NCBI GenBank assembly: GCA_013112545.1
Contig: JABFGJ010000003.1
Span: 62,001-126,000, forward strand
Direction: 5' to 3'
Origin: Bacteroidota bacterium
GTDB taxonomy: Bacteria; Bacteroidota; Bacteroidia; Flavobacteriales_E; Vicingaceae
Length of the DNA stretch: 64,000 bases
How positions within the stretch are numbered: position 1 is the stretch's first letter; the number at the start of each line of letters is the position of its first letter. Made by a program: the position numbers and the translations under genes. Below the pieces are notes generated by a model. It made no database searches, was not told where the DNA came from, and saw only the letters and a program-made list of their open reading frames with translations. Of this stretch, positions 1-64,000 are shown in pieces.

Positions 1-1785
1 CAGGCAATCATTAAACTAGTTGTTTTTGGTTTTGGCTTGTTGCTAATCAATATCTTACTTTTTGGAGAATTAAGCTATATTCCCTCTTACTTTATTGGCT
101 TATTCAATTTAATTCAAGATAATTCATCGGCTGTTGCTTACTATCCTCAGAATAATTGGCTCTTTTTGGTCTTGTTTTTTATTAGCTTGATTTTACTTGT
201 TTTAAACAATCTTAAAAGCAAGCAAAGTGTGCTCTTCTTAATATTGTCGGTTTTGAGCATATTTGCCGCTTGGAAACATGGTATGGCAAGGGAAGATACT
301 ACCCATGCAAGAGGGTTTATGGAATTTTGCCTAGCTGTAACAGTATTGTTCGTTTTTATTCAGAAGAATAAAATTGTGAATTATATATTGGTTTTTTGTT
401 CCTTCTTGCTGCTTTCAGCAAACTTAGTCAATGTTACTAATTATTGGCCAACAAGTTACCAATTTATGCGTGCTGATAATTTTATAAATTACATACAATC
501 GGCTAATGCAATAGAACAACAAGCAGTTGAACAATCAGCTAAAAATATTAAGGTGAATAAATTGCCTGACTCTTTATTGCAAATCATAGGCAATGAATTT
601 GTTGATATATATCCTTGGGATTATACCATAATAAAAGCAAATAATTTAAATTGGAAACCGAGAATTGTAATACAATCCTATGCTTCTTATACGTCCTGGC
701 TAGATCTACAAAACGCAAATCATTTTGAATCAGATTCTGCTCCAGAATACCTGGTTTGGATGATTGAAAAAGTGAATTTGGGAATAAATCTAGGCGAGTA
801 TAATAGTATTGACTATCGATATATTTTAAACGACGAACCTAAAACTATTATAAAATTGCTCGAGAAATATGAATTGGTGCATGTTGCTGATCAGTTTTAC
901 TTATACAAAAAGCGAAAACAGGCAGTTAATGTAGAATCTATAGTGTCTGATGTATCGGAAGGTAAGTTAGGAGAGTGGATTCCAATAAAATATAACAATC
1001 AAGGATTATATCGAGTAAAACTCAATTTTAAAAGAACATTTACACAGGCTGTAAAAAGTTTTCTATACAAGGACGAGCAATATTGGGTTAGTTTGAAACT
1101 AGCAAACAACATGATTCATAATTATAGAATTGTTCCTAAAAATGCAAAAGATGGAATTTGGATTAACCCTTATTTATTTAAAAGAGGAGAGTTATTTCAG
1201 GTAAAAGAAATCAAAATTACAGCCTCTAACCCTGAGATTTTGAATCCTAATTTTACATATAGTTCAGAAGAGCTTACATTCTCTGAATCAAATAACATTC
1301 AATCTTTTTTTAAGGCTAAACTTAAATCACCTAAGCTACAACTTATTCATTCCAAACTGGCTTTTAGTCAAGACAAAAGAGTCGATAGTGCCTATTGGAT
1401 ATACAATTCAGTAAATAACTTAAATCAAGAACATATAGAAGTAATCCAGCCAGGGAACTATTCTTCAACCTTTAAATATTTAGAACAAGACACCATAGAT
1501 GGAGTTTTTCTTATCCATGCAAATGCAACAATAGATTGGAATTGCTCCTTTAAAAACAATGAAATTGTTTTAGTGATTGAAATAAAGGATAATGAGAAGT
1601 TGCTGAAGTATGATGTATTGTTTGTTGACCAACAAATTGTAAATTCAAATGGATCTAATCAGGTACTTTTAAATACAAGTATAAATTATTCAGGATCTGA
1701 TTTACAGGTAAAATCCTACATTAGAAACACAAGTTCACATGAACTTAAACTATCAAACTACCAAGTACAAATAATCGAAAATTAG
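1..1785 (+). CDS. membrane protein, C-terminal part (5' end outside window)
   Basis: The reading frame is open from base 1, so this is the C-terminal part (about 594 residues) of a longer protein whose start lies to the left. The first 150 residues hold several hydrophobic stretches separated by short loops, including Leu/Phe-rich segments near residues 10-30, 55-75, 80-95 and 105-135. The remaining 440 residues are hydrophilic, rich in Asn, Lys, Ile and Tyr, and probably lie outside the cytoplasmic membrane. The shape resembles integral-membrane glycosyltransferase or polysaccharide-related proteins with a large extracytoplasmic domain, but I recognise no motif and the family is unknown. It ends 56 bases before the small-membrane-protein family. 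Confidence 0.7.
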   Translation, partial: QAIIKLVVFGFGLLLINILLFGELSYIPSYFIGLFNLIQDNSSAVAYYPQNNWLFLVLFFISLILLVLNNLKSKQSVLFLILSVLSIFAAWKHGMAREDTTHARGFMEFCLAVTVLFVFIQKNKIVNYILVFCSFLLLSANLVNVTNYWPTSYQFMRADNFINYIQSANAIEQQAVEQSAKNIKVNKLPDSLLQIIGNEFVDIYPWDYTIIKANNLNWKPRIVIQSYASYTSWLDLQNANHFESDSAPEYLVWMIEKVNLGINLGEYNSIDYRYILNDEPKTIIKLLEKYELVHVADQFYLYKKRKQAVNVESIVSDVSEGKLGEWIPIKYNNQGLYRVKLNFKRTFTQAVKSFLYKDEQYWVSLKLANNMIHNYRIVPKNAKDGIWINPYLFKRGELFQVKEIKITASNPEILNPNFTYSSEELTFSESNNIQSFFKAKLKSPKLQLIHSKLAFSQDKRVDSAYWIYNSVNNLNQEHIEVIQPGNYSSTFKYLEQDTIDGVFLIHANATIDWNCSFKNNEIVLVIEIKDNEKLLKYDVLFVDQQIVNSNGSNQVLLNTSINYSGSDLQVKSYIRNTSSHELKLSNYQVQIIEN

Positions 1786-1841
1786 AATGTAAAAATTAGG
1801 TATTTTATTTAATTTTAGTAATCAAGATTAAATAGAACGTA

Positions 1842-2252
1842 TTGGGAAACTTAATTATTCGGAATAAAAAAAAGCTCGTTTAATTATGGACTTTTATTGG
1901 ACTATTGCTCTTCATTGTAGGTGTAAGTTCAGTTTTATTAGAAGAGATGAATTTAGTTTTTAGTTTAAGTTCAGGATTAGTGTATTTTTTTGCTGGATTA
2001 TACTATTGGTTCGTACCATATCTCAAAGTAATAGATGGAGTATTGTGGGTAAATACATATCCGTTTAGGAAAGTGAATTTAAAAGATGTAGTTCGAATAA
2101 AGCATTTTTTAGATGAGGTAATAATAGTTTGCAATGGAAAAGAGACTCGAATTTCAAATTATCAAATGTCAAAAGAAGATCAAGTCCGATTTAATAATTT
2201 TGTTAATGAGTTAAATAAAAAAACATCAGAAAATCAATTTTATAAAAAGTAA
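1842..2252 (+). pseudogene. small two-helix membrane protein, paralogue 1, with in-frame stop
   Basis: First of three related genes. From TTG 1842 the frame aligns without gaps to the start of the neighbour at 2254, but codon 14 is TAA (1881-1883) where the neighbour has Trp. Downstream the frame is open to 2252: two hydrophobic segments, then a polar C-terminal domain with FRKVNLKDVVRIKHFLDE and NGKETRIS, close to the third paralogue's FRKIKISEIEKVKQFLDE and NGKETIIS. The fold may be a membrane-anchored PH-like domain (inference). A shortened product could start at TTG 1905, inside the first hydrophobic segment, which would be poor for insertion. Its stop codon is one base before the next ATG, as in an operon. 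It could be a recent nonsense mutation or a sequencing error. Confidence 0.6.
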
Positions 2253-2253
2253 G

Positions 2254-2412
2254 ATGGAAGATTACATTTTCAAATACAAACAAAGAAGAATTTGGTTTAA
2301 CCTTATTCTAGGTCTAGTTTGGCTTGTTTTTGGAATACTATCCTTGAGTTTTAATGACAATGATTTTCTACCTGGCTGGCAATTAATTTTTGGTTTAGTA
2401 TTCCAAGAATAA
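2254..2412 (+). pseudogene. small membrane protein, paralogue 2, 5' part cut by an inversion
   Basis: ATG 2254 begins a 52-codon frame: a basic N-terminus (KYKQRRIWFN) and one clear membrane helix, then a premature stop at 2410-2412. The rest of the protein is missing on this strand but is encoded on the minus strand at 2542-2824. Joining codons up to 2387 with the reverse complement of 2824-2542 gives one uninterrupted frame of 138 residues with the two-helix plus polar-domain layout of its neighbours. The start follows the previous gene by one base, so it was probably an operon member. As the sequence stands, only a truncated peptide can be made. Confidence 0.65.
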
Positions 2413-2539
2413 AACTAAGTTCCCCTTCTTCAAAATATAAATTAGCACCTAATCCAATCATAAACAAGATAGCGCCTAAAATTAAAAGTGCATATCGCTG
2501 TCGATTTTTAAAATAAATACGAAACTCTTGTTTTGACAT
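2351..2539 (-). pseudogene. small membrane protein, paralogue 3, 5' part, inverted
   Basis: ATG 2539 on the minus strand begins a 62-codon frame with a basic N-terminus (FKNRQRY) and one hydrophobic helix, ending in residues unrelated to the family (the last few run through plus-strand sequence beyond 2388). It is the N-terminal half of a gene whose C-terminal half lies on the plus strand at 2825-3062. Joining minus 2539-2388 to plus 2825-3062 gives an open frame of 129 residues. It starts two bases after the stop of the paralogue-2 fragment at 2542, again a tight operon spacing. Confidence 0.65.
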
Positions 2540-2832
2540 AGCTATACTTTTGTTTGTTCTAAAATTAAGCTTTCTTGAATCTCATCCATCAAGGATTTGA
2601 ATTTTACTTTAGATTCAAATTCCATTCCGTCCAATGCAACAGTAAGCTTTTTGGCATTTGTAAACATCGTGTATTCACCTGCAAATAGCTTAACCCTGTT
2701 CACTTCTGCTAAGTTTATGGTTTTACCAAAATGATAATAGCTTTTTAATTGATTGTTTTTTAATTCAATGTATTGATATTTTTTTTGATAAATATACAGT
2801 CCTATGAATAGGGTTGGCTTATACATTAATTG
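2380..2832. repeat. 8-bp inverted repeat flanking a 437-bp inverted segment
   Basis: CAATTAAT at 2380-2387 and its reverse complement ATTAATTG at 2825-2832 flank 2388-2824. Reversing the enclosed segment joins plus 2387 to the complement of 2824 and the complement of 2388 to 2825. It restores two tandem open frames, of 417 bp (2254 onward) and 390 bp (ending 3062), both exact multiples of three, separated by two bases. The repeat is short and AT-rich, and no recombinase gene lies within this window's neighbourhood, so this may be a one-off inversion and not a programmed switch. Confidence 0.75.
2542..2826 (-). pseudogene. small membrane protein, paralogue 2, 3' part, inverted
   Basis: The frame encodes the second hydrophobic segment (FIGLYIYQKKYQYIEL) and the polar C-terminal domain (INLAEVNRVKLFAGEYTMF) of the family. 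The ATG at 2826 is created by the right-hand repeat; no membrane-targeting N-terminus precedes it. Its natural continuation upstream is the plus-strand fragment at 2254-2387. I therefore read it as the displaced second half of paralogue 2 and not as an independent 94-residue gene, although expression from ATG 2826 cannot be excluded. Confidence 0.6.
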
Positions 2833-3062
2833 GTATTTACAGATGTTATCAACCTTATGTCAAAGTAAAGGAAGGTTTTCTTTGGTTTAGCAGCAATCCA
2901 TTTCGTAAAATTAAAATTTCAGAAATAGAAAAAGTGAAACAGTTTTTGGATGAGACGACTTTGTTTGTGAATGGGAAAGAAACTATAATTAGTGACTTGA
3001 TGATGAGCGAAACGGATAAAAAAAGATTTAGTGAATTTATAAATGGAATTAATCCCATTTAA
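2825..3062 (+). pseudogene. small membrane protein, paralogue 3, 3' part
   Basis: The frame is open to TAA 3060-3062 and encodes a segment matching the family's second half: IYRCYQPYVKVKEGFLWFSS, FRKIKISEIEKVKQFLDE, NGKETIIS and a polar C-terminal helix. It has no ATG of its own upstream of the conserved part. Its natural 5' half is on the minus strand at 2539-2388. It is very similar to the C-terminal half of paralogue 1 at 1842-2252, which shows what the intact gene should look like. Confidence 0.65.
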
Positions 3063-3105
3063 CCAGTAAATGCAATTGTATTAATTGTGCTTGTGTTGTT
3101 AAAGC

Positions 3106-3294
3106 TTACTTTTTTAGCTTAGACCAAAAAATCATAATAGCTAAAGTCAATCCTAAAGCTATTGTAATATATGATTTTTGATTTTCTTCAAATACTAAAT
3201 TGTCAAAATTTAGGGCAGTTATGCCAAAAGCTAATAAAAATACACTGAAGAAAGTTAGTAGTTTAATTCTATTTTCTGGTTTCATATTAAGCAT
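3106..3294 (-). CDS. small two-helix membrane protein
   Basis: A 62-residue protein with a short basic start (MKPENRIK), a helix around residues 11-30, a polar loop (NLVFEENQ) and a second helix around residues 42-58, ending in LKK. The ATG at 3294 overlaps the stop codon of the ferritin gene and a second ATG lies three codons later, so it is probably translated from the ferritin transcript. I recognise no family. The two helices recall the N-terminal half of the damaged family at 1842-3062, but I see no convincing sequence match. Confidence 0.55.
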   Translation of the reverse strand: MLNMKPENRIKLLTFFSVFLLAFGITALNFDNLVFEENQKSYITIALGLTLAIMIFWSKLKK

Positions 3295-3787
3295 GTGTTT
3301 TACTAGCGGCTTCTAAATCTTTATCAAACATATATAAACTAGACTTTTCACTTCCTATCATTTCTAATTTATCTAAAATAGAACGGGCTAATTGTTCCTC
3401 TTCCATTTGTTCAGAAATATACCACTGCATGAAATTGTTAGTTGTATGGTCATTTTCTTTTAAACAAGCGGTAATTATATCATTAATCGATGCTGTTACC
3501 AAAATCTCATGTTCTAAAATACTTTTAAAAACTGCTTGTAAAGTTTCAAACTCTTTGGTGGGTTTTGGTAAAGCAGGAACCGTTGCATGTCCGCCACGTT
3601 CATTGATAAATTTTACCAATTTTAACATATGCATTCTTTCTTCATCAGAATGAGCATATAAAAAGCTTGCTGCACCACTAAATCCATTGACATCAGCCCA
3701 GCATGCCATAGCTAAATATAATTGAGATGAAGAGGCTTCTTTTTCTATTTGACTTTGTAATTTACTTTCGATTGTTTTAGATAGCAT
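3287..3787 (-). CDS. ftnA: non-haem ferritin
   Basis: Cytoplasmic iron-storage protein of 166 residues, the usual length of bacterial ferritin. It oxidises Fe(II) and stores the mineral in a 24-subunit shell. The ferroxidase ligands known from E. coli FtnA are all in place: Glu17 (with Tyr24), Glu50, His53, Glu94, Glu126-Gln127 and Glu130. There is no haem-binding Met in a bacterioferritin context. The start at ATG 3787 leaves 22 bases to a TATCTTTG -7 box at 3809-3816. The small membrane protein at 3106-3294 overlaps its end and may be co-transcribed. Confidence 0.93.
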   Translation of the reverse strand: MLSKTIESKLQSQIEKEASSSQLYLAMACWADVNGFSGAASFLYAHSDEERMHMLKLVKFINERGGHATVPALPKPTKEFETLQAVFKSILEHEILVTASINDIITACLKENDHTTNNFMQWYISEQMEEEQLARSILDKLEMIGSEKSSLYMFDKDLEAASKTHA

Positions 3788-3808
3788 TTCTTGTGTTTTT
3801 TATTTTAT

Positions 3809-3816
3809 CAAAGATA
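3809..3816 (-). promoter_or_regulatory. Bacteroidota -7 box for ferritin
   Basis: On the minus strand this reads TATCTTTG, matching TAnnTTTG, 21 bases upstream of the ferritin ATG. No good -33 TTTG is visible at the usual distance. Confidence 0.45.
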
Positions 3817-3831
3817 AGTTTAAAGCTGATT

Positions 3832-4947
3832 TTAATTTGGTATTTGTAAAAGATATTTTAATTTTTCTATTTCTTTTCCATTAACGATTAAAGATAAAGC
3901 TTGCTCACCAGCGTAATATTTTCGTGTAGAAATAGGTATAATAGAATGATTTTTTTGAATAGTGATTTTTTCTAATGGCTTTAAAGCTTTTTCAGAGATT
4001 TTAAAAACTTTCCTGTTCTGTTTACCATTAGATTTTAAAAAATAACATCCATATTCCAACCTAACAAGTATATTGGCTTTACTCAGGTTTTTAAGGGTGA
4101 ATTTAAATGACAAATGATCGCCCATTTTTATTTCTTTGCTAGCTAAATTAATTGAGCTAATTTCAAGTGCATTGTTATTAGAGTAACCAAACAATTCCAT
4201 GGCTTGTTGATTGCCTTTTTTTAAGAGTGTCCGGCAAGCAAGTTTAATAATCCAATTGGTATTATCTGAAAAATTCTGCCATTTCTTGGCAATTTTTAAG
4301 ACCAATTCTGGGTGGTCTTTTGAAATGTCATTCAAATTATTGGCAACACTTTTACGAACATACAAAGAGTCATCGGACTTTAAATTCTCTAAAATCGGAA
4401 GGATTTCACTCGGATCTTCAATTAGTTCTTTTAATGCCATTCCCCAAGGTAATTTAGGTCTGCAACCTTCAGAAGCAAATCTTCTTATGTTTTCGTGTGG
4501 ATGAGTTGACCATTTTGTCATGCGACCCATTACTTTTTTTCTATCTTGAATTATAAAAGGTCGTATTGCAAATTCACAAGAAATGTGCTTGGTGATTTGC
4601 TCTATGGCATCTAGCGATATATCGACATGATTTTGGCCAAAGACTTCAATATAATCTGGTAAAAAGAAATATTCATAGCGTTCTACTTTGTGATTTAATT
4701 GAGCCAATTTATTTAAGATTTTAATTAATAAATCGCTTGCCTTTTTAAAATCAGCTGGAAGTTGCTTGTGGATATTAAGAGTTAGACTCCTTGTTCTTTC
4801 TTTTAATTCTAATTGGTCCCAGCTTTTATTAAAAATGGAACTTTCCATTTTCTCTATATTGAAATTGGGGTCATAGGATTTCCAAACTTGAAAAAATGAT
4901 TGGTAAAACTGTTTGTTTAAACTATTTTTTAATGGTTCAAAACTCAT
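3832..4947 (-). CDS. alkC: AlkC-type DNA glycosylase with C-terminal Ig-like domain
   Basis: DNA alkylation repair protein of 371 residues made of HEAT-like helical repeats. It would remove alkylated bases such as 3-methyladenine without flipping them out. The family signature HENIRRFASEG plus RPKLPW lies at residues 151-168, followed by helical repeats with VRKSVANNLNDISKDHP (about 197-213) and TNWIIKLACRTLLKKG. The last hundred residues, from about 272, are beta-rich (GDHLSFKFTLKNLS) and fit the immunoglobulin-like domain known in one AlkC subgroup. The gene stands alone between ferritin and rpoD, each apparently with its own terminator or promoter. AlkD is less likely given the signature and the extra domain. 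Confidence 0.85.
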   Translation of the reverse strand: MSFEPLKNSLNKQFYQSFFQVWKSYDPNFNIEKMESSIFNKSWDQLELKERTRSLTLNIHKQLPADFKKASDLLIKILNKLAQLNHKVERYEYFFLPDYIEVFGQNHVDISLDAIEQITKHISCEFAIRPFIIQDRKKVMGRMTKWSTHPHENIRRFASEGCRPKLPWGMALKELIEDPSEILPILENLKSDDSLYVRKSVANNLNDISKDHPELVLKIAKKWQNFSDNTNWIIKLACRTLLKKGNQQAMELFGYSNNNALEISSINLASKEIKMGDHLSFKFTLKNLSKANILVRLEYGCYFLKSNGKQNRKVFKISEKALKPLEKITIQKNHSIIPISTRKYYAGEQALSLIVNGKEIEKLKYLLQIPN

Positions 4948-4970
4948 GCTTGAAAATTAACAATTAGGGA

Positions 4971-5021
4971 ATAAAAAAGCCCTTGCTATACTGACCTTAG
5001 TCGATGTATAATCAAGGGCTT
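4971..5021 (-). terminator. rho-independent terminator of rpoD
   Basis: Arms AAGCCCTTG (4977-4985) and CAAGGGCTT (5013-5021) pair perfectly around a 27-base loop. On the minus strand a run of six T follows the hairpin, 20 bases after the rpoD stop codon. Confidence 0.75.
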
Positions 5022-5040
5022 TGAATTAATTTTTTTAAAC

Positions 5041-5904
5041 TTACAAGTAAGTCTGTAGATTCGTTTGAGCTGAAACTCTTCTTAACCTTCTTAAACCTCT
5101 CTCTTTAATTTGACGAATTCTCTCTCTCGTCAAGCCAAAAGTATTACCAATTTCTTCTAAAGTCATTTCGCTGGTTCCGCCTAGTCCGTAGAATAAACGA
5201 ATCACTTCAGCTTCCATTCCTTTTAAATAAGAAAGCGTTCTTTCTAAATCTTGCGATAAAGATTCTTGTAATAAATTGTCAGAAGGATCAGGGGTGTCAG
5301 AATTTTCTAAAACACTTACCAAGCTGTTGTTGTCATCGTCGTTGCTCATAGGAGCATCGATAGAAACTTGCTTTTTAGACATTTTCAAAGACATTTCTAC
5401 TTTTGCAACATCCATTTCAGTCAAGTCACTCAACTCATCAGCTGTAGGCGTTCTTTCATTCTTTTGTTCGAATTCATTACTTGCTTTACTGATTTTTTGA
5501 ATTTCACCCAATCTGTTGTGTGGCAAACGAATCGTTCTAGAGTTGTCAGCAGCAGCTTTTAAGATGCTTTGACGAATCCACCATACCGCATAAGAGATAA
5601 ATTTAAACCCCTTGGTATGATCGTATCGTTTAGCAGCCTCTATTAACCCAAGGTTTCCTTCGTTAATTAAATCCTCAAGGGTAAGGCCAGTATTTTGATA
5701 TTGTTTAGCAACAGAAATCACAAATCGAAGGTTGGCTCTTACTAATCTATTTAGAGCTCGTTCATCACCATTTTGGATTTTTATTGCTAATTCAACTTCT
5801 TCTTCAGCCGTAATCATCTCTTCTTTAGAAACATCTTGAAGATATTTCTCTAAAGACTTACTTTCCCTTTTAGTAATCTGCTGACTGATTTTGAGTTGTC
5901 TCAT
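5041..5904 (-). CDS. rpoD: primary RNA polymerase sigma factor
   Basis: A 287-residue sigma-70 factor of the short type used as housekeeping sigma in Bacteroidota; region 1.1 is absent. Region 1.2 is KSLEKYLQDVSKEEMITAEE, region 2 holds LVRANLRFVISVAKQYQN, LEDLINEGNLGLIEAAKRYD and KFISYAVWWIRQSI, region 3 begins with TIRLPHNR, and region 4 carries LEEIGNTFGLTRERIRQIK, the -35-binding helix-turn-helix. It directs recognition of the TTTG / TAnnTTTG promoters found elsewhere in the window. The start at ATG 5904 gives the conserved MRQLKI beginning. It is monocistronic, with a terminator at 4971-5021. Confidence 0.95.
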   Translation of the reverse strand: MRQLKISQQITKRESKSLEKYLQDVSKEEMITAEEEVELAIKIQNGDERALNRLVRANLRFVISVAKQYQNTGLTLEDLINEGNLGLIEAAKRYDHTKGFKFISYAVWWIRQSILKAAADNSRTIRLPHNRLGEIQKISKASNEFEQKNERTPTADELSDLTEMDVAKVEMSLKMSKKQVSIDAPMSNDDDNNSLVSVLENSDTPDPSDNLLQESLSQDLERTLSYLKGMEAEVIRLFYGLGGTSEMTLEEIGNTFGLTRERIRQIKERGLRRLRRVSAQTNLQTYL

Positions 5905-5956
5905 ATTCTTATTTTAATTTTTAACTTATTTGTTATATCAATAACCGTGCTACTAC

Positions 5957-6385
5957 TTAACGTATTTTTGATACAATTGTTTTGTTTGGCAATTGTTCTA
6001 CACCCCAACTTTTATCGAAGACAATAGGCAAATATCGATTATACAATGACAATCTGATTCTTCCTTCTTTGTCCATCGGTTTGTCTGTAGGTTCTCCTGT
6101 AAATTCATAACAATTAATTTTTGGATGCAGTTCCATGTATTTACGAACAATCTCCACGATGGTTGCCATTACACGAAAAACCTCAAACTTATTGGTCATG
6201 CTATACTCTTCACCTTCATACTCCTCATTCAAAACACCAAATACTATTGATGTGTTTAAAATGTTATTTTGCTTTCTCCCAAACCTTACTTCATATCGTA
6301 CTCCTGAGTCCGATATAAAATAGTAGGTAGAACCACTTTCAATCGGAGGATGAATGATGTTATATGGAAGTTTAAGTCTTAACAA
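5957..6385 (-). CDS. conserved hypothetical protein of Bacteroidota
   Basis: A soluble 142-residue protein beginning MLRLKLPYNIIHPPIE and containing RYEVRFGRKQNN, VFGVLNEEYEGEE and a charged helix FEVFRVMATIVEIVRKYME. I know this as a short uncharacterised protein repeatedly found in Bacteroidota, but no function is known to me. The start is a TTG at 6385; the frame has no better codon upstream, and a TAATTTTG box 16 to 23 bases further upstream (6401-6408) supports it. The gene sits between rpoD and the divergent J-domain gene. Confidence 0.7.
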   Translation of the reverse strand: MLRLKLPYNIIHPPIESGSTYYFISDSGVRYEVRFGRKQNNILNTSIVFGVLNEEYEGEEYSMTNKFEVFRVMATIVEIVRKYMELHPKINCYEFTGEPTDKPMDKEGRIRLSLYNRYLPIVFDKSWGVEQLPNKTIVSKIR

Positions 6386-6442
6386 TTTCCAAAGGGCAAA
6401 ATTAACTATTAAATTGATTTATAAAAACCTTTTTATAATCTA

Positions 6443-6471
6443 TTTGTATCCTAATAGTATCGCTAATTTTG
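6443..6471 (+). promoter_or_regulatory. promoter for the TerB/J-domain gene
   Basis: TTTG at 6443-6446 and TAATTTTG at 6464-6471 are separated by 17 bases, close to the Bacteroidota -33/-7 arrangement; the ATG at 6493 is 21 bases downstream. Confidence 0.5.
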
Positions 6472-6492
6472 ACGCTATAAAAGAAATAATTT

Positions 6493-7251
6493 ATGAAAGG
6501 TTGGGGGAAATGGATAGGTGCCTTAATAGGGTTTTCAGTTTTTAATTTTTTTGGTGGTGTTCTTGGATTCATTATAGGTTCTATGTTTGATGCTCGCACA
6601 TCGGTAGAATGGGATGAACGGTTTACAGGATCCACAAATTATACAGGAAAGCAAGCTTATCAAAGAAGTAGCACTGGTGATTTTGCTGCAAGTTTATTGG
6701 TGTTGACAGCAGCAGTAATGAAAGCTGACGGCAAAGTAGTTAAGTCAGAGTTAGAATATGTTAAAAAATTCTACATCGGACAATTTGGCGCAGAAAAAAC
6801 CAGAATTCAAATGCAGGCATTGAGAGATTTGCTAAACGAACCTATTGATGTAAGGAGTATAGGACACTCTATTCGTTATCAAATGCAATACCACAGTAGA
6901 TTACAATTACTGCATTATTTGTTTGGTATAGCGCAAGCAGATGGTAGTATTTCAACTACTGAAGTTAATGAAATAAGACGTATTTCAGGATATCTTGGAA
7001 TTAATTCGCCTGATTTTGATTCGATTAAGGCCATGTTTATTCGAGAGACTGGTGGTGATTTTAAAATATTAGAAATTAGCACAGACGCCAACAACGATGA
7101 AATTAAATCGGCTTATCGTAAAATGGCTAAAAAATATCACCCAGATAAGGTCGCGTCATTAGGTGATGATGTAAGAAAACAAGCGGAAGAGAAATTTAGA
7201 ATGGTTCAAGAAGCGTACGAAAACTTAAAAAAAGCAAGAGGCTTTTCGTAA
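6493..7251 (+). CDS. membrane-anchored TerB/J-domain co-chaperone (DjlA-like)
   Basis: A 252-residue protein. Residues 1-30 form a Gly-rich membrane segment (WIGALIGFSVFNFFGGVLGF). Residues 65-180 form a TerB-like helical domain with the two typical halves VMKADGKVVKSELEYVKKFY and GIAQADGSISTTEVNEIRRI. The C-terminal 60 residues are a J domain with the essential HPD in KKYHPDKV, which would stimulate the ATPase of DnaK. This order is that of DjlA-type co-chaperones, with the J domain facing the cytoplasm. It runs tail to tail with the gene at 7206, overlapping it by 46 bases. Confidence 0.88.
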   Translation: MKGWGKWIGALIGFSVFNFFGGVLGFIIGSMFDARTSVEWDERFTGSTNYTGKQAYQRSSTGDFAASLLVLTAAVMKADGKVVKSELEYVKKFYIGQFGAEKTRIQMQALRDLLNEPIDVRSIGHSIRYQMQYHSRLQLLHYLFGIAQADGSISTTEVNEIRRISGYLGINSPDFDSIKAMFIRETGGDFKILEISTDANNDEIKSAYRKMAKKYHPDKVASLGDDVRKQAEEKFRMVQEAYENLKKARGFS

Positions 7252-7511
7252 ACTGTTTCGTTTTTAACATCCTCTTCAGGCAATAGTTGCTTCCTATCTA
7301 TAGTGTCTTTTTCAATTTTCTGAGTAGGAGGTATGAATTTAAATAGGCTAAAGTCATATTTAGTTGGCTTCTTTTTGACCTTGCTATCTACTTTTTCCTT
7401 CAACTGTTGGTTGTTAATGTTTGTTTGTGTGCTTTCATAAGCTTTAGCAGAAGCAATATTTGTTGTTAAACAGGCTGCAATAAATACGAGTAATCCGATT
7501 ATATTTTTCAT
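7206..7511 (-). CDS. small secreted protein of unknown function
   Basis: A 101-residue protein with a clear signal peptide (MKNIIGLLVFIAACLTTNIASA, cleavage after SAKA or ASA) and a polar Lys/Thr-rich mature part containing KKKPTKYDFSLFKF and QKIEKDTIDRKQLL. I start it at ATG 7511 because the longer frame (to 7583) only adds a non-signal extension. Its 3' end overlaps the convergent J-domain gene by 46 bases. The family is not recognised. Confidence 0.55.
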   Translation of the reverse strand: MKNIIGLLVFIAACLTTNIASAKAYESTQTNINNQQLKEKVDSKVKKKPTKYDFSLFKFIPPTQKIEKDTIDRKQLLPEEDVKNETVYEKPLAFFKFSYAS

Positions 7512-7607
7512 ATTTTTATTTTTTAACAACTCGAAAGTAAGAAAAACTGTCGAATTGTCAATGGATAAATATTTGTATGGCAATAATTTAACAATTTTTT
7601 ATATTCC

Positions 7608-8336
7608 ATGGAGTTCAATGAAAAGAAAAAAGTAGTCTTTAGTTTGCTGTTTCCAAGCATTTTTGTTGCAGTACTTTGGCTCGTTAAATTAGTGGAGTGG
7701 GAGTTTAATTTAAGTTTTGTTCAATACGGAATTTTACCTAGAGACATAGTAGGATTAAGAGGAATATTTTTTTCTCCCTTTATACATGGAAGTTTTAGTC
7801 ACCTGATTAATAATTCGATTCCACTTTTAATTTTGGGTTCAACCTTGTTTTATTTCTATAAAGATATCGCATTTCGAGTGACATTCTGGTCTTTTATTTT
7901 AGCAGGGCTTTATACTTGGATTTCTGCAAGAACTTCATATCATATTGGAGCTAGTGGATTAGTTTATTCTTTATTTGGCTTTATATTGTTAAGTGGTTTT
8001 ATACGCAAGAATATTCATTTAATTAGCATTTCATTTCTTGTTGCTTTTCTCTATGGAAGTTTAATATGGGGCATATTGCCTTGGGATATTAGCATGTCGT
8101 GGGAAGGGCATTTCTGGGGCTTAATTTTAGGAATTGTATTGGCATTTTATTACCGAAAAGAAGGGCCGCAACAAAAGAAGTTTAGTTGGGATATTGAGCC
8201 AGAAATAGATGCTGAACAACCAGTATTTGGTGAATATGTTGACTTTGAAGAGGAGAAAACTACTGATAATTCGGGTGATTCTAAATTAAAGATAGTTTAC
8301 GAAATTAAAAAAGAGCCAAACGACAAAGAAAATTGA
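7608..8336 (+). CDS. rhomboid-family intramembrane serine protease
   Basis: A 242-residue inner-membrane protein with about six helices. It carries the rhomboid motifs HGSFSHLINN in the second region, the catalytic serine in GASGLVYSLFGF (helix 4) and the catalytic histidine in SWEGHFWGLILG (helix 6), so it should cleave membrane proteins within the bilayer. A polar tail of about 50 residues, rich in Glu and Asp, follows the last helix and probably lies in the cytoplasm. It begins at ATG 7608 and ends before a strong bidirectional terminator. The substrate cannot be predicted. Confidence 0.88.
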   Translation: MEFNEKKKVVFSLLFPSIFVAVLWLVKLVEWEFNLSFVQYGILPRDIVGLRGIFFSPFIHGSFSHLINNSIPLLILGSTLFYFYKDIAFRVTFWSFILAGLYTWISARTSYHIGASGLVYSLFGFILLSGFIRKNIHLISISFLVAFLYGSLIWGILPWDISMSWEGHFWGLILGIVLAFYYRKEGPQQKKFSWDIEPEIDAEQPVFGEYVDFEEEKTTDNSGDSKLKIVYEIKKEPNDKEN

Positions 8337-8406
8337 CTTAATTCAGCAATTGCTTATTTAAAATGGGTTGATTGTTGCCTTCAAGAAGTAGAATTTTTTC
8401 TAAAAT

Positions 8407-8443
8407 AAAAAGCTCAATTAATTCAAAATTAATTGAGCTTTTT
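8407..8443. terminator. bidirectional terminator between rhomboid gene and tRNA-Met
   Basis: Thirteen-base arms AGCTCAATTAATT (8411-8423) and AATTAATTGAGCT (8427-8439) with a 3-base loop, flanked by A and T runs, serve both the plus-strand rhomboid gene and the minus-strand tRNA. Confidence 0.8.
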
Positions 8444-8444
8444 G

Positions 8445-8518
8445 TAGCGAGAGGCGGAATTGAACCGCCGACCTCAGGGTTATGAATCCTGCGCTCTAAC
8501 CGCCTGAGCTACCTCGCC
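8445..8518 (-). tRNA. tRNA-Met (CAT)
   Basis: A 74-base cloverleaf. The acceptor arm GGCGAGG pairs with TCTCGCT, the D arm contains AGCTCAGGCGGTTAGAGC, the anticodon loop holds CAT within GGATTCATAACCC, and the T arm is GGCGGTTCAATTCCGCC. CCA is not encoded. It lacks the GGG/CCC anticodon stem of initiator tRNA, so elongator Met is most likely; an Ile tRNA read as CAT and modified by TilS cannot be fully excluded. Confidence 0.9.
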
Positions 8519-8574
8519 ATTTTCAAGGGCGCAAATATACTATTTTGACTTATATTAGAAAGTTTTTGGAACAA

Positions 8575-8601
8575 AAAAGCCTACTTAAAAAGTAGGCTTT
8601 T
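8575..8601 (-). terminator. terminator of the thrS-infC-rpmI-rplT operon
   Basis: AAAGCCTACTT (8576-8586) pairs with AAGTAGGCTTT (8590-8600); on the minus strand a T run follows, about 20 bases after the rplT stop. Confidence 0.8.
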
Positions 8602-8621
8602 AACAATCAGTTCAATAGGAT

Positions 8622-8966
8622 TTATTTTATAGCTTTTACTATGGCTGCAAATGCTACAGAATCGTTCATAGCTAAATCAGCCAATACTTTTCTGTTCAAT
8701 TGTATGCCTTTTTTGGCAACTAAACCAATGAATTCAGAATAAGACATGCCATGTTCTCTGGCTCCTGCATTTATTCTTTGTATCCAAAGTGCTCTAAAAT
8801 TTCTCTTTTTTAATTTTCTTCCTGTGTAAGCATAAACTCCAGCTTTTTCAACTGCATTTTTTGCAACAGTGTGTACATTTTTTCTTCTTCCGAAGTAACC
8901 TTTTGCCTGTTTTAGGACTTTATCTCTTTTGGCTTTTGCAGCCACAGCGTTTACTGATCTTGGCAT
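8622..8966 (-). CDS. rplT: 50S ribosomal protein L20
   Basis: L20, 114 residues from ATG 8966 ([16 protein letters not shown]); a longer frame to 8987 only adds residues not seen in L20. It contains the family blocks [40 protein letters not shown] and [13 protein letters not shown]. It binds 23S rRNA early in 50S assembly and in several bacteria also represses its own operon. It is the last gene of thrS-infC-rpmI-rplT and lies 105 bases after rpmI, an unusually long gap for this operon. Confidence 0.97.
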
Positions 8967-9071
8967 TTTTTTTCGTTTTTTGAACAATCGCGGTTCAACT
9001 TAACTCTTTTTATTTAGGCGATTATCCGGGTTTTACTTATAAATTTTAATTTACGATAACCTGGGGTTGAT

Positions 9072-9269
9072 CTATTTCATGCAAAGTTGCAACTTGATAT
9101 TCGACTCATCAGCTTTGTGAACCAATGTCGATTGTGTCAAGTTTCTCTTTCTCTTAGTCGCTTTTTTGGTTAAAATGTGACTTTTGAAAGCATGCTTTCT
9201 TTTGATCTTACCAGATCCAGTGATTTGGAATCTTTTCTTTGCACTGGATGTAGTTTTCATTTTTGGCAT
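9072..9269 (-). CDS. rpmI: 50S ribosomal protein L35
   Basis: L35, 65 residues from ATG 9269 ([20 protein letters not shown]), followed by [20 protein letters not shown], all typical of the family; the upstream extension of the frame is not part of the protein. It is a structural protein of the large ribosomal subunit and lies between infC and rplT. Confidence 0.96.
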
Positions 9270-9303
9270 TATACTTATTGTTTTATAGTTAAAAACTGAT
9301 TGT

Positions 9304-9852
9304 TTATTTTTTCTTTTTTGGAGCAAGCATCATTATCATTCGCTTACCTTCCATTTTTGGCATAGACTCAACGGTTGCAATTTCTTCTAAAGATTGAGCT
9401 AATTTTAACAACAAAATTTGACCCTTGTCTTTAAATAAAATTGACCTTCCCTTAAAGAAGACATAAGCTTTTACTTTTGCTCCTTCCTCAATGAATTTTT
9501 GAGCGTGATTTAACTTGAAGTTAAAATCATGATCATCAGTATTGGGGCCGTATCTTATTTCTTTGACAACAACTTTCTGAGCTTTAGCCTTAATTTCCTT
9601 TTGCTTCTTTTTTTGCTCGTATAAAAACTTTTTGTAGTCTATAATTTTACATACAGGCGGTTCTGCGTTAGGGGATATCTCCACTAAATCTAATTGCTGT
9701 TCTTCGGCAAGTTGAAGTGCTTTTGATAGAGGGAAGACTCCTTGTTCTACACCTGTTCCAACAACTCTGACTTCTCGAGCAGTAATATTATTATTTATTT
9801 TATGAAGATCCTCTTGCTTAAAAGGGCGTCTCGGTTTTTGTAATCTAGCTAT
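9304..9852 (-). CDS. infC: translation initiation factor IF-3, ATA start
   Basis: IF-3 keeps 30S subunits free and checks the start codon. The first ATG in frame (9684) lies in the middle of the N-terminal domain, after the conserved [10 protein letters not shown] and [22 protein letters not shown], so the gene must start upstream. The frame runs back to ATA 9850-9852 (ATA GCT AGA), eight bases after a perfect AGGAGG (9861-9866), and this start gives 182 residues, the normal IF-3 length. No ATG, GTG or TTG fits. AUU, AUC and AUA starts are known for infC and allow IF-3 to repress its own translation. The gap after thrS is 20 bases. The C-terminal domain ends [19 protein letters not shown]. 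Confidence 0.9.
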
Positions 9853-9860
9853 TGTTTTAT

Positions 9861-9866
9861 CCTCCT
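9861..9866 (-). promoter_or_regulatory. strong Shine-Dalgarno sequence of infC
   Basis: AGGAGG on the minus strand, eight bases before ATA 9852. Good Shine-Dalgarno sequences are rare in Bacteroidota, so its presence here decides the start and suggests that efficient 30S binding compensates for the weak initiation codon. Confidence 0.75.
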
Positions 9867-9872
9867 ATTTAA

Positions 9873-11810
9873 TTAAAATTCTAATATTTTTTTTATTTCG
9901 TTGTTCAAGAAGTTTGCAAATTCTGAGGTTTTCATTGTTCCAATGTCACCCTCACCATGTTTTCTTACTGAAACCATGTCATTTTCTATCTCCTTTTCAC
10001 CAATGACCAACATGTATGGAACCTTAGATACTTCAGCATCTCTGATTTTTTTGCCCACCTTTTCGTTACGGTCATCTACAAAACCGCGAATATCGGAATT
10101 ATTTAGCGTTTTTAAAACTTCTTTGCAATTTTCATTGTATTTCTCACTTAAAGGTAAAATTGCAATTTGATTTGGACTTAACCATAAAGGGAAATTTCCT
10201 CCACAATGCTCTATTAAAACAGCAACAAATCGCTCCATTGAACCAAAAGGTGCTCGGTGTATCATCACTGGTCTGTGTTTTTTATCGTCACTCCCAATAT
10301 ATTCCAATTCAAATCTTTCTGGTAAATTATAATCAACTTGAATAGTACCTAGTTGCCATTTTCTACCCAAGGCATCTTTCACCATGAAATCTAATTTTGG
10401 GCCATAAAATGCTGCTTCTCCGTATTCTATTACTGTTTTTAATCCTTTTTCTGCCGAAGCATTAATAATTGCAGCTTCTGCTTTTTCCCAGTTCTCATCA
10501 GAACCAATATATTTAGCCCGATCTTCTTTGTCTCTTAATGAAATTTGAGCTGTAAAATTTTCAAACTTTAAAACTTTTAATACATATAAGACTAAGTCGA
10601 TAACTTTTTTAAATTCTTCCTCAACTTGCTCAGGCATACAAAATAAATGGGCGTCATCTTGAGTGAAACCCCTTACTCTTGTTAATCCGTGTAGTTCACC
10701 ACTTTGTTCGTATCGATAAACTGTACCAAATTCAGCATAACGTACAGGTAAATCTTTATATGACTTAGGAGATGCTTTGTAAATTTCACAATGGTGAGGG
10801 CAGTTCATGGGTTTTAACAGAAACTCTTCATTTTCGTCTGGGGTCTTTATCGGTTGAAAAGAATCTGCCCCATATTTTTCATAATGGCCTGAAGTAACAT
10901 AAAGCTCTTTGCTGCCAATATGTGGAGTTATGACTGGTAAATAGCCAGCTTTTACTTGAGCTTGTTTCATGAAGCTTTCTAATCGATCTCTCAATTGTGC
11001 TCCTTTTGGAAGCCATAATGGCAATCCTTGTCCTACTCGTTGACTAAAAGTAAAAAGCTCAAGTTCTTTTCCTAACTTACGGTGGTCTCTTTTTTTGGCT
11101 TCTTCTAAAAGTTCTAAATAGTCAGTTAACTCTTTTTGCTTCGGAAATGTGATGCCGTAAATTCGTGTTAGTTGTTTGTTTTTTTCATCTCCTTTCCAAT
11201 ATGCACCAGCAACGTTTAATAATTTTGCTGCTTTTATAAAACCTGTATGAGGGATATGAGGCCCTCGACATAAGTCGGTAAAATTTCCTTGAGTGTAAAA
11301 AGTAATTTCACCATCCTCTAAGCGATCTAATAAGTCAAGTTTGTATTCATCATCTTTTTCTTGAAAATATTTTATGGCATCAGCTTTAGATATTTCTTTT
11401 CTAACATACTCGTTTTTTTGACGAGCTAATTCTAACATCCTTTTTTCAATCGCAGGTAAATCTTCTGAAGATATTACACGATCTCCAGCATCAACATCAT
11501 AGTAAAAACCATTTTCAATTGGTGGTCCTATTCCTAGTTTAATTCCAGGATAAATTTCTTCTAGGGCTTCAGCCATAAGATGTGCTGAAGAGTGCCACAT
11601 GGTGTTTTTTCCTTCTTCATCATTCCATGTTAATAGTTGTAAATCAACATTTTCAGTAATGGGATGAAAAGCGTCTTTTACTTCATTATTTATTTTAGCA
11701 GAAAGCACATTTCTAGCTAAGCCTTCGCTAATGCTTTTTGCAACATCTAGGGCAGTTACACCTGACTCATATTCTCGTTGAGAGCCATCGGGTAGAGTGA
11801 TTTTTATCAT
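9873..11810 (-). CDS. thrS: threonyl-tRNA synthetase
   Basis: Class II aminoacyl-tRNA synthetase of 645 residues. The N-terminal TGS domain ([17 protein letters not shown]) is followed by the editing domain with its zinc-binding [12 protein letters not shown], then SCRGPH-like [11 protein letters not shown], and the catalytic core: motif 2 region [30 protein letters not shown] with zinc ligands, and motif 3 [18 protein letters not shown]. The C-terminal anticodon-binding domain starts near [11 protein letters not shown]. It starts at ATG 11810 and leads the thrS-infC-rpmI-rplT operon. Confidence 0.97.
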
Positions 11811-11856
11811 GGAAAAATTTTTACAAAGATAATAGCATGTTTAGTAATAGAAACAA

Positions 11857-11879
11857 AAAAAGGGCAGCTTTTGCTGCCC
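11857..11879 (-). terminator. terminator of the lipoprotein gene at 11902
   Basis: GGGCAGC (11862-11868) and GCTGCCC (11873-11879) form a 7-bp GC-rich stem with a 4-base loop; on the minus strand a run of T follows. It separates the lipoprotein gene from thrS. Confidence 0.8.
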
Positions 11880-11901
11880 CATTTGTAAAATATTACAGCT
11901 T

Positions 11902-12765
11902 TTATCCGTTTACTAATTTTGTTCTAATTGTGGTTATTTGTTCTTTAATATTTGCTAATTCAGTATCATTTAGTTTTAATACAGCATCACTACTTTTATC
12001 AGCATCATAAGCTTTTACACTTTCAAAGCCATTAAATGTATTTTGTAATGTAGTTAAATCCTTAATTAGCCATTCTAAATCGAAACTGCTATCTTTTTGA
12101 AATTCTAAGCCTTTCACAATATTATTTACGATTGTCATTTGCTCAGTTATTCGATACGTTAGGTTTGTAGAAGGAGTATGTGCATTTGCACCAATATACA
12201 TTCCCTCAACCCAAGCTCCTGCAAAAAATACTGCTTCTTTTGAAGATTCTGAATTTTCAGCTAAGTATTCGTCAGTTCTTCTTTTAATTGTGGTTAAAAT
12301 ATTTAAAATCGTATCCTGATTGCCAATATTTTTTTCGAAAGATTTAATTAATTCTCCAGTTCCAAAGATGGTTGGCATTCCAATTTCATCGGCCAATGTT
12401 TTTACGGAATTGATATAATCTATAGACATTTGCTGCTGATCATTAAGTACAGCATAGGCTAAATCTGCAGAATACACTCCAAAATTTAAAAATTTAAAAG
12501 TTTTGGTGTTGTATTTACTCTTGTTTTCAACAGGGTTTACTAGGTTAGCTTCAAACTCAAGCCCTGCATTGCTGAAAATTGCAGCAATTTGAATGGGAGA
12601 AGGTAGCATAAATGAATAATCTTCATCCATGCTTTCAGTTTCTTCAACTATTACTTCTTCAACAACTGCTTCTTCTTCTTGTTTAGGTGCTTCAGCACAA
12701 GAATACAATCCACCAGTTAATAATATAAAGGCAAATAAACTTATTTTGATATTTTTATTTTTCAT
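11902..12765 (-). CDS. putative lipoprotein, unknown function
   Basis: A 287-residue protein whose signal peptide ends in the lipobox LYSC (Cys at residue 23), followed by an acidic linker rich in Glu and Val (about 24-47). This suggests a lipid-anchored periplasmic or surface protein. The mature part is helical, with the recognisable stretches FKFLNFGVYSADLAYAVLND and FFAGAWVEGMYIGANAHTPS. I have a general impression of a conserved Bacteroidota lipoprotein but cannot assign a function. It ends 16 bases downstream of the 12782 gene's stop and may be co-transcribed with it. Confidence 0.7.
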   Translation of the reverse strand: MKNKNIKISLFAFILLTGGLYSCAEAPKQEEEAVVEEVIVEETESMDEDYSFMLPSPIQIAAIFSNAGLEFEANLVNPVENKSKYNTKTFKFLNFGVYSADLAYAVLNDQQQMSIDYINSVKTLADEIGMPTIFGTGELIKSFEKNIGNQDTILNILTTIKRRTDEYLAENSESSKEAVFFAGAWVEGMYIGANAHTPSTNLTYRITEQMTIVNNIVKGLEFQKDSSFDLEWLIKDLTTLQNTFNGFESVKAYDADKSSDAVLKLNDTELANIKEQITTIRTKLVNG

Positions 12766-12781
12766 CGATTTTTAAATTTGT

Positions 12782-13279
12782 TTATTCTGCTGAGTCAGCA
12801 TCTGTTTTTTTAATAAATGTTAGTTGATATCCTAATACAAAAACCAAGCAACCTGTTTCATCTGTTCCTTTAGAAGCAGGAACTATGTAGTTTACATACA
12901 TTTTTTTAGATTTTTCTGGCTCGAAAGATATAATGTTTCCATCCTTGCCTTCACTAGTGAAAATAGGAGTTCTTCCATTGTGATCTTTGTCTTTGTCGTA
13001 AACTTCAACTATAACATCTTTTGGCAATCCTTTTTTATTGAATACCATTTTATATTTTTCTCCCTTAAATAAAGGAACTTCAATTTCTTTGCGCTGAGCA
13101 CGGTAATCGTATGTAATTGTGCTGACCTTAGAAGAAGAATAATAAAACGGGTCTAAAGAGGTAATTCCTTCTTTTTTAAGCGCTTTTGAATCGCAACTAG
13201 TGTCACCTGATATGGGTTTAAAAGCAAAAGTAACAACTGCTAAAATTGCAATGATTGAATAGTATATCGATTTTTTCAT
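12782..13279 (-). CDS. secreted protein of unknown function
   Basis: A 165-residue protein with a signal peptide (residues 1-23, IIAILAVVTFAFKPISG) and a beta-rich mature part. Two cysteines (Cys29 in GDTSCDSK and one in DETGCLVFVLGYQL) could form a disulfide. The region KGEKYKMVFNKKGLPKDVIV followed by VEVYDKDKDHNGRTP resembles domains of uncharacterised periplasmic proteins. The lipoprotein at 11902 follows 16 bases downstream, suggesting a two-gene unit. Confidence 0.65.
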   Translation of the reverse strand: MKKSIYYSIIAILAVVTFAFKPISGDTSCDSKALKKEGITSLDPFYYSSSKVSTITYDYRAQRKEIEVPLFKGEKYKMVFNKKGLPKDVIVEVYDKDKDHNGRTPIFTSEGKDGNIISFEPEKSKKMYVNYIVPASKGTDETGCLVFVLGYQLTFIKKTDADSAE

Positions 13280-13359
13280 AAAGTTAAAATAACATTTGGC
13301 CGCTAATATAATGAAATGTTTTTATCAAGTTTTATAAAAATGACTTAGAATTTTAAACA

Positions 13360-15657
13360 TTAATTCTTTTTAGCTTTCTGCATTTCATTTAATTGCTCTG
13401 TTTTTTTGTCTTTATACAGTTTAAATTTACTCGGAATAATTCTTGGAGGCCAATAATTATTATTGCGATCTACATCGGCTGTTTCTAGATTTGGGTCTAA
13501 ATTAAACTCTTTTACTTTTTGATTAAAGAAAAACACCTTGCTGACTTCTTTCGCATTCATTTTCCAAATTTCAGCGGGGATATAAATTTTTTCAGAACTA
13601 CTATCTTCAAAGTTAACCCCTAATATAATTGGCATATATAATCCACCAGGAGATGAAAATTTAATTTCGTAAATGTTACTTTTCAATTTTAAAAGCTCCA
13701 TTTCGTCTGGCTCTAAAGAATCTATGTATTTTTTATATTCTTTTTCATCCCAATTGGTGACTTCAAAAGGGTCGAATTTATTATAAAAGTCAACAGTTTT
13801 TGGATCTCTGCTTAAAACTGTTTTTCCCCTAGATGCTTCATAGTTTATGTCTCCTTGGAATTTTTCACTTGCCAATTCTTCTTTTTTAGCTTTTGGCTTT
13901 TCTACATTAGGATTTCTAGTGTCCAACTGAACCCACCTAACTTGATCGATGGCTAAATCAACATGGTCTGTGCTAAAAAACCAACCCCTCCAAAACCAGT
14001 CTAAATCGGTTGCAGAAGCATCTTCCATTAACCTAAAAAAATCGGCAGGAGTAGGGTGCTTAAACATCCATGTTTTTGCATATTGTTTAAAGGCAAAATC
14101 AAACTGTTCTCTACCCATAATTGTTTCTCGAAGAATATTTAAAGCGGTAGCAGGTTTTCCGTATGCGTTATTTCCAAATTGAAAAATTGATTCAGAATTA
14201 GTCATAATAGGGCTGATGTTTTCTTTATCTCCCTTCATATAGTCAACAATTTTATAGGCTGGACCTCTTCTTGAAGGATAATCTACATCCCACTCTTTTT
14301 CAGCTATGTATTGACAAAATGTATTTAAACCCTCATCCATCCATGTCCATTGTCTTTCGTCAGAGTTTACTATCATTGGGAAAAAGTTGTGACCCACTTC
14401 ATGAATAATTACTGAAATTACACCGTATTTTAATCGTTCGGAATAGGTTCCGTCTTTTTCAGGCCTTCCATAATTAAAGCAAATCATAGGGTATTCCATA
14501 CCAATACTAGCAGCATTTACTGATATAGCAACTGGGTAAGGGTAATCAAATGTATGCTTGGAGTAACTTCTTACAGTATGCGCAACAGCTTTTGTCGAAT
14601 ACAATTCCCATAAAGGATTTCCCTCTTTTGGGTAAAACGACATGGCCATTATGGTTCTATCTCCGAGCTTTACTCCAACAGCATCCCAAATAAATTTTCT
14701 AGAAGATGCAAAACCAAAATCTCGAACATTTTCAGCATGAAATGTCCAAGTTTTTTTCTCTTTTGATTTTCCCTTTTCGATTTTTTTGGCTTCGTTTTCA
14801 GTTATAATAAATACCGGTTGATCAGCAGTTTTCGCTGTTTCTAACCTTTCTTTCTGTTTTGCATTAAGCACTTCATCTGGGTTTTGCAATACTCCAGTTG
14901 CTGCTATGGTATGGTCTGAAGGGGCTGTGATACTTACTTTATAATTACCAAAAGGCAATGTAAATTCTCCTCGGCCTAAAAATTGTTTGTTTTGCCAGCC
15001 TTCAACATCATTATAGACAGCCATTCTTGGGAAAAATTGAGCTATCGTGTATAAGTAGTTGTCTTCTTCTTTGAAATATTCATAACCAGATCTTCCACCG
15101 ATTTGCATACGATCGTTAATATTATACCACCATTTAATCTTAAATGAAAATTGCTCACCATTTTTTAAGGGTTTTTCTAGGTCAATTCGCATCATGGTTT
15201 TGTTGACCATAGTTGGTAAATCTTTGCCATTTAAATCTTTAATGTAATCTAATTTAAAACCTCCATCAAAATCATTCAACATCTTTTTTAAGCCATCAAA
15301 TGATATGCTGTCGCCTAAGCTAGAGGTACTTATTTTTTTAGAGTCAGCGTCTTTAGCTCTTACGTTTTGGTCAAGTTGTATCCACAAATAAGGAAGAGGG
15401 TCAGGTGAGTTGTTATGGTAAGTTATAGTTTCTTCTCCAAATATTTTTTGATTTTCATCATCTAATATAATGTTCATTTCGTAGTCAGCTTGCTGCTGAT
15501 AATACTCATGACCTGGAGTTCCAGCTGCAGTTCTATATACATTTGGAGTTGGTAGCTCTTGTTTTAACTGTCTAAATTTATTGTGGTTAATGTTTTCTTG
15601 TGAAATAGCTGAAAATCCCACTAACACTAGTATTAGTAAACAAAGTTTATTCATCAA
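13360..15657 (-). CDS. M1 family metallopeptidase
   Basis: Secreted zinc aminopeptidase-like protein of 765 residues with a signal peptide (residues 1-19, ending SAIS). The N-terminal beta domain covers roughly residues 40-300; the catalytic domain has HEVGH at about 419-423 and the third zinc ligand Glu in WTWMDEGLNTF some 18 residues later. A TPADFFRLMEDASATDLDWF block is the usual C-terminal marker of this branch. The canonical GAMEN substrate motif is replaced by GMEYPMICF. It follows the DUF6702-like gene by three bases, a pairing that I associate with Bacteroidota. It probably degrades peptides in the periplasm or outside the cell. Confidence 0.9.
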   Translation of the reverse strand: MMNKLCLLILVLVGFSAISQENINHNKFRQLKQELPTPNVYRTAAGTPGHEYYQQQADYEMNIILDDENQKIFGEETITYHNNSPDPLPYLWIQLDQNVRAKDADSKKISTSSLGDSISFDGLKKMLNDFDGGFKLDYIKDLNGKDLPTMVNKTMMRIDLEKPLKNGEQFSFKIKWWYNINDRMQIGGRSGYEYFKEEDNYLYTIAQFFPRMAVYNDVEGWQNKQFLGRGEFTLPFGNYKVSITAPSDHTIAATGVLQNPDEVLNAKQKERLETAKTADQPVFIITENEAKKIEKGKSKEKKTWTFHAENVRDFGFASSRKFIWDAVGVKLGDRTIMAMSFYPKEGNPLWELYSTKAVAHTVRSYSKHTFDYPYPVAISVNAASIGMEYPMICFNYGRPEKDGTYSERLKYGVISVIIHEVGHNFFPMIVNSDERQWTWMDEGLNTFCQYIAEKEWDVDYPSRRGPAYKIVDYMKGDKENISPIMTNSESIFQFGNNAYGKPATALNILRETIMGREQFDFAFKQYAKTWMFKHPTPADFFRLMEDASATDLDWFWRGWFFSTDHVDLAIDQVRWVQLDTRNPNVEKPKAKKEELASEKFQGDINYEASRGKTVLSRDPKTVDFYNKFDPFEVTNWDEKEYKKYIDSLEPDEMELLKLKSNIYEIKFSSPGGLYMPIILGVNFEDSSSEKIYIPAEIWKMNAKEVSKVFFFNQKVKEFNLDPNLETADVDRNNNYWPPRIIPSKFKLYKDKKTEQLNEMQKAKKN

Positions 15658-15660
15658 TTT

Positions 15661-16146
15661 TTAATTTATGTCTAAATAGGCTTTAGGTGAACCCTTAGAT
15701 AAAGTAAATGTTTTCATGCTTGAATTAAAATCAAAATTTATTTGGTGGGTTTGGTCTTCAAAAACTTCAGTAAGTAATTTGTTTTCAATATAGTTTTCTT
15801 CTTTTGGTTTGAAATTTAAAATTTCAATATATACCCACAAATAGTCTTTATCAGCTTCTTTGCCTATGTAAGTTGATTTGTATTCTTTCTTTTTAGAAAA
15901 GATTTTAAAGCCTGAATCGAGATAGGCCTCTACTAAACTATCGCTTTCATCTAGGCTTAATGAAATTGGTTGATTGTATTTTTCTTTTATTGCAAGCTCA
16001 AAATCATCTATAAAAAATTTCATGATTATTTCTAAAGAATTGCTATTTGAATTGTAATTGATATCGGTAATGCTAGTATAAAACTTATGAGCATTAGCTT
16101 GAAAAACCAGAAGTAAAATAAAACCTAAAAGAAATGATTTTTTCAT
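15661..16146 (-). CDS. DUF6702-like secreted protein
   Basis: A 161-residue protein with a signal peptide (ending ANA at residue 19), then HKFYTSITDINYNSNSNSLE and IIMKFFIDDFELAIKE, which are hallmarks of the DUF6702 group. These are beta-rich exported proteins of unknown role. The M1 peptidase gene starts three bases after its stop codon, so the two are co-transcribed and perhaps act together. Confidence 0.75.
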   Translation of the reverse strand: MKKSFLLGFILLLVFQANAHKFYTSITDINYNSNSNSLEIIMKFFIDDFELAIKEKYNQPISLSLDESDSLVEAYLDSGFKIFSKKKEYKSTYIGKEADKDYLWVYIEILNFKPKEENYIENKLLTEVFEDQTHQINFDFNSSMKTFTLSKGSPKAYLDIN

Positions 16147-16320
16147 TACCTAATCTAAGTATGCAATATTACAAAACTTAAAAACATCTATTCAAAATAG
16201 CTTAAGGAAATACATAAATGGTTGTATATAGGGATAATGGAAATCAAATGGTTTTATAAAGTCAATTAGCTTGAATTATAGTTTTTGTTTTCTTTAACTT
16301 CGTGTTCCAAAATTAAAAAC

Positions 16321-18162
16321 ATGAGGTCTATTTTTCTTTACTTTTTCATTGCAATTACAACAATTCAATTGAACGCACAAGCTGCTTATTGGCAACAAGA
16401 AGTGTCTTATAATATGCAGATTGACATGAATGTTGAATCTAATCAATTTAAAGGAATTCAGAAATTGGTTTACAAAAACAACTCTCCGGATACGTTAAAT
16501 AAGGTGTTTTATCATTTGTATTACAATGCATTTCAACCTGGAAGTATGATGGATGTGCGCTCTAGAACAATTTCTGATCCTGATTCAAGAGTGGGAGCAA
16601 GAATTGCCGCTTTGAAAGATGATGAGATAGGTTATCAAAAAATTAATAAGTTGAGTCAGGATGGTAAAAAATTGACTTTTAAAGTAGTTGGAACTATTTT
16701 AGAAGTAGAACTTGCAAAGCCTATATTGCCAGGGGCTAGCACAAGCTTTACTATGGATTTTGAAGCTCAAGTTCCGCTTCAAGTTAGACGAACTGGTAGA
16801 GACAATAAAGAAGGAATTCGATATTCTATGACACAGTGGTATCCAAAAATGGTTGAATATGACAAACAAGGATGGCATGCTAACCCTTATATAGGAAGAG
16901 AGTTTCATGGTGTTTGGGGCAACTTTGATGTTGCCATTACTATAGATTCTAAATACATATTAGGAGCAACAGGATACTTAGAAAATGCTAATGAAATTGG
17001 GTATGGATACGCTGATGAAAACATCGAAATTGAACATGGTGAGAAATTAACATGGAAATTTACGGCGCCAATGGTTCATGATTTTGCTTGGGTAGCAGAT
17101 CCAGATTTTACGCATAAAACTACTGAACTAGATAATGGAACGACATTACATTTCTTATATCAAGCAGATTCTAATACGACAAATTGGGATTCATTGCCAC
17201 ACTTTGCGGTGAAAATATTTGAAGAGATGAATCAAACGTTTGGGGAATATCCTTATAAACAATACACTGTTGCACAAGGAGGGGATGGAGGAATGGAATA
17301 CCCCATGTTGACTTTAATTACTGGTCATAGAAGCAAAGGTAGTTTAGTGGGAGTTACTGCTCATGAAGCAATTCATTCGTGGTATCAATTATTGCTTGCA
17401 ACCAATGAGTCGTTGTATCCATGGATGGATGAAGGATTTACATCATATGCTGAAGATGTGATTTTACCAAGTATTTTACCAAAGTACAAACCATTCTCGG
17501 GCAGTTATCGTTCTTATTTTAATTTAGTTGAATCTGGTAAGCAAGAGGTTTTAACAACGCATGCCGATCACTATAAAACCAATAGAGCATACGGAGTAGC
17601 TTCTTATTCTATGGGTTTGATATTTTGTCATCAGCTATCTTATATAGTTGGTTATGATGTTTTTCTAAAAGGGATGAAAAGATATTTTAATGAATGGAAA
17701 TACAAACATCCTACTCCCAATGACTTTATTCGAATCATAGAAAAGGAATCTGGTTTAGAATTGGATTGGTATTTAAATCAATGGATTGCTTCAACTAATA
17801 CGATTGATTACGGTATAAAATGGATGAAAGAAGAAGATGGACTTACTACCTTAACACTTGAAAAAATTGGTGAACTGCCAATGCCATTGGATATTTATGT
17901 GAAATACAAAAATGGAAAAGAGGAATGGATTAACATTCCGCTGCGAATTATGAGTGGCAATAAGTTGAAAGAGAGTAATATGGGGGAATATCGAGTGAGT
18001 GAAGCTTGGCCGTGGACTTATAATTTATATGAGCTAAAACTCAGTTCTAAGATTGATAATATAGAAAGTATTGTTATAGATCCTAGTGAAAGAATGGCTG
18101 ATATAAATCGAGAGAATAATACCTATCCTTTAAAAAACGATAAAATTTTTAAAACTAAATAA
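16321..18162 (+). CDS. M1 family metallopeptidase, second copy
   Basis: A 613-residue secreted zinc peptidase. I start it at ATG 16321, which gives a proper signal peptide (MRSIFLYFFIAITTIQLNAQ); the longer frame from 16285 adds residues before it. The zinc motif HEAIHSWYQ lies at about 347-355, and the third ligand Glu is in YPWMDEGFTSY about 18 residues on. GGMEYPMLTLITG replaces GAMEN. It is about 150 residues shorter than the M1 enzyme at 13360, with which it is divergent, and the two share only the core. It probably acts in the periplasm or outside the cell. Confidence 0.9.
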   Translation: MRSIFLYFFIAITTIQLNAQAAYWQQEVSYNMQIDMNVESNQFKGIQKLVYKNNSPDTLNKVFYHLYYNAFQPGSMMDVRSRTISDPDSRVGARIAALKDDEIGYQKINKLSQDGKKLTFKVVGTILEVELAKPILPGASTSFTMDFEAQVPLQVRRTGRDNKEGIRYSMTQWYPKMVEYDKQGWHANPYIGREFHGVWGNFDVAITIDSKYILGATGYLENANEIGYGYADENIEIEHGEKLTWKFTAPMVHDFAWVADPDFTHKTTELDNGTTLHFLYQADSNTTNWDSLPHFAVKIFEEMNQTFGEYPYKQYTVAQGGDGGMEYPMLTLITGHRSKGSLVGVTAHEAIHSWYQLLLATNESLYPWMDEGFTSYAEDVILPSILPKYKPFSGSYRSYFNLVESGKQEVLTTHADHYKTNRAYGVASYSMGLIFCHQLSYIVGYDVFLKGMKRYFNEWKYKHPTPNDFIRIIEKESGLELDWYLNQWIASTNTIDYGIKWMKEEDGLTTLTLEKIGELPMPLDIYVKYKNGKEEWINIPLRIMSGNKLKESNMGEYRVSEAWPWTYNLYELKLSSKIDNIESIVIDPSERMADINRENNTYPLKNDKIFKTK

Positions 18163-18215
18163 GACAATTCAAACTCTTATTACTACTATTGTTTAACTTT
18201 TTAATAAAATATACG

Positions 18216-18785
18216 ATGACCATAAAATTTAAATCACTCCTGTTTGTATTATTCATTGCAATAATTAGTATTTCATCATGTAAAAAGGACGATGATGCAG
18301 ATAGACCAGTAACAGAAGTTGATAAGGGATCTATTTTTCCTGATAAAGTGGTTTTTAATTTAACAAAGAAAAACGACAGTACTTACACGCGCTCATTTGC
18401 ATATAATTTGCCAAGTAGCAGTTCTAATGTTAGAGATACCATCGTTTTTCCAATAGATACCAACTCTAGTTTAGCTACTTATAACTGTACATTAGAATTT
18501 TTTGAAAACAATGTCAATAAAACAGATGCAATTCGGAGTTTAGGAACAAGGTATATGATTTGTTTTAAGGATTTTAGCACAAATGACTTATCTGTAGCTG
18601 TTAAAGAGTTTGATTCTAAAGGGATAGCACTTTCCTTGACTACAGAATGGAAGGCAAAGCTTAAAAATGTTAATGGAAATATTCGAATTACTTTAAATTA
18701 TAATCAGCAAGAAAAGATTGGAACCTGCGACACTGGCAGTCGAATTGTAGAAATTTGGTTTCCCTATAAAACAATAGAAGATTAA
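18216..18785 (+). CDS. putative lipoprotein
   Basis: A 189-residue protein. From ATG 18216 the signal peptide ends in ISISSC, a lipobox with Cys at residue 22, followed by a charged KKDDDADRP linker. The mature part is beta-rich and contains a pair of short blocks, VVFNLTKKNDSTYTRSF and LKNVNGNIRITLNYNQQEK. The family is not recognised. A longer frame from 18189 would precede the signal peptide and is unlikely. It is followed 11 bases later by another very small lipoprotein gene. Confidence 0.65.
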   Translation: MTIKFKSLLFVLFIAIISISSCKKDDDADRPVTEVDKGSIFPDKVVFNLTKKNDSTYTRSFAYNLPSSSSNVRDTIVFPIDTNSSLATYNCTLEFFENNVNKTDAIRSLGTRYMICFKDFSTNDLSVAVKEFDSKGIALSLTTEWKAKLKNVNGNIRITLNYNQQEKIGTCDTGSRIVEIWFPYKTIED

Positions 18786-18796
18786 ATATTATTAAA

Positions 18797-18973
18797 ATGA
18801 AAAAGTCGATAAAACCTATCATTTCAATTTTTACTATTATCACATTTTTGGGTGGCATGATGTTATTTAGCATACTTAGTTCTTGTAGCAGTAGTAAAAA
18901 GAGCACAAGAGTTCATTCTGGTTCAGGAATGGGCAATAAAAAACAGAAGAATAAACACGTTTGGGGTAAGTAG
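18797..18973 (+). CDS. very small lipoprotein (58 residues)
   Basis: ATG 18797 to TAG 18971-18973 encodes 58 residues: a basic start (MKKSIKP), a hydrophobic segment, a lipobox LSSC at about residues 30-33, and a short Ser/Lys/Gly-rich tail ending NKKQKNKHVWGK. It sits 11 bases after the preceding lipoprotein gene on the same strand, so it is probably translated from the same transcript. The complete export signal and codon use like its neighbours make it credible. Its function is unknown. Confidence 0.6.
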   Translation: MKKSIKPIISIFTIITFLGGMMLFSILSSCSSSKKSTRVHSGSGMGNKKQKNKHVWGK

Positions 18974-19049
18974 TTTTTAATCAAATTATTATTACAAATT
19001 GGTCAGTCTTGCTTAATAGCTAATTAATTTATTTTCTACTTTATTATTC

Positions 19050-21314
19050 TTAATGGACAATTAGCTTTTTAACTTGGCTTAACTTTCTGTCTTTCTGTAT
19101 CACTTTTATAAGATACAAGCCTTGAGGAATTGAGAAGTTATAATTCTTTAATTCAGAATAATCTTTCTCCCAGATAAGTTGCCCACTATAATTGTATAAT
19201 TGATAGTTAAAATCCTTACCGTTTTTAACGTCCAATTTATTGCCTACTAATATTGGGTTTGGATATATATCAATGTTTTGGACTTTTAAAGACCTTTCAT
19301 TAATACTTGTTGAAGAGTCATTAACACAAAAACCAATAGTTTTTACACTTCCAGTAAAATTATTTTCAAATACTAAAGTGTCACCATTTGCGTCAGTCAT
19401 TAAAGCATATCCATTTCCAAAAGCACCATTAAATCCATCTCCTTGACTATCTTTTAATATATATTGAAAACAACTGTCGAATAAACATATACTGTAATTG
19501 TAGATTTTTCCACCAGAAATTTGCTGATAATTACCTTCTTTTTTTACAATTATTCCAGTACCCTGCTCCTTGATTTCCCAACTAGTTTCATCACCATAAT
19601 TATCTGTCTTAATTTTTAAATTGACATAAATAGGGGATTTGTTAATTAAAAAACTCTTGCTAATTTGATTGTTAAAAGTGTTGGAATCATTTACCGCATT
19701 AACATCTAAAATGTGATAAGAAACCGATTTTAGTCCTTCGTTTAACGTGATTGGTGGAAAAGGAACAACCTTTATTTCACCCTTTGCAAGATTGTTGAGC
19801 CAGTTAATGGTATCTACTTTAATGTTGTTTACTTTAACAATAATCCTTGCTGAAGTAATGGGAGAATTTCCATTGTTTTTTAAGAGAACAACTGGAGAAA
19901 CTACGCTATCGAGGCATAAATAACTGGAAGAACCAATAAATCTTGTAAGGCCAAGGTCAATGTTGTATGGTTTTGCTTTAGTGTCTAATCCATTCATTTT
20001 TAAAATACCAGTCGTGTCAGGATCTAACCAATATTTCAATTGATTAGCTGAATTAGGAGAAGTGTTCCACGATATTGAAAATTTACCATAAAAGTCTTCT
20101 AGGTCGCTTCCACAACTAGCACTTCCACCTTGAAGCTGACCGACAATTTGTTGATATTCATTGAAAAGGGACGAACCTGAAGAACCTTGTTCAGTGGTTC
20201 CCACATCCCAATCAGTCACTTCCCAATGAGTATTTGAAGTGTTTCCTGAATAACTGCTGCTGACAGCTGGTTCATAGTCTATAGAAATTTTCATAACATC
20301 ACCATCAGGATGATGAATACCAACAGATTCTATTGGAGGTGAATTACTAGCATCCCAACCCGCATAAAAAACTTCATAACTTGCCGGAGGTTTATTGTTT
20401 AATCGGAATAAAGCAAAATCGGAAACAGTATAATTGGCAACTAAAGTAGCTCCTGTCATTGATTTATTCAAACTTCCATCTACTCCAAAAGCACAAGTAG
20501 GGCTTTCATAATTAAAAATAAAAATAGAGTTTGATTGCAGACCACAATGCCCAGCGGTTAATATGTAAGGAATAGAATCTTGACGAACATTGTTGATTAA
20601 TGCACCTGAGCACCAACGAGTATTGTTTGATCGTAAAATAATTACGACAGAACGCTTAATGTCCTGCCAATGATCACCTTCTGGGCAATTGATGTTCACA
20701 TTGCAACCTCCTGAAGAGCCAAATGATTTTTGAGTTTTCTTATGAATGCTACGATAGCCATATACAATTCCAGAAATATTGATTTTGTTTTGATAGATTT
20801 CAGCAGTTGGACAAACAAACTCTAAAGTTATTGAAGAGCCTCGCATTGGTCTTATGGCAAATTCTTCATTGTTTGTATTATTCTTTTGTGTTAAAGCTCC
20901 TAATACATCGCTTAAATCGGCATTATATACAAATAGTTTTGCATTAGTACTAAGCTTAAAATGATCGAAATTTAAATTTAACGATTTTGCATTTTTTCCG
21001 CTTAGGGTTAAAAATAAGGAGCTCGTTCCATTTGAATGGTCAAGTCTTGAACTTGCTTGAAAAAAGTCAATATTCGTTTTGTGTTCAATTCCAAAACGCC
21101 AAGGTATGTCTTTTATAGCATCCTCAATGAGGTCTTCTTGCTCAATACTTTGAAGGTCAGGAACTGGAATTTGGATATTAGGAACATGGTTTAAATTTTT
21201 GTTAATTTGCTGGGTAAAAGAAGGGGGATATTCATTAGTAACAACTTGAGCGTAAGTAGCCTTGTTGATAAAAAATACCAGAAATAGAAATGGAATTACG
21301 TAGCTTTTTTTCAT
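19050..21314 (-). CDS. secreted trypsin-like serine protease with T9SS sorting domain
   Basis: A 754-residue lysyl-endopeptidase-like protease. A signal peptide (residues 1-22) precedes a pro-region to about 200. The chymotrypsin-fold domain has His256 in LTAGHCG, Asp299 in SDFALFRL and Ser379 in GSSGSSLF, with several Cys for disulfides. A middle beta domain (CARDB-like, about 455-560) comes before the C-terminal type A T9SS sorting domain of about 75 residues (DIYPNPILVGNKLDVKNG to QGLYLIKVIQKD). It should be exported through the outer membrane by the T9SS and anchored or released outside. Specificity for Lys is inferred from the family only. Confidence 0.9.
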   Translation of the reverse strand: MKKSYVIPFLFLVFFINKATYAQVVTNEYPPSFTQQINKNLNHVPNIQIPVPDLQSIEQEDLIEDAIKDIPWRFGIEHKTNIDFFQASSRLDHSNGTSSLFLTLSGKNAKSLNLNFDHFKLSTNAKLFVYNADLSDVLGALTQKNNTNNEEFAIRPMRGSSITLEFVCPTAEIYQNKINISGIVYGYRSIHKKTQKSFGSSGGCNVNINCPEGDHWQDIKRSVVIILRSNNTRWCSGALINNVRQDSIPYILTAGHCGLQSNSIFIFNYESPTCAFGVDGSLNKSMTGATLVANYTVSDFALFRLNNKPPASYEVFYAGWDASNSPPIESVGIHHPDGDVMKISIDYEPAVSSSYSGNTSNTHWEVTDWDVGTTEQGSSGSSLFNEYQQIVGQLQGGSASCGSDLEDFYGKFSISWNTSPNSANQLKYWLDPDTTGILKMNGLDTKAKPYNIDLGLTRFIGSSSYLCLDSVVSPVVLLKNNGNSPITSARIIVKVNNIKVDTINWLNNLAKGEIKVVPFPPITLNEGLKSVSYHILDVNAVNDSNTFNNQISKSFLINKSPIYVNLKIKTDNYGDETSWEIKEQGTGIIVKKEGNYQQISGGKIYNYSICLFDSCFQYILKDSQGDGFNGAFGNGYALMTDANGDTLVFENNFTGSVKTIGFCVNDSSTSINERSLKVQNIDIYPNPILVGNKLDVKNGKDFNYQLYNYSGQLIWEKDYSELKNYNFSIPQGLYLIKVIQKDRKLSQVKKLIVH

Positions 21315-21360
21315 ATCAAATCAATTGTAGTAAAATTACGATTTACATAGCTTAAAAAGG

Positions 21361-22209
21361 ATGAAGGTAGCAATAACTAAAAATCTTATTTATAAAGGTA
21401 GTAATAGCCGCTCTTCTTTGTTAGACGTTTACATTCCTGAAAAAGATGGTCATATTCCTTTGCTAATATTTATACATGGTTTTAAAGGATTTAAAGATTG
21501 GGGAGCTTGGAGTGTGATTTTAGAACAATTAGCACAGGCAGGTTTTGCAGTCGTTTCATTTAATATGACCCACAATGGAGGGACAATAAAAAATCCAATT
21601 GACTTTCCTGATTTAGATGCTTTTGCTGAAAATACTTATTCGAAAGAATTAGTCGATTTAGATGCTGTAATCAATTGGATTATAGATAAAAAACAAACTT
21701 ATTTTCAGAAGGTAAACTTAGACGACATCAGATTAATCGGGCATAGCAGAGGAGGAGGAATTGCATTGATTTATGCTGCCAAACACGAAATAATTAAACA
21801 AGTAATTACTTGGGCAGCTGTGGATAGTTTTGAAAACCGACTACCCAATAAAAAGCAATTAGCCCTGTGGAAAAAAAACAGAGTTGATTATATAGAAAAT
21901 AAAAGAACCAAACAGCAAATGCCAATGAATTACAGCTTTGTTGAAGATTTATTAGCCAACAAGGAGTACTTATCGATTGAAAAAGCAGTTTGTCAGCTTA
22001 AGATTCCACAGTTAATTATTCATGGAACAATAGATGATGCCGTTAAACCTGAAGCTGCAAGGCAGCTTAAAAAGTGGAACCCTAATGCCGAACTTGTTTT
22101 TATTCAAGACGCTAACCATGTATTTAATTGTTCACACCCGTTTGATCATAAGCAATTGAGCGTTGAGGCAGAAAAGTTGATTCAAGAAACCATACTATTT
22201 TTAGTGTAG
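21361..22209 (+). CDS. alpha/beta hydrolase
   Basis: A soluble 282-residue hydrolase without a signal peptide. The oxyanion region is IHGFKGFKDWG, the nucleophile elbow GHSRGGG near residues 130-136, the acidic residue lies in HGTIDDAVKPEAA and the catalytic His is in DANHVFN near the C-terminus. It resembles dienelactone hydrolase or acyl-peptidase type esterases. The start at ATG 21361 is the first base after the intergenic region. The substrate is unknown. Confidence 0.85.
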   Translation: MKVAITKNLIYKGSNSRSSLLDVYIPEKDGHIPLLIFIHGFKGFKDWGAWSVILEQLAQAGFAVVSFNMTHNGGTIKNPIDFPDLDAFAENTYSKELVDLDAVINWIIDKKQTYFQKVNLDDIRLIGHSRGGGIALIYAAKHEIIKQVITWAAVDSFENRLPNKKQLALWKKNRVDYIENKRTKQQMPMNYSFVEDLLANKEYLSIEKAVCQLKIPQLIIHGTIDDAVKPEAARQLKKWNPNAELVFIQDANHVFNCSHPFDHKQLSVEAEKLIQETILFLV

Positions 22210-22253
22210 TCCCTTCTAGAAAACTAATTAATGCATTAAGTTTAGAATTATTG

Positions 22254-23273
22254 CTATAGTTTCATTCTTGGATTTGGTACTTGATTGATACCAGAGAAAT
22301 CCTTCGATAAAAATTTATAATAACCAACGATAGCTATCATAGCCGCATTGTCGGTGCAGTATTCAAACTTTGGAATATGACAAGTATATCCTTCAGACTC
22401 TAGGTTCATTAATCGTGTTCTAAGCTCAGAATTTGCAGAAACACCTCCAGCAATAGCCAAACTCTTTACTTTGTGCTTTTTTGCAGCTTTCAATAGTTGT
22501 TTAATTAAATCATCAACAATTGTTTTTTGAATAGAAGCACATAAATCATTTAAGTTTTTGTCGATAAACTGCTCGTCTTTAGCCATCTGTTTTTTTAAGA
22601 AATAAAGGACATTTGTTTTTAAACCACTAAACGAAAAGTTCAAGCCTTCAACCTTGCCTGTTTTAAATTTAAAGGCTTCTGGATTTCCAAGTTTTGCATA
22701 TTTATCAATTAAAGGCCCACCTGGGTAAGGCAACCGTAACATTTTAGCAGATTTATCAAAAGCTTCTCCGGCTGCATCATCAATGGTTTGACCAATCACT
22801 CGCATTTTCAGATGGTCTTCAACTAAAACAATTTGAGTATGCCCACCACTTACTGTCAGGCATAAAAAAGGAAATGTTGGTATGCTTTCATTGTCTAAAA
22901 TAAAATGAGCCAAAATGTGAGCTTGCATGTGATTAACAGCAATCAGCGGCTTATCTAAACCTAAAGATAAACCTTTTGCAAAAGAACTCCCAACCAATAA
23001 GGAACCCAATAAACCAGGGCCGTTTGTATAAGCAATGGCATCAATGTCAGTTAATTCTGTCTTTGCCAATGCTAAACTTTGATGTATGGTTGGGATTATA
23101 TTTTGTTGATGCGCTCTTGAAGCTAACTCAGGAACCACACCTCCAAAATCTGAATGTATTTTTTGATTTGCCACCAAATTGCTTAAAATTTCACCATCTT
23201 TTAGAACTGCAACAGATGTATCGTCACAAGAAGTCTCAATTCCCAATATTTTTATACTTTTATTCACTCCCAT
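22254..23273 (-). CDS. tsaD: tRNA N6-threonylcarbamoyladenosine transferase TsaD
   Basis: Universal ATPase-fold protein (339 residues) that, with TsaB and TsaE, transfers the threonylcarbamoyl group to A37 of ANN-decoding tRNAs. It shows GIETSCDDTSVAVLKDG at the start, the metal-binding HMQAHILAH, SGGHTQ, DDAAGEAFDKSAK and the C-terminal CTDNAAMIA. I choose ATG 23273 over GTG 23285 because a TATTTTTG -7 box at 23291-23298 would put the transcript start near 23284. The divergent tamB gene begins about 60 bases away. Confidence 0.95.
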   Translation of the reverse strand: MGVNKSIKILGIETSCDDTSVAVLKDGEILSNLVANQKIHSDFGGVVPELASRAHQQNIIPTIHQSLALAKTELTDIDAIAYTNGPGLLGSLLVGSSFAKGLSLGLDKPLIAVNHMQAHILAHFILDNESIPTFPFLCLTVSGGHTQIVLVEDHLKMRVIGQTIDDAAGEAFDKSAKMLRLPYPGGPLIDKYAKLGNPEAFKFKTGKVEGLNFSFSGLKTNVLYFLKKQMAKDEQFIDKNLNDLCASIQKTIVDDLIKQLLKAAKKHKVKSLAIAGGVSANSELRTRLMNLESEGYTCHIPKFEYCTDNAAMIAIVGYYKFLSKDFSGINQVPNPRMKL

Positions 23274-23290
23274 AAATTTGCTCACTTTTG

Positions 23291-23298
23291 CAAAAATA
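23291..23298 (-). promoter_or_regulatory. -7 box of tsaD
   Basis: TATTTTTG on the minus strand matches TAnnTTTG; predicted transcription start about 23284, eleven bases before the chosen tsaD ATG. Confidence 0.45.
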
Positions 23299-23333
23299 AA
23301 CTCATTATCATCAAAAAAGTCATTCGATATCTT

Positions 23334-26300
23334 TTGTTTGTAATACTTAGCATTTTTCTGCTAATTGTTATGTTAATTGGTTTAATCCAAATCTCTAAGG
23401 TACAGACTTTTATTGCGCAGAAAGCGAGCAATTATTTAAGTGAAGAATTACAAACAGAATTGCGCATTTCGAAGGTGGACATTGACTTTTTCAATGTTTT
23501 GGTCCTAAAAGATTTAATGATAAAAGACCAGCAAGAAGATACTTTGCTGTTTTTAGAATCTTTAAACCTTGAGCTTTCTTATTTCACTAAAAATTTAAAA
23601 GTGTTTGAACTTAGAAGTATTGAGCTGAACAAACCCATTATAAATATATATAGACAAGATAGCACCAATTATAACTATGATTTTATAGTTAATTATTTTG
23701 CAGACACAAATTCAACAACAGCTAAAACATCAATAATTAAGCTGCAGAGTTTAAAAGTGAATTCAGGAGAATTTCATTACCACGATTTCTTTTTTAAAGA
23801 TTATGAAAATGAAGTCAATTACGATCATGTTGATGCAATCAAACTAAATTTAAGTGCTAAAAATATCTTGATAAACGACAGCATTTTCACTGCTAGAGTT
23901 GAGAAATTAGCTATTTATGAAGCCAATGGATTTCAATTAGATCAATTGGCTTGTGACTTTAAGATGAAAGCTGGTTTAATGCAATTTGACAACTTGATTG
24001 TTGAAACAGAATCGACCCAATTAGACGCAGATTATAAAATGATCTATCAAGACTTTTCAAATTTTTCTAATTTCATAGATGAAGTCAAAATGGAATCGGT
24101 TTTTAGAAACACAACTGTAAACATTAAGGATTTATCATTTTTTGTGGCTCCTTTAAAAGGTATAAATGCTGAAGTGAAATTAAGCGGAGAAGTGAAAGGA
24201 TTTGTTTCTAATTTAAAAGGCAGAGCTTTAACCATTCAGTATGATGAAGATACAAAATTGGCTGGTGATTTTGATTTAAAAGGATTACCTGAGATTGAAA
24301 ACACCTACATGTTTTTCGATTTAAAAGAAGTTGCAACTAATGCCAAAGGACTTAGAAACTTACCTTATCCACCCTTTGAAAACAATAGAAAATTAGAAGT
24401 TGCTTCAAATTTTGACCAACTGGGACAAATCAATTTTAAAGGAGAATTTACCGGTTATTACAATGATTTTGTAGCATACGGAATATTCAATACCAAATTG
24501 GGTCAGATTAGAACGGATTTGAACTTGCAAGAAAATAGTGTTGGAGAATTTCAATACAAGGGAGATGTTAATTCTAAATCATTTAAAATAGGAAAGTTAA
24601 TTGAATATGAAAACCTTGAAGAAATTAGCTTAGATCTAAAGTTAAATGGAAAAGGATTAGCTGTAAAGGACATCAATGCTAAAGCGAAAGGAAAAATCAA
24701 TTATTTAATTTTTAATGGATATAAGTATCAGGATATTAACTTGAATGGTTCATTTACAAATCAAACTTTTACTGGAAATGTGAGCATAGATGATGAAAAT
24801 TTAGCATTTAATTTTGATGGTTTAATAGATGCAAGTCAAAAGGAAGTGATTTCAAAATTTGAGTTGGATGTGCAGCATAGTAATTTAGCTAATTTGAATT
24901 TGTTTCAAAAAGATGACACCCTAACCACATTGAGTTTTAAGGCCAATTTAGATTTAGTTGGAAAAAATATCGACATCGTCCAAGGGAGTATGTATTTAAG
25001 TAATTTAAACTACAAAGATTCCAAGCAAAATCACCACATCGATAGTATTTCATTATTTGCAGCAGATCAAGCTGAGAACCGCAGTATTAAATTAAAATCT
25101 GATTTGTTGGATGCTGAAATTCAAGGAACGTTTAAACTTGTGACAATTCCAAAAACCATTCAAGAATATTTACAATTTTATATTCCACAAAAAGGAGATT
25201 TGGCATATAGTCCCGAAAATCAAGATTTTAAATATAGTTTGTATTTGAAAAATACGAGGCCGATTACAGAAGTATTTGTTCCAGAGTTAAAAGTTGACTC
25301 GGCTACAGAAATTTACGGCACATTAAACACATCTAACCACATCAGTAAATTAAAATTGAAAAGCCCTAAAATTCAGTACAAGAATTTAGTGTTTGATCTT
25401 TCAAGGTTAAATATAAGTTCAGTTGTGGATAGTATTTACATGAATTTCAATAATCGGTTTTTTGAATTTAATTCAAATCGTTTAGAAGACTTTAAAATTC
25501 AAGGAAACTTAATCGATGGAAAAAGTCGGGTGAAAATTAGATGGAGTGGTAATGGAGAGGAGTTAGATTCTGGAAATATAAATTTGACGAGTGTTTTTCA
25601 TGCTATTAATCGCATGGACATCAGTTTTGTTAATTCTAATTTTATTATTAACGACTCTATTTGGAATTTCAAGGAGCCAAGTCAATTAAGGATAGATTCT
25701 ACTTCGATACAAATTCCACATTTTGAATTATCAAACTTGAAGCAGAAGTTATTAATCAGAGGGGGGATTTCTGAATCGACTAATGACACTTTAAGAATTA
25801 ATTTAACTGAAATTAATTTGGCTTACGTTACAACCTTAATTCCAGAAGGGGTTTTAGCATTAAAAGGGATAGCCAATGGAACGGCAAGCATACAAAATGT
25901 TTATCGAGATTTATCTTTAATCTCAAACTTAAAATTGACCGATTTTGTTGTAAATCAAACAGAAATTGGAAACTCTTTTATAATTAGCAAATGGGATCCT
26001 AAAAACAAATCGCTAGCCATCAATGCCAATTTGGGCGAAGAAAAAGAAAATGTTTTAAGACTGAAAGGAATGGTTTACCCATTAGCATCAGAAAATAGTT
26101 TGGACTTGACTTTAACTTTAAATGAAACTCCGATTCAGTTAATGAGCCCTTATTTAAAAGACTATTTAAGCGACTTGAATGGAAGTTTAACAGGAAAGGT
26201 AAAGATAAAAGGAGAAGCATATAAACCCATGTTGAGAGGGAAATTGAGCCTGAATAAAGTTCAGTTTCGCATAGATTATCTAAATACGCAATACACGATT

Positions 26301-27725
26301 AATGATAAGGTATTCATTGAGCCAGATTTCATTGGCTTCAATTTAATTCAAATTCTCGACGAAAACAAAAATCAAGCGATAGCAACAGGAACAATATTTC
26401 ATGAGAATTACCAGAATTTTAATTTAGACATCGGTTTAGAAGTGAAGAATTTCATGGCTTTAAATACGACTTCAACCATGAATGAATTGTATTATGGAAA
26501 AGCTATTGTATCTGGGGATGCTAACATTTCTGGATATGCCGATCAAATGATTTTAGAAATTAATGTCAGCACAGAAAAAGGGACAGACTTTAGTATTCCA
26601 TTGGAAGATGGGATAGAAGTTGCAGAATCTGATTTTTTAATTTTTACAAACAGTCCTGAAAAAGACCAAAAGAAAGAAGAAATTGATCTGAGTGGAATAC
26701 AGCTAAATTTTGATTTAGCCATTAAACCCGAATCAAAAGTGAGAATAATTTTTGATGAAAAAGTGGGTGATATTATGCGCGGTACTGGAGAAGGAAACCT
26801 AAAACTTGAGATAAACACCTTAGGTAATTTTAATATTTATGGTCAGTATATTGTTCAAAAAGGAGATTATTTGTTCACCTTACAAAATGTAATAAACAAG
26901 CGTTTTGATATTGCTTCTGGTAGCAGAATAGCTTGGGATGGAGATCCTTATGAAGCCAATATAGATATAAGGGCGATTTATAAATTAAGAGCTTCCTTAT
27001 ATGATTTGATGCCAGAAGATACGACTTCTAATTTAAGAAAGAGAGTGCCAGTAGAATTGGAGTTAAAAATGACCAATAAATTGCTTTCGCCTGACATCAA
27101 TTTTGACATCAAATTGCCTTCATCTGATGAAAACATAAAGCGAAGACTAGAAAGTGTTTTGTATTTAAATAGCGACGATGTAAATCGTCAAGAAATGAAT
27201 CAACAAGTTTTTGGCTTATTGGTCTTGAATCGTTTTTTACCACCAACTTCAGGTGTTGCAACTGATACACGATACGATCGAGGTACTCCTGGGGTAAATA
27301 ATGGATATGAGTTTTTATCTAATCAACTGAGCAATTGGCTTTCTAAAATAAGCGACCAATTTGATATTGGAGTTAATTATAGACCAGGTGATGAAATTTC
27401 TAATGAAGAATTGGATTTGTCTTTGTCAACAGAGGTGTTTAATGACCGCTTGGTTTTAGATGGCAATTTTGGTTATTCGAGTAGAAACAATACCATTGAG
27501 AACCAAAGCAACACAACTGCATTTGTCGGTGAATTTTCTGCTGAATACAAGTTAAGCAAAGATGGTCGATTTAGAGTAAGAGGATTTAATCGCTCTACGG
27601 ATAATAATTTACTTCAAAATATAAGCCCATATACTCAAGGTGTTGGTTTATTTTATCGAGAAGAATTCGATCATTTTAACGAGTTGTGGCGAAGGTATTT
27701 TCATAAAAAAAATTCTAAAAATTAA
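23334..27725 (+). CDS. tamB: TamB-family translocation and assembly protein, non-AUG start
   Basis: A very large protein of at least 1463 residues, anchored by an N-terminal helix and otherwise a long periplasmic run of amphipathic beta strands, ending in the conserved TamB domain (GDYLFTLQNVINKRFDIASGSRI and the SNQLSNWLSKIS region). TamB-like proteins bridge inner and outer membrane and are linked to lipid transport and outer-membrane protein assembly. The listed start is TTG 23334, but the frame is open upstream and reads KLIIIKKVIRYLLF directly before it, which looks like the real basic signal-anchor. The start may be an ATC or ATT near 23304-23310. The next gene overlaps its end. Confidence 0.88.
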   Translation: MFVILSIFLLIVMLIGLIQISKVQTFIAQKASNYLSEELQTELRISKVDIDFFNVLVLKDLMIKDQQEDTLLFLESLNLELSYFTKNLKVFELRSIELNKPIINIYRQDSTNYNYDFIVNYFADTNSTTAKTSIIKLQSLKVNSGEFHYHDFFFKDYENEVNYDHVDAIKLNLSAKNILINDSIFTARVEKLAIYEANGFQLDQLACDFKMKAGLMQFDNLIVETESTQLDADYKMIYQDFSNFSNFIDEVKMESVFRNTTVNIKDLSFFVAPLKGINAEVKLSGEVKGFVSNLKGRALTIQYDEDTKLAGDFDLKGLPEIENTYMFFDLKEVATNAKGLRNLPYPPFENNRKLEVASNFDQLGQINFKGEFTGYYNDFVAYGIFNTKLGQIRTDLNLQENSVGEFQYKGDVNSKSFKIGKLIEYENLEEISLDLKLNGKGLAVKDINAKAKGKINYLIFNGYKYQDINLNGSFTNQTFTGNVSIDDENLAFNFDGLIDASQKEVISKFELDVQHSNLANLNLFQKDDTLTTLSFKANLDLVGKNIDIVQGSMYLSNLNYKDSKQNHHIDSISLFAADQAENRSIKLKSDLLDAEIQGTFKLVTIPKTIQEYLQFYIPQKGDLAYSPENQDFKYSLYLKNTRPITEVFVPELKVDSATEIYGTLNTSNHISKLKLKSPKIQYKNLVFDLSRLNISSVVDSIYMNFNNRFFEFNSNRLEDFKIQGNLIDGKSRVKIRWSGNGEELDSGNINLTSVFHAINRMDISFVNSNFIINDSIWNFKEPSQLRIDSTSIQIPHFELSNLKQKLLIRGGISESTNDTLRINLTEINLAYVTTLIPEGVLALKGIANGTASIQNVYRDLSLISNLKLTDFVVNQTEIGNSFIISKWDPKNKSLAINANLGEEKENVLRLKGMVYPLASENSLDLTLTLNETPIQLMSPYLKDYLSDLNGSLTGKVKIKGEAYKPMLRGKLSLNKVQFRIDYLNTQYTINDKVFIEPDFIGFNLIQILDENKNQAIATGTIFHENYQNFNLDIGLEVKNFMALNTTSTMNELYYGKAIVSGDANISGYADQMILEINVSTEKGTDFSIPLEDGIEVAESDFLIFTNSPEKDQKKEEIDLSGIQLNFDLAIKPESKVRIIFDEKVGDIMRGTGEGNLKLEINTLGNFNIYGQYIVQKGDYLFTLQNVINKRFDIASGSRIAWDGDPYEANIDIRAIYKLRASLYDLMPEDTTSNLRKRVPVELELKMTNKLLSPDINFDIKLPSSDENIKRRLESVLYLNSDDVNRQEMNQQVFGLLVLNRFLPPTSGVATDTRYDRGTPGVNNGYEFLSNQLSNWLSKISDQFDIGVNYRPGDEISNEELDLSLSTEVFNDRLVLDGNFGYSSRNNTIENQSNTTAFVGEFSAEYKLSKDGRFRVRGFNRSTDNNLLQNISPYTQGVGLFYREEFDHFNELWRRYFHKKNSKN

Positions 27726-28410
27726 AAACCTAAGTATATTAATTCCAGTCTTAAATGAAGCTTCTATTTTAGAGGCTTTATTTTTTGAATTGCAGAAGAT
27801 TACCTTGCCTTATGAGCTGATTTTTATTGATGGAGGCAGTACCGATAAGACCAAAGAAATACTTGAACAACATCAATATTCGGTAATCAATTCTGATAAA
27901 GGAAGGAGTATTCAAATGAATCTTGGAGCTCAAAACGCTCAGGGAGAATTTCTGTTGTTTTTGCATGCGGACATTCGTTTTCCGAATAATATAAATGAAA
28001 AACTAAATGAGCTTTTAGAGGATGAAATCCCATTTGCAAATTTCAAACTTGTTTTTGATAAAAAGCACTGGTTTCTGCAATTGAATGCTGTTTTTACTTA
28101 TTCTACGTTAAGCCCCTTTCAATTTGGTGATCAAGGTTTGTGGTTGAGCAAATCACTTTTTAATCGAGTAGGAGCTTATGATGAAAACATGTTTCTGATT
28201 GAAGATCAAGATATAATTCGACGAGTAAATAAGTATGAAAAACTTTATAAAATTGATGCAGCCTTAGTAGTTTCAGCTCGGAAATACGATAAACATGGAG
28301 TCTTTAAATTGCAGTTTGTCTATTATTACATTTACTTCTTGTACCGCTTAGGTGTAGGGCAGAAGAGCTTATTAAAGCAATTGAATAATTGTTTAAAAAT
28401 AGAGGGTTGA
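27640..28410 (+). CDS. family 2 glycosyltransferase (TIGR04283-like)
   Basis: Glycosyltransferase of the group related to TIGR04283. The conserved part begins with SILIPVLNEASILEAL (near 27733) and shows IDGGSTDKTKEIL, KGRSIQMNLGAQNAQGEFLLF, the LHADIRFP metal-binding box, GDQGLWLSK and IEDQDIIRRV. The start is uncertain: GTG 27640 gives 256 residues but the first 30 overlap tamB and look non-native, and there is no ATG before the domain. Translation may couple to the tamB stop at 27723-27725. Acceptor and sugar are unknown. Confidence 0.82.
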   Translation: MLVYFIEKNSIILTSCGEGIFIKKILKIKNLSILIPVLNEASILEALFFELQKITLPYELIFIDGGSTDKTKEILEQHQYSVINSDKGRSIQMNLGAQNAQGEFLLFLHADIRFPNNINEKLNELLEDEIPFANFKLVFDKKHWFLQLNAVFTYSTLSPFQFGDQGLWLSKSLFNRVGAYDENMFLIEDQDIIRRVNKYEKLYKIDAALVVSARKYDKHGVFKLQFVYYYIYFLYRLGVGQKSLLKQLNNCLKIEG

Positions 28411-28543
28411 GCTATAAATAGACCGGTTTTTCGGTTGAGATTTATTAATAAGTATATATATGTATTATTTCACTTATTAAAGATTCAAATTTGTATTAGA
28501 AAAATCAATTCTCAGAGTTTAAATATTAGGTGATTTTCTAGAA

Positions 28544-29428
28544 TCATTCGTTTAAAATATTGGCTAAAACTTTATTAAAGCGAGCCTCATCTTCCAAGTT
28601 TATTAAATGCGCTACACTATCTAATTCAATTTTATTTGATTTTTTTATTCTTTGATGATATTCCTCTGCTATAAGAATAATATCTTCTGCATCCTTTTTA
28701 CCAACAAGGATATAAGTTGGAGCCTGTATATTTTCTAACCTAGAGCGTGCAGTATTTGTATCTAAATCTGACCATTCTTCTTGCCAATGATTCCGCATAT
28801 TTTTGTAGATCATATTTAGGCTTGTAGAATAGAATGTATCGTGCAATTCGTTTTTTGAGCGCTTGGGACCTATAACCCAATTCTGATGAAATAATTCTGC
28901 AGCTTTTAAAGTATCAGCAAATTTTATAGCTGCTTGCCTTAATTTATTATTCTTAGCTGCCAAACTATCCTTAAAGTATGGCCAACCATTTAGTCCAGGT
29001 GAAACCAATATTAACTTTTCAACCTTATTGGGATAATTAAGAGCAAAATCTACACATAACATAGCACCCCAAGAAAGACCTACTAATACAAATTTATCAT
29101 TCGGATAACTTTTTGTCAGCTCATTTATTATTTCGTAACCGAACAATGGTTGATTTGAATTTTCAGTTTTGCCATGTCCTAAATCTGAAAACCTAATTAA
29201 TTGATGCTTCCCTTCAAATTCTTTTACTTGTGGATTCCACATATCTAAATCTAAGTATCCACCATGTGCAAATATTATTGGAGAACCACTACCACTTGAT
29301 TTAACATGAATTTTATGCTCATTCAATGAAAGGAACATTTCTTTTTCATTTTTCATTTCTGTTTTGCATGAAAAAAGAAAAATTAAAATAAAAGGGAAAT
29401 AGTGTTTCATCATTTTATTTAGCATCAT
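28544..29428 (-). CDS. alpha/beta hydrolase, probably a lipoprotein
   Basis: A 294-residue hydrolase with an N-terminal hydrophobic signal ending in LFSC (lipobox, Cys near residue 21), so it may be lipid-anchored. The core has FAHGGYLDLDMW, the nucleophile motif GLSWGAM, a catalytic acid in VGKKDAEDI and the histidine in DSVAHLINLEDEA. It resembles the proline-iminopeptidase/haloperoxidase branch. The upstream and downstream regions hold unrelated genes. Substrate unknown. Confidence 0.8.
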   Translation of the reverse strand: MMLNKMMKHYFPFILIFLFSCKTEMKNEKEMFLSLNEHKIHVKSSGSGSPIIFAHGGYLDLDMWNPQVKEFEGKHQLIRFSDLGHGKTENSNQPLFGYEIINELTKSYPNDKFVLVGLSWGAMLCVDFALNYPNKVEKLILVSPGLNGWPYFKDSLAAKNNKLRQAAIKFADTLKAAELFHQNWVIGPKRSKNELHDTFYSTSLNMIYKNMRNHWQEEWSDLDTNTARSRLENIQAPTYILVGKKDAEDIILIAEEYHQRIKKSNKIELDSVAHLINLEDEARFNKVLANILNE

Positions 29429-29470
29429 TAAAGGAGTTTTTCACAAAGACTTATTTTGGCTTTTTCAAGT

Positions 29471-29854
29471 TTAAATAATTTCTGCAATTGCTATAATATG
29501 TCCGTCCAAATCTGATAGATATGCTACTTTATCACCCCAATCTCGGTCTTTCAAACTGCTGATTTCCTTGCCACCAATAAGTATCCCTCGCTTTATATAT
29601 TCTTCTGCGTTCTTGACCTTTAAATATAATTCACACCTTGGAATCCCGCTGCCAAGCTTTGGATGTGGAGTTTTGTCTGTCAGTATTTTAGCAATGCCTA
29701 TTTCTGGCATTAAGCCAAGTTTTACCCCGTCCACCAAAGTAAACTCGGTCATTCCAGGAACATCTAAACTTGGAGAAGAATCAAGTAGTTTTTGATAGAA
29801 AAGTTTGCTTTTTTCTTGATTAGCGACATAAAGAATAAATAGAACTTCTTTCAT
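29471..29854 (-). CDS. VOC-superfamily (glyoxalase-like) protein
   Basis: A 127-residue protein with the beta-alpha-beta-beta-beta repeat of the VOC fold: MKEVLFILYVANQEKSKLFY at the start, GMTEFTLVDGVKLGLMP, then ELYLKVKNAEEYIKRGI and DRDWGDKVAYLSDLDGHIIAIAE. Such proteins include glyoxalases, dioxygenases and antibiotic-binding proteins; metal ligands are not obvious enough to choose. I start at ATG 29854, since the longer frame (to 29926) adds residues before the fold. Confidence 0.8.
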   Translation of the reverse strand: MKEVLFILYVANQEKSKLFYQKLLDSSPSLDVPGMTEFTLVDGVKLGLMPEIGIAKILTDKTPHPKLGSGIPRCELYLKVKNAEEYIKRGILIGGKEISSLKDRDWGDKVAYLSDLDGHIIAIAEII

Positions 29855-30008
29855 ATATTCAATCGACTTATTGATTTTTATCAAAACTTTCCCATTCAGT
29901 TTAAACTTTAAACGAGAGGTTACCAAAATTGATTCTAAAAATAGGATTTTATTTAAAAAAATAAATTCAATGAGTCTGAGATTGAAGTCCTAGTTGATTT
30001 GAAATGTT

Positions 30009-30035
30009 AAAAAAATGTTTCTTAAACGAAACATT
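30009..30035 (-). terminator. terminator of the DUF2024-MarR transcript
   Basis: AATGTTTC (30014-30021) and GAAACATT (30028-30035) form a stem with a 6-base loop, followed on the minus strand by seven T; it lies 57 bases after the regulator's stop codon. Confidence 0.6.
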
Positions 30036-30091
30036 AGATCATAAATGACAATTTGAAAATGCCACTTTACAAATGCTTGACTTATTCAATT

Positions 30092-30694
30092 TTAAGAAAT
30101 CATTTCGTGTTCAGGGCAATCCACACGAATTTCTGATTCAGCGAGTTTAGTGTTCAATAAATTGCAAAAATGAATTCCATTGTCAGCATTATAATAGGAA
30201 CAGGTAAAGCACATTCGCTGTATGGTAATTATTCCAGCTTTGTTTAGGTCATAAATCATTTTTAATAGACCATTCAGGATAATGGTTTTTTGCTCTTCTG
30301 TTAGTTTCTCTATGGGTTTTTCTATGGGTGAAGCAAAAAAAGATGATTTTTCAGCTAACTGTTTTCCTTGTGAAGTGAGTGAAATTGTGAAACTTCTTGT
30401 ATCAATGAGATCAGCTTCTTTAATTACTAAACCTTTGGAAATTAAAACTCTAACGCTATCACTAATAGTCGCTTTGGTCATATTAAATTCGGAGGCTAAA
30501 TAACTGATTTTGCATTTTTCTTGTGAGTGGAACAATAAGAAAATCAAAAGTTGAATTTGTATTGGACTCAAGGAGTTATCCTTGCTTTCATTCCAAAGTA
30601 AAACCCTAAATGCTTCTGATATACGCTCTAAAGCCACAACAATTTTACTCTCAGTACTTCTATTTTGTCTATTTAAATCAAAAGAAGATTTCAT
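30092..30694 (-). CDS. MarR-family regulator with four-cysteine C-terminus
   Basis: A 200-residue DNA-binding protein. Its winged helix-turn-helix covers about residues 40-110 (KISYLASEFNMTKATISDSV, then LVIKEADLIDTRSFTISLTS). After a helix the last 40 residues carry Cys162, Cys165, Cys177 and Cys193 (CX2CX11CX15C, ending DCPEHEM). I recall this type of tail in some MarR proteins of other bacteria; it could bind zinc or an iron-sulfur cluster, or sense oxidants, but this is inferred. It overlaps the DUF2024 gene by ATGA and likely binds the palindrome found in front of three nearby transcription units. Confidence 0.85.
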   Translation of the reverse strand: MKSSFDLNRQNRSTESKIVVALERISEAFRVLLWNESKDNSLSPIQIQLLIFLLFHSQEKCKISYLASEFNMTKATISDSVRVLISKGLVIKEADLIDTRSFTISLTSQGKQLAEKSSFFASPIEKPIEKLTEEQKTIILNGLLKMIYDLNKAGIITIQRMCFTCSYYNADNGIHFCNLLNTKLAESEIRVDCPEHEMIS

Positions 30695-30957
30695 AAATTA
30701 CAGTTTTCCATTTCATAAATAAAATACCCTTGTTGTTTGATGGCTTTTTCCCAATGGGGCTTTATCGATTCTATATGGCAAAAAACACATTCCTCACTTG
30801 TTAATGCTTGACCTGATTGACCTTTAGAATTGAGGTAGGTTTTGCCATATTCATAAACGGTTTCTTTGTTTTTCATTTCTTCAGGAACAATAATATCAAA
30901 GTGCATTATTACCCCATCCTTTCTAGTTACGTAAGTATCCCAAACTGCTACATTCAT
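30691..30957 (-). CDS. DUF2024 family protein
   Basis: A small soluble protein of 88 residues from ATG 30957 (MNVAVWDTYVTRKDG), the usual start of DUF2024; the longer frame is not needed. A Cys57-X2-Cys60-His61 motif (EECVFCHIE) and HWEKAIKQQGYFIYEME are visible. Structure and role of the family are not known to me. It overlaps the MarR gene by ATGA and shares its promoter at 30985-31016, so the two proteins are made together. Confidence 0.85.
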   Translation of the reverse strand: MNVAVWDTYVTRKDGVIMHFDIIVPEEMKNKETVYEYGKTYLNSKGQSGQALTSEECVFCHIESIKPHWEKAIKQQGYFIYEMENCNL

Positions 30958-30975
30958 GTTTTCAATTATTGAAAA

Positions 30976-31013
30976 AAAGCCCTGCAAAGATAGGAATCCT
31001 AACTTTGCAGGGC
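30976..31013. terminator. hairpin with regulator palindrome in its loop
   Basis: GCCCTGCAAAG (30979-30989) and CTTTGCAGGGC (31003-31013) form an 11-bp stem. On the minus strand a T run (30971-30978) follows, so it terminates the transcript of the 31020 gene. Its 13-base loop contains AGGAATCCT, part of the shared palindrome. Confidence 0.75.
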
Positions 31014-31016
31014 AAA
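30985..31016 (-). promoter_or_regulatory. promoter and operator of the DUF2024-MarR operon
   Basis: On the minus strand TTTG (31013-31016) and TATCTTTG (30985-30992) are 20 bases apart, a textbook Bacteroidota promoter. The palindrome ATAGGAATCCTAAC (30990-31003) sits just upstream of and partly over the -7 box, where a bound regulator would block polymerase. All of it lies in a 62-base intergenic space. Confidence 0.7.
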
Positions 31017-31019
31017 AAA

Positions 31020-31757
31020 TTATTTTACTTGATAGGGCAATGACAAATCACCACTTGCAATCGAATATACTTTATACACACCAAGCATAGGTTTTTCTCC
31101 ACCGCCATGGCCGCCTTCACCGCCTGTTTTTACTTGCAGAAACGCAGCAACACCATCATAAGAAAAATCAATTTGATTATTCATGCGATAATTCGGAACG
31201 ACAACCTTTATTGAATTTCCAGAAGTGATTACCTGAAATCCTGGCGAGTCCATATACATTGGCATACCTGGATTTGTTGGAGGCAAAATCACACTTTTAT
31301 CCTCAGGTTTAAATTGTTTAACAGCCAAACCACCTTCTACACGTTTGTCTTCAGTCAATACAACCCAATGTGGGTGCCAAACTATGCCGTCATTCGCATA
31401 ATTTCGATCTGCATTTTCATCCCAAAGCGGTGTGTCATCAAAGTCAGGATGAGAGGTTAAAGCAAGTGCGACGATTCCTTCTGTCTCATTAAATCCTACA
31501 TCTGTCGGTTTTAAAGAAGTAGGGAATACATAAGCCAGTACTGGAGCGCCATTGAGTTGTCCAGCTGGGCTTGGGGTAGTTTTTCCCGCATTGCCTTTTA
31601 CTGTTATTTCCCAGATTGTTGCTTCAATTGCAGCTTCGTGTTTAACATTTACACTTTTGATTTGGAAATCGTCATTGTTGTAGTTACCACATTTGTCACA
31701 TGCAAAAACTTCAACGCTAAGCATTGATACTAGAGCAAATAGAATAAGTTGTTTCAT
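31020..31757 (-). CDS. exported CxxC protein of unknown function
   Basis: A 245-residue protein with a signal peptide (about residues 1-19) and a mature end starting Cys20-Asp-Lys-Cys23; the VFAC context is near a lipobox but not a good one. The mature part contains SPAGQLNGAPVLAYVFPTSL, VWHPHWVVLTED and a Gly/His-rich stretch GGEGGHGGGEKP. I recognise no domain. Its own promoter region carries the palindrome (31798-31810) shared with the thioredoxin-like gene and the MarR operon, so the four genes probably answer to the same signal. Confidence 0.75.
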   Translation of the reverse strand: MKQLILFALVSMLSVEVFACDKCGNYNNDDFQIKSVNVKHEAAIEATIWEITVKGNAGKTTPSPAGQLNGAPVLAYVFPTSLKPTDVGFNETEGIVALALTSHPDFDDTPLWDENADRNYANDGIVWHPHWVVLTEDKRVEGGLAVKQFKPEDKSVILPPTNPGMPMYMDSPGFQVITSGNSIKVVVPNYRMNNQIDFSYDGVAAFLQVKTGGEGGHGGGEKPMLGVYKVYSIASGDLSLPYQVK

Positions 31758-31792
31758 TTTTTTATTTTAAGTTTAGAATGAATTTAGACTTA

Positions 31793-31810
31793 GTAAATTA
31801 GGAATCCTAA
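31793..31810 (-). promoter_or_regulatory. operator and weak -7 box before the exported CxxC gene
   Basis: TTAGGAATCCTAA (31798-31810) is the most symmetric copy of the palindrome (six-base arms, single centre base). On the minus strand TAATTTAC (31793-31800) stands where a -7 box would be, only a partial match to TAnnTTTG. Confidence 0.6.
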
Positions 31811-31830
31811 CATAGAAGTCTAAAATTTTT

Positions 31831-32064
31831 TTAGCCTTTTACATCAGCCATAGATGCACCAAAATTGAGATGAAGTACATTTCTATTTGGTGTTAACAAA
31901 GCCGGAACAGATTTTACACCTGCATTTTCAGCTTCAGCAATGCGATTACGATCCTCACCAATGTTTACGAGTTCTACATTGTCAGCACCAATTAGATTAA
32001 GGATTTCATGCTCAGCACTTACACATACTGGGCAACCTGCGTGATAGAAAATAGATTTTACCAT
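31831..32064 (-). CDS. mini thioredoxin/glutaredoxin-like protein
   Basis: A 77-residue cytoplasmic protein. MVKSIFYHAGCPVCVSAEHE places the redox pair at Cys11-X2-Cys14, followed by VELVNIGEDRNRIAEAENAG and a cis-Pro loop (VKSVPALLT). This is the compact thioredoxin fold, shorter than normal thioredoxin. It would reduce disulfides of small partners, perhaps of the neighbours with CxxC motifs. A TATATTTG box and the shared palindrome lie upstream. Confidence 0.85.
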   Translation of the reverse strand: MVKSIFYHAGCPVCVSAEHEILNLIGADNVELVNIGEDRNRIAEAENAGVKSVPALLTPNRNVLHLNFGASMADVKG

Positions 32065-32103
32065 TTCGTTAATTATTTAATTTATTTAGCATTATTGCTG
32101 CCG

Positions 32104-32127
32104 CAAATATAGTAAGGAATCCTAACT
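32104..32127 (-). promoter_or_regulatory. promoter and operator of the thioredoxin-like gene
   Basis: TATATTTG on the minus strand (32104-32111) matches TAnnTTTG. The palindrome AGTAAGGAATCCTAACT (32111-32127) abuts it, in the same position relative to the -7 box as in the other two copies. Confidence 0.65.
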
Positions 32128-32267
32128 ATAAAAATTTAATTCAATATTTTTATTGAACTTTTTTTTAAGTTATTAATAATCAATAATTAAATATACTGTG
32201 TCGTGAAATTAATTCAGATAAAGTTTGGAGCTTGCAAAAAAGTGTATGCATCGTTAGCAAGTTGAAA

Positions 32268-32741
32268 TTAATCTTGATGCTTTAAATGTTTTTTAATGAG
32301 TAATACTTGTCCAAGATGATAGTAGGTATGTTCTATCATTAAATCAATGTTTCTATAATAGCTTCCATAGTTAGGATCTATAAAATTGCTCATTAATTTT
32401 TCATTATCCAATTGCTCAACTAGAGCAATAAATTTCTCAGAATCTGAGCAAAAAACATGGACTAAATTATCCCAATCTTGTTTAGATTGGATAGGAGGTG
32501 AATCAAAACTAAACTTGTCTTTAATATCTAAAGTTCCCCCTTCTAACACTTTTGATACACCAGAAATGTAATAATGTATATGGAAAGTTAAGTCGGCAAT
32601 TGTATTGAAATTTTCAACCTTTCGAATAGCATCCTTCCAGTCCAAATCAACAATCTGTTCTTTGAAATTAGTTCCAACAACCCATTTTCCTTCGGTAAAA
32701 ATTTCTTTTAGTCGAGTGGATAAATATACATTTAGTTTCAT
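32268..32741 (-). CDS. DinB-like protein
   Basis: A 157-residue four-helix-bundle protein of the DinB/YfiT superfamily. Histidines for a possible metal site are in DLTFHIHYYISG (near residues 52-54) and IEHTYYHLGQVLL (near 137-142). The second motif, HxxxxxxHxxQ-like, is the family's hallmark. Many members are thiol-dependent transferases, but this one is not assigned. The DUF2892 gene upstream ends with an ATGA overlap, so the two are co-translated. Confidence 0.78.
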   Translation of the reverse strand: MKLNVYLSTRLKEIFTEGKWVVGTNFKEQIVDLDWKDAIRKVENFNTIADLTFHIHYYISGVSKVLEGGTLDIKDKFSFDSPPIQSKQDWDNLVHVFCSDSEKFIALVEQLDNEKLMSNFIDPNYGSYYRNIDLMIEHTYYHLGQVLLIKKHLKHQD

Positions 32742-32938
32742 TTACTGCAACTACTAAATCCAAATAAGGTATAAAGTGGACAAAAACTGATAAAACTAGT
32801 TAAAATAAAGACCGAACCTAGAACCAATAGGGCGATTCCAAAAATACCCGTGACAGTTTGTGTAATAAATAAAACTGAAAATACTGCTGCTAAAAGTAGC
32901 CTAAGCACTCGGTCGAGTGTTCCCATATTTTTTTTCAT
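32738..32938 (-). CDS. DUF2892 (YgaP-like) membrane protein
   Basis: A 66-residue protein with two hydrophobic helices: MGTLDRVLRLLLAAVFSVLF, then the second segment and the conserved FISFCPLYTLFGFSSC end. This is DUF2892, the membrane part of YgaP-type rhodaneses, here without the rhodanese domain. The Cys residues near the C-terminus are conserved in the family. It overlaps the DinB gene by ATGA. Confidence 0.88.
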   Translation of the reverse strand: MKKNMGTLDRVLRLLLAAVFSVLFITQTVTGIFGIALLVLGSVFILTSFISFCPLYTLFGFSSCSK

Positions 32939-32978
32939 AAGTTATTTTTTTAAGTAATTAAATTATCTATAGTTTAAA

Positions 32979-33803
32979 TTAAAGCGAATTAGATTGAGTG
33001 TTTATTTGTGAATCTCTTCCACTAACTGTCGCAAGTATATGTTCTAAAGCTGCTATTCTAGCTTCAGTTTTTCGATCGGCATTTATGATTACCCAAGGTG
33101 AATTTTCGGTGTTTGTTTTTTCAAACATTTTAAATTTAAAATCAGTGTATTTTTCCCACAATTCTTGTGCTTTTTCATCTACGGCTGTCATCTTCCACTT
33201 TTTTAGTGGATTTGAGTTTATATCTTTAAAGCGGCTTGCTTGCTCTTCTTTTGAAATAGAAAAATATAGTTTAATCAAATAAGTGTCAGATTCCTGTATC
33301 ATTCGCTCAAAATCATTGACTTGACCCATAAAAACATGATATTCTTCTAAGGTGCAAAAGCCATTAACTGGCTCGACAATAGCTCTATTATACCAACTGC
33401 GATCAAAAAATACGATATGCCCTGGAGCGGGAAGTTTATTGACATAGCGTTGAAAATACCACTGGCCCAACTCATTGCTATCGGGCTTGGGCAGCGCAAC
33501 TGTTTTGTAATACCTCGGGTTTATATGTGCCGTTATTCTTCTTATTGCTCCACCTTTTCCAGCTGAATCTCGACCTTCAAAAAGAACAACTAATTTTTTA
33601 TTGTTATTGATAATCCAGTTTTGTAAAGCAATCAATTCCGCTTGTAATTCTTTAAGTCTAAGCAGGTATCTTGTCATTCTAAGGGCTTTCTCAACATTTG
33701 TTTTTTTATAATGAAACAATTGTCTTTTTCCAATTTTAGAATTCAACAATTCCAAATCTTCAACAGTAAACTCATCGATTTGTACGGGTTCTTTTTTTAT
33801 CAT
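32979..33803 (-). CDS. ppk2: polyphosphate kinase 2 (second of a tandem pair)
   Basis: A 274-residue PPK2 with Walker A FEGRDSAGKGGAIRRI (residues 75-90), the lid region HINPRYYKTVALPKPDSNE and Walker B FFDRSWYNRAIVEPV. PPK2 enzymes transfer phosphate between polyphosphate and nucleotides, typically making GTP or ATP from polyphosphate. It lies three bases after the end of another PPK2 gene. The active-site blocks match closely while the N- and C-termini differ. Which nucleotide it prefers cannot be told from sequence alone. Confidence 0.92.
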   Translation of the reverse strand: MIKKEPVQIDEFTVEDLELLNSKIGKRQLFHYKKTNVEKALRMTRYLLRLKELQAELIALQNWIINNNKKLVVLFEGRDSAGKGGAIRRITAHINPRYYKTVALPKPDSNELGQWYFQRYVNKLPAPGHIVFFDRSWYNRAIVEPVNGFCTLEEYHVFMGQVNDFERMIQESDTYLIKLYFSISKEEQASRFKDINSNPLKKWKMTAVDEKAQELWEKYTDFKFKMFEKTNTENSPWVIINADRKTEARIAALEHILATVSGRDSQINTQSNSL

Positions 33804-33806
33804 TTC

Positions 33807-34661
33807 CTAAATATCGATTTGTTCTAAATTACGGTAATAGCGCATTATAACATTTGGGTCGGGTAGGGTAGAAATCTTTTTAAGGTTATTTCTAGAGTAT
33901 TCAAATTGTGAAAGCACATAGCGCATACTTTCAAGTCTAGCAGTTTTTTTATTATTGGTTTTTACAATTATCCATGGGCTAAAAGTGCTATGAGTCTTAG
34001 AAAACATCATTTCTTTATAATAGGTGTATTTGTCCCACAAACGCTGTCCTTCCATGTCAACTTCACTAAATTTCCACACTTTAAGTGGATTTTGTAGCCT
34101 TGCTTCAAATCGCTTTTTTTGTTCTTCTTTTGAAATGGAGAACCAGAATTTGATCAAAATAATTCCATCTTCATACAACATGTGTTCAAAACCTGGGACT
34201 TGCACCATAAATTGATTGTATTCAGTTGCACTGCAAAAACCCATGACTGGCTCTACAACTGCACGATTGTACCAGCTTCGATCAAAAAATACAATTTCCC
34301 CGGGATTGGGTAACTCTTTGATGTATCTTCTAAAAAACCACTGTCCTTTCTCAACTTCGGTTGGTTTTGAAAGCGCTACAACACGAACTGACCTAGGATT
34401 TAAATGTTCAGTAAATCGTTTAATCGTTCCTCCTTTACCTGCTGCATCTCTTCCTTCTAGTATGATTGCCACACGAAGCTTTTTCTTGGCTACCCAATGT
34501 TGTAGGTTAACCAATTCTGCTTGCAATGATCGTAATTCTTCTTCGTAGTGTATATTCCTTAAAGTGCTTTTAATTCGAATGCCTTTTTCATTGGCAATTT
34601 TTATTAAATCTTTACGACGTTTCGCTTTTTTTAAATCTTCGAGCGTAAACTTATTTTCCAT
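33807..34661 (-). CDS. ppk2: polyphosphate kinase 2 (first of a tandem pair)
   Basis: A 284-residue PPK2 with Walker A LEGRDAAGKGGTIKRF (68-83), the HLNPRSVRVVALSKPTEVE lid and Walker B FFDRSWYNRAVVEPV. The C-terminal RNNLKKISTLPDPNVIMRYY extension is not present in its neighbour. It is upstream of the second copy by three bases and must be co-transcribed. It resembles the class I, one-domain PPK2. A universal stress protein gene starts just before this operon, which fits a stress or energy-reserve role. Confidence 0.92.
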   Translation of the reverse strand: MENKFTLEDLKKAKRRKDLIKIANEKGIRIKSTLRNIHYEEELRSLQAELVNLQHWVAKKKLRVAIILEGRDAAGKGGTIKRFTEHLNPRSVRVVALSKPTEVEKGQWFFRRYIKELPNPGEIVFFDRSWYNRAVVEPVMGFCSATEYNQFMVQVPGFEHMLYEDGIILIKFWFSISKEEQKKRFEARLQNPLKVWKFSEVDMEGQRLWDKYTYYKEMMFSKTHSTFSPWIIVKTNNKKTARLESMRYVLSQFEYSRNNLKKISTLPDPNVIMRYYRNLEQIDI

Positions 34662-34733
34662 AGAGGCTAAAATACAAAGGTATTATTCTGAATGATTTAA
34701 TTTTAATTAACTATTGAAATTTGTGTTTTTTTA

Positions 34734-35534
34734 TCAATCGGGAATAACTAAAATCGGCATTGCTGCATGCATGACCATTTTTCTGCTGTCGCTAATGTTA
34801 AAGATGGATTCCCAAAAAGATTGTTTGTGATGAACCATACACAAGACTCCTTCATTTTGATTCGTGATTTCCTTTAGTCCAACTTCTAATGAATCGTTAT
34901 CAATTTCTTCAATAGATAATTCCATGTCGTGAAATAAGGTTTTAATCGATTGCCAATCGATTTTCTTTTCTTGATTAGTTTTAATGTGGATTGCTTTTAT
35001 AGGCATATCAAACCATTTTGCAAACTTCTTAATGGTTGCTTTACTGTTAATTTCATAGTCATCTCCATCATAAGTTAGGATGAAAGTTTCCATTTTGTTT
35101 TCTGTGAAATTAAAAGGAATCACAAATAATGGGGCTTTTAATCCACGGATTAAACTGACTGTATTGCTTCCTACCAAAACTTCTTTTATTCCTGAAGCTC
35201 CTTTGGTACCAACCAAAATACAATCTGCATGATATTGTAGGGCTACTGAGTTACATTGGTCTGCAAAGTCGCCCATCAATACTTTAGGTGTTATTTTAAG
35301 GTTTAAGTCTGGATAAGCTTTATGTGTTTTAAGTACGAATTTATGCATATCCTCATTCGCTTGTTTCTTAAGCTCTTCTAAAAGATAAAATGTACCACTA
35401 GCTGCTCCTGCAGGAATTTGATAGACATTAATAAAGATAATTTCTGGAGAATCTGAGATTAAATACTTCAAACCAAATTCAAGTGCTTTAAAAGAGTCTT
35501 CCGAAAAGTCGGTTGGGAATAGGATAGTTTTCAT
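34734..35534 (-). CDS. universal stress protein, two-domain
   Basis: A 266-residue UspA-type protein. The first domain (residues 1-140) starts ILFPTDFSEDSFKALEFGL and holds the ATP-binding GTKGASGIKEVLVGSNT; the second (145-266) starts ETFILTYDGDDYEINSKATI and lacks a clear ATP-binding motif, ending MPILVIPD. Such proteins help cells survive stress and are often near energy-reserve genes, here tandem PPK2. Confidence 0.88.
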   Translation of the reverse strand: MKTILFPTDFSEDSFKALEFGLKYLISDSPEIIFINVYQIPAGAASGTFYLLEELKKQANEDMHKFVLKTHKAYPDLNLKITPKVLMGDFADQCNSVALQYHADCILVGTKGASGIKEVLVGSNTVSLIRGLKAPLFVIPFNFTENKMETFILTYDGDDYEINSKATIKKFAKWFDMPIKAIHIKTNQEKKIDWQSIKTLFHDMELSIEEIDNDSLEVGLKEITNQNEGVLCMVHHKQSFWESIFNISDSRKMVMHAAMPILVIPD

Positions 35535-35673
35535 ACGTTTTATGTTTATTTCTAATTATCCAAAGATGCTTAGAAAAAAGGGGATTTCAAATGACTTTTA
35601 TCAGTTTTTGAATTTATTAAGCTGCGAATCTTTCGAAAAAATTAAGTGCTTGTTAGATTGTGAGTTGTAGGGT

Positions 35674-37938
35674 TTATGGCTTTAATAATAAGTCTATTAC
35701 ATGAATGTTTGGATTCGTATTACTAAAAATACTCAAGCTGATTCTAGTATTACCTTTTAATTCTCGGGTGTCAATTTCGACTTGAATTTGACCGTTTTTA
35801 TTAGCTTGTATGCGTAATGGATACTTTACACTTGCGCATTCACAATTACTGTTAATGGTAAATATTCTTAACTCTGAAAGACCAATATTTTGAATATTAA
35901 TATTTGATTTTAATGTTTCTTTGTTTCCAAACTGACCCAAATCTATAGTACTTTGTTCGAGTTTAATAATGGCTTTGTCAGCTAGTTTACTGCCATCTAA
36001 GCTTTTTTCCTTGCCTTCGTGGTTAGTAACTGCCATCACTTCAATCTTTCTTTGCGAAGTAGCTAATGGGCTATAAATGGCCAAGATTTTATTGCTTTCT
36101 TCCAACTCATTTTCAAAGGCAAATTCACCGTAAGGCAATTTTTTAATTTTCAATGCTCCACCATTCGATGCACTACCATTAATGTATGGCTGAATTTTTC
36201 CTGCGTCATATTCATTGAGGTAATTAATCAAACTTTGAATTCTCCTTAACGTTAAGTTTAAGTTGTAATCCGATTCAGATAAAGAACTCGCATAGCCTTT
36301 AATTGTCAATTCGATTTGGCTACCCTTTTGTAATTCTTTGTATAAGAGTGGAGTAAAAAACTCTAAACTTTTAATTCCTTCTTCTAAGTCATTCTCGAAA
36401 AACTGCTGAATTTCAAAAATTCCATCTTCTTTAAGCGTGTCATTTAATTGACTGCTGTATTTATCTTCATATTCCTGTTGCAGTAATTGATAGTTTTTAG
36501 CTAAAGTTAGATAGTTGGCTTTACTACTTGTATCTCTGGTATTAGGGTCGGGATAATCGTTGTGGAAATACAAATTGAGCGGTAAGTATTTGTTTAATAC
36601 ATCAACAGTTACCTTAATCTTTTCTGGGTCTAATTCTTCAATTTCTTCCAATTCATAAGGTGTTTGAAAGAGATCATTGCAACAATTGTTTCCTTTTTCT
36701 ACATTACCTTCTTTGCGGTTAGAGCTAAAGATTGCCACTTGATCAGCTACTGAAAAATAATACTCGTCTTGCGAAGAATTAATTGGCTTCCCAAGATTTT
36801 CTGGTTTCTCGTATTTATTTAACTGACCAATAGCACTGAACAAATCATAAGCTCCAAATCCAAGATGCCAATCAGATGCAAAAAATAATGTTTTTGATTT
36901 GATTGAATAAAAAGGTGTTATTTCATTTCCAAGTGTATTTATTTCTGCACCTAAATTAATGGCTTTGTCAAAACCAAAACTTTCTTTTTTAGATATCCAC
37001 AAATCAAAGCCTCCAAAACCTCTTTCTCGATTTGATGAAAACAAGATATAAGTATTGCCATCTAATTCAAATACAAAAGCTTGTGTGTTGCTACTTTCTG
37101 ATGCATTGATATTTGGGTCAAGTTTTTTTGCTTGACTGATTTGATTGTTATCAAAATAGCCTTCCCAAATTTCACATTTCAAATTGGTGTCGCAAACACT
37201 AAAAAAAACTTGATTCTCTTTATAAAAAGACAAATTGGCAAGGTGTTTACCTGAAAATTTATTGGATTCTTTCAGCTCTATTACTTCGGGTTTTTGGGTT
37301 TTACTTAAATAATGATATAATTTAGAAAAGTAATCTTGATCAAAAATTACATCATTTTGCCCAACACTGTCTGCAATTAATGCGCTAAAATAATACTCAT
37401 CTTGAAATATAGTTCCGGCAAATTCAGAAGCATTAGTATTGATTTCTGATATTGGTTTTACAACTTGGCTTTCATTTTTTTTGTCATGCTTATCAGCCCA
37501 TGTTGCTGCATTTTTGCTTTGCGAAATTTTCTTGTACCAATAATCATCTTTGTTTCTTCTATAAGGCCGAATTGCTTTGGTATAATACCTTCTAGATTTT
37601 CTGTATTCGCCGCTAGTTCTATACGATTCTGCTAGTTCATACGCCAATTCAGGGTAGCTTTTTCCATTGTCTAAAATGTAGGCTTTTAAAAAGTAGCGAC
37701 TTGCTTTTTTAGGGTCGTTTATTTGGCTTAGATTTTTAGCGTATTTATATAAAACATCAACATTGGTAGAGTCAATGTTTAAGGCTGTTTTATAGATTTT
37801 TATACTGCCGAAATAATCTTTTTTATCATACAATTGATCGCCCAAGTTCAAAACTTGAGTAATGTTTTGTGATGTTAAATTGGAACTGATTAAGCCCAAA
37901 ATCACAACAATAAAATATTTTACATAAACTTTGGACAT
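35674..37938 (-). CDS. OmpA-like TPR/PD40 protein of a T9SS module
   Basis: A 754-residue envelope protein with a signal peptide (residues 1-23). TPR-like repeats (about 28-130), a PD40/beta-propeller region (about 190-420: FSSNRERGFGGFDLWISK, FFASDWHLGFGAYDLF, FSSNRKEGNVEKGNNCC), an OmpA-like peptidoglycan-binding region (about 540-610: IELTIKGYASSLSESDYNLN) and a C-terminal DUF1573-like domain (from about 665: STIDLGQFGNKETLKSN) are visible. It overlaps the PorP/SprF gene by 19 bases. It likely anchors the outer-membrane assembly to the cell wall, as PorE-type proteins do. Confidence 0.85.
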   Translation of the reverse strand: MSKVYVKYFIVVILGLISSNLTSQNITQVLNLGDQLYDKKDYFGSIKIYKTALNIDSTNVDVLYKYAKNLSQINDPKKASRYFLKAYILDNGKSYPELAYELAESYRTSGEYRKSRRYYTKAIRPYRRNKDDYWYKKISQSKNAATWADKHDKKNESQVVKPISEINTNASEFAGTIFQDEYYFSALIADSVGQNDVIFDQDYFSKLYHYLSKTQKPEVIELKESNKFSGKHLANLSFYKENQVFFSVCDTNLKCEIWEGYFDNNQISQAKKLDPNINASESSNTQAFVFELDGNTYILFSSNRERGFGGFDLWISKKESFGFDKAINLGAEINTLGNEITPFYSIKSKTLFFASDWHLGFGAYDLFSAIGQLNKYEKPENLGKPINSSQDEYYFSVADQVAIFSSNRKEGNVEKGNNCCNDLFQTPYELEEIEELDPEKIKVTVDVLNKYLPLNLYFHNDYPDPNTRDTSSKANYLTLAKNYQLLQQEYEDKYSSQLNDTLKEDGIFEIQQFFENDLEEGIKSLEFFTPLLYKELQKGSQIELTIKGYASSLSESDYNLNLTLRRIQSLINYLNEYDAGKIQPYINGSASNGGALKIKKLPYGEFAFENELEESNKILAIYSPLATSQRKIEVMAVTNHEGKEKSLDGSKLADKAIIKLEQSTIDLGQFGNKETLKSNINIQNIGLSELRIFTINSNCECASVKYPLRIQANKNGQIQVEIDTRELKGNTRISLSIFSNTNPNIHVIDLLLKP

Positions 37939-38930
37939 AATTTGTGTCTCAGAATCTGAGGTTTATAAGTTTTTATGATATAAGTAATCGCTATTTCTAA
38001 GCCGCCTTTTTTGTTACTTGCTTGATCTAGATTGGATAAATTAATGTCATAGCTAATTCCTACCAGCCATTGATTATAATCCAATCCAGTAGATAAAATC
38101 AAAGCATCTTGGTTTCTATACCAAATTCCACCATAAATATTTCGTTTCATGCTTTGACTTTCATTCATGCGATATCTTAAATTACTTCCGAAAACAATTT
38201 CTTTAAATGTACTTTGCTTAGAAAATAAGAGAGAAGGGAGGAGGTCAATTTTTCGATTGATAAACCAATCTGCTTGGGCATGAACAGTTATGCGTTTATG
38301 AATGGGGATAGTCTCAGAGTAAAAGCTCTGATTGGCTGATGTTAGGTTAAAAAAAGCCATTCCCAATTGAAGAGATTTTCTATTTTCTACTTGATAATTG
38401 AATGCGATTCCAGAATTTAAATTGAAGTTAGTGTAACTACTACGGTCAAAATTTTCTCCAGTAGGACGATTAGCATCATATTGGCTGCCATTGTATTGAT
38501 TGTCGAAAGTGAAGTCCTTGAAATTTATAGAGCGATTTACAAAACCAAGTTGCACGCCAGCTATTACTCGAAAACTAGAATCTGCATTTAAGGGATAATC
38601 ATGAGAAACACTAAGTCCAGCCTGATTGGTTTGTAAACCGCCTAAACCTGCTTCATCATTCAAAAATTGGATTCCTAAACTTAGGGCTTTGTAATTTTTA
38701 AAAATGTTTTTAGCATCGGCAGCAAAAGATAAGGTCTGATATGGATCAGAAACAGAAGCCCATTGGTTTTTGAAGTTAGCATTGATTCGATAATTGCCAT
38801 TGAATTGTCCAGTTAGTGCTGGGTTTAAATTCAAATAAGATTGATCGTATTGAGAAAAGTGAACATCCTGAGCATTTAGGCATGTGATTCCCATTATGAT
38901 AAGCAGTATAGATATGCCAAACTTTATCAT
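37920..38930 (-). CDS. PorP/SprF-family T9SS outer-membrane protein
   Basis: A 336-residue beta-barrel protein with a signal peptide (MIKFGISILLIIMGITCLNA). The start of the mature chain is typical: DVHFSQYDQSYLNLNPALTG, then NYRINANFKNQWAS. PorP/SprF proteins are needed for surface attachment of T9SS substrates carrying type B sorting domains, which is what the upstream gene encodes. It overlaps that gene by four bases (38927-38930) and the OmpA-like gene by 19. Confidence 0.92.
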   Translation of the reverse strand: MIKFGISILLIIMGITCLNAQDVHFSQYDQSYLNLNPALTGQFNGNYRINANFKNQWASVSDPYQTLSFAADAKNIFKNYKALSLGIQFLNDEAGLGGLQTNQAGLSVSHDYPLNADSSFRVIAGVQLGFVNRSINFKDFTFDNQYNGSQYDANRPTGENFDRSSYTNFNLNSGIAFNYQVENRKSLQLGMAFFNLTSANQSFYSETIPIHKRITVHAQADWFINRKIDLLPSLLFSKQSTFKEIVFGSNLRYRMNESQSMKRNIYGGIWYRNQDALILSTGLDYNQWLVGISYDINLSNLDQASNKKGGLEIAITYIIKTYKPQILRHKLCPKFM

Positions 38931-41900
38931 CTAATGAGGGTGATATTTCCTTTTTTAAAGAACTCTTGTCCGTTAAGGCAGGTCGATTTCAAGTGATACA
39001 CAAAAACACCTGGGTTAGCTAGTTCGCCCTTATAGCTGCCATCCCAACCTTGGTTTACATCATTGCTTTCAAATACTTTTTCTCCCCAGCGATTAAATAT
39101 TTGGAGATTTAAGCTTTCGAGAAATACACCTCTAACTCTAAAAACATCGTTTTGTCCATCTTGGTTTGGTGTGAATGCTGAAGGAATGAAAATATCTGGT
39201 TCAGCGCAGTTAATTTCCAATACAAAAATTCGCTTGTAAGCGATAACCTTACAACCAGTATTATTGTCGGTTATGGTTACTTTATAGAGCGTTGTTATGC
39301 TTGGATTTACCACAGGGTTAGCTATAGTCGGATTACTTAGTCCAGTAGCTGGTTCCCAAAAATAGCTCAAATTACCGCCTGTTCTATTGGTGCTTAACTG
39401 AGTGTTTTGACCTTCATAAATACTATCGGAGCTCGCAAAAATAAGTGCGTCGTTAAATGCTGGTTGATTAACTTCTACAAATGCTGTATCAAAATCTAAG
39501 CAGCCTATTGCACTGTTGGATTTTAAGTAAAAATACATGGAAGTTAAAGGACTTATTAAAAGCTGGTTTCTATTTCTATTTCCTATGATTGCAGCATTGT
39601 TTTCCCAAAGATAGTTCAGGAAATACGGACTATTGTTATAGGCAAACAAGCTAATGGTATCTCCAATGCATATTGAATTATAATCATCTACATCAACATC
39701 AATTATCTGACTTGTAACTTGTACCGAAGTTGAATCTTTACAAATGCTTTTTTCTGCCTTGAAGTAATAAATTGTATTTGGTTGCTTAGGACTTATTTTA
39801 ATTGTACTATCCTTAATATCATTTAGCGGGTTTACAAAATTTTGAAATTTAGACCAATAGAATTTTTCACCACTTCCTGAAGTATTTCCTTTCAAAACAA
39901 TGGAATCCCCAAAACAAATGCTTGTGTCGGCAATTGGACTAATGTTGACTTGTTTCTCAATTCTAATGGTATCTCTAAGCGTGTCTGAAACTTTGCAAAT
40001 TATATTTTTAGTAACTAAACTTATAATAAAAGTCCCTGAATCAACATAGTTGACTGTGGGGTTAGTTGTACTTGTATTTTGGCTTCCATTTCCAAAATCA
40101 AATTTAAAGCTATTGACTCCTATTTGGCTTGAATTGACTTGTAAGTTAAATGGAGAGCACATTGAATCAGGTATGGCGGCTAAATCCACTTTATATTTTT
40201 CATATTGAAATTGAAAGTCATTTACAGAAGTACAATATCGATCTGTTATTTTTTGATGCAGGTTTATGTTGGTGTTAGTGTAAAATTGAATATTACTATC
40301 ATTAGGGAAATGATTCAACGTATCGGAATAATTGGCATTGCTACTCCATAAAAATGTTTTTGCCGTTCCATAAGAATTTAATGAAAAGGTTATTGTGTCT
40401 GTTCCACAATAAATGGAGTCAGGAATACTTTCAATTTGTAGCTGATTGGCTTGCACGTTTAGTTTTAAGGTATTGGTGTCAGGGTCTGCGCAACTGCTAT
40501 TGCTTACGATAACTTGAATGATATAATCGCCAGAATTGTTATATCTGATTTGAGGGTTGAGATGGACAGAATCAAGTACACCATTTCCAAAATACCAAAC
40601 AAAATGTTGCGCATTTGAAAAGTTGGAAGTGAAATTTGCCACATTTCCTTCACAAATCGTATCTGCATCTATGCTTGAATTTGCAAAAAGTGGAATGTAT
40701 TGAACTTTTATTGTATCTAAAACATAACATAAGCTTCCAGTTTTTTGAATTTTTAAATAAATGGTTTTTGAAATAAAAGTGGGTTTTACAGAAAGTATAG
40801 AGTCGTTAATTGAATTGATTGTATCAGTAAATTGTGGGTTTGTTGACCATAAAAACTCGTTGGCACTTTGATTTGTTAATGCGATAAGGTTGATTTGATT
40901 GGTATCACAAGTTATAATGTCAGGGATACTTTGATAAGTAATGTCATTTGCTTGCACTTCTATTATGATAAAGGTAGAATCGAAACTATTGCAAATGGTA
41001 TCTCTAGCGATTTGTTTGATGGTATAAAAACCCGGAACTGAAAATAAGATATTAGTATCTAAATTTTGTGTTCTAGAACTTGTTCCATAAAAATCCCAAA
41101 TTAATTCTTCCGCATTTTTGCTAGAATCCTTAATGTTTACAACTGCAGGAGCGCAAACCACTTGTTTGCTAGAGATGATTTTTGCCTTGGGTAAAATTTC
41201 AAAATCAAATTTAAATAAGGCATTGTTGCAATCATTTCCTGAAACTGTGATATTCTTTGATGGAAAGTATGAATTTGGTGTTGTAGGAAAGTCAGACACT
41301 TGAGGTCCTGTTGCACAAGAAGCGCAGACAGATTGATAAATGATACCTCTTTTGTCAAATCGGCTTGTTCCGCCGTCAACATGGTCGGCCGATGATGTGC
41401 CTCCAAAAAAAGAAGCATATAATAAGGTGTCTGCATTTCGAGACATAACGTATAAATAAAAATCAACATTATTCGTGGTCGATCGATATGCATTAGCAGT
41501 GATGGGCATTTGGTTAGTTAACCTTTTTATTCCTCCATCTAAATTTCCACCCCAGCCAGAAGCATATACATTCTGGCATTGGTCAACTAGAAAAGCAGTT
41601 GGACTTATGTTAATTTGTCCTCCAGTGCCGCCATCGCCAAAAGTGGTTGCGTAAACAATGGAATCTAAATTCGGATCAAATTTGATAATGAATTGACCTG
41701 CTAAAGTATCGGCGATTTTAGAATTTTTAATCGGCATTTGCCCACCGATAGATTGCCCTAAAACATAGATGCCTCCAAAGCGGTCAAACTCAACAAAATA
41801 AACTTGGTCGTAATTTGTAGTGCCCACAAAAGTGCTTTTCAAAATCGTTTGTCCATCGGCAGAAATGATGCTGACAAAACCATCTGTATTTCCGATGAAA

Positions 41901-43477
41901 CCAACAGGTTGGTAAGAGCCAGGTGTCGTTGGAAAGTCAGTTACGCTTTTTGTTCCACCGCCCACCAATACATTGCCATTATTTAGGATTTTAATGGAAT
42001 AAATAGCATCATAAGTTAAACCACCTAGGTATTTACTCCAGATTAAATTTTGCAAATCAGGTGAGAATTTAGCTACAATTCCATCTTGACCACCTTTAAG
42101 GGTATCATTCCCCTGGCCTAGACCTTTAGAATAAGTTACCGAACCTATGTAAATATTTCCAATTGAATCTAAAGTGATTTCTCCTCTAAATTGATCGCCA
42201 TAATTAAATAATAGAGCAGTGTTGCTTGAACTCAAATTTGTTTTATTAATATTTAAACCGTCGGCATCGTCTCCACCAAAAAAGGTAGAAGCTTTTATCG
42301 CTGTGCCAGTTGAATTAAATTTTGTGATGATGATGTCTGGGCCAGTTTCAAAATTTTCTGACATACGTGATATGTATATAGTTTGAGAAGTATCTTTAAT
42401 TCGATCATAAGCATTAGCTGTAGTTGGAAAATTGGGTGAGCTACTAACCCCCATGATGATTAAATTCAAAGAATCATCTACTATCATGCTGTGAACGGTT
42501 TCAGAATAAACGCCACCCAAATAGGTGCTGTAGATTAATTGACTGCCATCAGAACTAAATTTACTAATGGTAATGTCAGAATCCCCTCCTTTATACACTC
42601 TGCTGTATGCACCTAAGGTGGTGATATACCCCGAAGAAAAGATAACACCACCCATATATCCATTACCCAATTTATCATAAGTGGCTGTCATTCCGAAGTT
42701 TCCTGCAGCCGAACCCGAATAGGTAGAAAAGATAAGCACAGGGTCAATGATTAATTCAAGGTTTTTGTCATATCCTTCGGGAAAATTAAAATTCAACTGT
42801 CCTTTTTCGTTAAAAGCATAGTTACAAGGGACTTCTGATTTTTTTCCTTCAATTATTTGATAAGCATAGGGTTTTTCTTCAATGAGTTTTCCCAATTGGT
42901 GCCTTATAATTAGATGCCCATCTTTTATTTGTGGTTGTTTTACTCCTTTATATTCAATTAATATCTGCTTAACGTCCGCATTGGGTTTTAAGATATAGTC
43001 ATATTTTAAAAAACCTTCTTGTTGATATAATCTTAAATTAATTCCTGTATATAATTCTTCATATAGCAATTCTGAATAATTATGCACCGAGTGAGCCCAT
43101 TTGGATTTGTCATTTCCCAAATAATAGTTAAAGTATTCAGGTGAAGCATTTAGTTTCTTGATTTGGACTCTTGGATTACTCTTTACAAATTCCGCTCTAA
43201 AAATATGTCCTTCTGTTTTTTTATTCTGATGATCGCTAGCTTCAGTGTGACTATGTTTGTCAGGCTTGTTTTCAAATTGATAGTGAAATGCATTATTTTC
43301 GAGATAGAGGTGACCTCCATTTGTGATAGCCCTAAACTTAACTTTTTCATTCCACTGCCCTTTATTCTCTTGAAATGCATATTTCCCACTTTGCGACCAC
43401 AAAAGGCTAGGAATGCTTAATGTTAAAAGCAGTAAGTATAAATGAGTCTTGTTTTTAAAATAAAGCATAAAAACCAA
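38927..43477 (-). CDS. giant T9SS surface protein with type B sorting domain
   Basis: A 1516-residue exported protein. After a signal peptide (about 1-29) comes a DUF7948-like N-terminal domain (about 30-245, FQENKGQWNEKVKFRAITNG), then SBBP-type beta-propeller repeats to about 760 (SKFSSDGSQLIYSTYLGG, VAKFSPDLQNLIWSKYLGG), then several PKD/Ig-like domains (about 765-1420). The last 90 residues form the gliding-motility type B sorting domain (IFIPSAFTPNQDGQNDVF, NRWGEKVFES, KKGNITLIR). It is exported by the T9SS; an adhesin or surface enzyme is likely. The PorP/SprF and OmpA-like genes follow in the same operon. Confidence 0.93.
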   Translation of the reverse strand: MVFMLYFKNKTHLYLLLLTLSIPSLLWSQSGKYAFQENKGQWNEKVKFRAITNGGHLYLENNAFHYQFENKPDKHSHTEASDHQNKKTEGHIFRAEFVKSNPRVQIKKLNASPEYFNYYLGNDKSKWAHSVHNYSELLYEELYTGINLRLYQQEGFLKYDYILKPNADVKQILIEYKGVKQPQIKDGHLIIRHQLGKLIEEKPYAYQIIEGKKSEVPCNYAFNEKGQLNFNFPEGYDKNLELIIDPVLIFSTYSGSAAGNFGMTATYDKLGNGYMGGVIFSSGYITTLGAYSRVYKGGDSDITISKFSSDGSQLIYSTYLGGVYSETVHSMIVDDSLNLIIMGVSSSPNFPTTANAYDRIKDTSQTIYISRMSENFETGPDIIITKFNSTGTAIKASTFFGGDDADGLNINKTNLSSSNTALLFNYGDQFRGEITLDSIGNIYIGSVTYSKGLGQGNDTLKGGQDGIVAKFSPDLQNLIWSKYLGGLTYDAIYSIKILNNGNVLVGGGTKSVTDFPTTPGSYQPVGFIGNTDGFVSIISADGQTILKSTFVGTTNYDQVYFVEFDRFGGIYVLGQSIGGQMPIKNSKIADTLAGQFIIKFDPNLDSIVYATTFGDGGTGGQINISPTAFLVDQCQNVYASGWGGNLDGGIKRLTNQMPITANAYRSTTNNVDFYLYVMSRNADTLLYASFFGGTSSADHVDGGTSRFDKRGIIYQSVCASCATGPQVSDFPTTPNSYFPSKNITVSGNDCNNALFKFDFEILPKAKIISSKQVVCAPAVVNIKDSSKNAEELIWDFYGTSSRTQNLDTNILFSVPGFYTIKQIARDTICNSFDSTFIIIEVQANDITYQSIPDIITCDTNQINLIALTNQSANEFLWSTNPQFTDTINSINDSILSVKPTFISKTIYLKIQKTGSLCYVLDTIKVQYIPLFANSSIDADTICEGNVANFTSNFSNAQHFVWYFGNGVLDSVHLNPQIRYNNSGDYIIQVIVSNSSCADPDTNTLKLNVQANQLQIESIPDSIYCGTDTITFSLNSYGTAKTFLWSSNANYSDTLNHFPNDSNIQFYTNTNINLHQKITDRYCTSVNDFQFQYEKYKVDLAAIPDSMCSPFNLQVNSSQIGVNSFKFDFGNGSQNTSTTNPTVNYVDSGTFIISLVTKNIICKVSDTLRDTIRIEKQVNISPIADTSICFGDSIVLKGNTSGSGEKFYWSKFQNFVNPLNDIKDSTIKISPKQPNTIYYFKAEKSICKDSTSVQVTSQIIDVDVDDYNSICIGDTISLFAYNNSPYFLNYLWENNAAIIGNRNRNQLLISPLTSMYFYLKSNSAIGCLDFDTAFVEVNQPAFNDALIFASSDSIYEGQNTQLSTNRTGGNLSYFWEPATGLSNPTIANPVVNPSITTLYKVTITDNNTGCKVIAYKRIFVLEINCAEPDIFIPSAFTPNQDGQNDVFRVRGVFLESLNLQIFNRWGEKVFESNDVNQGWDGSYKGELANPGVFVYHLKSTCLNGQEFFKKGNITLIR

Positions 43478-43557
43478 ATTTAGCTATTCTCTTTGTTCTA
43501 ATATGACGAATACTTTTTAATCTAGGCTGCTTTTCAACAATTTTTTATGTTCTAATG

Positions 43558-43588
43558 TTTGTATTTGGAATTTTTCGCCTTACTTTTG
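43558..43588 (+). promoter_or_regulatory. promoter of the LuxR-type regulator
   Basis: TTTG at 43558-43561 and TACTTTTG at 43581-43588 are 19 bases apart, the normal Bacteroidota spacing; the start codon is about 30 bases downstream. Confidence 0.6.
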
Positions 43589-43617
43589 CTTATTTAGAAT
43601 TAATCTAAATAAAGAGT

Positions 43618-44247
43618 TTGAAACAGATTGCAGTTGTAGATCAAAGTATGATAGCCACAGAAGGGCTTAAAGTTATTTTAAATGAAATGAACCCTCCATT
43701 TCAGGTTAAAGTATATGAGAACATTATTGCAGATCAACTAGATGAATTTAAAAATGCTGATTTATTATTGATTGATTATTCTGAAGTAGAGAACTATTCT
43801 AAAGTACTCAGCAATCTAAAAAAGCAAAATCCAAAACTGGTAATTTTAGCTATTACGGAAAGAATTCAACGAGCAAAAGTGATAAAAGCCTTAAAGTTTG
43901 GAGTGGATAGTCATTTGCTTAAGAACTGTGGAAAATCGGAGATACACGAAGCTATTTACGCTACACTTTCTGGAAAACAGTTTTTTTGCGGTCAAGTTTT
44001 AGAGTTAATTGCAGAAAACAATGAAAAAGAAACAACCTGTGAAGGTGTAGAATTAACCGAAAGAGAAAAAGACATCATTAAATTGATAGCTTTAGGATAT
44101 ACCAATAAGCAAATTGCAGATCACTTATTCATCAGCGCACATACAGTAAATACGCATCGAAAAAACATCATGGCTAAACTTAACATAAATAATGTTGCCG
44201 GATTAGTTGTATATGCTTTCCAAGAAGACTTACTTTTAAGCGAATAA
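43618..44247 (+). CDS. LuxR/NarL-type response regulator, TTG start
   Basis: A 209-residue regulator. The receiver domain (1-125) starts MKQIAVVDQSMIATEGLKVI, with the likely phospho-acceptor Asp in LLLIDYSEVEN and the conserved Lys in HLLKNCG. The usual acidic pair is reduced to Asp-Gln, so phosphorylation may be weak or absent. The C-terminal LuxR helix-turn-helix (145-205) reads LTEREKDIIKLIALGYTNKQ, then NTHRKNIMAKLNI. The start is TTG 43618. No histidine kinase lies nearby. The gene is divergent from the giant T9SS gene, 140 bases away, and may regulate surface functions (inference). Confidence 0.88.
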   Translation: MKQIAVVDQSMIATEGLKVILNEMNPPFQVKVYENIIADQLDEFKNADLLLIDYSEVENYSKVLSNLKKQNPKLVILAITERIQRAKVIKALKFGVDSHLLKNCGKSEIHEAIYATLSGKQFFCGQVLELIAENNEKETTCEGVELTEREKDIIKLIALGYTNKQIADHLFISAHTVNTHRKNIMAKLNINNVAGLVVYAFQEDLLLSE

Positions 44248-44257
44248 TTTTTAGCTT

Positions 44258-45100
44258 ATGATTTTAGTAGCCGATAGTGGTTCAACCAAAACTGATTGGA
44301 GATTAATTAATGGTCAATCAATTCTTTCTCAACACATTTGTAATGGTTTAAATCCTCATTTTCATTCAATTGAAACTGTATTGCAGGAAGTCCAAAAAAC
44401 ATTTGAATCTTCTATTAGCACTCAAGTTGAGCAGATTCATTTTTATGGCTCAGGCGCATCTACTTCTGAAAAAAAGAAGATTCTTTCAGACGGATTTCAA
44501 CAACACTTCCCCAAAGCAAAAATTTTCATTTATCATGACCTCTTAGGTGCAGCTAGGGCAGCATGTGGTAGCGAAAAAGGATTGGCCGGTATCTTAGGAA
44601 CTGGTAGTAATTGCTGTAGTTATGATGGGCATGAAATAGTAAAAGAGTTTCGTTCAGGTGGTTTTATTATCGGCGATGAAGGTGGTGGGGTTAGCATAGG
44701 AAAGGCAATTCTTAAAGCCTATATTGAAAATGATATGCCGCAAGAATTAGTTGAAAAATTTAATTTTCAATTCAAAATTAGCTATGATGAAATATTAGAT
44801 TCTTTGTATAAGAAGCCTTATCCTAATCAATTTTTGGCAAGCTTAAGTCATTTTGCATATCACAACAAAAACCACTTTTTTATATCAGCTATTTTAGTAG
44901 CTAGTTTTCAAGCTTATTTCGATGTTCAGGTTAAAAGACATGAAAATTGGGATTCTCTACCATTAAATCTGGTTGGTTCAATAGCTTATTATTACAATCA
45001 AGAATTAAAAGTAGTTGCTGAAAAGAATAACATTAAGTTAAATACGATTCTTGAAAAACCAATTGCAGGACTTGCGCTTTACCATGCAGGTTTAAGCTGA
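44258..45100 (+). CDS. N-acetylglucosamine kinase-like ATPase (BadF/BcrA fold)
   Basis: A 280-residue ASKHA-fold kinase. ILVADSGSTKTDWRLING is the phosphate-1 motif and AGILGTGSNCCSYDG with GFIIGDEGGGVSIGKAIL the second ATP-binding and sugar-binding part. It corresponds to the eukaryotic-type GlcNAc kinase family common in Bacteroidota, which recycles amino sugars. It starts 10 bases after the response regulator and may share its transcript. Its end overlaps the convergent methylase gene by 9 bases. Confidence 0.82.
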   Translation: MILVADSGSTKTDWRLINGQSILSQHICNGLNPHFHSIETVLQEVQKTFESSISTQVEQIHFYGSGASTSEKKKILSDGFQQHFPKAKIFIYHDLLGAARAACGSEKGLAGILGTGSNCCSYDGHEIVKEFRSGGFIIGDEGGGVSIGKAILKAYIENDMPQELVEKFNFQFKISYDEILDSLYKKPYPNQFLASLSHFAYHNKNHFFISAILVASFQAYFDVQVKRHENWDSLPLNLVGSIAYYYNQELKVVAEKNNIKLNTILEKPIAGLALYHAGLS

Positions 45101-45805
45101 GATTGAGAAAATAGCTGGCCTTTTTTGTAAGTTTTGTTTAGGTTCTTTTTTCCAATCCATTACTTTTCTTGTTTTTATATACTCAGTTGGCAAACTAATG
45201 TCGCAAGCAATAGACAATAAGGTATTGGGGTTTAGGGTGTTAATTAAGTCGTCAAACAAGGCTTCATTTCTATATGGAGTTTCCATCAATACTTGCGTTT
45301 GATTTTCTTTACTAGCTTTCTCTTCCAAAAATCGAATAACAGACGCTCTTCTCGACTTATCTCGATCGATGTATCCGTTAAATGCAAAAGATTGACCATT
45401 GAAACCACTGGCCATAACTGCTAGTAGAATAGAAGAGGGTCCAATTAAAGGCACAACTCGCATTCCTTTTTGGTGTGCTAAATGCACAACCCCAGCTCCT
45501 GGGTCAGCTATTCCTGGACATCCTGCATCTGAGATAATACCCATGTCATTTCCCTCGGCTGCCACTTGAATAATATCATAAGCCGCTCTGGGGTCAGATT
45601 GATTGTTTAATTCGAAAAACTCACTTTGATTGATTAAATCTTTCAAGCCAATTTTTACTAAAAATCTTCGGGCATCTTTAATGTGTTCAACCACAAAATG
45701 CCTCAAAGAACTAATGATTTCAATATTGTGTGAGGGAATGGAAGCATTAATGTTTGCTTCATCTCCTAAGAGATTAGGAATTAAATAAATACTAGCTTTC
45801 TTCAT
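45092..45805 (-). CDS. tetrapyrrole-methylase family protein, RsmI-like
   Basis: A 237-residue SAM-dependent methyltransferase. The SAM-binding signature of the fold is IISDAGCPGIADPGAGVVHL followed by VVPLIGPSSILLAVMASG; QVLMETPYRNEALFDDLI is also typical. It resembles RsmI, which 2'-O-methylates C1402 of 16S rRNA, but is shorter (RsmI is about 280 residues) and of the Bacteroidota branch, so the target is uncertain. It overlaps the phosphatase gene by 14 bases, in the dnaA-linked cluster known from this phylum. Confidence 0.82.
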   Translation of the reverse strand: MKKASIYLIPNLLGDEANINASIPSHNIEIISSLRHFVVEHIKDARRFLVKIGLKDLINQSEFFELNNQSDPRAAYDIIQVAAEGNDMGIISDAGCPGIADPGAGVVHLAHQKGMRVVPLIGPSSILLAVMASGFNGQSFAFNGYIDRDKSRRASVIRFLEEKASKENQTQVLMETPYRNEALFDDLINTLNPNTLLSIACDISLPTEYIKTRKVMDWKKEPKQNLQKRPAIFSISA

Positions 45806-46259
45806 TTTTGATTTGCTCTATTAATACATCACAAGCATTGTCCAACAAGTGATAGACCTGTTCAAAACCCTCGTCACCACCAAAATAGGGGTCTGGCACC
45901 GATCTATTTTCTCCTGGGTATGATAAATTCAATATCATTTCTACTTTAGCTTGTTTTTCGGGTTCATTAACTAATGCTATGGAATTCTCATAATTGGAGA
46001 AATCCATCACAAAAATGCGATCAAATTCATCGAAATCAGCTTTGCAAAGCTGACGTCCTCTTAAATTTGAGATATCAATCCCTTTAGCAAAACAAGTAGA
46101 ACTTGCTCTTTTGTCTGGTTTGTCTCCTATGTGATAATCAGAAGTGCCTGCTGAGTCAATTTCTATAGCTAACTTGTGTTTTTCAGCTTTTTGTTTTAAA
46201 ATACCTTCAGCCATAGGAGAGCGACAGATGTTTCCAAGGCAAACCATTAATATTTTCAT
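45792..46259 (-). CDS. low-molecular-weight protein tyrosine phosphatase
   Basis: A 155-residue cytoplasmic phosphatase. The catalytic loop CLGNICRS has Cys7 and Arg13 (CX5R) and the general acid Asp lies in VPDPYFGGDEG. It would dephosphorylate tyrosine residues, in some bacteria controlling exopolysaccharide synthesis. It follows the dnaA terminator at 46271-46294 and overlaps the methylase gene downstream. Confidence 0.92.
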   Translation of the reverse strand: MKILMVCLGNICRSPMAEGILKQKAEKHKLAIEIDSAGTSDYHIGDKPDKRASSTCFAKGIDISNLRGRQLCKADFDEFDRIFVMDFSNYENSIALVNEPEKQAKVEMILNLSYPGENRSVPDPYFGGDEGFEQVYHLLDNACDVLIEQIKNEES

Positions 46260-46270
46260 ATTTTCAGCAT

Positions 46271-46294
46271 AAAAAACCCCGCATTAGCGGGGTT
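46271..46294 (-). terminator. terminator of dnaA
   Basis: AACCCCGC (46275-46282) and GCGGGGTT (46287-46294) form an 8-bp stem with a 4-base loop; on the minus strand a run of T follows. It lies 7 bases after the dnaA stop. Confidence 0.85.
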
Positions 46295-46300
46295 TAGATT

Positions 46301-47734
46301 TTATTGAATACTTATTTTCTTTTCCAGATCACTTATATAACCTCTAAATCGTTTGTCGGTATCGATAAGATTATTGACCGTTTTACAAGCATGTAGCACA
46401 GTTGCGTGGTCTTTTCCACCGCAATGCATTCCAATGTTTGCCAAGCTAGACTTGGTCATCTTTTTAGCGAAAAACATCGCAATTTGTCTTGCTTGTACAA
46501 CTTCTCTTTTTCTTGTTTTTGATTTTAACAATTCAATTGGCAAGTCAAAGTAGTCGCAAACCACTTTTTGTATGTAATCGATAGAAACTTCTCTAGCGGT
46601 ATTCTTGACAAATTTGTCAATCATTTGCTTGGCAAGCTCTAGGGTTATTGCTTTTTTATTTAAAGAAGACTGAGCCAACAAGGAAATTAAAGCTCCTTCA
46701 AGTTCTCTAATATTAGTTGTAATGCTATAAGCTAAATATTCTACAACTTCTTTCGGCAATTCAAGGCCTTCGTTGTACATTTTAGTTTCTAAAATAGCGA
46801 TTCTAGTTTCTAAGCCTGGGTTTTGCAAATCGGCAGATAAGCCCCATTTGAAACGAGAAAGTAAACGTTGCTCCATTCCTTGTAATTCTACAGGAGCTTT
46901 GTCGCTTGTAAGGATTAATTGCTTACCTGTTTGATGTAAATGGTTAAAGATGTGGAAGAAAACGTCTTGTGTCTTTTCTTTGCCGCTAAAAAACTGTACA
47001 TCATCAATGATTAATACGTCAATCATTTGATAAAAATGAATAAAGTCATTTTGGTTGTTATTTCTAACAGCGTCAATAAACTGATGTGTGAATTTTTCAG
47101 AAGAAACGTATAAAACCGTTTTGCTTGGATGATTGTTTTTTATTTCAATTCCAATGGAATGAACTAGATGTGTTTTTCCTAAACCAACTCCACCATAGAT
47201 TAACAAGGGGTTGAAGGCAGTGCCTCCGGGGTTTTTAGCAACAGCATATCCTGCAGATCGAGCCAAACGATTACAATCTCCTTCAATAAAGTTATCAAAC
47301 GAGTAATTGGGGTTCAACTGAGAATCGATGTTTACTTTTTTTAGACCAGGTATAATAAAAGGGTTTCTAATGCCTTTTTCACCATTGACATCCATCGGAA
47401 CGGATACCGGGTCATTTTTTAAAGCCTGACGATTAGTCGTTGGGATTTTAACTGTGTAAGGCTTAGGATTATTCATGTTGTTTTCCATGATAATGCTGTA
47501 TTCTAGCTTACCTTCACTTCCGAGTTCTTTTTTAATGGTTTTTCTAAGTAGAGAGATATAATGCTCTTCTAACCATTCGTAAAAAAATTGACTGGGTACC
47601 TGAATCGTTAAAACGTTGTTTGTTAATTTAATAGGAGTAATCGGCTCAAACCAGGTTTTGAAACTCTGAAGGCTAACATTGTCTTTAATTACAGCTAAAC
47701 AATTTTGCCACACTTGGCTAAAGTCTTTACTCAT
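46301..47734 (-). CDS. dnaA: chromosomal replication initiator DnaA
   Basis: A 477-residue protein with all four DnaA domains: domain I (WQNCLAVIKDNVSLQSFKTW), a linker, the AAA+ domain with Walker A GGVGLGKTHLVHSIG, Walker B VLIIDDVQFF and sensor LLSRFKWGL, and the C-terminal DnaA-box-binding domain with GGKDHATVLHACKTV. It melts oriC with ATP. It is followed by the phosphatase and methylase genes, the usual Bacteroidota order. Despite its name it does not sit at an obvious origin here. Confidence 0.97.
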   Translation of the reverse strand: MSKDFSQVWQNCLAVIKDNVSLQSFKTWFEPITPIKLTNNVLTIQVPSQFFYEWLEEHYISLLRKTIKKELGSEGKLEYSIIMENNMNNPKPYTVKIPTTNRQALKNDPVSVPMDVNGEKGIRNPFIIPGLKKVNIDSQLNPNYSFDNFIEGDCNRLARSAGYAVAKNPGGTAFNPLLIYGGVGLGKTHLVHSIGIEIKNNHPSKTVLYVSSEKFTHQFIDAVRNNNQNDFIHFYQMIDVLIIDDVQFFSGKEKTQDVFFHIFNHLHQTGKQLILTSDKAPVELQGMEQRLLSRFKWGLSADLQNPGLETRIAILETKMYNEGLELPKEVVEYLAYSITTNIRELEGALISLLAQSSLNKKAITLELAKQMIDKFVKNTAREVSIDYIQKVVCDYFDLPIELLKSKTRKREVVQARQIAMFFAKKMTKSSLANIGMHCGGKDHATVLHACKTVNNLIDTDKRFRGYISDLEKKISIQ

Positions 47735-48046
47735 TTTTGATAGTTATTATAATATTAAAAATAGTGCGAACAACTTAAGGAATTAATTTTCAAAAACCAA
47801 ATTAAATCAACAATTTTTAAATAATTCTGCACTTAAATTTTAATTGAGAATTATAATGGTAACTTATTGATTTAAAAAGAAATAAATGTATCTATTCCCT
47901 TTTGTTAACGCCTGACAAATATTTGAAGAAAAAAGTGAAATAAAAAATTTTTTTGCTCTTGTTTTATAAGAAAAATTTCCTCATTTAAAGTTAAAAATGA
48001 ATTGATAATTTTAACTCCTTGTTAATGTGTTTTTAAACTAAAAATT
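47735..48046. other. 312-bp intergenic region between dnaA and the thioesterase gene
   Basis: Divergent intergenic space, very AT-rich, with several A and T runs and no open reading frame of interest. I find no TTATCCACA-type DnaA box cluster, no clear TAnnTTTG promoter and no repeated motif, so I cannot call it an origin. It must hold the promoters of dnaA (minus) and of the thioesterase (plus). Confidence 0.6.
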
Positions 48047-48448
48047 ATGATTAGAGCTTCAGTTGAATTTAGAGTCAGATATGCCGAAACTGACCAGATG
48101 GGATTTGTTTATTATGGGAATTATGCACAATATTTTGAAATTGGTAGGGTAGAAGCCCTAAAAAAAGTTGGGGTTTCATACCGCGCTCTGGAAGAAAGTG
48201 GAATTCGATTACCAGTAAAAGAATTGCACATAGAATATATTAAGGCTGCTAAATACGATGATTTAATACGGGTAACCACTACGATTCAAAATATGCCAAC
48301 AAATCGTATCGTATTTGATTACATCATAGAACGTGATCGGGATGTATTGGTAAAAGGGCAAACAACTCTCTTTTTTATGAATGAGCAAGGTAAAGCATGC
48401 CGACCACATGCAGATTTTCTAAATCAATTAAAGCCCTTTTTCAGTTGA
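48047..48448 (+). CDS. acyl-CoA thioesterase (YbgC/4HBT type)
   Basis: A 133-residue hot-dog-fold protein: RVRYAETDQMGFVYYGNYAQYFEIGR carries the Asp of the active site, followed by LHIEYIKAAKYDDLIRVTTT and TTLFFMNEQGKACRPHADFL. It hydrolyses acyl-CoA thioesters; the substrate is unknown. It is divergent from dnaA and its end overlaps the convergent glycosyltransferase by 25 bases. Confidence 0.9.
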   Translation: MIRASVEFRVRYAETDQMGFVYYGNYAQYFEIGRVEALKKVGVSYRALEESGIRLPVKELHIEYIKAAKYDDLIRVTTTIQNMPTNRIVFDYIIERDRDVLVKGQTTLFFMNEQGKACRPHADFLNQLKPFFS

Positions 48449-49419
48449 TAAAAATATTTTTGACCTTTTGCGAAATAGGCAAACGCAATGCTTCCTTTAT
48501 AAAGACCTTTTAAATTAATAGTTGTTTTTTCTGTTTTGATCTTTTGTGAAGCATAGAATGAGAAATGAGCTCTTATTATAGCTAAGGCATGCTTAGGACC
48601 ACTTTCTATTAATAATTTAAAAACAGCTACACCATCTAAAACAAGTCGAGCAATTATTTTTAAAAAAGTAAAACGAGAAGTATCATTTTTATATAAGGTC
48701 AATAAACTGTTTCTAAAATTTAGGAAAGTTTTCTTTGGATTAGAGTTTTGCATGGTTCCACCACCTAAATGATAAACTGTGCTTTTGGGAACATAATATA
48801 CTTGTTGGCCTTTATTTTTAGCTCTCCAACATAAATCTATTTCTTCCATGTGTGCGAAATAGCGCTCATCAAAGCCACCTAAATCATGAAAAGTAGAAGC
48901 TTTAATAAACATGCAAGCTCCACTAGCCCAAAAAACCTCTTTGATTTCATTGTATTGCCCGTGGTCTTCTTCCATTTCTTGAAATATACGACCTTGGCAA
49001 AATGGATAACCTAAAACATCGATAAAGCCACCACCAGCTCCTGCATATTCAAATTTATTTTTTTCGGTGTAAGAGAGTATCTTGGGTTGTGCTATGCTCA
49101 CCTTGTTTTCTTTCATAAATTGAATAACAGGTTCTATCCAGTTTTCACTAACCTCAACATCAGAATTTAATAAAATGTAATATTCTTCATCTACATGTTG
49201 CAAAGCATCATTATAGCCTTTTGCAAAACCATCATTGCTTTTGTTTTGAATAATTTTTATGCTGGGATAATTGTCTTTGACAAATTGAACTGAATCATCG
49301 CTAGAATGATTATCGGCAAGGTATATTATAGCAGAGCTAGAATGTGCGACTACCGAAGGTAGGTAAGTCTTAAGGTGGTTCTTACCATTCCAATTTAATA
49401 TAACGACAGCTACACTCAA
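48424..49419 (-). CDS. family 2 glycosyltransferase
   Basis: A 331-residue glycosyltransferase. VAVVILNWNGKNHLKTYLPSV starts the GT-A fold, ADNHSSDDSVQFV and GFAKGYNDALQHVDEEY follow, the metal site is LLNSDVEVSENW, and GGFDERYFAHMEEIDLCWRA is the acceptor-loop motif. I start it at TTG 49419 (MSVAVVILNWNG), the usual family start; TTG 49443 would lie inside a TATTTTTG -7 box. It probably adds a sugar (rhamnosyl-like group) to a surface polysaccharide. Confidence 0.87.
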   Translation of the reverse strand: MSVAVVILNWNGKNHLKTYLPSVVAHSSSAIIYLADNHSSDDSVQFVKDNYPSIKIIQNKSNDGFAKGYNDALQHVDEEYYILLNSDVEVSENWIEPVIQFMKENKVSIAQPKILSYTEKNKFEYAGAGGGFIDVLGYPFCQGRIFQEMEEDHGQYNEIKEVFWASGACMFIKASTFHDLGGFDERYFAHMEEIDLCWRAKNKGQQVYYVPKSTVYHLGGGTMQNSNPKKTFLNFRNSLLTLYKNDTSRFTFLKIIARLVLDGVAVFKLLIESGPKHALAIIRAHFSFYASQKIKTEKTTINLKGLYKGSIAFAYFAKGQKYFYQLKKGFN

Positions 49420-49460
49420 TGCTTTTTTTTTAATGAGCGGCAAAAATAAGGATTGAAAAG

Positions 49461-50918
49461 CTATCTAGGGTTATCAAATAAGTCTTTTGCCCTTTCGTTG
49501 ATCACTTCATCTTGTTGCATTTCATAAGTCTTGCCTCTATTGGTTTTTTTGTTTTCTAGTTCTGCTTGCCAGTTTCTATTTTGAATTTCACCTGGCATAT
49601 TTGAATGTAAAAGCTGGTAACCCAAAGTTTCCATGGTTGGACTGTAAAAAATAAAACGCCTATTGGTATAGCCTTTCAATTTATAATATTGCCATACAGA
49701 ATAGGGATAAGTATTTGGCTCGTATGTCATGTTTTGAACCGCATTGGGCTTTCCATATTGCAAATAAACTCGTCCACGTTCAGTTTGGTAGCCTTTTATT
49801 CCGCCATAACCAAACTCTTTATCCGCGATTTCTACTTCTCTTTTATAGTTTAGCCATGCTTGTTCCGGATCCGATTTATCTCTTTCTTTCCAGAAGTTTA
49901 AAAAATACTTCTGCATAAATTCCAATTGGGAATATTCCATTTGATTTTTGGCAAATTCTATTTCTGCAGCAGAAGCAATGGGCGTGGTTGAATTGATGTA
50001 TTCTTTAAGCAATGCAATGTTTGTAATTTGGGCTGCAAAGCTATTGTCCACATTAACAAGGCTTAAATTTTCAAGGTTAGGGTTGCTACGTTGAAATATG
50101 GCTTCTTTTACTAATAAGGTTTCATTGAGTTTGTTCTTGCACGAAATTTTTAAGGAATAATTTCCAGAAGGCAATTGTTCGATATCAAATGTTTGTGCAA
50201 TAGGAATAACGCTTGAAGCGGTAGCTCTTTGATAAGAGCGTAGATTATTAATTACCTCATCGCTATTGTTTGGACTAATGGAATAATCTATTAAAAAGAC
50301 TTCATTTTCTTCCATAACAATGTTTGAATTATAGAGCTCTGCATAAAACCCAACAACATTTAAATTTTTTGGATAAAAATTTCCAATATTTGGCAAAATT
50401 TCTAATCCACTTTTAGAGAAGGGGCTATTCTCTTCACTTGTTTTAATGGAATTGGCGAATTGTATTTCAGAAAACTCCATATTGGTTTTCGAAAAATTTA
50501 ATGGTTCTAATTCAACTCTATTCTCAATACTAAGACTATCGGCTAAATCTCTAGCGATGAATTCAAATTCGTAAATGCCGTTTTTTAGTGGAATCCTTTT
50601 AAGGTCAATGATGTCATTTACTATTTCATTTTCGGCATATTCTGGACTTATGATTTTAAACTTATTAAAGGCAATGATAGAATCCTTTTGGTAAATCATG
50701 TAAGTTAGTTCAGCAGAAGCTTGCAATTTTTTATTTTCATTTAAAAGATACTTCAAAGAATTGCCATGAATTGTTAAATAAACTTCTATATAAGGTGAAT
50801 CATCGGGCAGATTAAAAAATTTATAATCGATGGATAAGTTAATTTTAGCTTGACTTTGAGCCCAAGAAACTGAATATAAACTGCTTAATAAAAGCAATAG
50901 GATTAGAGGTTTTTTCAT
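49461..50918 (-). CDS. GWxTD-domain protein
   Basis: A 485-residue protein with a signal peptide (MKKPLILLLLLSSLYSVSWAQ) from ATG 50918. Residues 350-450 hold the GWxTD-domain features KEFGYGGIKGYQTERGRVYL, with Gly-Tyr-Gln-Thr in place of the classical Gly-Trp-x-Thr-Asp, then YGKPNAVQNMTYEPNTYPYS and RRFIFYSPTMETLGYQLLHS. The N-terminal part is beta-rich. It stands next to glycosyltransferase genes, consistent with an envelope role, but the function of the family is unknown. Confidence 0.8.
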   Translation of the reverse strand: MKKPLILLLLLSSLYSVSWAQSQAKINLSIDYKFFNLPDDSPYIEVYLTIHGNSLKYLLNENKKLQASAELTYMIYQKDSIIAFNKFKIISPEYAENEIVNDIIDLKRIPLKNGIYEFEFIARDLADSLSIENRVELEPLNFSKTNMEFSEIQFANSIKTSEENSPFSKSGLEILPNIGNFYPKNLNVVGFYAELYNSNIVMEENEVFLIDYSISPNNSDEVINNLRSYQRATASSVIPIAQTFDIEQLPSGNYSLKISCKNKLNETLLVKEAIFQRSNPNLENLSLVNVDNSFAAQITNIALLKEYINSTTPIASAAEIEFAKNQMEYSQLEFMQKYFLNFWKERDKSDPEQAWLNYKREVEIADKEFGYGGIKGYQTERGRVYLQYGKPNAVQNMTYEPNTYPYSVWQYYKLKGYTNRRFIFYSPTMETLGYQLLHSNMPGEIQNRNWQAELENKKTNRGKTYEMQQDEVINERAKDLFDNPR

Positions 50919-50997
50919 AGGAACTAAATTACAGATAGAAGACACAAAAAAAGTAAAAAACGAACCAAAAAAATCATTCTAATTGAAAAGGCTTTGT

Positions 50998-51005
50998 TAC
51001 TTTTG
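50998..51005 (+). promoter_or_regulatory. -7 box of tRNA-Ser
   Basis: TACTTTTG matches TAnnTTTG and ends 4 bases before the tRNA; the expected start point is at or near base 51010. Confidence 0.5.
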
Positions 51006-51009
51006 CCGC

Positions 51010-51094
51010 GGAGAAATGGCAGAGCGGTTGAATGCACCGGTCTTGAAAACCGGCATACCGAGAGGTATCGGGGGTTCGAATCCCTCTTTCTCCG
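51010..51094 (+). tRNA. tRNA-Ser (TGA)
   Basis: An 85-base type II tRNA. The acceptor stem GGAGAAA pairs with TTTCTCC, the anticodon loop CTTGAAA has TGA, the variable arm is long (ATACCGAGAGGTATCGG) and the T arm is GGGGGTTCGAATCCCTC. CCA is not encoded. A terminator-like hairpin and a tandem repeat array follow directly. Confidence 0.95.
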
Positions 51095-51099
51095 CAAAG

Positions 51100-51136
51100 A
51101 AATTCCTTTCAAGCTATGCTTGAAAGGAATTTTTGT
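51100..51136 (+). terminator. hairpin after tRNA-Ser
   Basis: Perfect 15-base arms at 51100-51114 and 51118-51132 with a 3-base loop, followed by T-rich sequence (51131-51139). It is well placed to end the tRNA-Ser transcript six bases after the tRNA. Confidence 0.8.
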
Positions 51137-51139
51137 TTT

Positions 51140-51757
51140 CAACAAGCCTGAGTTTACTCAGAGGTGAAGTTGAAAACAAAAATTCAGCTCAATTTGAAAA
51201 ATTGAGTGAGGAATTTCTTTGCAAGGCCTCCCTTCTGGGATGCCCGAAGTGAAACGAAGGGAATCCTGATAAAATCAACAAGCCTGAGTTTACTCAGAGG
51301 TGAAGTTGAAAACAAAAATTCAGCTCAATTTGAAAAATTGAGTGAGGAATTTCTTTGCAAGGCCTCCCTTCTGGGATGCCCGCAGTGAAACGAAGCCAAT
51401 CCTGATAAAATCAACAAGCCTGAGTTTACTCAGAGGTGAAGTTGAAAACAAAAATTCAGCTCAATTTGAAAAATTGAGTGAGGAATTTCTTTGTAAGGCC
51501 TCCCTTCTGGGATGCCCGAAGTGAAACGAAGGGAATCCTGATAAAATCAACAAGCCTGAGTTTACTCAGAGGTGAAGTTGAAAACAAAAATTCAGCTCAA
51601 TTTGAAAATTGAGTGAGGATTTCTTTGCAAGGCCTCCCTTCTGGGATGCCCGAAGTGAAACGAAGAGAATCCTGATAAAATCAACAAGCCTGAGTTTACT
51701 CAGAGGTGAAGTTGAAAACAAAAATTCAGCTCAATTTGAAAAATTGAGTAAGGATTT
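51140..51757. repeat. 136-bp tandem repeat array, about 4.5 copies
   Basis: Units begin at 51140, 51276, 51412, 51548 and 51682 (each starts CAACAAGCCTGAGTTTACTC), with periods of 136, 136, 136 and 134 bases; the fifth is cut at about 51757. Copies are nearly identical, differing by a few bases and small indels. Each unit holds nested inverted repeats: CTCAATTT/AATTGAG, CTGAG/CTCAG and, in most units, CCCTTC/GAAGGG. The first unit also has TTGTTTTCAAC / GTTGAAAACAA arms of 11 bp (51133-51143 and 51169-51179). Since 136 is not a multiple of three, the short frames inside it are not a repeated protein. Confidence 0.9.
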
Positions 51758-51835
51758 TATAATTCCACCCGTTCAAATAAGAAATGTAATACGTGTAATA
51801 TTTATTTTTATACGTAAATTTGATAAAAAAAGATC
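51758..51835 (+). promoter_or_regulatory. promoter region of the toxin-antitoxin pair
   Basis: TAAATTTG at 51815-51822 fits TAnnTTTG, 14 bases before the antitoxin ATG. TACGTGTA (51790-51797) and TACGTA (51811-51816) are related short elements 21 bases apart, two helical turns, and could be operator half-sites for the antitoxin. Confidence 0.45.
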
Positions 51836-52090
51836 ATGAGCACTAAATTAACGCTTAGTTTAGATCAAGAAGCAATTGCCATAGCCAAAAAAATCGCTAA
51901 AAAGCGGAATACGAGTCTTTCAAAAATGGTAGAAGAATACTTCTATAAATTAATGAATAAAAAAGAGGCTGAAAAGATGGAATTACACCCTGACATTACA
52001 TCTATGATTGGAAGGTTTGAGATTGATGACGATAGAGACTATAAAACCATTTTGGGTGAAGTACGAATGAAAAAACATTTGAAAGAATGA
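51836..52090 (+). CDS. DUF6364-like ribbon-helix-helix antitoxin
   Basis: An 84-residue protein. MSTKLTLSLDQEAIAIAKKI is a ribbon-helix-helix DNA-binding motif, followed by KKRNTSLSKMVEEYFYKLMN and a C-terminal part (LHPDITSMIGRFEIDDDRDY) that would bind and neutralise the toxin. It overlaps the PIN toxin gene by ATGA, as usual for type II systems. It likely represses its own operon through the elements upstream. Confidence 0.85.
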   Translation: MSTKLTLSLDQEAIAIAKKIAKKRNTSLSKMVEEYFYKLMNKKEAEKMELHPDITSMIGRFEIDDDRDYKTILGEVRMKKHLKE

Positions 52091-52500
52091 TTCATTGTTT
52101 AGTAGATTCAGATATTATTTTGGATGTCTATTTACGTAGAGAACCTTTTGCAATTTATTCAGCCCAAGTTTTAAACTACATCAAATACAAGAAAATAAAA
52201 GGAAGTGTTACTGCTTTATCTTTAGCTAATGTGTATTATATATTAAGCAAAGGGTCAAGCAAAAAACACATCATTGCTGAACTTATAAAATTAACTTCAT
52301 TTGTTGAGGTGGAAAGCATGAATAATAAAACGGTTCAGAATGCTTTATTTTCTGATTTTTCTGATTTTGAAGATGCTTTACAGAACTTTAGTGCAGAAAA
52401 TAACAGTTCGATTTCTCACATAGTAACAAGAAATGTTAAAGATTACAAAAATAGTAAATTGGTGGTTTTGAGTCCTAAAGAGTTTTTGGCGGTTGTTTAG
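52087..52500 (+). CDS. PIN-domain toxin (VapC-like)
   Basis: A 137-residue PIN-domain ribonuclease. Asp7 and Asp9 lie in the first acidic motif LVDSDIILDVYLRREPF, DFSDFEDALQN carries the third and TRNVKDYKNSKLVV the fourth. The usual second acidic position, near TALSLANVYYILSK, is Asn, as in other members of this subgroup. It would cleave RNA when free of the antitoxin. It is immediately downstream of the antitoxin gene. Confidence 0.87.
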   Translation: MIHCLVDSDIILDVYLRREPFAIYSAQVLNYIKYKKIKGSVTALSLANVYYILSKGSSKKHIIAELIKLTSFVEVESMNNKTVQNALFSDFSDFEDALQNFSAENNSSISHIVTRNVKDYKNSKLVVLSPKEFLAVV

Positions 52501-52575
52501 ACTTGTATTAACAAATGACTTGAATTAGCCATAGCTTTTTAATTTTTCAATTTTGAATAATTAAATTGCACGATT

Positions 52576-53835
52576 TCACTTCCTATACTTTAGTAAAATT
52601 CTACGAATTAATGTCCAATCTTTTTGTTGTGGCAAAAATAGACTGAAATGCACTCCTTTGTGTTTGTTCATTAAAACAAATAAGTAAATCAACATGCCCG
52701 AAAATGCGATGCTAGAAGTTAATGCAGCACCAACAGCCCCATAAGTTGGGATTAATAGGTAAGCGAAGATTAAGGTTAAACTTAAACCGATAAAAGAGGA
52801 GGTGCTGTTCTTTTTTTGTCGGCCTGTACCTGAAAAATAATGGCTCAAAATTATTTCGGCTGACAAGGCTATTATTCCTAAGCTCATTGCAAAAATGGTT
52901 GATTTAATTTGAAAGAAACTATCGCCAAGCAACCAAGTTAAAAAAGAACTTGGAAGCAGCAGTAAAATGAAAGTGCCAATGCCTGTCAACAAGATAGATA
53001 ATTTCATAAATAAAAGGGTAATCCGTTGGGCGTATGCTTCATTTTTCTTTTTGCTAATTCTGGCATATTGCACCACAGCTATGCTTTTTCCGGGCAATAA
53101 TAATGCTTCAGAAAGTTGGACACCAGCTGAATACAATCCTAAGCTTGCTCTGCCTGAATAAAGGTCTAAGATAAAATAACTAATCCGATAGTTTAGCAAT
53201 TGAAAAATACTAGCCGATTGAATAAAGAAGCCATATTGAAAGGCATCTTTAAAAACGCTAACAAAACTAGAAAGCTCTACATTTTTAATGTGCGGAATGA
53301 CATTAATAAAACTAAAAAACAAAACGATGCTGTAAGAACCAAACAGCGCATTGATAAAGGATTGTACTTCAACTTTGTCTTGAACAAAAAAGAAAAAACA
53401 CAAAAAAGCTAGGGTAGAGGTGGATTGTAATACAGTATAGAAATTATAGCTTTTGATTTTTTCTTTACCTAATAATACATTGAGGTGGATTACAATACCC
53501 GATTGCAAAAAGGCTAAAAGGTATAAATCTTTTCCAAATTCTTGAGGGAAAAAAGGAAAAACCTGGTTGAGTAAATAAATAAATAATACACTAAAAACTG
53601 ACCAAATATAACTGACAAAAAATAAACTGCCAGTATTGTGTCTGCTTGCAAAATAAACAATGCTAGTGTTTACCAAATTGCTTAAAAGCAAAACGATGGT
53701 GATGCTTAAAACGATTAATCCAACTGAACCTAAACCTGCTGCACCTAAATAATTTGAATTAATGATGAGCAAAATAAAGCTGATAAGCGAAATGCCCAAT
53801 TTGCTTCCTATGGTATTTATAATGTTTTTTATCAC
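52576..53835 (-). CDS. polysaccharide flippase, MATE/Wzx type
   Basis: A 419-residue membrane protein with about 12 hydrophobic helices. LGAAGLGSVGLIVLSITIVLLL and FYSYISQ-like loops, plus GAVGAALTSSIAFSGMLIYL near the end, are typical of oligosaccharide flippases. It would move a lipid-linked glycan across the inner membrane. It overlaps the glycosyltransferase gene by four bases, so the two act on the same glycan. Confidence 0.85.
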   Translation of the reverse strand: MIKNIINTIGSKLGISLISFILLIINSNYLGAAGLGSVGLIVLSITIVLLLSNLVNTSIVYFASRHNTGSLFFVSYIWSVFSVLFIYLLNQVFPFFPQEFGKDLYLLAFLQSGIVIHLNVLLGKEKIKSYNFYTVLQSTSTLAFLCFFFFVQDKVEVQSFINALFGSYSIVLFFSFINVIPHIKNVELSSFVSVFKDAFQYGFFIQSASIFQLLNYRISYFILDLYSGRASLGLYSAGVQLSEALLLPGKSIAVVQYARISKKKNEAYAQRITLLFMKLSILLTGIGTFILLLLPSSFLTWLLGDSFFQIKSTIFAMSLGIIALSAEIILSHYFSGTGRQKKNSTSSFIGLSLTLIFAYLLIPTYGAVGAALTSSIAFSGMLIYLFVLMNKHKGVHFSLFLPQQKDWTLIRRILLKYRK

Positions 53836-54998
53836 GCTTGCTTGCTCATTTTTAGGGCCGTTTGATAAAATTGTAAAAAGCGATTAGCTATCTCTTCTTC
53901 TCCAAAAAGTTGAAGTCCATACTTTCTAATGCTTGCAGTATTGTAGCTTTTATAGCTTTGAACCATAAGAAGTAATGCCTTTTCAAAATCAACTTGATCG
54001 TTAGTTTTAACAATAATTCCCAACTCTGGCTTCATCAGTTCTGAAATACCTGGTAAATCTGGAACAATAATCGGAATGCCTGCTGCATGAGCTTCGGCAA
54101 TTACACAAGGTTGGTTTTCGAAGCTGCTAAATAAAATTAAAAAGTCGGCTGAGGCCATTGCTTTTCCAATTTCCTCGCGATTTGCAGTTCCTTTAAAGCT
54201 AATTTCTGGGTTTAGGTTTAATTTGTTTACAAGTTGTTTTGCTTTTGATTCATCTTTTCCTTCACCATAGATGCTTAAAAGAAAGTTTTCACCAGCATCT
54301 TTTAGAGCTTTCATTCCTTGAATAATGTCTAGTATTCTTTTGGGAGTTTGTAATAAATTGCCAACAAAAATAATTTCAGGTACCTCGTTATGCCTATCGA
54401 TTGGTTTAAAGATTTCGGTATCAACTACATTGGGTATTATTTCATATTGATTAATTAAATGATGCGAAATCATGGCCTCTTTTAATTGGGTAGAAACGGT
54501 GTGTACTCGATTGGCTTTTTTGACCACATACTCGGTGAACTTTTTCTTTAAAAAACCGCGGTATTTTCCATTGCTTTCTAAATAACCTGTCCAATGTTCG
54601 GTGATGACAAAAGGGATGGCAAATTTTTGTTTCAACCACAAAGCAAGAAAAGCAGGTCGGCTTAAAACATGTATGTGTACTAAATCGGGTTTTGAGTTCT
54701 CTTTAAACAATCGTTGATAGCCCAATTTTTGAGCCTTTTTGTAACGAAAAAAGGCAATTAATTTATTTAAAGGGTTTATTCCAGTATTAGGTTTCTTGAA
54801 AAAAACAAGTAATTCTTGAATTCCCTTATTTTCTCTTTTTTCAAACCGATATGTAGTAGGACAATTTGCTTCTGAATGAACAAAAAGCACAGAAACATTA
54901 ACTTTTCGCTTAATAGCATGGGCATGATTTTCAATAAAGTTTCCGTCAAATGGGTCGTATTCATTTGGGTACCACTTCGGTAAAAATAAAACATGCAT
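53832..54998 (-). CDS. family 4 glycosyltransferase
   Basis: A 388-residue GT-B enzyme. The N-terminal Rossmann domain starts MHVLFLPKWYPNEYDPFDGN, and the C-terminal donor domain has IIFVGNLLQTPKRILDIIQG, FLLSIYGEGKDESKAKQLVN and FSSFENQPCVIAEAHAAGIP, the E-x7-E signature. It likely transfers a hexose to a surface glycan. Two ATG codons, 55001 and 54998, precede MHVLFLPKWYP; either could be used. Confidence 0.9.
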   Translation of the reverse strand: MHVLFLPKWYPNEYDPFDGNFIENHAHAIKRKVNVSVLFVHSEANCPTTYRFEKRENKGIQELLVFFKKPNTGINPLNKLIAFFRYKKAQKLGYQRLFKENSKPDLVHIHVLSRPAFLALWLKQKFAIPFVITEHWTGYLESNGKYRGFLKKKFTEYVVKKANRVHTVSTQLKEAMISHHLINQYEIIPNVVDTEIFKPIDRHNEVPEIIFVGNLLQTPKRILDIIQGMKALKDAGENFLLSIYGEGKDESKAKQLVNKLNLNPEISFKGTANREEIGKAMASADFLILFSSFENQPCVIAEAHAAGIPIIVPDLPGISELMKPELGIIVKTNDQVDFEKALLLMVQSYKSYNTASIRKYGLQLFGEEEIANRFLQFYQTALKMSKQA

Positions 54999-55050
54999 CA
55001 TAAACAATTTCTTTCTGTAGTCCAAAAATAAAGGAATACTTGACTTGAAG

Positions 55051-55593
55051 TTAATTATTGTTCATTAATCCTTTTAATTGATAATAAACCCACAAAAGAA
55101 AAGAAGCTAATAGCACTTTTATTAATCCACCTAAGAGGTAAGGTTTAACTCCTTTCATAAATGCTTCAATAGGGCTTAAGAAACGAAACAGACCTATATA
55201 TCCAATAATTAATATAACAACAGTACCAAGGGCCATTTGCAATAACAACTTGTTGAAAGTGGGGGATTGATTTTTCGCCATCTTTCCAGTGGTATAAGCT
55301 GCGATTAAAAAGCCGATTAAATATCCACCAGATGGCCCAGTTAAAGCAGCAATTCCTGAAGAAAAATCTGAGAAAACCGGTGCGCCTAACATCCCAACAA
55401 GCAGATAAAGGCCAACAACTATGCTTCCCCATTTTTCTAACATAAGGTGCGCAATAATAAGCACCGCAAAGGATTGACCTGTAATGGGTATAGAGGAAAC
55501 ACTTTCCGGTAAATGAATGGATAACTGAGCAGAAATAGCAATAAATAATATGGCTATAGGAGTTGCAATTAAATTATTGATGTTGTTTTTCAC
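55051..55593 (-). CDS. bioY: biotin transporter BioY
   Basis: A 180-residue protein with six helices; IPITGQSFAVLIIAHLMLE and LGAPVFSDFSSGIAALTGPSGGYLIGF are the BioY substrate-binding signature. It is the S component of an ECF-type biotin importer, able to work alone or with an energising module. It starts 20 bases inside the end of the secreted protein gene upstream. Confidence 0.93.
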   Translation of the reverse strand: MKNNINNLIATPIAILFIAISAQLSIHLPESVSSIPITGQSFAVLIIAHLMLEKWGSIVVGLYLLVGMLGAPVFSDFSSGIAALTGPSGGYLIGFLIAAYTTGKMAKNQSPTFNKLLLQMALGTVVILIIGYIGLFRFLSPIEAFMKGVKPYLLGGLIKVLLASFLLWVYYQLKGLMNNN

Positions 55594-55978
55594 AAACTGG
55601 AGTTTCTTCTAGTATAAATTCAGTTAAAGTCAGTTTAAACTGCTCATCTTCGATTTGCTCATTCGTCAACATTTCACTTTCTACACCATAAACCGTTAGA
55701 AAAATGTTGTTAAAGAAACCTTTTTTGGCACAAGTTGCAACTTGAGCTTTTTCTTCCATAACGCCGTTTAGGTAGAAACCAACTTCAATATTGATGTTCT
55801 GATTGACCTTAGATTTGTTTTTAAACTTGATCAATAGCTGTTTTTTATTTTCTTTACTTAGTTTCCATTTGTATTTAATGCTGACATCTTGCTTCGTTTC
55901 TAGGATGCTGTATTTGCTTTGTCCATTAACTTTAGTGATTGAGATTAAGACAAATAGTAGGAATAATATTTTTTTCAT
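55574..55978 (-). CDS. secreted protein of unknown function
   Basis: A 134-residue protein with a signal peptide (MKKILFLLFVLISITKVNGQ) from ATG 55978. The mature part contains SIKYKWKLSKENKKQLLIKF and NQNINIEVGFYLNGVMEEKA, beta-rich and without known motif. The last 20 bases overlap bioY, so the two are co-transcribed. The family is not recognised. Confidence 0.7.
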   Translation of the reverse strand: MKKILFLLFVLISITKVNGQSKYSILETKQDVSIKYKWKLSKENKKQLLIKFKNKSKVNQNINIEVGFYLNGVMEEKAQVATCAKKGFFNNIFLTVYGVESEMLTNEQIEDEQFKLTLTEFILEETPVCEKQHQ

Positions 55979-56074
55979 CGTGTAAATTCTTGAAGCCATA
56001 AAGTTGGTCAATTGAGTTGATATTTTAGTTAATTTGGCTGAAAAATTGAACAAAAATAAAATTCAATTAATCTA

Positions 56075-56105
56075 TTGTAAGACAGAATAAAAAATCTTTA
56101 TTTTG
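56075..56105 (+). promoter_or_regulatory. promoter of rpmB
   Basis: TTG at 56075-56077 and TTATTTTG at 56098-56105, 20 bases apart, approximate the -33 and -7 elements; the second base of the -7 box differs from TAnnTTTG. Confidence 0.4.
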
Positions 56106-56141
56106 CACTCCTAATTTTTTTAGAAGAAATACAGAAAAGTC

Positions 56142-56375
56142 ATGTCAAAAGTTTGTCAAATAACCGGAAAGAAAGTAATTACAGGTAACAATGTTTCTCA
56201 CTCAAAGAGAAGAACTAGAAGAACCTTTAAGCCAAATTTGTTTACAAGAAAATTTTTCAATGCTGAAGATGGTAGTTGGGTTACATTAAAAGTTTCTGCA
56301 AAAGGAATTAGAATAATCAACAAAAAAGGATTAACCGCTAGCATCAAAGATGCAAAAGCTAATGGATATATGTAG
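56142..56375 (+). CDS. rpmB: 50S ribosomal protein L28
   Basis: L28, 77 residues: [22 protein letters not shown], then [16 protein letters not shown] and [18 protein letters not shown]. It is a structural part of the large subunit. A terminator at 56393-56427 separates it from rpmG, so the two ribosomal genes have separate transcripts here. Confidence 0.97.
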
Positions 56376-56392
56376 AATTTATTCTATATGAG

Positions 56393-56427
56393 AATCCCAT
56401 TTCTAAGAATCGGAATGGGATTTTTTT
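56393..56427 (+). terminator. terminator after rpmB
   Basis: AATCCCATT (56393-56401) and AATGGGATT (56414-56422) pair with a 12-base loop; seven T follow (56421-56427). Confidence 0.8.
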
Positions 56428-56523
56428 ATGTTTCTATTTAAAATTTAAAAGAAACAACTGAAAATAAATACATTGGCTGAGTTCTTTTTAGAAGAAATAG
56501 TAATAATTTATTTTCAAAAGGTA

Positions 56524-56554
56524 TTTAATAAAAGAGATTAATTAATTAAGTTTG
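56524..56554 (+). promoter_or_regulatory. promoter of the rpmG operon
   Basis: TAAGTTTG at 56547-56554 matches TAnnTTTG; TTTA at 56524-56527 is a one-base-off -33 at 19 bases. It follows the rpmB terminator. Confidence 0.5.
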
Positions 56555-56579
56555 CGCTCCCATTAAATAAACGTGGAAA

Positions 56580-56768
56580 ATGGCTAAGAAAGGAAAAGGT
56601 AATAGAATACAAGTAATCTTAGAATGCACTGAGCATAAAGAATCTGGAATGCACGGTACATCTCGTTACATTACAACAAAGAACAGAAAGAATACTCCTG
56701 AAAGAATGGAGATTAAGAAATATAACCCGATTTTGAAAAAAATGACGGTTCATAAAGAAATAAAGTAA
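56580..56768 (+). CDS. rpmG: 50S ribosomal protein L33
   Basis: L33, 62 residues, starting [20 protein letters not shown] and containing [20 protein letters not shown] and [15 protein letters not shown]. Only one Cys remains of the zinc-binding pairs seen in Cys-plus L33, so this is the zinc-free form. It is followed 11 bases later by the DUF4295 gene. Confidence 0.97.
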
Positions 56769-56779
56769 ACTAGAAAGAA

Positions 56780-56932
56780 ATGGCTAAAAAATCAATTGCA
56801 TCACTTCAAAAAGGTGAAGGAAAGGCTTACACTAAAGTGATAAAAATGGTAAAATCTGAGAAAACTGGATCTTATTCATTTAAAGAAGAAATCGTAACTA
56901 ACGAAGCAGTAAAAGACTACTTCAGTAAGTAA
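56780..56932 (+). CDS. DUF4295 family protein
   Basis: A 50-residue basic protein, MAKKSIASLQKGEGKAYTKV to DYFSK, coded from ATG 56780 to TAA 56930-56932. DUF4295 is restricted to Bacteroidota and nearly always follows rpmG, as here. The Lys-rich sequence fits a ribosome-associated role (inference). Confidence 0.85.
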   Translation: MAKKSIASLQKGEGKAYTKVIKMVKSEKTGSYSFKEEIVTNEAVKDYFSK

Positions 56933-56957
56933 TTCTTTATCATATATAACTTATTGT

Positions 56958-56990
56958 GGGCTTCTTTCTATTTGAGAGAAGCCCTTTTTA
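56958..56990 (+). terminator. terminator between DUF4295 and ftsY
   Basis: GGGCTTCT (56958-56965) and AGAAGCCC (56977-56984) form an 8-bp stem followed by a T run; the ftsY ATG is only 11 bases further, so ftsY is either transcribed by read-through or from a very close start site. Confidence 0.75.
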
Positions 56991-57000
56991 TTTTTTAAAA

Positions 57001-57954
57001 ATGGGAATATTTAGTATTTTCTCAAAAGAGAAAAAAGAGGTCTTAGATGATGGTTTAAGTAAAACCAAAGAGAATTTCTTTAGTAAACTTAGTCGTGCTG
57101 TAGTTGGTAAAACGAAAGTTGACGACGAAGTTTTAGACAATTTAGAGGAAATTTTAATCACCTCTGATGTTGGGGTTGACACAACTCTAAAGATTATTAA
57201 ACGAATTGAAGAACGAGTTGCTAGGGACAAATATGTTGGTACTAGTGAATTAAACACCATACTAAAAGAGGAAGTAGCCGCACTTTTAGAAGAAAACAAT
57301 ACCACCGATTATGTTGAATTTTCTTTACCAGAAGGTAAAAAACCTTATGTGATAATGGTTGTGGGAGTTAATGGTGTAGGAAAGACAACTACCATTGGAA
57401 AATTAGCTCATCAATTCAAAAAAGTGGGTAAAAAAGTTGTGTTAGGTGCATCAGATACCTTTAGAGCTGCGGCAGTAGATCAATTAATTATTTGGGCTGA
57501 ACGAGTTGGTGTTCAAATTGTCAATCAAGGCATGAATGCAGATCCAGCCTCAGTTGCTTATGACACACTTCAATCAGCAGTTTCTCAAAATGCTGATGTT
57601 GTGATAATTGATACTGCAGGCAGATTGCACAATAAAGTCAATTTGATGAATGAGTTGAATAAGATTAAGCGGGTGATGCAAAAAGTAATTCCCGATGCAC
57701 CTCATGAAATTTTATTGGTATTAGATGGCTCTACTGGTCAAAATGCATTTGAACAAGCAAAACAATTTACCGCAACAACTGAAGTGAATGCATTGGCATT
57801 AACTAAATTAGATGGCACTGCAAAAGGTGGTGTCGTGATTGGCATTTCTGACCAATTTAAAATTCCTGTAAAATATATCGGTGTTGGAGAAGGCATTGAT
57901 CACTTGCAGGTGTTTAATCGAAAAGAATTCGTTGACAGTTTGTTTAACAATTAA
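57001..57954 (+). CDS. ftsY: signal recognition particle receptor FtsY
   Basis: A 317-residue SRP GTPase, starting at ATG 57001 (MGIFSIFSKEKKEVLDD); a longer frame from 56956 is not needed. The N domain (about 20-95) precedes the G domain with G1 GVNGVGKTTTIGKLA, DTFRAAAVDQL, DTAGRLHNK and the G4 TKLDGTAKGG. It docks ribosome-bound SRP at the membrane. The acidic A domain seen in E. coli is almost absent, as usual in Bacteroidota. Confidence 0.96.
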   Translation: MGIFSIFSKEKKEVLDDGLSKTKENFFSKLSRAVVGKTKVDDEVLDNLEEILITSDVGVDTTLKIIKRIEERVARDKYVGTSELNTILKEEVAALLEENNTTDYVEFSLPEGKKPYVIMVVGVNGVGKTTTIGKLAHQFKKVGKKVVLGASDTFRAAAVDQLIIWAERVGVQIVNQGMNADPASVAYDTLQSAVSQNADVVIIDTAGRLHNKVNLMNELNKIKRVMQKVIPDAPHEILLVLDGSTGQNAFEQAKQFTATTEVNALALTKLDGTAKGGVVIGISDQFKIPVKYIGVGEGIDHLQVFNRKEFVDSLFNN

Positions 57955-58015
57955 AAACCATTTGCGCTTTCGTTGGTTTGATTAAAGCCTATCTTAATTC
58001 ATTATTATTCTATAA

Positions 58016-59329
58016 ATGAAGACTAAAACACTAAAAAAGAATAAAGTAAACGTTGTAACTTTAGGTTGCTCAAAAAATATTTTCGACTCAGAAGTGATGA
58101 TGAGTCAGCTGAAAGCGAATAAGTTCGATGTTGAGCATGAGAGTAAAAATGAGGATGCAGAAATTGTTATTATAAATACATGCGGCTTTATAGATTCGGC
58201 AAAAGAAGAGTCTATCAACACCATTTTGACTTATGCCGATGCTAAAAAGCATGGTAGAGTTGACAGAGTGTATGTTACAGGATGTTTGTCTGAAAGATAT
58301 CGTGAAGAATTGGAGCGGGAAATACCGAATGTTGACGCTTTTTTTGGGACTCGAGAATTGCCTCGGCTTTTAAAAACCTTAAACGCCGATTACAAAAAGG
58401 AATTAATCGGAGAACGTTTGTTAACGACTCCCAATCATTTTTCCTATTTCAAAATTGCTGAAGGCTGCGACCGTCCTTGTTCATTTTGTGCTATTCCGCT
58501 TATGCGAGGAGCACATGTTAGTACTCCAATGGAAGAGTTGGTGCACAATGCAAAACAGTTAGCCGCTCAAGGAGTAAAGGAGTTAATATTAATTGCTCAA
58601 GACTTAACTTATTATGGATTAGATATTTATAAGAAAAGAAACTTGGCGGAATTGCTTGAAAAACTTTCTGAAGTAGAAGGAATAGAATGGATTCGTTTGC
58701 ATTATGCTTTTCCTACCGGTTTCCCTATGGATGTCTTGAAAGTGATGCGAGAGAAGAAGAATATCTGCAATTACATCGATATACCATTGCAGCACATTAG
58801 CGATAATATGCTAAAATCGATGCGTCGAGGCACTACGATGGAGAAAACCAAAAAGTTAATTAAAGAATTCCGTCAAGAAGTGCCTGAAATGGCAATTCGT
58901 ACGACTTTAATTGCTGGTTATCCAGGAGAAACTGAAGAAGATTTTCAAGCCATGTATGATTGGGTGAAGGAAACTAGATTTGATCGTTTAGGTATTTTTA
59001 CTTATTCTCATGAAGAGAATACACATGCTTATAAGTTGGAAGACAATGTTCCAGAAGATGTTAAGCAAGATCGTGCGAATAAAATCATGGAGCTGCAAAG
59101 CCAGATTTCATTTGAATTGAATCAAGAGAAAATAGGTAAGACTTATCGAGTACTTTTTGATCGAGCAGAAGGAGATTATTTTGTAGGTCGAACAGAATTT
59201 GATTCTCCTGAAGTGGATAATGAGGTGCTGGTTTCTAAATCGACTTATGTTCGTTTAGGTGATTTTGCACATGTAAAAATTAACAGAGCCGAAGACTTTG
59301 ATTTGTATGGTGATGTAGTAGAAATTTAG
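58016..59329 (+). CDS. rimO: ribosomal protein S12 methylthiotransferase RimO
   Basis: A 437-residue radical SAM enzyme that adds a methylthio group to S12. The N-terminal MTTase cluster has cysteines in VVTLGCSKNIFDSEVM, IINTCGFIDSAKEE and VTGCLSERY; the radical SAM motif is CDRPCSFCAIPLMRG; the C-terminal TRAM domain begins about residue 372 (GKTYRVLFDRAEGDYFVGRT). It ends three bases before bshC. Confidence 0.96.
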   Translation: MKTKTLKKNKVNVVTLGCSKNIFDSEVMMSQLKANKFDVEHESKNEDAEIVIINTCGFIDSAKEESINTILTYADAKKHGRVDRVYVTGCLSERYREELEREIPNVDAFFGTRELPRLLKTLNADYKKELIGERLLTTPNHFSYFKIAEGCDRPCSFCAIPLMRGAHVSTPMEELVHNAKQLAAQGVKELILIAQDLTYYGLDIYKKRNLAELLEKLSEVEGIEWIRLHYAFPTGFPMDVLKVMREKKNICNYIDIPLQHISDNMLKSMRRGTTMEKTKKLIKEFRQEVPEMAIRTTLIAGYPGETEEDFQAMYDWVKETRFDRLGIFTYSHEENTHAYKLEDNVPEDVKQDRANKIMELQSQISFELNQEKIGKTYRVLFDRAEGDYFVGRTEFDSPEVDNEVLVSKSTYVRLGDFAHVKINRAEDFDLYGDVVEI

Positions 59330-59332
59330 AAT

Positions 59333-60934
59333 ATGGAAGTTGAATGTATTCCCTTTGTTAAAACCGGCTATTTCTCAAAGATAATCGCTGATTATTTAGC
59401 TGAAAGCGACTCGATAAAAGAGTTTTACGAGTATAGTCCTCAGCTAGCAAGTTTTGCAACAGCTATAGAGAATAAAAAGACTACACTAGAAACTAGATCA
59501 GTATTGTCAGCTGCAATAGATAGTCAATATAAAACAGCTGAACTAAAGCTTGAAAAATACGAAGCGGTTTCTAGAAACATAGCATTATTAAAAGAAGAAA
59601 ACACCTTCACGGTAACAACAGGCCATCAGTTGTGTTTATTTACAGGTCCGCTGTATTTTATATATAAAATAGTGAGCACCATTAATTTATGTAAACAACT
59701 AAAAGCAATTCATCCGGATAAAGAATTTGTTCCGATTTATTGGATGGCTACCGAAGACCATGATTTAGCAGAAGTGAATCACTTTTATTTTAAGGGTGAA
59801 AAAATCACCTGGAATACCAAGCAAACAGGGGCGGTTGGCCGAATGAATTTGGAGGGAATGGATGATGTTTTTGAAGAATTCTCTAAGTATTTGGTGGATT
59901 ATTCTAATCATGCGGAACAATTAAAAACACTATTTAGGAATGCCTACTTAAAGCATAATAACTTAGCAGATGCAACTCGTTACTTGGTGAATGAATTTTT
60001 TCACGAGCAAGGTTTAGTGATTTTAGATGGGGATGACCGTGATTTAAAATCTTTGTTTGTCCCAATAATGGAGGCGGAACTAAAACTGGAGATTTCTTCC
60101 AAAAAGGTGGATGAAACAAGTGCTAAACTGAGTAAACAATATAAAATTCAAGTTAACCCAAGAGAGATTAACCTCTTTTATTTAAAAGGAGACACTAGAA
60201 ATAGAATAGTAAAGTCGGGGGATTTTTATGAGGTCAACGAAACAACTATTCGTTTTACAGAGGAAGAGATTTTTGAAGAATTAAAAAACAAGCCAGAAAA
60301 CTTTAGCCCCAATGTGATTTTACGTCCCATTTATGAGGAATGTATTTTGCCCAATTTAGCCTATATTGGTGGAGGTGGGGAATTGGCGTATTGGTTTCAG
60401 CTAAAATCAACCTTCGATTTTTTTTCTATTCCAATGCCAATGCTTTTGTTGAGAAATTCAGTTATGTGGATGGACAATAAGCAGCATAATTTTTTTAAAT
60501 CCTTGAATTTAAGCTTAGAAGATCTGTTTGAGCCTCAAGGAGATTTGACGAAAAAATGGGTGATAGCATCAACAAAAGAAGATTTGACCTTAGCTCAAGA
60601 AAAAGCAGCTATAGAATCAGTTTACACCGCTTTAGCATCAAAATTAGCTGCAATTGACTCTAGTTTAAGTGAGCACCTAAAAGCCAAACAAACGAAGCAT
60701 TTAAATGATTTAGACCAAGTTTCGGAAAAGTATATACGGACAGTTCGCAAACAAGCTGAAGTGGAAACTAGAAAAATTAATTACTTAAAAACGACTTTAT
60801 ATCCCAATGGTGGATTACAAGAACGAAAAGATAATTTTTCGAATGTGTATATGGCTTTGGGAGCAGAAATGATTGAATTATTGCTTGGTGAATTGAAATT
60901 ACCAACTAGTGATTTTACGGTTTTTAAGGCTTAG
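59333..60934 (+). CDS. bshC: putative cysteine ligase BshC (bacillithiol synthesis)
   Basis: A 533-residue enzyme of the BshC family. TVTTGHQLCLFTGPLYFIYKI, VPIYWMATEDHDLAEVNHFY and VILRPIYEECILPNLAYIGG are the family blocks around the nucleotide-binding site, and the C-terminal part contains a long coiled coil (about 425-500). It would attach Cys to GlcN-malate, the last step of bacillithiol synthesis. This suggests the organism uses bacillithiol as a low-molecular-weight thiol; bshA and bshB are not in the window. It is co-transcribed with rimO. Confidence 0.93.
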   Translation: MEVECIPFVKTGYFSKIIADYLAESDSIKEFYEYSPQLASFATAIENKKTTLETRSVLSAAIDSQYKTAELKLEKYEAVSRNIALLKEENTFTVTTGHQLCLFTGPLYFIYKIVSTINLCKQLKAIHPDKEFVPIYWMATEDHDLAEVNHFYFKGEKITWNTKQTGAVGRMNLEGMDDVFEEFSKYLVDYSNHAEQLKTLFRNAYLKHNNLADATRYLVNEFFHEQGLVILDGDDRDLKSLFVPIMEAELKLEISSKKVDETSAKLSKQYKIQVNPREINLFYLKGDTRNRIVKSGDFYEVNETTIRFTEEEIFEELKNKPENFSPNVILRPIYEECILPNLAYIGGGGELAYWFQLKSTFDFFSIPMPMLLLRNSVMWMDNKQHNFFKSLNLSLEDLFEPQGDLTKKWVIASTKEDLTLAQEKAAIESVYTALASKLAAIDSSLSEHLKAKQTKHLNDLDQVSEKYIRTVRKQAEVETRKINYLKTTLYPNGGLQERKDNFSNVYMALGAEMIELLLGELKLPTSDFTVFKA

Positions 60935-60971
60935 TTTTTCAAAAAAAAATGACTTATTGATTTAAACTCAA

Positions 60972-61079
60972 TGATGCTGAAGGCATCACAGGTTTTCAAT
61001 TTAACGTGTTAATCATCTGCGACCCCTTCGGGGTCGAATATTTTAGTTTTGTGTTTTTTTTATAAACGTGTAATCTCTT
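60972..61079. repeat. inverted-repeat mosaic after bshC
   Basis: Within the bshC to acetyltransferase gap (60935-61156) lie two small hairpins, TGATGC/GCATCA (60972-60977 and 60983-60988) and CGACCCC/GGGGTCG (61020-61026 and 61030-61036, loop TTC), and an imperfect direct repeat AACGTGTTAATC (about 61003) / AACGTGTAATC (about 61064). The second hairpin is GC-rich against its surroundings but lacks an immediate T run, so its role as a terminator is unclear. It resembles short dispersed intergenic repeats of Bacteroidota. Confidence 0.55.
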
Positions 61080-61156
61080 CAAGATTAAGATGGTGTCTGC
61101 TGTTTTCGACTGCCAACAAGTGATTTTATGGTTTTTTAAAGGTTTGTACTTTTTAT

Positions 61157-61726
61157 TCAGATAAACTTAAAATCCTTTTCCAATAAACCATAATAAACAC
61201 TATCGATAAAATCTCCATTAAAGTAAAAACTTTCTCTGAGTAAACCTTCTTTCTGAAATCCTTGGCTTTCTAGTAATTTGATTGAAGCAACATTCAGTTT
61301 ATCTACATTAGCCATTACACTATGGATTTTCAATTGCTTAAAAGCATAAGCTAAAACCGCATTGCAGGCTTCTTTCATAAGCCCATTATTAGCAAATTCA
61401 GGATGAATACCAAAGCCAATTTCCGCTCTATAATGAGGCTGTATAATCCTCCAAAATCCAACATATCCAATAAGCTGATCAGCACCTTTCAAACAAATTT
61501 TCCAACTTATCCCACAATTATTTTTGAAATCACTTATGTTTGAAGCTATCATCTTTTCAGCTTCTTCTTTGTTTTTCATTGGATGAATTCCTAAATACTT
61601 AACAAATTCATCATTGCTTCTAATTTCAAATAATTCACTTGCGTCATTTAATTGGAATGCTTTAAGAGACAAGCGGTTTGTGTGCAACTCTGGGAATTGT
61701 TTTGGGAATTGTATGTTGTTTTCCAT
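61157..61726 (-). CDS. GNAT-family N-acetyltransferase (RimJ/RimL type)
   Basis: A 189-residue acetyltransferase. LHTNRLSLKAFQLNDASELF starts the fold, LIGYVGFWRIIQPHYRAEIG and HPEFANNGLMKEACNAVLAY provide the acetyl-CoA-binding motif, and VDKLNVASIKLLESQGFQKE is the typical motif B of RimJ/RimL. It probably acetylates a protein N-terminus or a small amine. It overlaps the stop of the upstream TPR membrane protein gene by one base (TAATG). Confidence 0.88.
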   Translation of the reverse strand: MENNIQFPKQFPELHTNRLSLKAFQLNDASELFEIRSNDEFVKYLGIHPMKNKEEAEKMIASNISDFKNNCGISWKICLKGADQLIGYVGFWRIIQPHYRAEIGFGIHPEFANNGLMKEACNAVLAYAFKQLKIHSVMANVDKLNVASIKLLESQGFQKEGLLRESFYFNGDFIDSVYYGLLEKDFKFI

Positions 61727-63708
61727 TAAATAGGGTATTTACTTCGATCTATCGTAGGGTCAATCTTTACTGCTTGATCCATAATAGATTTGGCTTTTTC
61801 TATTTCTCCAAGATTAAAATAACTCACTGCTAAGTCAACATAATTTAATGCAATGTTTGGTTTTTGCTGTATCGCTTTTTCTAATACCACTATGGATTTA
61901 GAAAACTGTTGGCTAAGTCCATAGACTATTCCAAGGTTTCTTAATACATCATAGTTGTTTGGCGCTATTCGTTCAGCCGTTTCAATATATTGCATGGCCT
62001 TTTGCAAATCGTTTTTATATTGCCCATAGGTTCTGCCTAGGTTCAAATAAAAAACCATTTCATTCGAATTGTATTTTAGCAAAGTTTGATATGCTTGGAT
62101 TCTATAATCGATATCTTTTTCTTGTTCAAGTACAATTGCGCTATTTTTTAGTGTATTTCCATGATAAGGGTTTATTTGTAAAATACTGTAATAATAGGGC
62201 ATTACGTTTTTGGCGCTTTTGGTTTTTTCCCATTGGGCATTTCCCATTAAAATAAGAGCATCTATGTATTCTGGATAAACAGTAATGGCTCTATTTAAAT
62301 AGAAAATACTTTGCTCTAAGAGTTCGGCTTTTTCAGCCGGAGATTTAGCCAATGGCACTTTTTCTTCTAAAATGACACCGCCAGCCATGACATTACTTTT
62401 TGCCCCATTGACCGAAATATTGGCGTCGTGAGTAGAAAGGGTATAATTGTTTTTCCATACTAAATTCCGTGTGATTGTTTTTGTAGAATACAGAATGCCA
62501 ATAACAGCTAAGACTAAATAAATAGCCTGAGTGGATGCTTTTTGAGATTTAAAAAGCTTGGGCAAACCAAAGTATATTCCATAAGCTAAAACCAGTGAAA
62601 AACCAACAGAAGAAACAAAAACAAATCGCTCATTCATAAAGGCTCCAATTGGAAAAATAAGGTTAGAAGCAATACTTAATGTGATAACAAAAAAGAAGAT
62701 GGAGTAAGAAAACAGATTCTTTTTTAGAAAACCTTTAATGGCTACAAAAGCCAGAAATATATATGTGAGTATTGTCAATATAACTAAGCTATTAGACCAA
62801 TTGACAATGGGAATGTGTTTGGGGTAATAATCGTAAGTTAAAGGATGTGGGAAAACTAGTAATTGTAAATACTTACCAAGCGTTAAAACGATGGTTGCAT
62901 ATTTTTCTGAAGTGCTAGAATCCAGAAAAGGGTCGTTCATTAGGCTATCAGCAACATCGGAAATACCACCACCAACAACTTGATAACGAATGTAAAACCA
63001 AAGTAAACTAGCTGCAAATAAACTGAGATATGCAGGTAAAGCTTTTTTAAAAGAGTGTTCAGTAAAGAAATAGACAGTTAAAGGAATTATAGCTAGCCAA
63101 GTAATTGCATTTTCTTTAGAGAGTAAGGCCAAAAAGAAAATAATAAATGCGAGAATTAAATGTAGCGTTTTCTTCTGTTCAAGGTATTTTAAAACAAAAG
63201 CCAAAGCGAGTAATTCACCAATAAAAGCCATCATTTCGTCTAGTCCTTTGATGTTGGCAACTACTTCGGTATGAATGGGGTGGAAGAACCACAATAAACT
63301 GGCTAGCAGAGCAAAAGAAACCGAGGCGATAGGACTTTTATATTGCATTAATAGTTTTTGCAAAAGGAGAAACAAGAGAAATCCACATAAAATATAGGCC
63401 AAAACATTGCACAAATGACCAATAAAAGCACTTTCTCCAGCTAAGGCATATTGCACATTAAAAACCACCATGGATAAAGGGCGGTATCTACCACCAGAAA
63501 CGAGTTCTTTTTTGACTCCATAAAAGCCGACAAATTGATCATTGCTTAATTGCTCATAAATACCGTCAAATCCTTTTTTGGTAAATTGATTTTCGGTTAT
63601 AACAATAGCATCATCTAAGGTAAATTCATGATTTAAGGTATTGCCGTATAGCAAAAAACCCAACACTAGAAATAAAAAGAAATAGTTTAAATTTTGTTTT
63701 TGAAACAT
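61726..63708 (-). CDS. TMTC-like membrane protein with C-terminal TPR repeats
   Basis: A 660-residue protein. Residues 1-420 hold about ten hydrophobic helices; NHEFTLDDAIVITEN followed by GRYRPLSMVVFNVQY is the GT-C/TMTC-like active-site loop with the acidic Asp-Asp, and WFFHPIHTEVVANIKG is a further hallmark. From about 470 on, TPR repeats appear (YPEYIDALILMGNAQWEKTK, APNNYDVLRNLGIVYGLSQQ, KPNIALNYVDLAVSYFNLGE). Proteins of this type are thought to be protein mannosyltransferases; the substrate is unknown here. The last codon overlaps the acetyltransferase start. Confidence 0.8.
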   Translation of the reverse strand: MFQKQNLNYFFLFLVLGFLLYGNTLNHEFTLDDAIVITENQFTKKGFDGIYEQLSNDQFVGFYGVKKELVSGGRYRPLSMVVFNVQYALAGESAFIGHLCNVLAYILCGFLLFLLLQKLLMQYKSPIASVSFALLASLLWFFHPIHTEVVANIKGLDEMMAFIGELLALAFVLKYLEQKKTLHLILAFIIFFLALLSKENAITWLAIIPLTVYFFTEHSFKKALPAYLSLFAASLLWFYIRYQVVGGGISDVADSLMNDPFLDSSTSEKYATIVLTLGKYLQLLVFPHPLTYDYYPKHIPIVNWSNSLVILTILTYIFLAFVAIKGFLKKNLFSYSIFFFVITLSIASNLIFPIGAFMNERFVFVSSVGFSLVLAYGIYFGLPKLFKSQKASTQAIYLVLAVIGILYSTKTITRNLVWKNNYTLSTHDANISVNGAKSNVMAGGVILEEKVPLAKSPAEKAELLEQSIFYLNRAITVYPEYIDALILMGNAQWEKTKSAKNVMPYYYSILQINPYHGNTLKNSAIVLEQEKDIDYRIQAYQTLLKYNSNEMVFYLNLGRTYGQYKNDLQKAMQYIETAERIAPNNYDVLRNLGIVYGLSQQFSKSIVVLEKAIQQKPNIALNYVDLAVSYFNLGEIEKAKSIMDQAVKIDPTIDRSKYPI

Positions 63709-63875
63709 GTTAAAATTTGAAAGTCTAAATTATAGATTTATAAAAGATTATATAAAGAATCAAATTGGCTTTTTAGGTTTTTTAAAATAAAGATAATCTA
63801 ATCTGAAGGCTTGTTAATATAAAAAGTTCTGCTTTATTTTATCGCAAAAACAGGATTATCTGAAAACGTATAACT

Positions 63876-64000
63876 ATGCCTTTTGCTAAAACAATTTTAA
63901 TGATTCACCCCGAAAATTTTGGTTTCAATGTTGAGACGGCAAAAAGCAATGCATTTCAACAGCAATCGAAATTAAATGTGGATGAAATTCAAGCAAAAGC
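63876..64000 (+). CDS. amidinotransferase-like protein (CtlX-type), 5' part
   Basis: The frame starts at ATG 63876 and runs out of the window after 41 codons. Its beginning, TILMIHPENFGFNVETAKSN, resembles citrulline-hydrolase-type (CtlX) amidinotransferase starts, TILMIRPVNFGFN. Only the N-terminus is visible, with no catalytic residues, so the assignment is tentative. Confidence 0.55.
   Translation, partial: MPFAKTILMIHPENFGFNVETAKSNAFQQQSKLNVDEIQAK

Follow-up and report, generated by a model that had tools for sequence, protein, structure and literature searches.

The window analysed here is a stretch of 64,000 nucleotides from a Flavobacteriales-type bacterial chromosome, positions 62001-126000 of contig 3 in a 3.27-Mb assembly of 24 contigs. 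Close to its start lies a tandem array of three paralogous genes (Table 1), the first a probable pseudogene and the other two divided into four fragments on alternating strands. The four fragments were described in the first-pass annotation and are borne out in the assembled sequence. Read from their start codons, the fragments encode 52, 62, 94, and 82 amino acids. The same annotation drew attention to an exact 8-bp inverted repeat, CAATTAAT/ATTAATTG, which is indeed present at 2380-2387 and 2825-2832. Reversing the segment between its arms (2388-2824) opens two frames, 2254-2670 (417 bp, 138 aa) and 2673-3062 (390 bp, 129 aa); the first starts one base behind paralogue 1 (ORF 1905-2252), and two bases separate it from the second.

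Table 1. Coordinates of the array, the inverted segment and the candidate repeats in the window
Feature	Position	Strand	Remarks
Paralogue 1, probable pseudogene	1857-2252	+	longest ORF 1905-2252 from TTG, 115 aa
Paralogue 2, 5' part	2254-2403	+	helix 1 and part of helix 2; original orientation
CAATTAAT, left arm of the 8-bp repeat	2380-2387	+	first-pass annotation; probably incidental
TATTC, left arm of the 5-bp inverted repeat	2399-2403	+	best-fitting inversion breakpoint
Inverted segment	2404-2805	-	402 bp between repeat arms; 412 bp including arms
Paralogue 3, 5' part	2404-2539	-	on inverted segment; ATG at 2539
Paralogue 2, 3' part	2542-2805	-	on inverted segment
GAATA, right arm of the 5-bp inverted repeat	2806-2810	+	
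Paralogue 3, 3' part	2806-3062	+	original orientation
ATTAATTG, right arm of the 8-bp repeat	2825-2832	+	first-pass annotation; probably incidental

Predicted products and relatives of the array

The predicted gene products are membrane proteins that combine two helices with a PH-like domain. The structural model of paralogue 1 (pLDDT 75.7, pTM 0.54) places six strands between a long membrane-type helix and a C-terminal helix, and its best matches in the PDB are PH domains, found at weak significance (E-value 0.04). Within the bacterial family, Pfam bPH_4 (PF06713) occurs in distant matches; the PH-domain membrane proteins of this Pfam family share with the predicted products the membrane helices, the PH-like β-sheet and the C-terminal helix. 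Unlike these proteins, the array members and their close homologues match no Pfam or NCBIfam model above cut-off, the Pfam gathering cut-off of bPH_4 included.

Four genomes from a different genus of the family carry five homologues between them, each as an uninverted single ORF of ~128-140 aa; they occupy non-orthologous positions, and the present genome was the sole representative of its genus among those searched. The homologue at locus L008 (G026 contig 5, around 1480-1510) has an open frame with no ATG, GTG or TTG at the expected start; either decay of this copy as well or an unusual start codon could account for this.

The array adjoins a ferritin-type gene and a gene for a 62-aa membrane protein (window 3106-3787). 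This pair recurs in two uncultured Flavobacteriales, the closest relatives at the ferritin locus (L024 and L025), and the array is absent from that locus in both. The relatives found via the ferritin gene are mostly uncultured Flavobacteriales. Queries with the upstream neighbour and with the 371-aa downstream neighbour (window 3832-4947) revealed no syntenic array in relatives, and the family alignment contains no stretch conserved enough for a contig scan. In a relative, the gene homologous to the 371-aa neighbour (G030 contig 1, 28906-30003) bears nine in-frame stops and is either a pseudogene or low-quality sequence.

Position of the inversion breakpoints

The region of 809 bp contains 454 inverted-repeat pairs of at least 5 bp, and only two of them reopen two ORFs of at least 100 aa: the 8-bp pair and a 5-bp pair, TATTC/GAATA. 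Both restored proteins also score strongly against the homologue profile, so that the micro-inversion itself is well supported in the assembled sequence. It had been argued in the first-pass annotation that two junctions working at once are unlikely by chance. Both frames do reopen, but the argument is weaker than claimed because the frames are interdependent: their joint length is always 807 bp, which is divisible by 3, and restoration of one therefore restores the other. The 8-bp repeat is in itself unremarkable, since 19 perfect inverted-repeat pairs in the region reach 8 bp or more, the longest 11 bp, and CAATTAAT is common in the window (17 occurrences versus 11.3 expected, a mild excess, with 17 reached in 7 of 100 shuffles). 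At a random junction in the region, microhomology of at least 5 bp arises in 1.1% of draws; among the 777 distinct junctions that leave both frames open, it is found only at the 5-bp and 8-bp pairs.

For the breakpoint scan, we used a profile of five homologue proteins, drawn from other genomes only (loci L003-L006 and L008), and scored the rejoined protein pair at every in-frame breakpoint pair within 2290-2530 × 2560-3030. Out of 37,600 pairs scored, 1,086 keep both frames open, and the top total, 184.9 bits, belongs to TATTC 2399-2403 / GAATA 2806-2810; the 8-bp repeat reaches 166.0 bits. The top pair places the breakpoints ~20 bp inward of the 8-bp arms. The scan was rerun with 14 profile variants, two of which represent an identical sequence set, leaving 13 distinct ones. 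Of these, 10 place the 5-bp pair at the top, alone or tied, and all 13 score it above the 8-bp repeat; with G026a alone, P1 alone and P1+G026a the 5-bp pair ranks third, second and ninth, respectively, a neighbouring junction being slightly ahead.

The residues encoded across the junctions point in the same direction. Joining at the 5-bp repeat gives ELSFILGIGLAYTLIGIYRCYQPYVKV in paralogue 3 and GWQLIFGLVFIGLYIYQKKYQYI in paralogue 2, and both proteins align without gaps over the junction with paralogue 1 or with intact relatives. A flip at the 8-bp repeat instead introduces MYKPTL into paralogue 2 and LNQKL into paralogue 3, foreign to the GLVYIG-type residues of relatives. The two sites thus imply different intact genes, which would carry GLVFIGLYIY and ILGIGLAYTLIG if the breakpoints lie at the 5-bp repeat, and MYKPTL (in the context GWQLMYKPTL) and ILNQKLIG if they lie at the 8-bp one. 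Inversion at CAATTAAT/ATTAATTG, whether once or repeatedly, would make use of the longer repeat and likewise open both frames; its score is below that of the 5-bp pair by 8 to 22 bits across the full scan and all profile variants, it leaves foreign residues at both junctions, and we consider it unlikely. Judged on sequence, the breakpoints first assigned are very probably wrong and the 8-bp pair is probably incidental. What holds of the original description is an inversion, possibly fixed, that splits two tandem paralogues; what does not hold is a crossover at the 8-bp repeat.

State of the array and reversibility

Paralogue 1 is damaged in its own right. Its homology to the family begins at ~1857 without an ATG, and an in-frame TAA (1881-1883) lies where the first membrane helix begins; judging from its sequence, the gene probably became a pseudogene separately from the inversion, unless it is translated from the TTG at 1905. 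Compared with intact homologues, all three frames are disrupted, those of paralogues 2 and 3 by the inversion. No further copy of the family was found elsewhere in the genome, and the ancestral, uninverted junction sequence is absent from the assembly. Because paralogue 1 looks decayed, paralogues 2 and 3 are split and the genome holds no other copy, the whole family looks disabled, all three copies being probable pseudogenes. Could the four fragments now be functional short genes in their own right, as the start codons on the 52-, 62-, 94-, and 82-aa pieces might suggest? Each piece holds just part of the fold, homologues elsewhere are single ORFs of ~128-140 aa, and two of the pieces begin at chance start codons close to the break, which makes this reading exceedingly improbable.

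Apart from the inversion, the frames of paralogues 2 and 3 are intact. The lack of stops places the event at no more than roughly 6-8% neutral divergence (95%, from stops only and assuming no selection since). Such frames are compatible with a recent fixed event and also with a switch that flips back. The latter possibility, a phase-variable switch in the first-pass annotation, would be a reversible coding inverton driven by a recombinase, which turns the two membrane proteins on and off together and was assembled in its OFF state. As in bacterial invertons, including coding or intragenic ones, a segment between inverted repeats alters the coding state of genes, and five tyrosine-recombinase domain matches in the genome could provide an enzyme that acts in trans from a distance. 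However, invertons are described as flanked by inverted repeats of 10-40 nt that are bound by the invertase (PMC11892184), whereas the repeat here measures 5 bp at the best breakpoint, or 8 bp at the site first annotated, with no further matching arms, and CAATTAAT is a common octamer. Nor does an invertase lie nearby, where the cognate recombinase of an inverton is usually encoded: the search of the genome returned no match to the serine recombinase / resolvase family, and all five tyrosine-recombinase matches are on contigs other than that of the array. Damage to paralogue 1 within the same array also argues against a functional switch. The switch reading is thus unsupported, and we regard it as improbable; the more specific version, in which a tyrosine recombinase of this genome or another enzyme acts at a 5-8 bp repeat to silence both PH-like paralogues, is very improbable. 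In the same genome (G000), two adjoining tyrosine-recombinase-type genes, one of them a weaker match, are located on contig 2 at 267792-269235.

An inverted segment in an assembly may also arise as an artefact, through a misoriented short piece or an amplification chimera, and amplification chimeras also show short microhomology. However, the inversion is clean and two-ended with no base lost, and to produce it, chimeric joins at both ends would have had to prevail in the consensus. Ordinary assemblers are not led astray by a repeat as short as 5 bp, and the assembly, in its 24 contigs, is rated 100% complete with a contamination of 0.04. An artefactual origin is accordingly a poor candidate.

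Proposed mechanism and implications

We propose, as the probable explanation, a one-off conservative inversion of the microhomology type at TATTC/GAATA that has left paralogues 2 and 3 as pseudogenes, alongside paralogue 1, which is probably one as well. The ~402 bp between TATTC 2399-2403 and GAATA 2806-2810 would have been inverted by illegitimate, microhomology-type rejoining of breaks or by a replication template switch. Paralogues 2 and 3 would thereby have been cut within the second membrane-helix region and their halves exchanged, such that neither full-length protein could be made. The breakpoints carry the few bases of inverted microhomology typical of such events, here 5 bp against the 1.1% background given above, and the inversion was probably one-way and irreversible. 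We infer the molecular route, the irreversibility and the loss of function alike.

Short inverted repeats allow the spacer between them to be inverted through template switching (PMC8604942). As in micro-inversions of this kind, the spacer is reversed, no bases are lost and a site-specific recombinase is not needed. However, spacer inversions in yeast coding regions involve spacers only a few bp long between arms of >9 bp (PMC8604942), whereas the present locus combines 5-bp arms with a spacer of ~402 bp; a single local template switch may therefore be less likely than strand breakage and rejoining. Our literature search for bacterial cases of micro-inversion at very short repeats returned nothing closely matching.

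The locus is a clean and well-resolved bacterial case of genes broken by a micro-inversion, ordinary in kind. It also carries a caution for AT-rich DNA, in which the longest inverted repeat nearby is not necessarily the breakpoint; scoring every breakpoint against homologues locates the ends of an inversion better than the longest repeat does. For the organism, the micro-inversion probably explains the lack of any intact copy of a small membrane protein still retained by some relatives.

Follow-up and report, generated by a model that had tools for sequence, protein, structure and literature searches.

The 62 bases (30958–31019) that separate two genes in the window, a stretch of 64 000 nucleotides of a Bacteroidota genome (host assembly of 3.27 Mb), raise the question of how so short a space could end one transcription unit and regulate the next. 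The overlap of terminator, operator and promoter proposed for this space in the original prediction could pass for mere crowding in a small gap. The genes concerned lie on the minus strand, in the order thioredoxin-like (Trx-like), CxxC, DUF2024 and MarR-family regulator.

31831–32064, minus strand: gene for a thioredoxin-like protein of 77 amino acids, the first unit of the presumed regulon.
31020–31757, minus strand: CxxC gene, coding for a secreted-looking protein of 245 amino acids with the motif CDKCG, 5′ of the hairpin.
30691–30957, minus strand: DUF2024 gene (PF09630), with a CxFC motif, the first gene 3′ of the hairpin.
30092–30694, minus strand: gene for the MarR-family regulator, with a C-terminal extension bearing four invariant cysteines, the second gene 3′ of the hairpin.

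The stop codon of the CxxC gene occupies 31022–31020 and the ATG of the DUF2024 gene lies at 30957, which leaves the gap of 62 bases that had been described. The DUF2024 and marR genes overlap by 4 bases and so presumably form one operon. The thioredoxin-like protein has a sequence match to PDB entry 2k8s; a scan of Pfam and NCBIfam with the 245-residue CxxC protein gave no match. Among the papers listed, PMC6393860 alone names DUF2024.

Three elements at the 5′ part of the gap have the form of a terminator.

31003–31013, minus strand: 5′ arm of the predicted terminator hairpin, GCCCTGCAAAG (pairing, folding, covariation).
30979–30989, minus strand: 3′ arm of the predicted terminator hairpin, CTTTGCAGGGC (pairing, folding, covariation).
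30972–30978, minus strand: run of seven T, 3′ of the stem in the direction of transcription (sequence; recurs in relatives).

The stem GCCCTGCAAAG/CTTTGCAGGGC (30979–31013) begins 6 nt after the stop codon, is stable and GC-rich, and is followed directly by the T-run. The original prediction of an 11-bp stem holds: the 11 pairs are perfect, and the predicted RNA fold of −26.3 kcal mol−1 (z = −5.7; mean of shuffled sequences −11.2, s.d. 2.6) is equalled by none of 200 shuffles. In this fold the bases of the operator (see below) are paired as well and a loop of 3 nt remains. Among inverted repeats with arms at most 60 nt apart in the region 28000–34000, the hairpin is the second longest (17 nt, 94% complementary); the longest (23 nt, 74% complementary) brackets a second operator. 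A simple terminator scan of the window did not return the hairpin at 30979–31013, probably because the scan permits loops of 3–8 only. We regard the hairpin as a putative intrinsic terminator of the upstream gene, from which factor-free release of the RNA is predicted.

The loop is occupied by a palindrome that occurs, nearly identical, three times in the locus (TTAGGANTCCTAA, at 30990, 31798 and 32113): 5′ of the thioredoxin-like gene, 5′ of the CxxC gene and 5′ of DUF2024-marR.

30990–31002, minus strand: putative operator palindrome TTAGGATTCCTAT in the loop, extending the stem when transcribed into RNA.
31798–31810, minus strand: putative operator 3′ of the thioredoxin-like gene and 5′ of the CxxC gene, located in the loop of a hairpin with a stem of 9 bp.
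32113–32125, minus strand: putative operator in the promoter of the thioredoxin-like gene, without terminator arms; the class of site used as control.

A regulator palindrome in the loop had been claimed, and TTAGGATTCCTAT is found there at 31002–30990. The palindrome is thus common to the promoter of the marR operon and to those of its neighbours, as in MarR operons, and a winged-helix MarR protein is encoded downstream. When up to three mismatches are allowed, the window contains 39 matches for 39.4 expected; this list is no better than chance, and the operator claim stands on the three best sites and on the relatives, in which the palindromes recur at homologous loci. Across the 3.27-Mb assembly, TNAGGAATCCTNA is confined to two positions of the locus, 31798 and 32113. 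Exact copies of TTAGGATTCCTAT are limited to the hairpin loop and one further site within a coding frame (presumably PyrD), and at up to one mismatch 12 matches are found in the assembly, compared with 10 for the reversed control pattern. The confinement of TNAGGAATCCTNA to the locus, the near-control count of TTAGGATTCCTAT and the coding location of its extra copy led us to propose no wider regulon. Binding of the regulator to the palindrome and repression are predicted; that it would repress rather than activate is read from the position of the site only.

Two promoter boxes share bases with the hairpin.

31013–31016, minus strand: −33 box TTTG of the predicted DUF2024-marR promoter, its last base being the first of the stem.
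30985–30992, minus strand: predicted −7 box TATCTTTG, straddling the operator and the 3′ arm.

The available part of PMC7366714 gives TTTG at −33 and TAnnTTTG at −7 as the consensus for Bacteroides, and that of PMC9723704 gives it for flavobacteria, locating the −7 box at −12 to −5. Both boxes are present in the window, separated by a spacer of 20 nt. The TTTG at 31016–31013 lies at the edge of the stem, where the original prediction put it, but the −7 box is not in the loop as had been thought: TATCTTTG crosses the border of loop and stem, with TAT in the operator and CTTTG in the 3′ arm. A scan of the window for sigma-70 promoters gave 27 matches against 27.4 in shuffles, with no excess. Carried over to the window, the consensus position of the −7 box suggests that transcription begins around 30980, on the penultimate base of the 3′ arm and close to the bottom of the stem. 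An mRNA starting there would not contain the hairpin and would share only a few bases with the upstream transcript.

The position of this start bears on whether the hairpin could be a 5′ leader structure or an attenuator of the DUF2024-marR mRNA. The hairpin is directly upstream of that operon, and part of it gives a very weak Rfam match, to manA-II (24.8 bits, E = 0.33). We find the idea barely plausible, since the leader would not include the hairpin if transcription begins where the promoter boxes place it, at the bottom of the 3′ arm, the manA-II score is far under its cutoff of 100 and no Rfam family comes near its cutoff. The alignment folding for leader structures covered 50 aligned columns.

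The reading that we prefer, with a probability of slightly more than three in four, is that a terminator has been built around the operator and promoter of the MarR regulator, that it works independently of the regulator, and that it shields the autoregulated regulator gene from read-through. Polymerase leaving the CxxC gene would transcribe both arms, which would fold with the operator sequence as the top of the stem, and the U-run would release the upstream transcript near 30972–30978. The next transcript would begin around 30980, at the bottom of the 3′ arm, as an mRNA free of the hairpin. The regulator encoded downstream would bind the DNA of the loop, in a position that lies between the −33 and −7 boxes and extends over them, and would repress its own operon. 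The terminator would work without the regulator, its likely use being to keep upstream read-through out of the regulator gene. That transcription stops and starts at these points, that the regulator binds and represses, and that the element serves as an insulator are all things that we infer. Of the two events that binding of the regulator could influence according to the original prediction, operator control of initiation is expected from the position of the operator; control of termination by the regulator is possible. The parts are of known kinds; new are their one common symmetry axis and the maintenance of the arms by compensatory change.

To compare homologous loci, the best 80 of the 181 loci that the regulator retrieved, from records titled as Bacteroidota, Balneolaceae, Ignavibacteria and Acidobacteria, were combined with eight further loci (L004–L011) from genomes of the same family or class, giving 89 with the window included. 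Seven weak matches (L012–L018), where no gene of the locus was found, were left out of this set, and six loci (L006, L009, L081, L083, L089 and L093) were dropped for having no Trx-like or CxxC gene upstream of marR. The comparison thus covers 83 loci, or 82 distinct ones, L004 and L090 being one contig.

At least 9 of the 11 arm pairs surround the place of the operator in 52 of the 83 loci (51 of the 82 distinct); in the other 31, fewer than 9 pairs are formed in this register. The operator itself has at most two mismatches in 40 of the 52 hairpin loci, and three or five in 12. The upstream gene is Trx-like in 30 of these loci and CxxC in 22, and with either type the distance from the stop codon to the operator place is 16–22 nt (51 of 52). 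The hairpin is kept while the downstream gene varies, being DUF2024, a globin or marR directly. The 8 bases after the stem include at least five T in 36 of the 52 loci and at most three in six.

A free search for any hairpin within 90 nt after the stop codon gave a score of at least 18 in 75 of the 83 loci, with at least five T of 8 in 52 of these 75, and a score under 18 in eight; several of the hairpins scoring 19–24 have their equal among 40 simple shuffles, and the 75 include hairpins other than the one discussed here. A covariance model of the hairpin was run on 395 genomes of the phylum, with strict filters and 15 candidates scored per genome. It matched five genomes: the window's own, L024, L021, L103 (an extra marR locus with a weak fit) and L104 (a terminator-like hairpin without operator and with no locus genes within about 3 kb). 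On this search of 395 genomes, the element is known only from this type of locus.

Selection on the pairing was assessed with 50 sites chosen regardless of pairing, as having an operator with at most two mismatches 10–30 nt after a stop codon. In these sites, 88.1 per cent of the cells are paired, compared with 36.4–54.9 per cent when the 3′ arm is slid by 1–3 positions. Cells in which both bases have changed number 66; shuffles give 19.6 ± 6.2, and not one of 500 reaches the observed count. The covariation score is 0.409 against 0.230. Two coarser ones of the five measures, the number of pairs with a double change (8 against 6.4; 97 of 500 shuffles) and that of pair types (20 against 16.9; 26 of 500 shuffles), are not exceptional. 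On the MarR tree, 32 double compensatory changes are counted in the real register (11 pairs), and one to six with slid arms (over 9–10 pairs); 100 whole-arm shuffles average 7.4 ± 2.7 and never exceed 14. The same count gives 51 pair-breaking changes. The 79 operators of Trx-like promoters, used as controls, have no excess of covariation (16 cells against 18.1 ± 3.0), and only one of the 79 pairs at seven or more of the 8 outer positions, compared with 41 of the 50 hairpin sites. Covariation thus exceeds that of shuffles, slid arms and control sites.

The same 50 sites have TTTG at −33 in 37 cases and TAnnTTT[GA] at −7 in 44 (final G in 24, final A in 20), the TA of the latter being part of the operator that served to select the sites. 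The mean number of T in the 8 bases after the stem is 4.98, compared with 1.82 at the control sites, which sit in a conserved leader and so are not a neutral yardstick for T content. Hairpin, T-run, promoter boxes and operator recur together across many genera. The sequence comparison thus shows a hairpin under selection for pairing, with which the operator and promoter boxes recur, and it lends good support to the original proposal of a single space in which one unit is terminated and the following one regulated. As the overlap has been kept by compensatory change while the genes on either side vary, selection appears to hold several functions on the same bases.

These comparisons also speak to a reading in which the whole inverted repeat is one long DNA operator, with its arms bound by the protein or forming a cruciform, and with the hairpin in the RNA as a by-product. 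Hairpin and operator do have a common symmetry axis, and the innermost flank, AG...CT, is common to hairpin and control operators; this flank may be part of the operator, with the outer arms alone specific to the hairpin. The arms, however, change in sequence while complementarity is kept, unlike DNA that is read; the equally conserved operators of Trx-like promoters are without outer arms; and T is enriched after the stem. We hold this reading to be very improbable.

A few loci in which hairpin and operator come apart are informative about the role of the regulator. In L045 the arms, the loop length of 13 nt and the T-run are kept, and the loop is no longer an operator. In three Acidobacteria (L085, L086 and L094), the same place is taken by an ordinary terminator-like hairpin without operator. 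Hairpins without operator also occur in L074 and L075, with T-runs and other arms, and in L097, with only one T in 8; given these other arms and the weak T-run, the separation of functions rests on L045 and the three Acidobacteria. The persistence of the hairpin without an operator in L045 indicates that it has a job of its own, and points to termination without the regulator. Pairing is likewise kept in L036, with a loop one base shorter, and in L051, with an altered loop.

Changes on the operator side can be followed in L005, L084, L088 and L090 (the same as L004), where the operator of the Trx-like promoter reads TTAGTTATCCTAA. The hairpin loop of these loci is changed in one half, in the opposite orientation, to TTAGGATAACTAC or TTAGGACAACTAC. 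Such matched changes are as expected if one regulator reads both sites. L098 is an exception, with a changed loop and the common operator at the Trx-like promoter. The loci of the TTAGTTATCCTAA type offer a natural test of the co-evolution of regulator and operator.

The regulator might, on the other hand, act on the terminator itself: bound at the loop, it would alter termination of the upstream unit, blocking polymerase before the 3′ arm or, when released, letting it pass, so that its signal would switch between separate and joined transcripts. The operator is placed exactly between the arms in dozens of loci, and polymerase must therefore run into a bound protein while the hairpin is still incomplete. 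In many relatives, operator copies likewise lie in, or form, hairpin arms at the second boundary, the one that separates the Trx-like from the CxxC gene. Against this, L045 retains hairpin and T-run without an operator, L036 and L051 retain pairing with altered loops, and a full hairpin with T-run should halt polymerase whether or not the protein is bound, so that little would remain to be switched. We consider such a switch unlikely.

At comparable, low odds, the element might pass polymerase control from one unit to the next: a protein bound at the loop would stop polymerase before the hairpin, and a free site would allow termination by the hairpin past the next start. If true, one element of about 50 bases would set termination, initiation and the insulation of the regulator gene together, and the same plan would apply at the second boundary, with two operator copies as the arms.

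The second hairpin of the window (31769–31838) has 9 bp around a single operator, and 7 of 100 shuffles fold as well. The operator is present with at most two mismatches at the Trx-like/CxxC boundary of 21 of 27 loci. An inverted partner copy, with up to three mismatches to the operator, pairs with it in 16 of these 21, and the centre bases are complementary, with G–U allowed, in 19 of 21. Since the partner copy was selected as the one that pairs best with the first operator, these pair counts are biased, and the two-operator hairpin is a lead rather than a test. The best hairpin at this boundary is equalled by none of 100 shuffles in 18 of the 27 loci.

The regulator-independent terminator that we favour resembles several known systems in part. 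Like intrinsic (Rho-independent) terminators, it has, shortly downstream of a stop codon, a GC-rich stem with covarying arms and then a T-run; unlike them, it has a presumed protein operator as its loop and the boxes of the next promoter in its arms. MepR, MexR and SlyA are autoregulated MarR-family proteins, and their operons have in common with the present one a winged-helix regulator and a promoter palindrome before its own operon; the C-terminal extension with four cysteines and the nesting of the operator in the terminator of the upstream gene set the present operon apart. In roadblock termination, DNA-bound repressors act as a roadblock to polymerase. Here too a protein, presumed to bind DNA, would confront polymerase where a unit ends, but a full intrinsic terminator surrounds its site and the roadblock is hypothetical; a search of the open PMC literature on roadblock termination found nothing close.

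Both boxes, 20 nt apart, correspond to a promoter of the Bacteroidota primary sigma factor as given in the available parts of PMC7366714 and PMC9723704, with the difference that here they touch or lie in a terminator stem, so that TTTG, as part of the −7 box, is also constrained to pair. In a synthetic Escherichia coli network, according to the available portion of PMC7968929, the output was altered by leakage through a terminator placed before a repressor gene. The locus also has a terminator preceding a repressor gene; the synthetic network was made of separate parts, whereas here the terminator is fused to operator and promoter. Judged by titles and the beginnings of abstracts, the papers listed in searches of the open PMC literature, outside which most subscription journals lie, include none on an operator in a terminator loop, on this operator or on this regulator, one of the listings covering 15 of 209 matches, and the available part of PMC4981023 describes no such arrangement of terminator and operator. 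The locus provides a natural system for studying the interplay of an intrinsic terminator with a repressor bound to DNA, and the reasons for which a regulator gene has to be insulated from the genes around it.

Two further features were observed around the Trx-like promoter. The sequence AGCAATAATGCT (32088–32099, minus strand), at the predicted +1 of the thioredoxin-like mRNA, has a stem of 4 bp and a loop of 4 nt, and is possibly a 5′-end RNA hairpin. The equivalent stem is complete in 47 of 79 sites and reduced to one to three pairs in 19, and the motif is absent in 13; double changes occur, for example GC to AT. In L085, L086 and L094, the operator upstream of the Trx-like gene is preceded by TTGACA, a sigma-70-like −35 element, in place of the Bacteroidota −33 box.

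The regulator matches PF12802 with 31.3 bits (cutoff 27), and its structural model (pLDDT 85.5) has matches to MepR, MexR and SlyA. Four cysteines of the C-terminal extension (162, 165, 177 and 193; C-x2-C-x11-C-x15-C) are invariant in 40 of 40 aligned relatives and possibly form a metal or Fe–S site. Recurrent neighbours include genes for a bacterial globin (nine loci) and for protoglobin, ScdA_N/hemerythrin and hemerythrin proteins (four loci each); one representative of each type was scanned for domains, that of the globins being barely above the cutoff (21.1 against 21 bits). The globin-like genes lie between the Trx-like gene and marR (L021, L023, L060, L063, L082, L084, L092 and others), protoglobin-like genes are found near marR (L071, L078, L081 and L083), and ScdA_N/hemerythrin genes in L033, L039, L070 and L089. 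These neighbours suggest, as a guess, a redox or nitric-oxide signal for the regulator. A gene with an alanine-racemase N-terminal domain (PF01168), which we take to be YggS-like, is found downstream of marR and on the same strand in 23 of the 89 loci.
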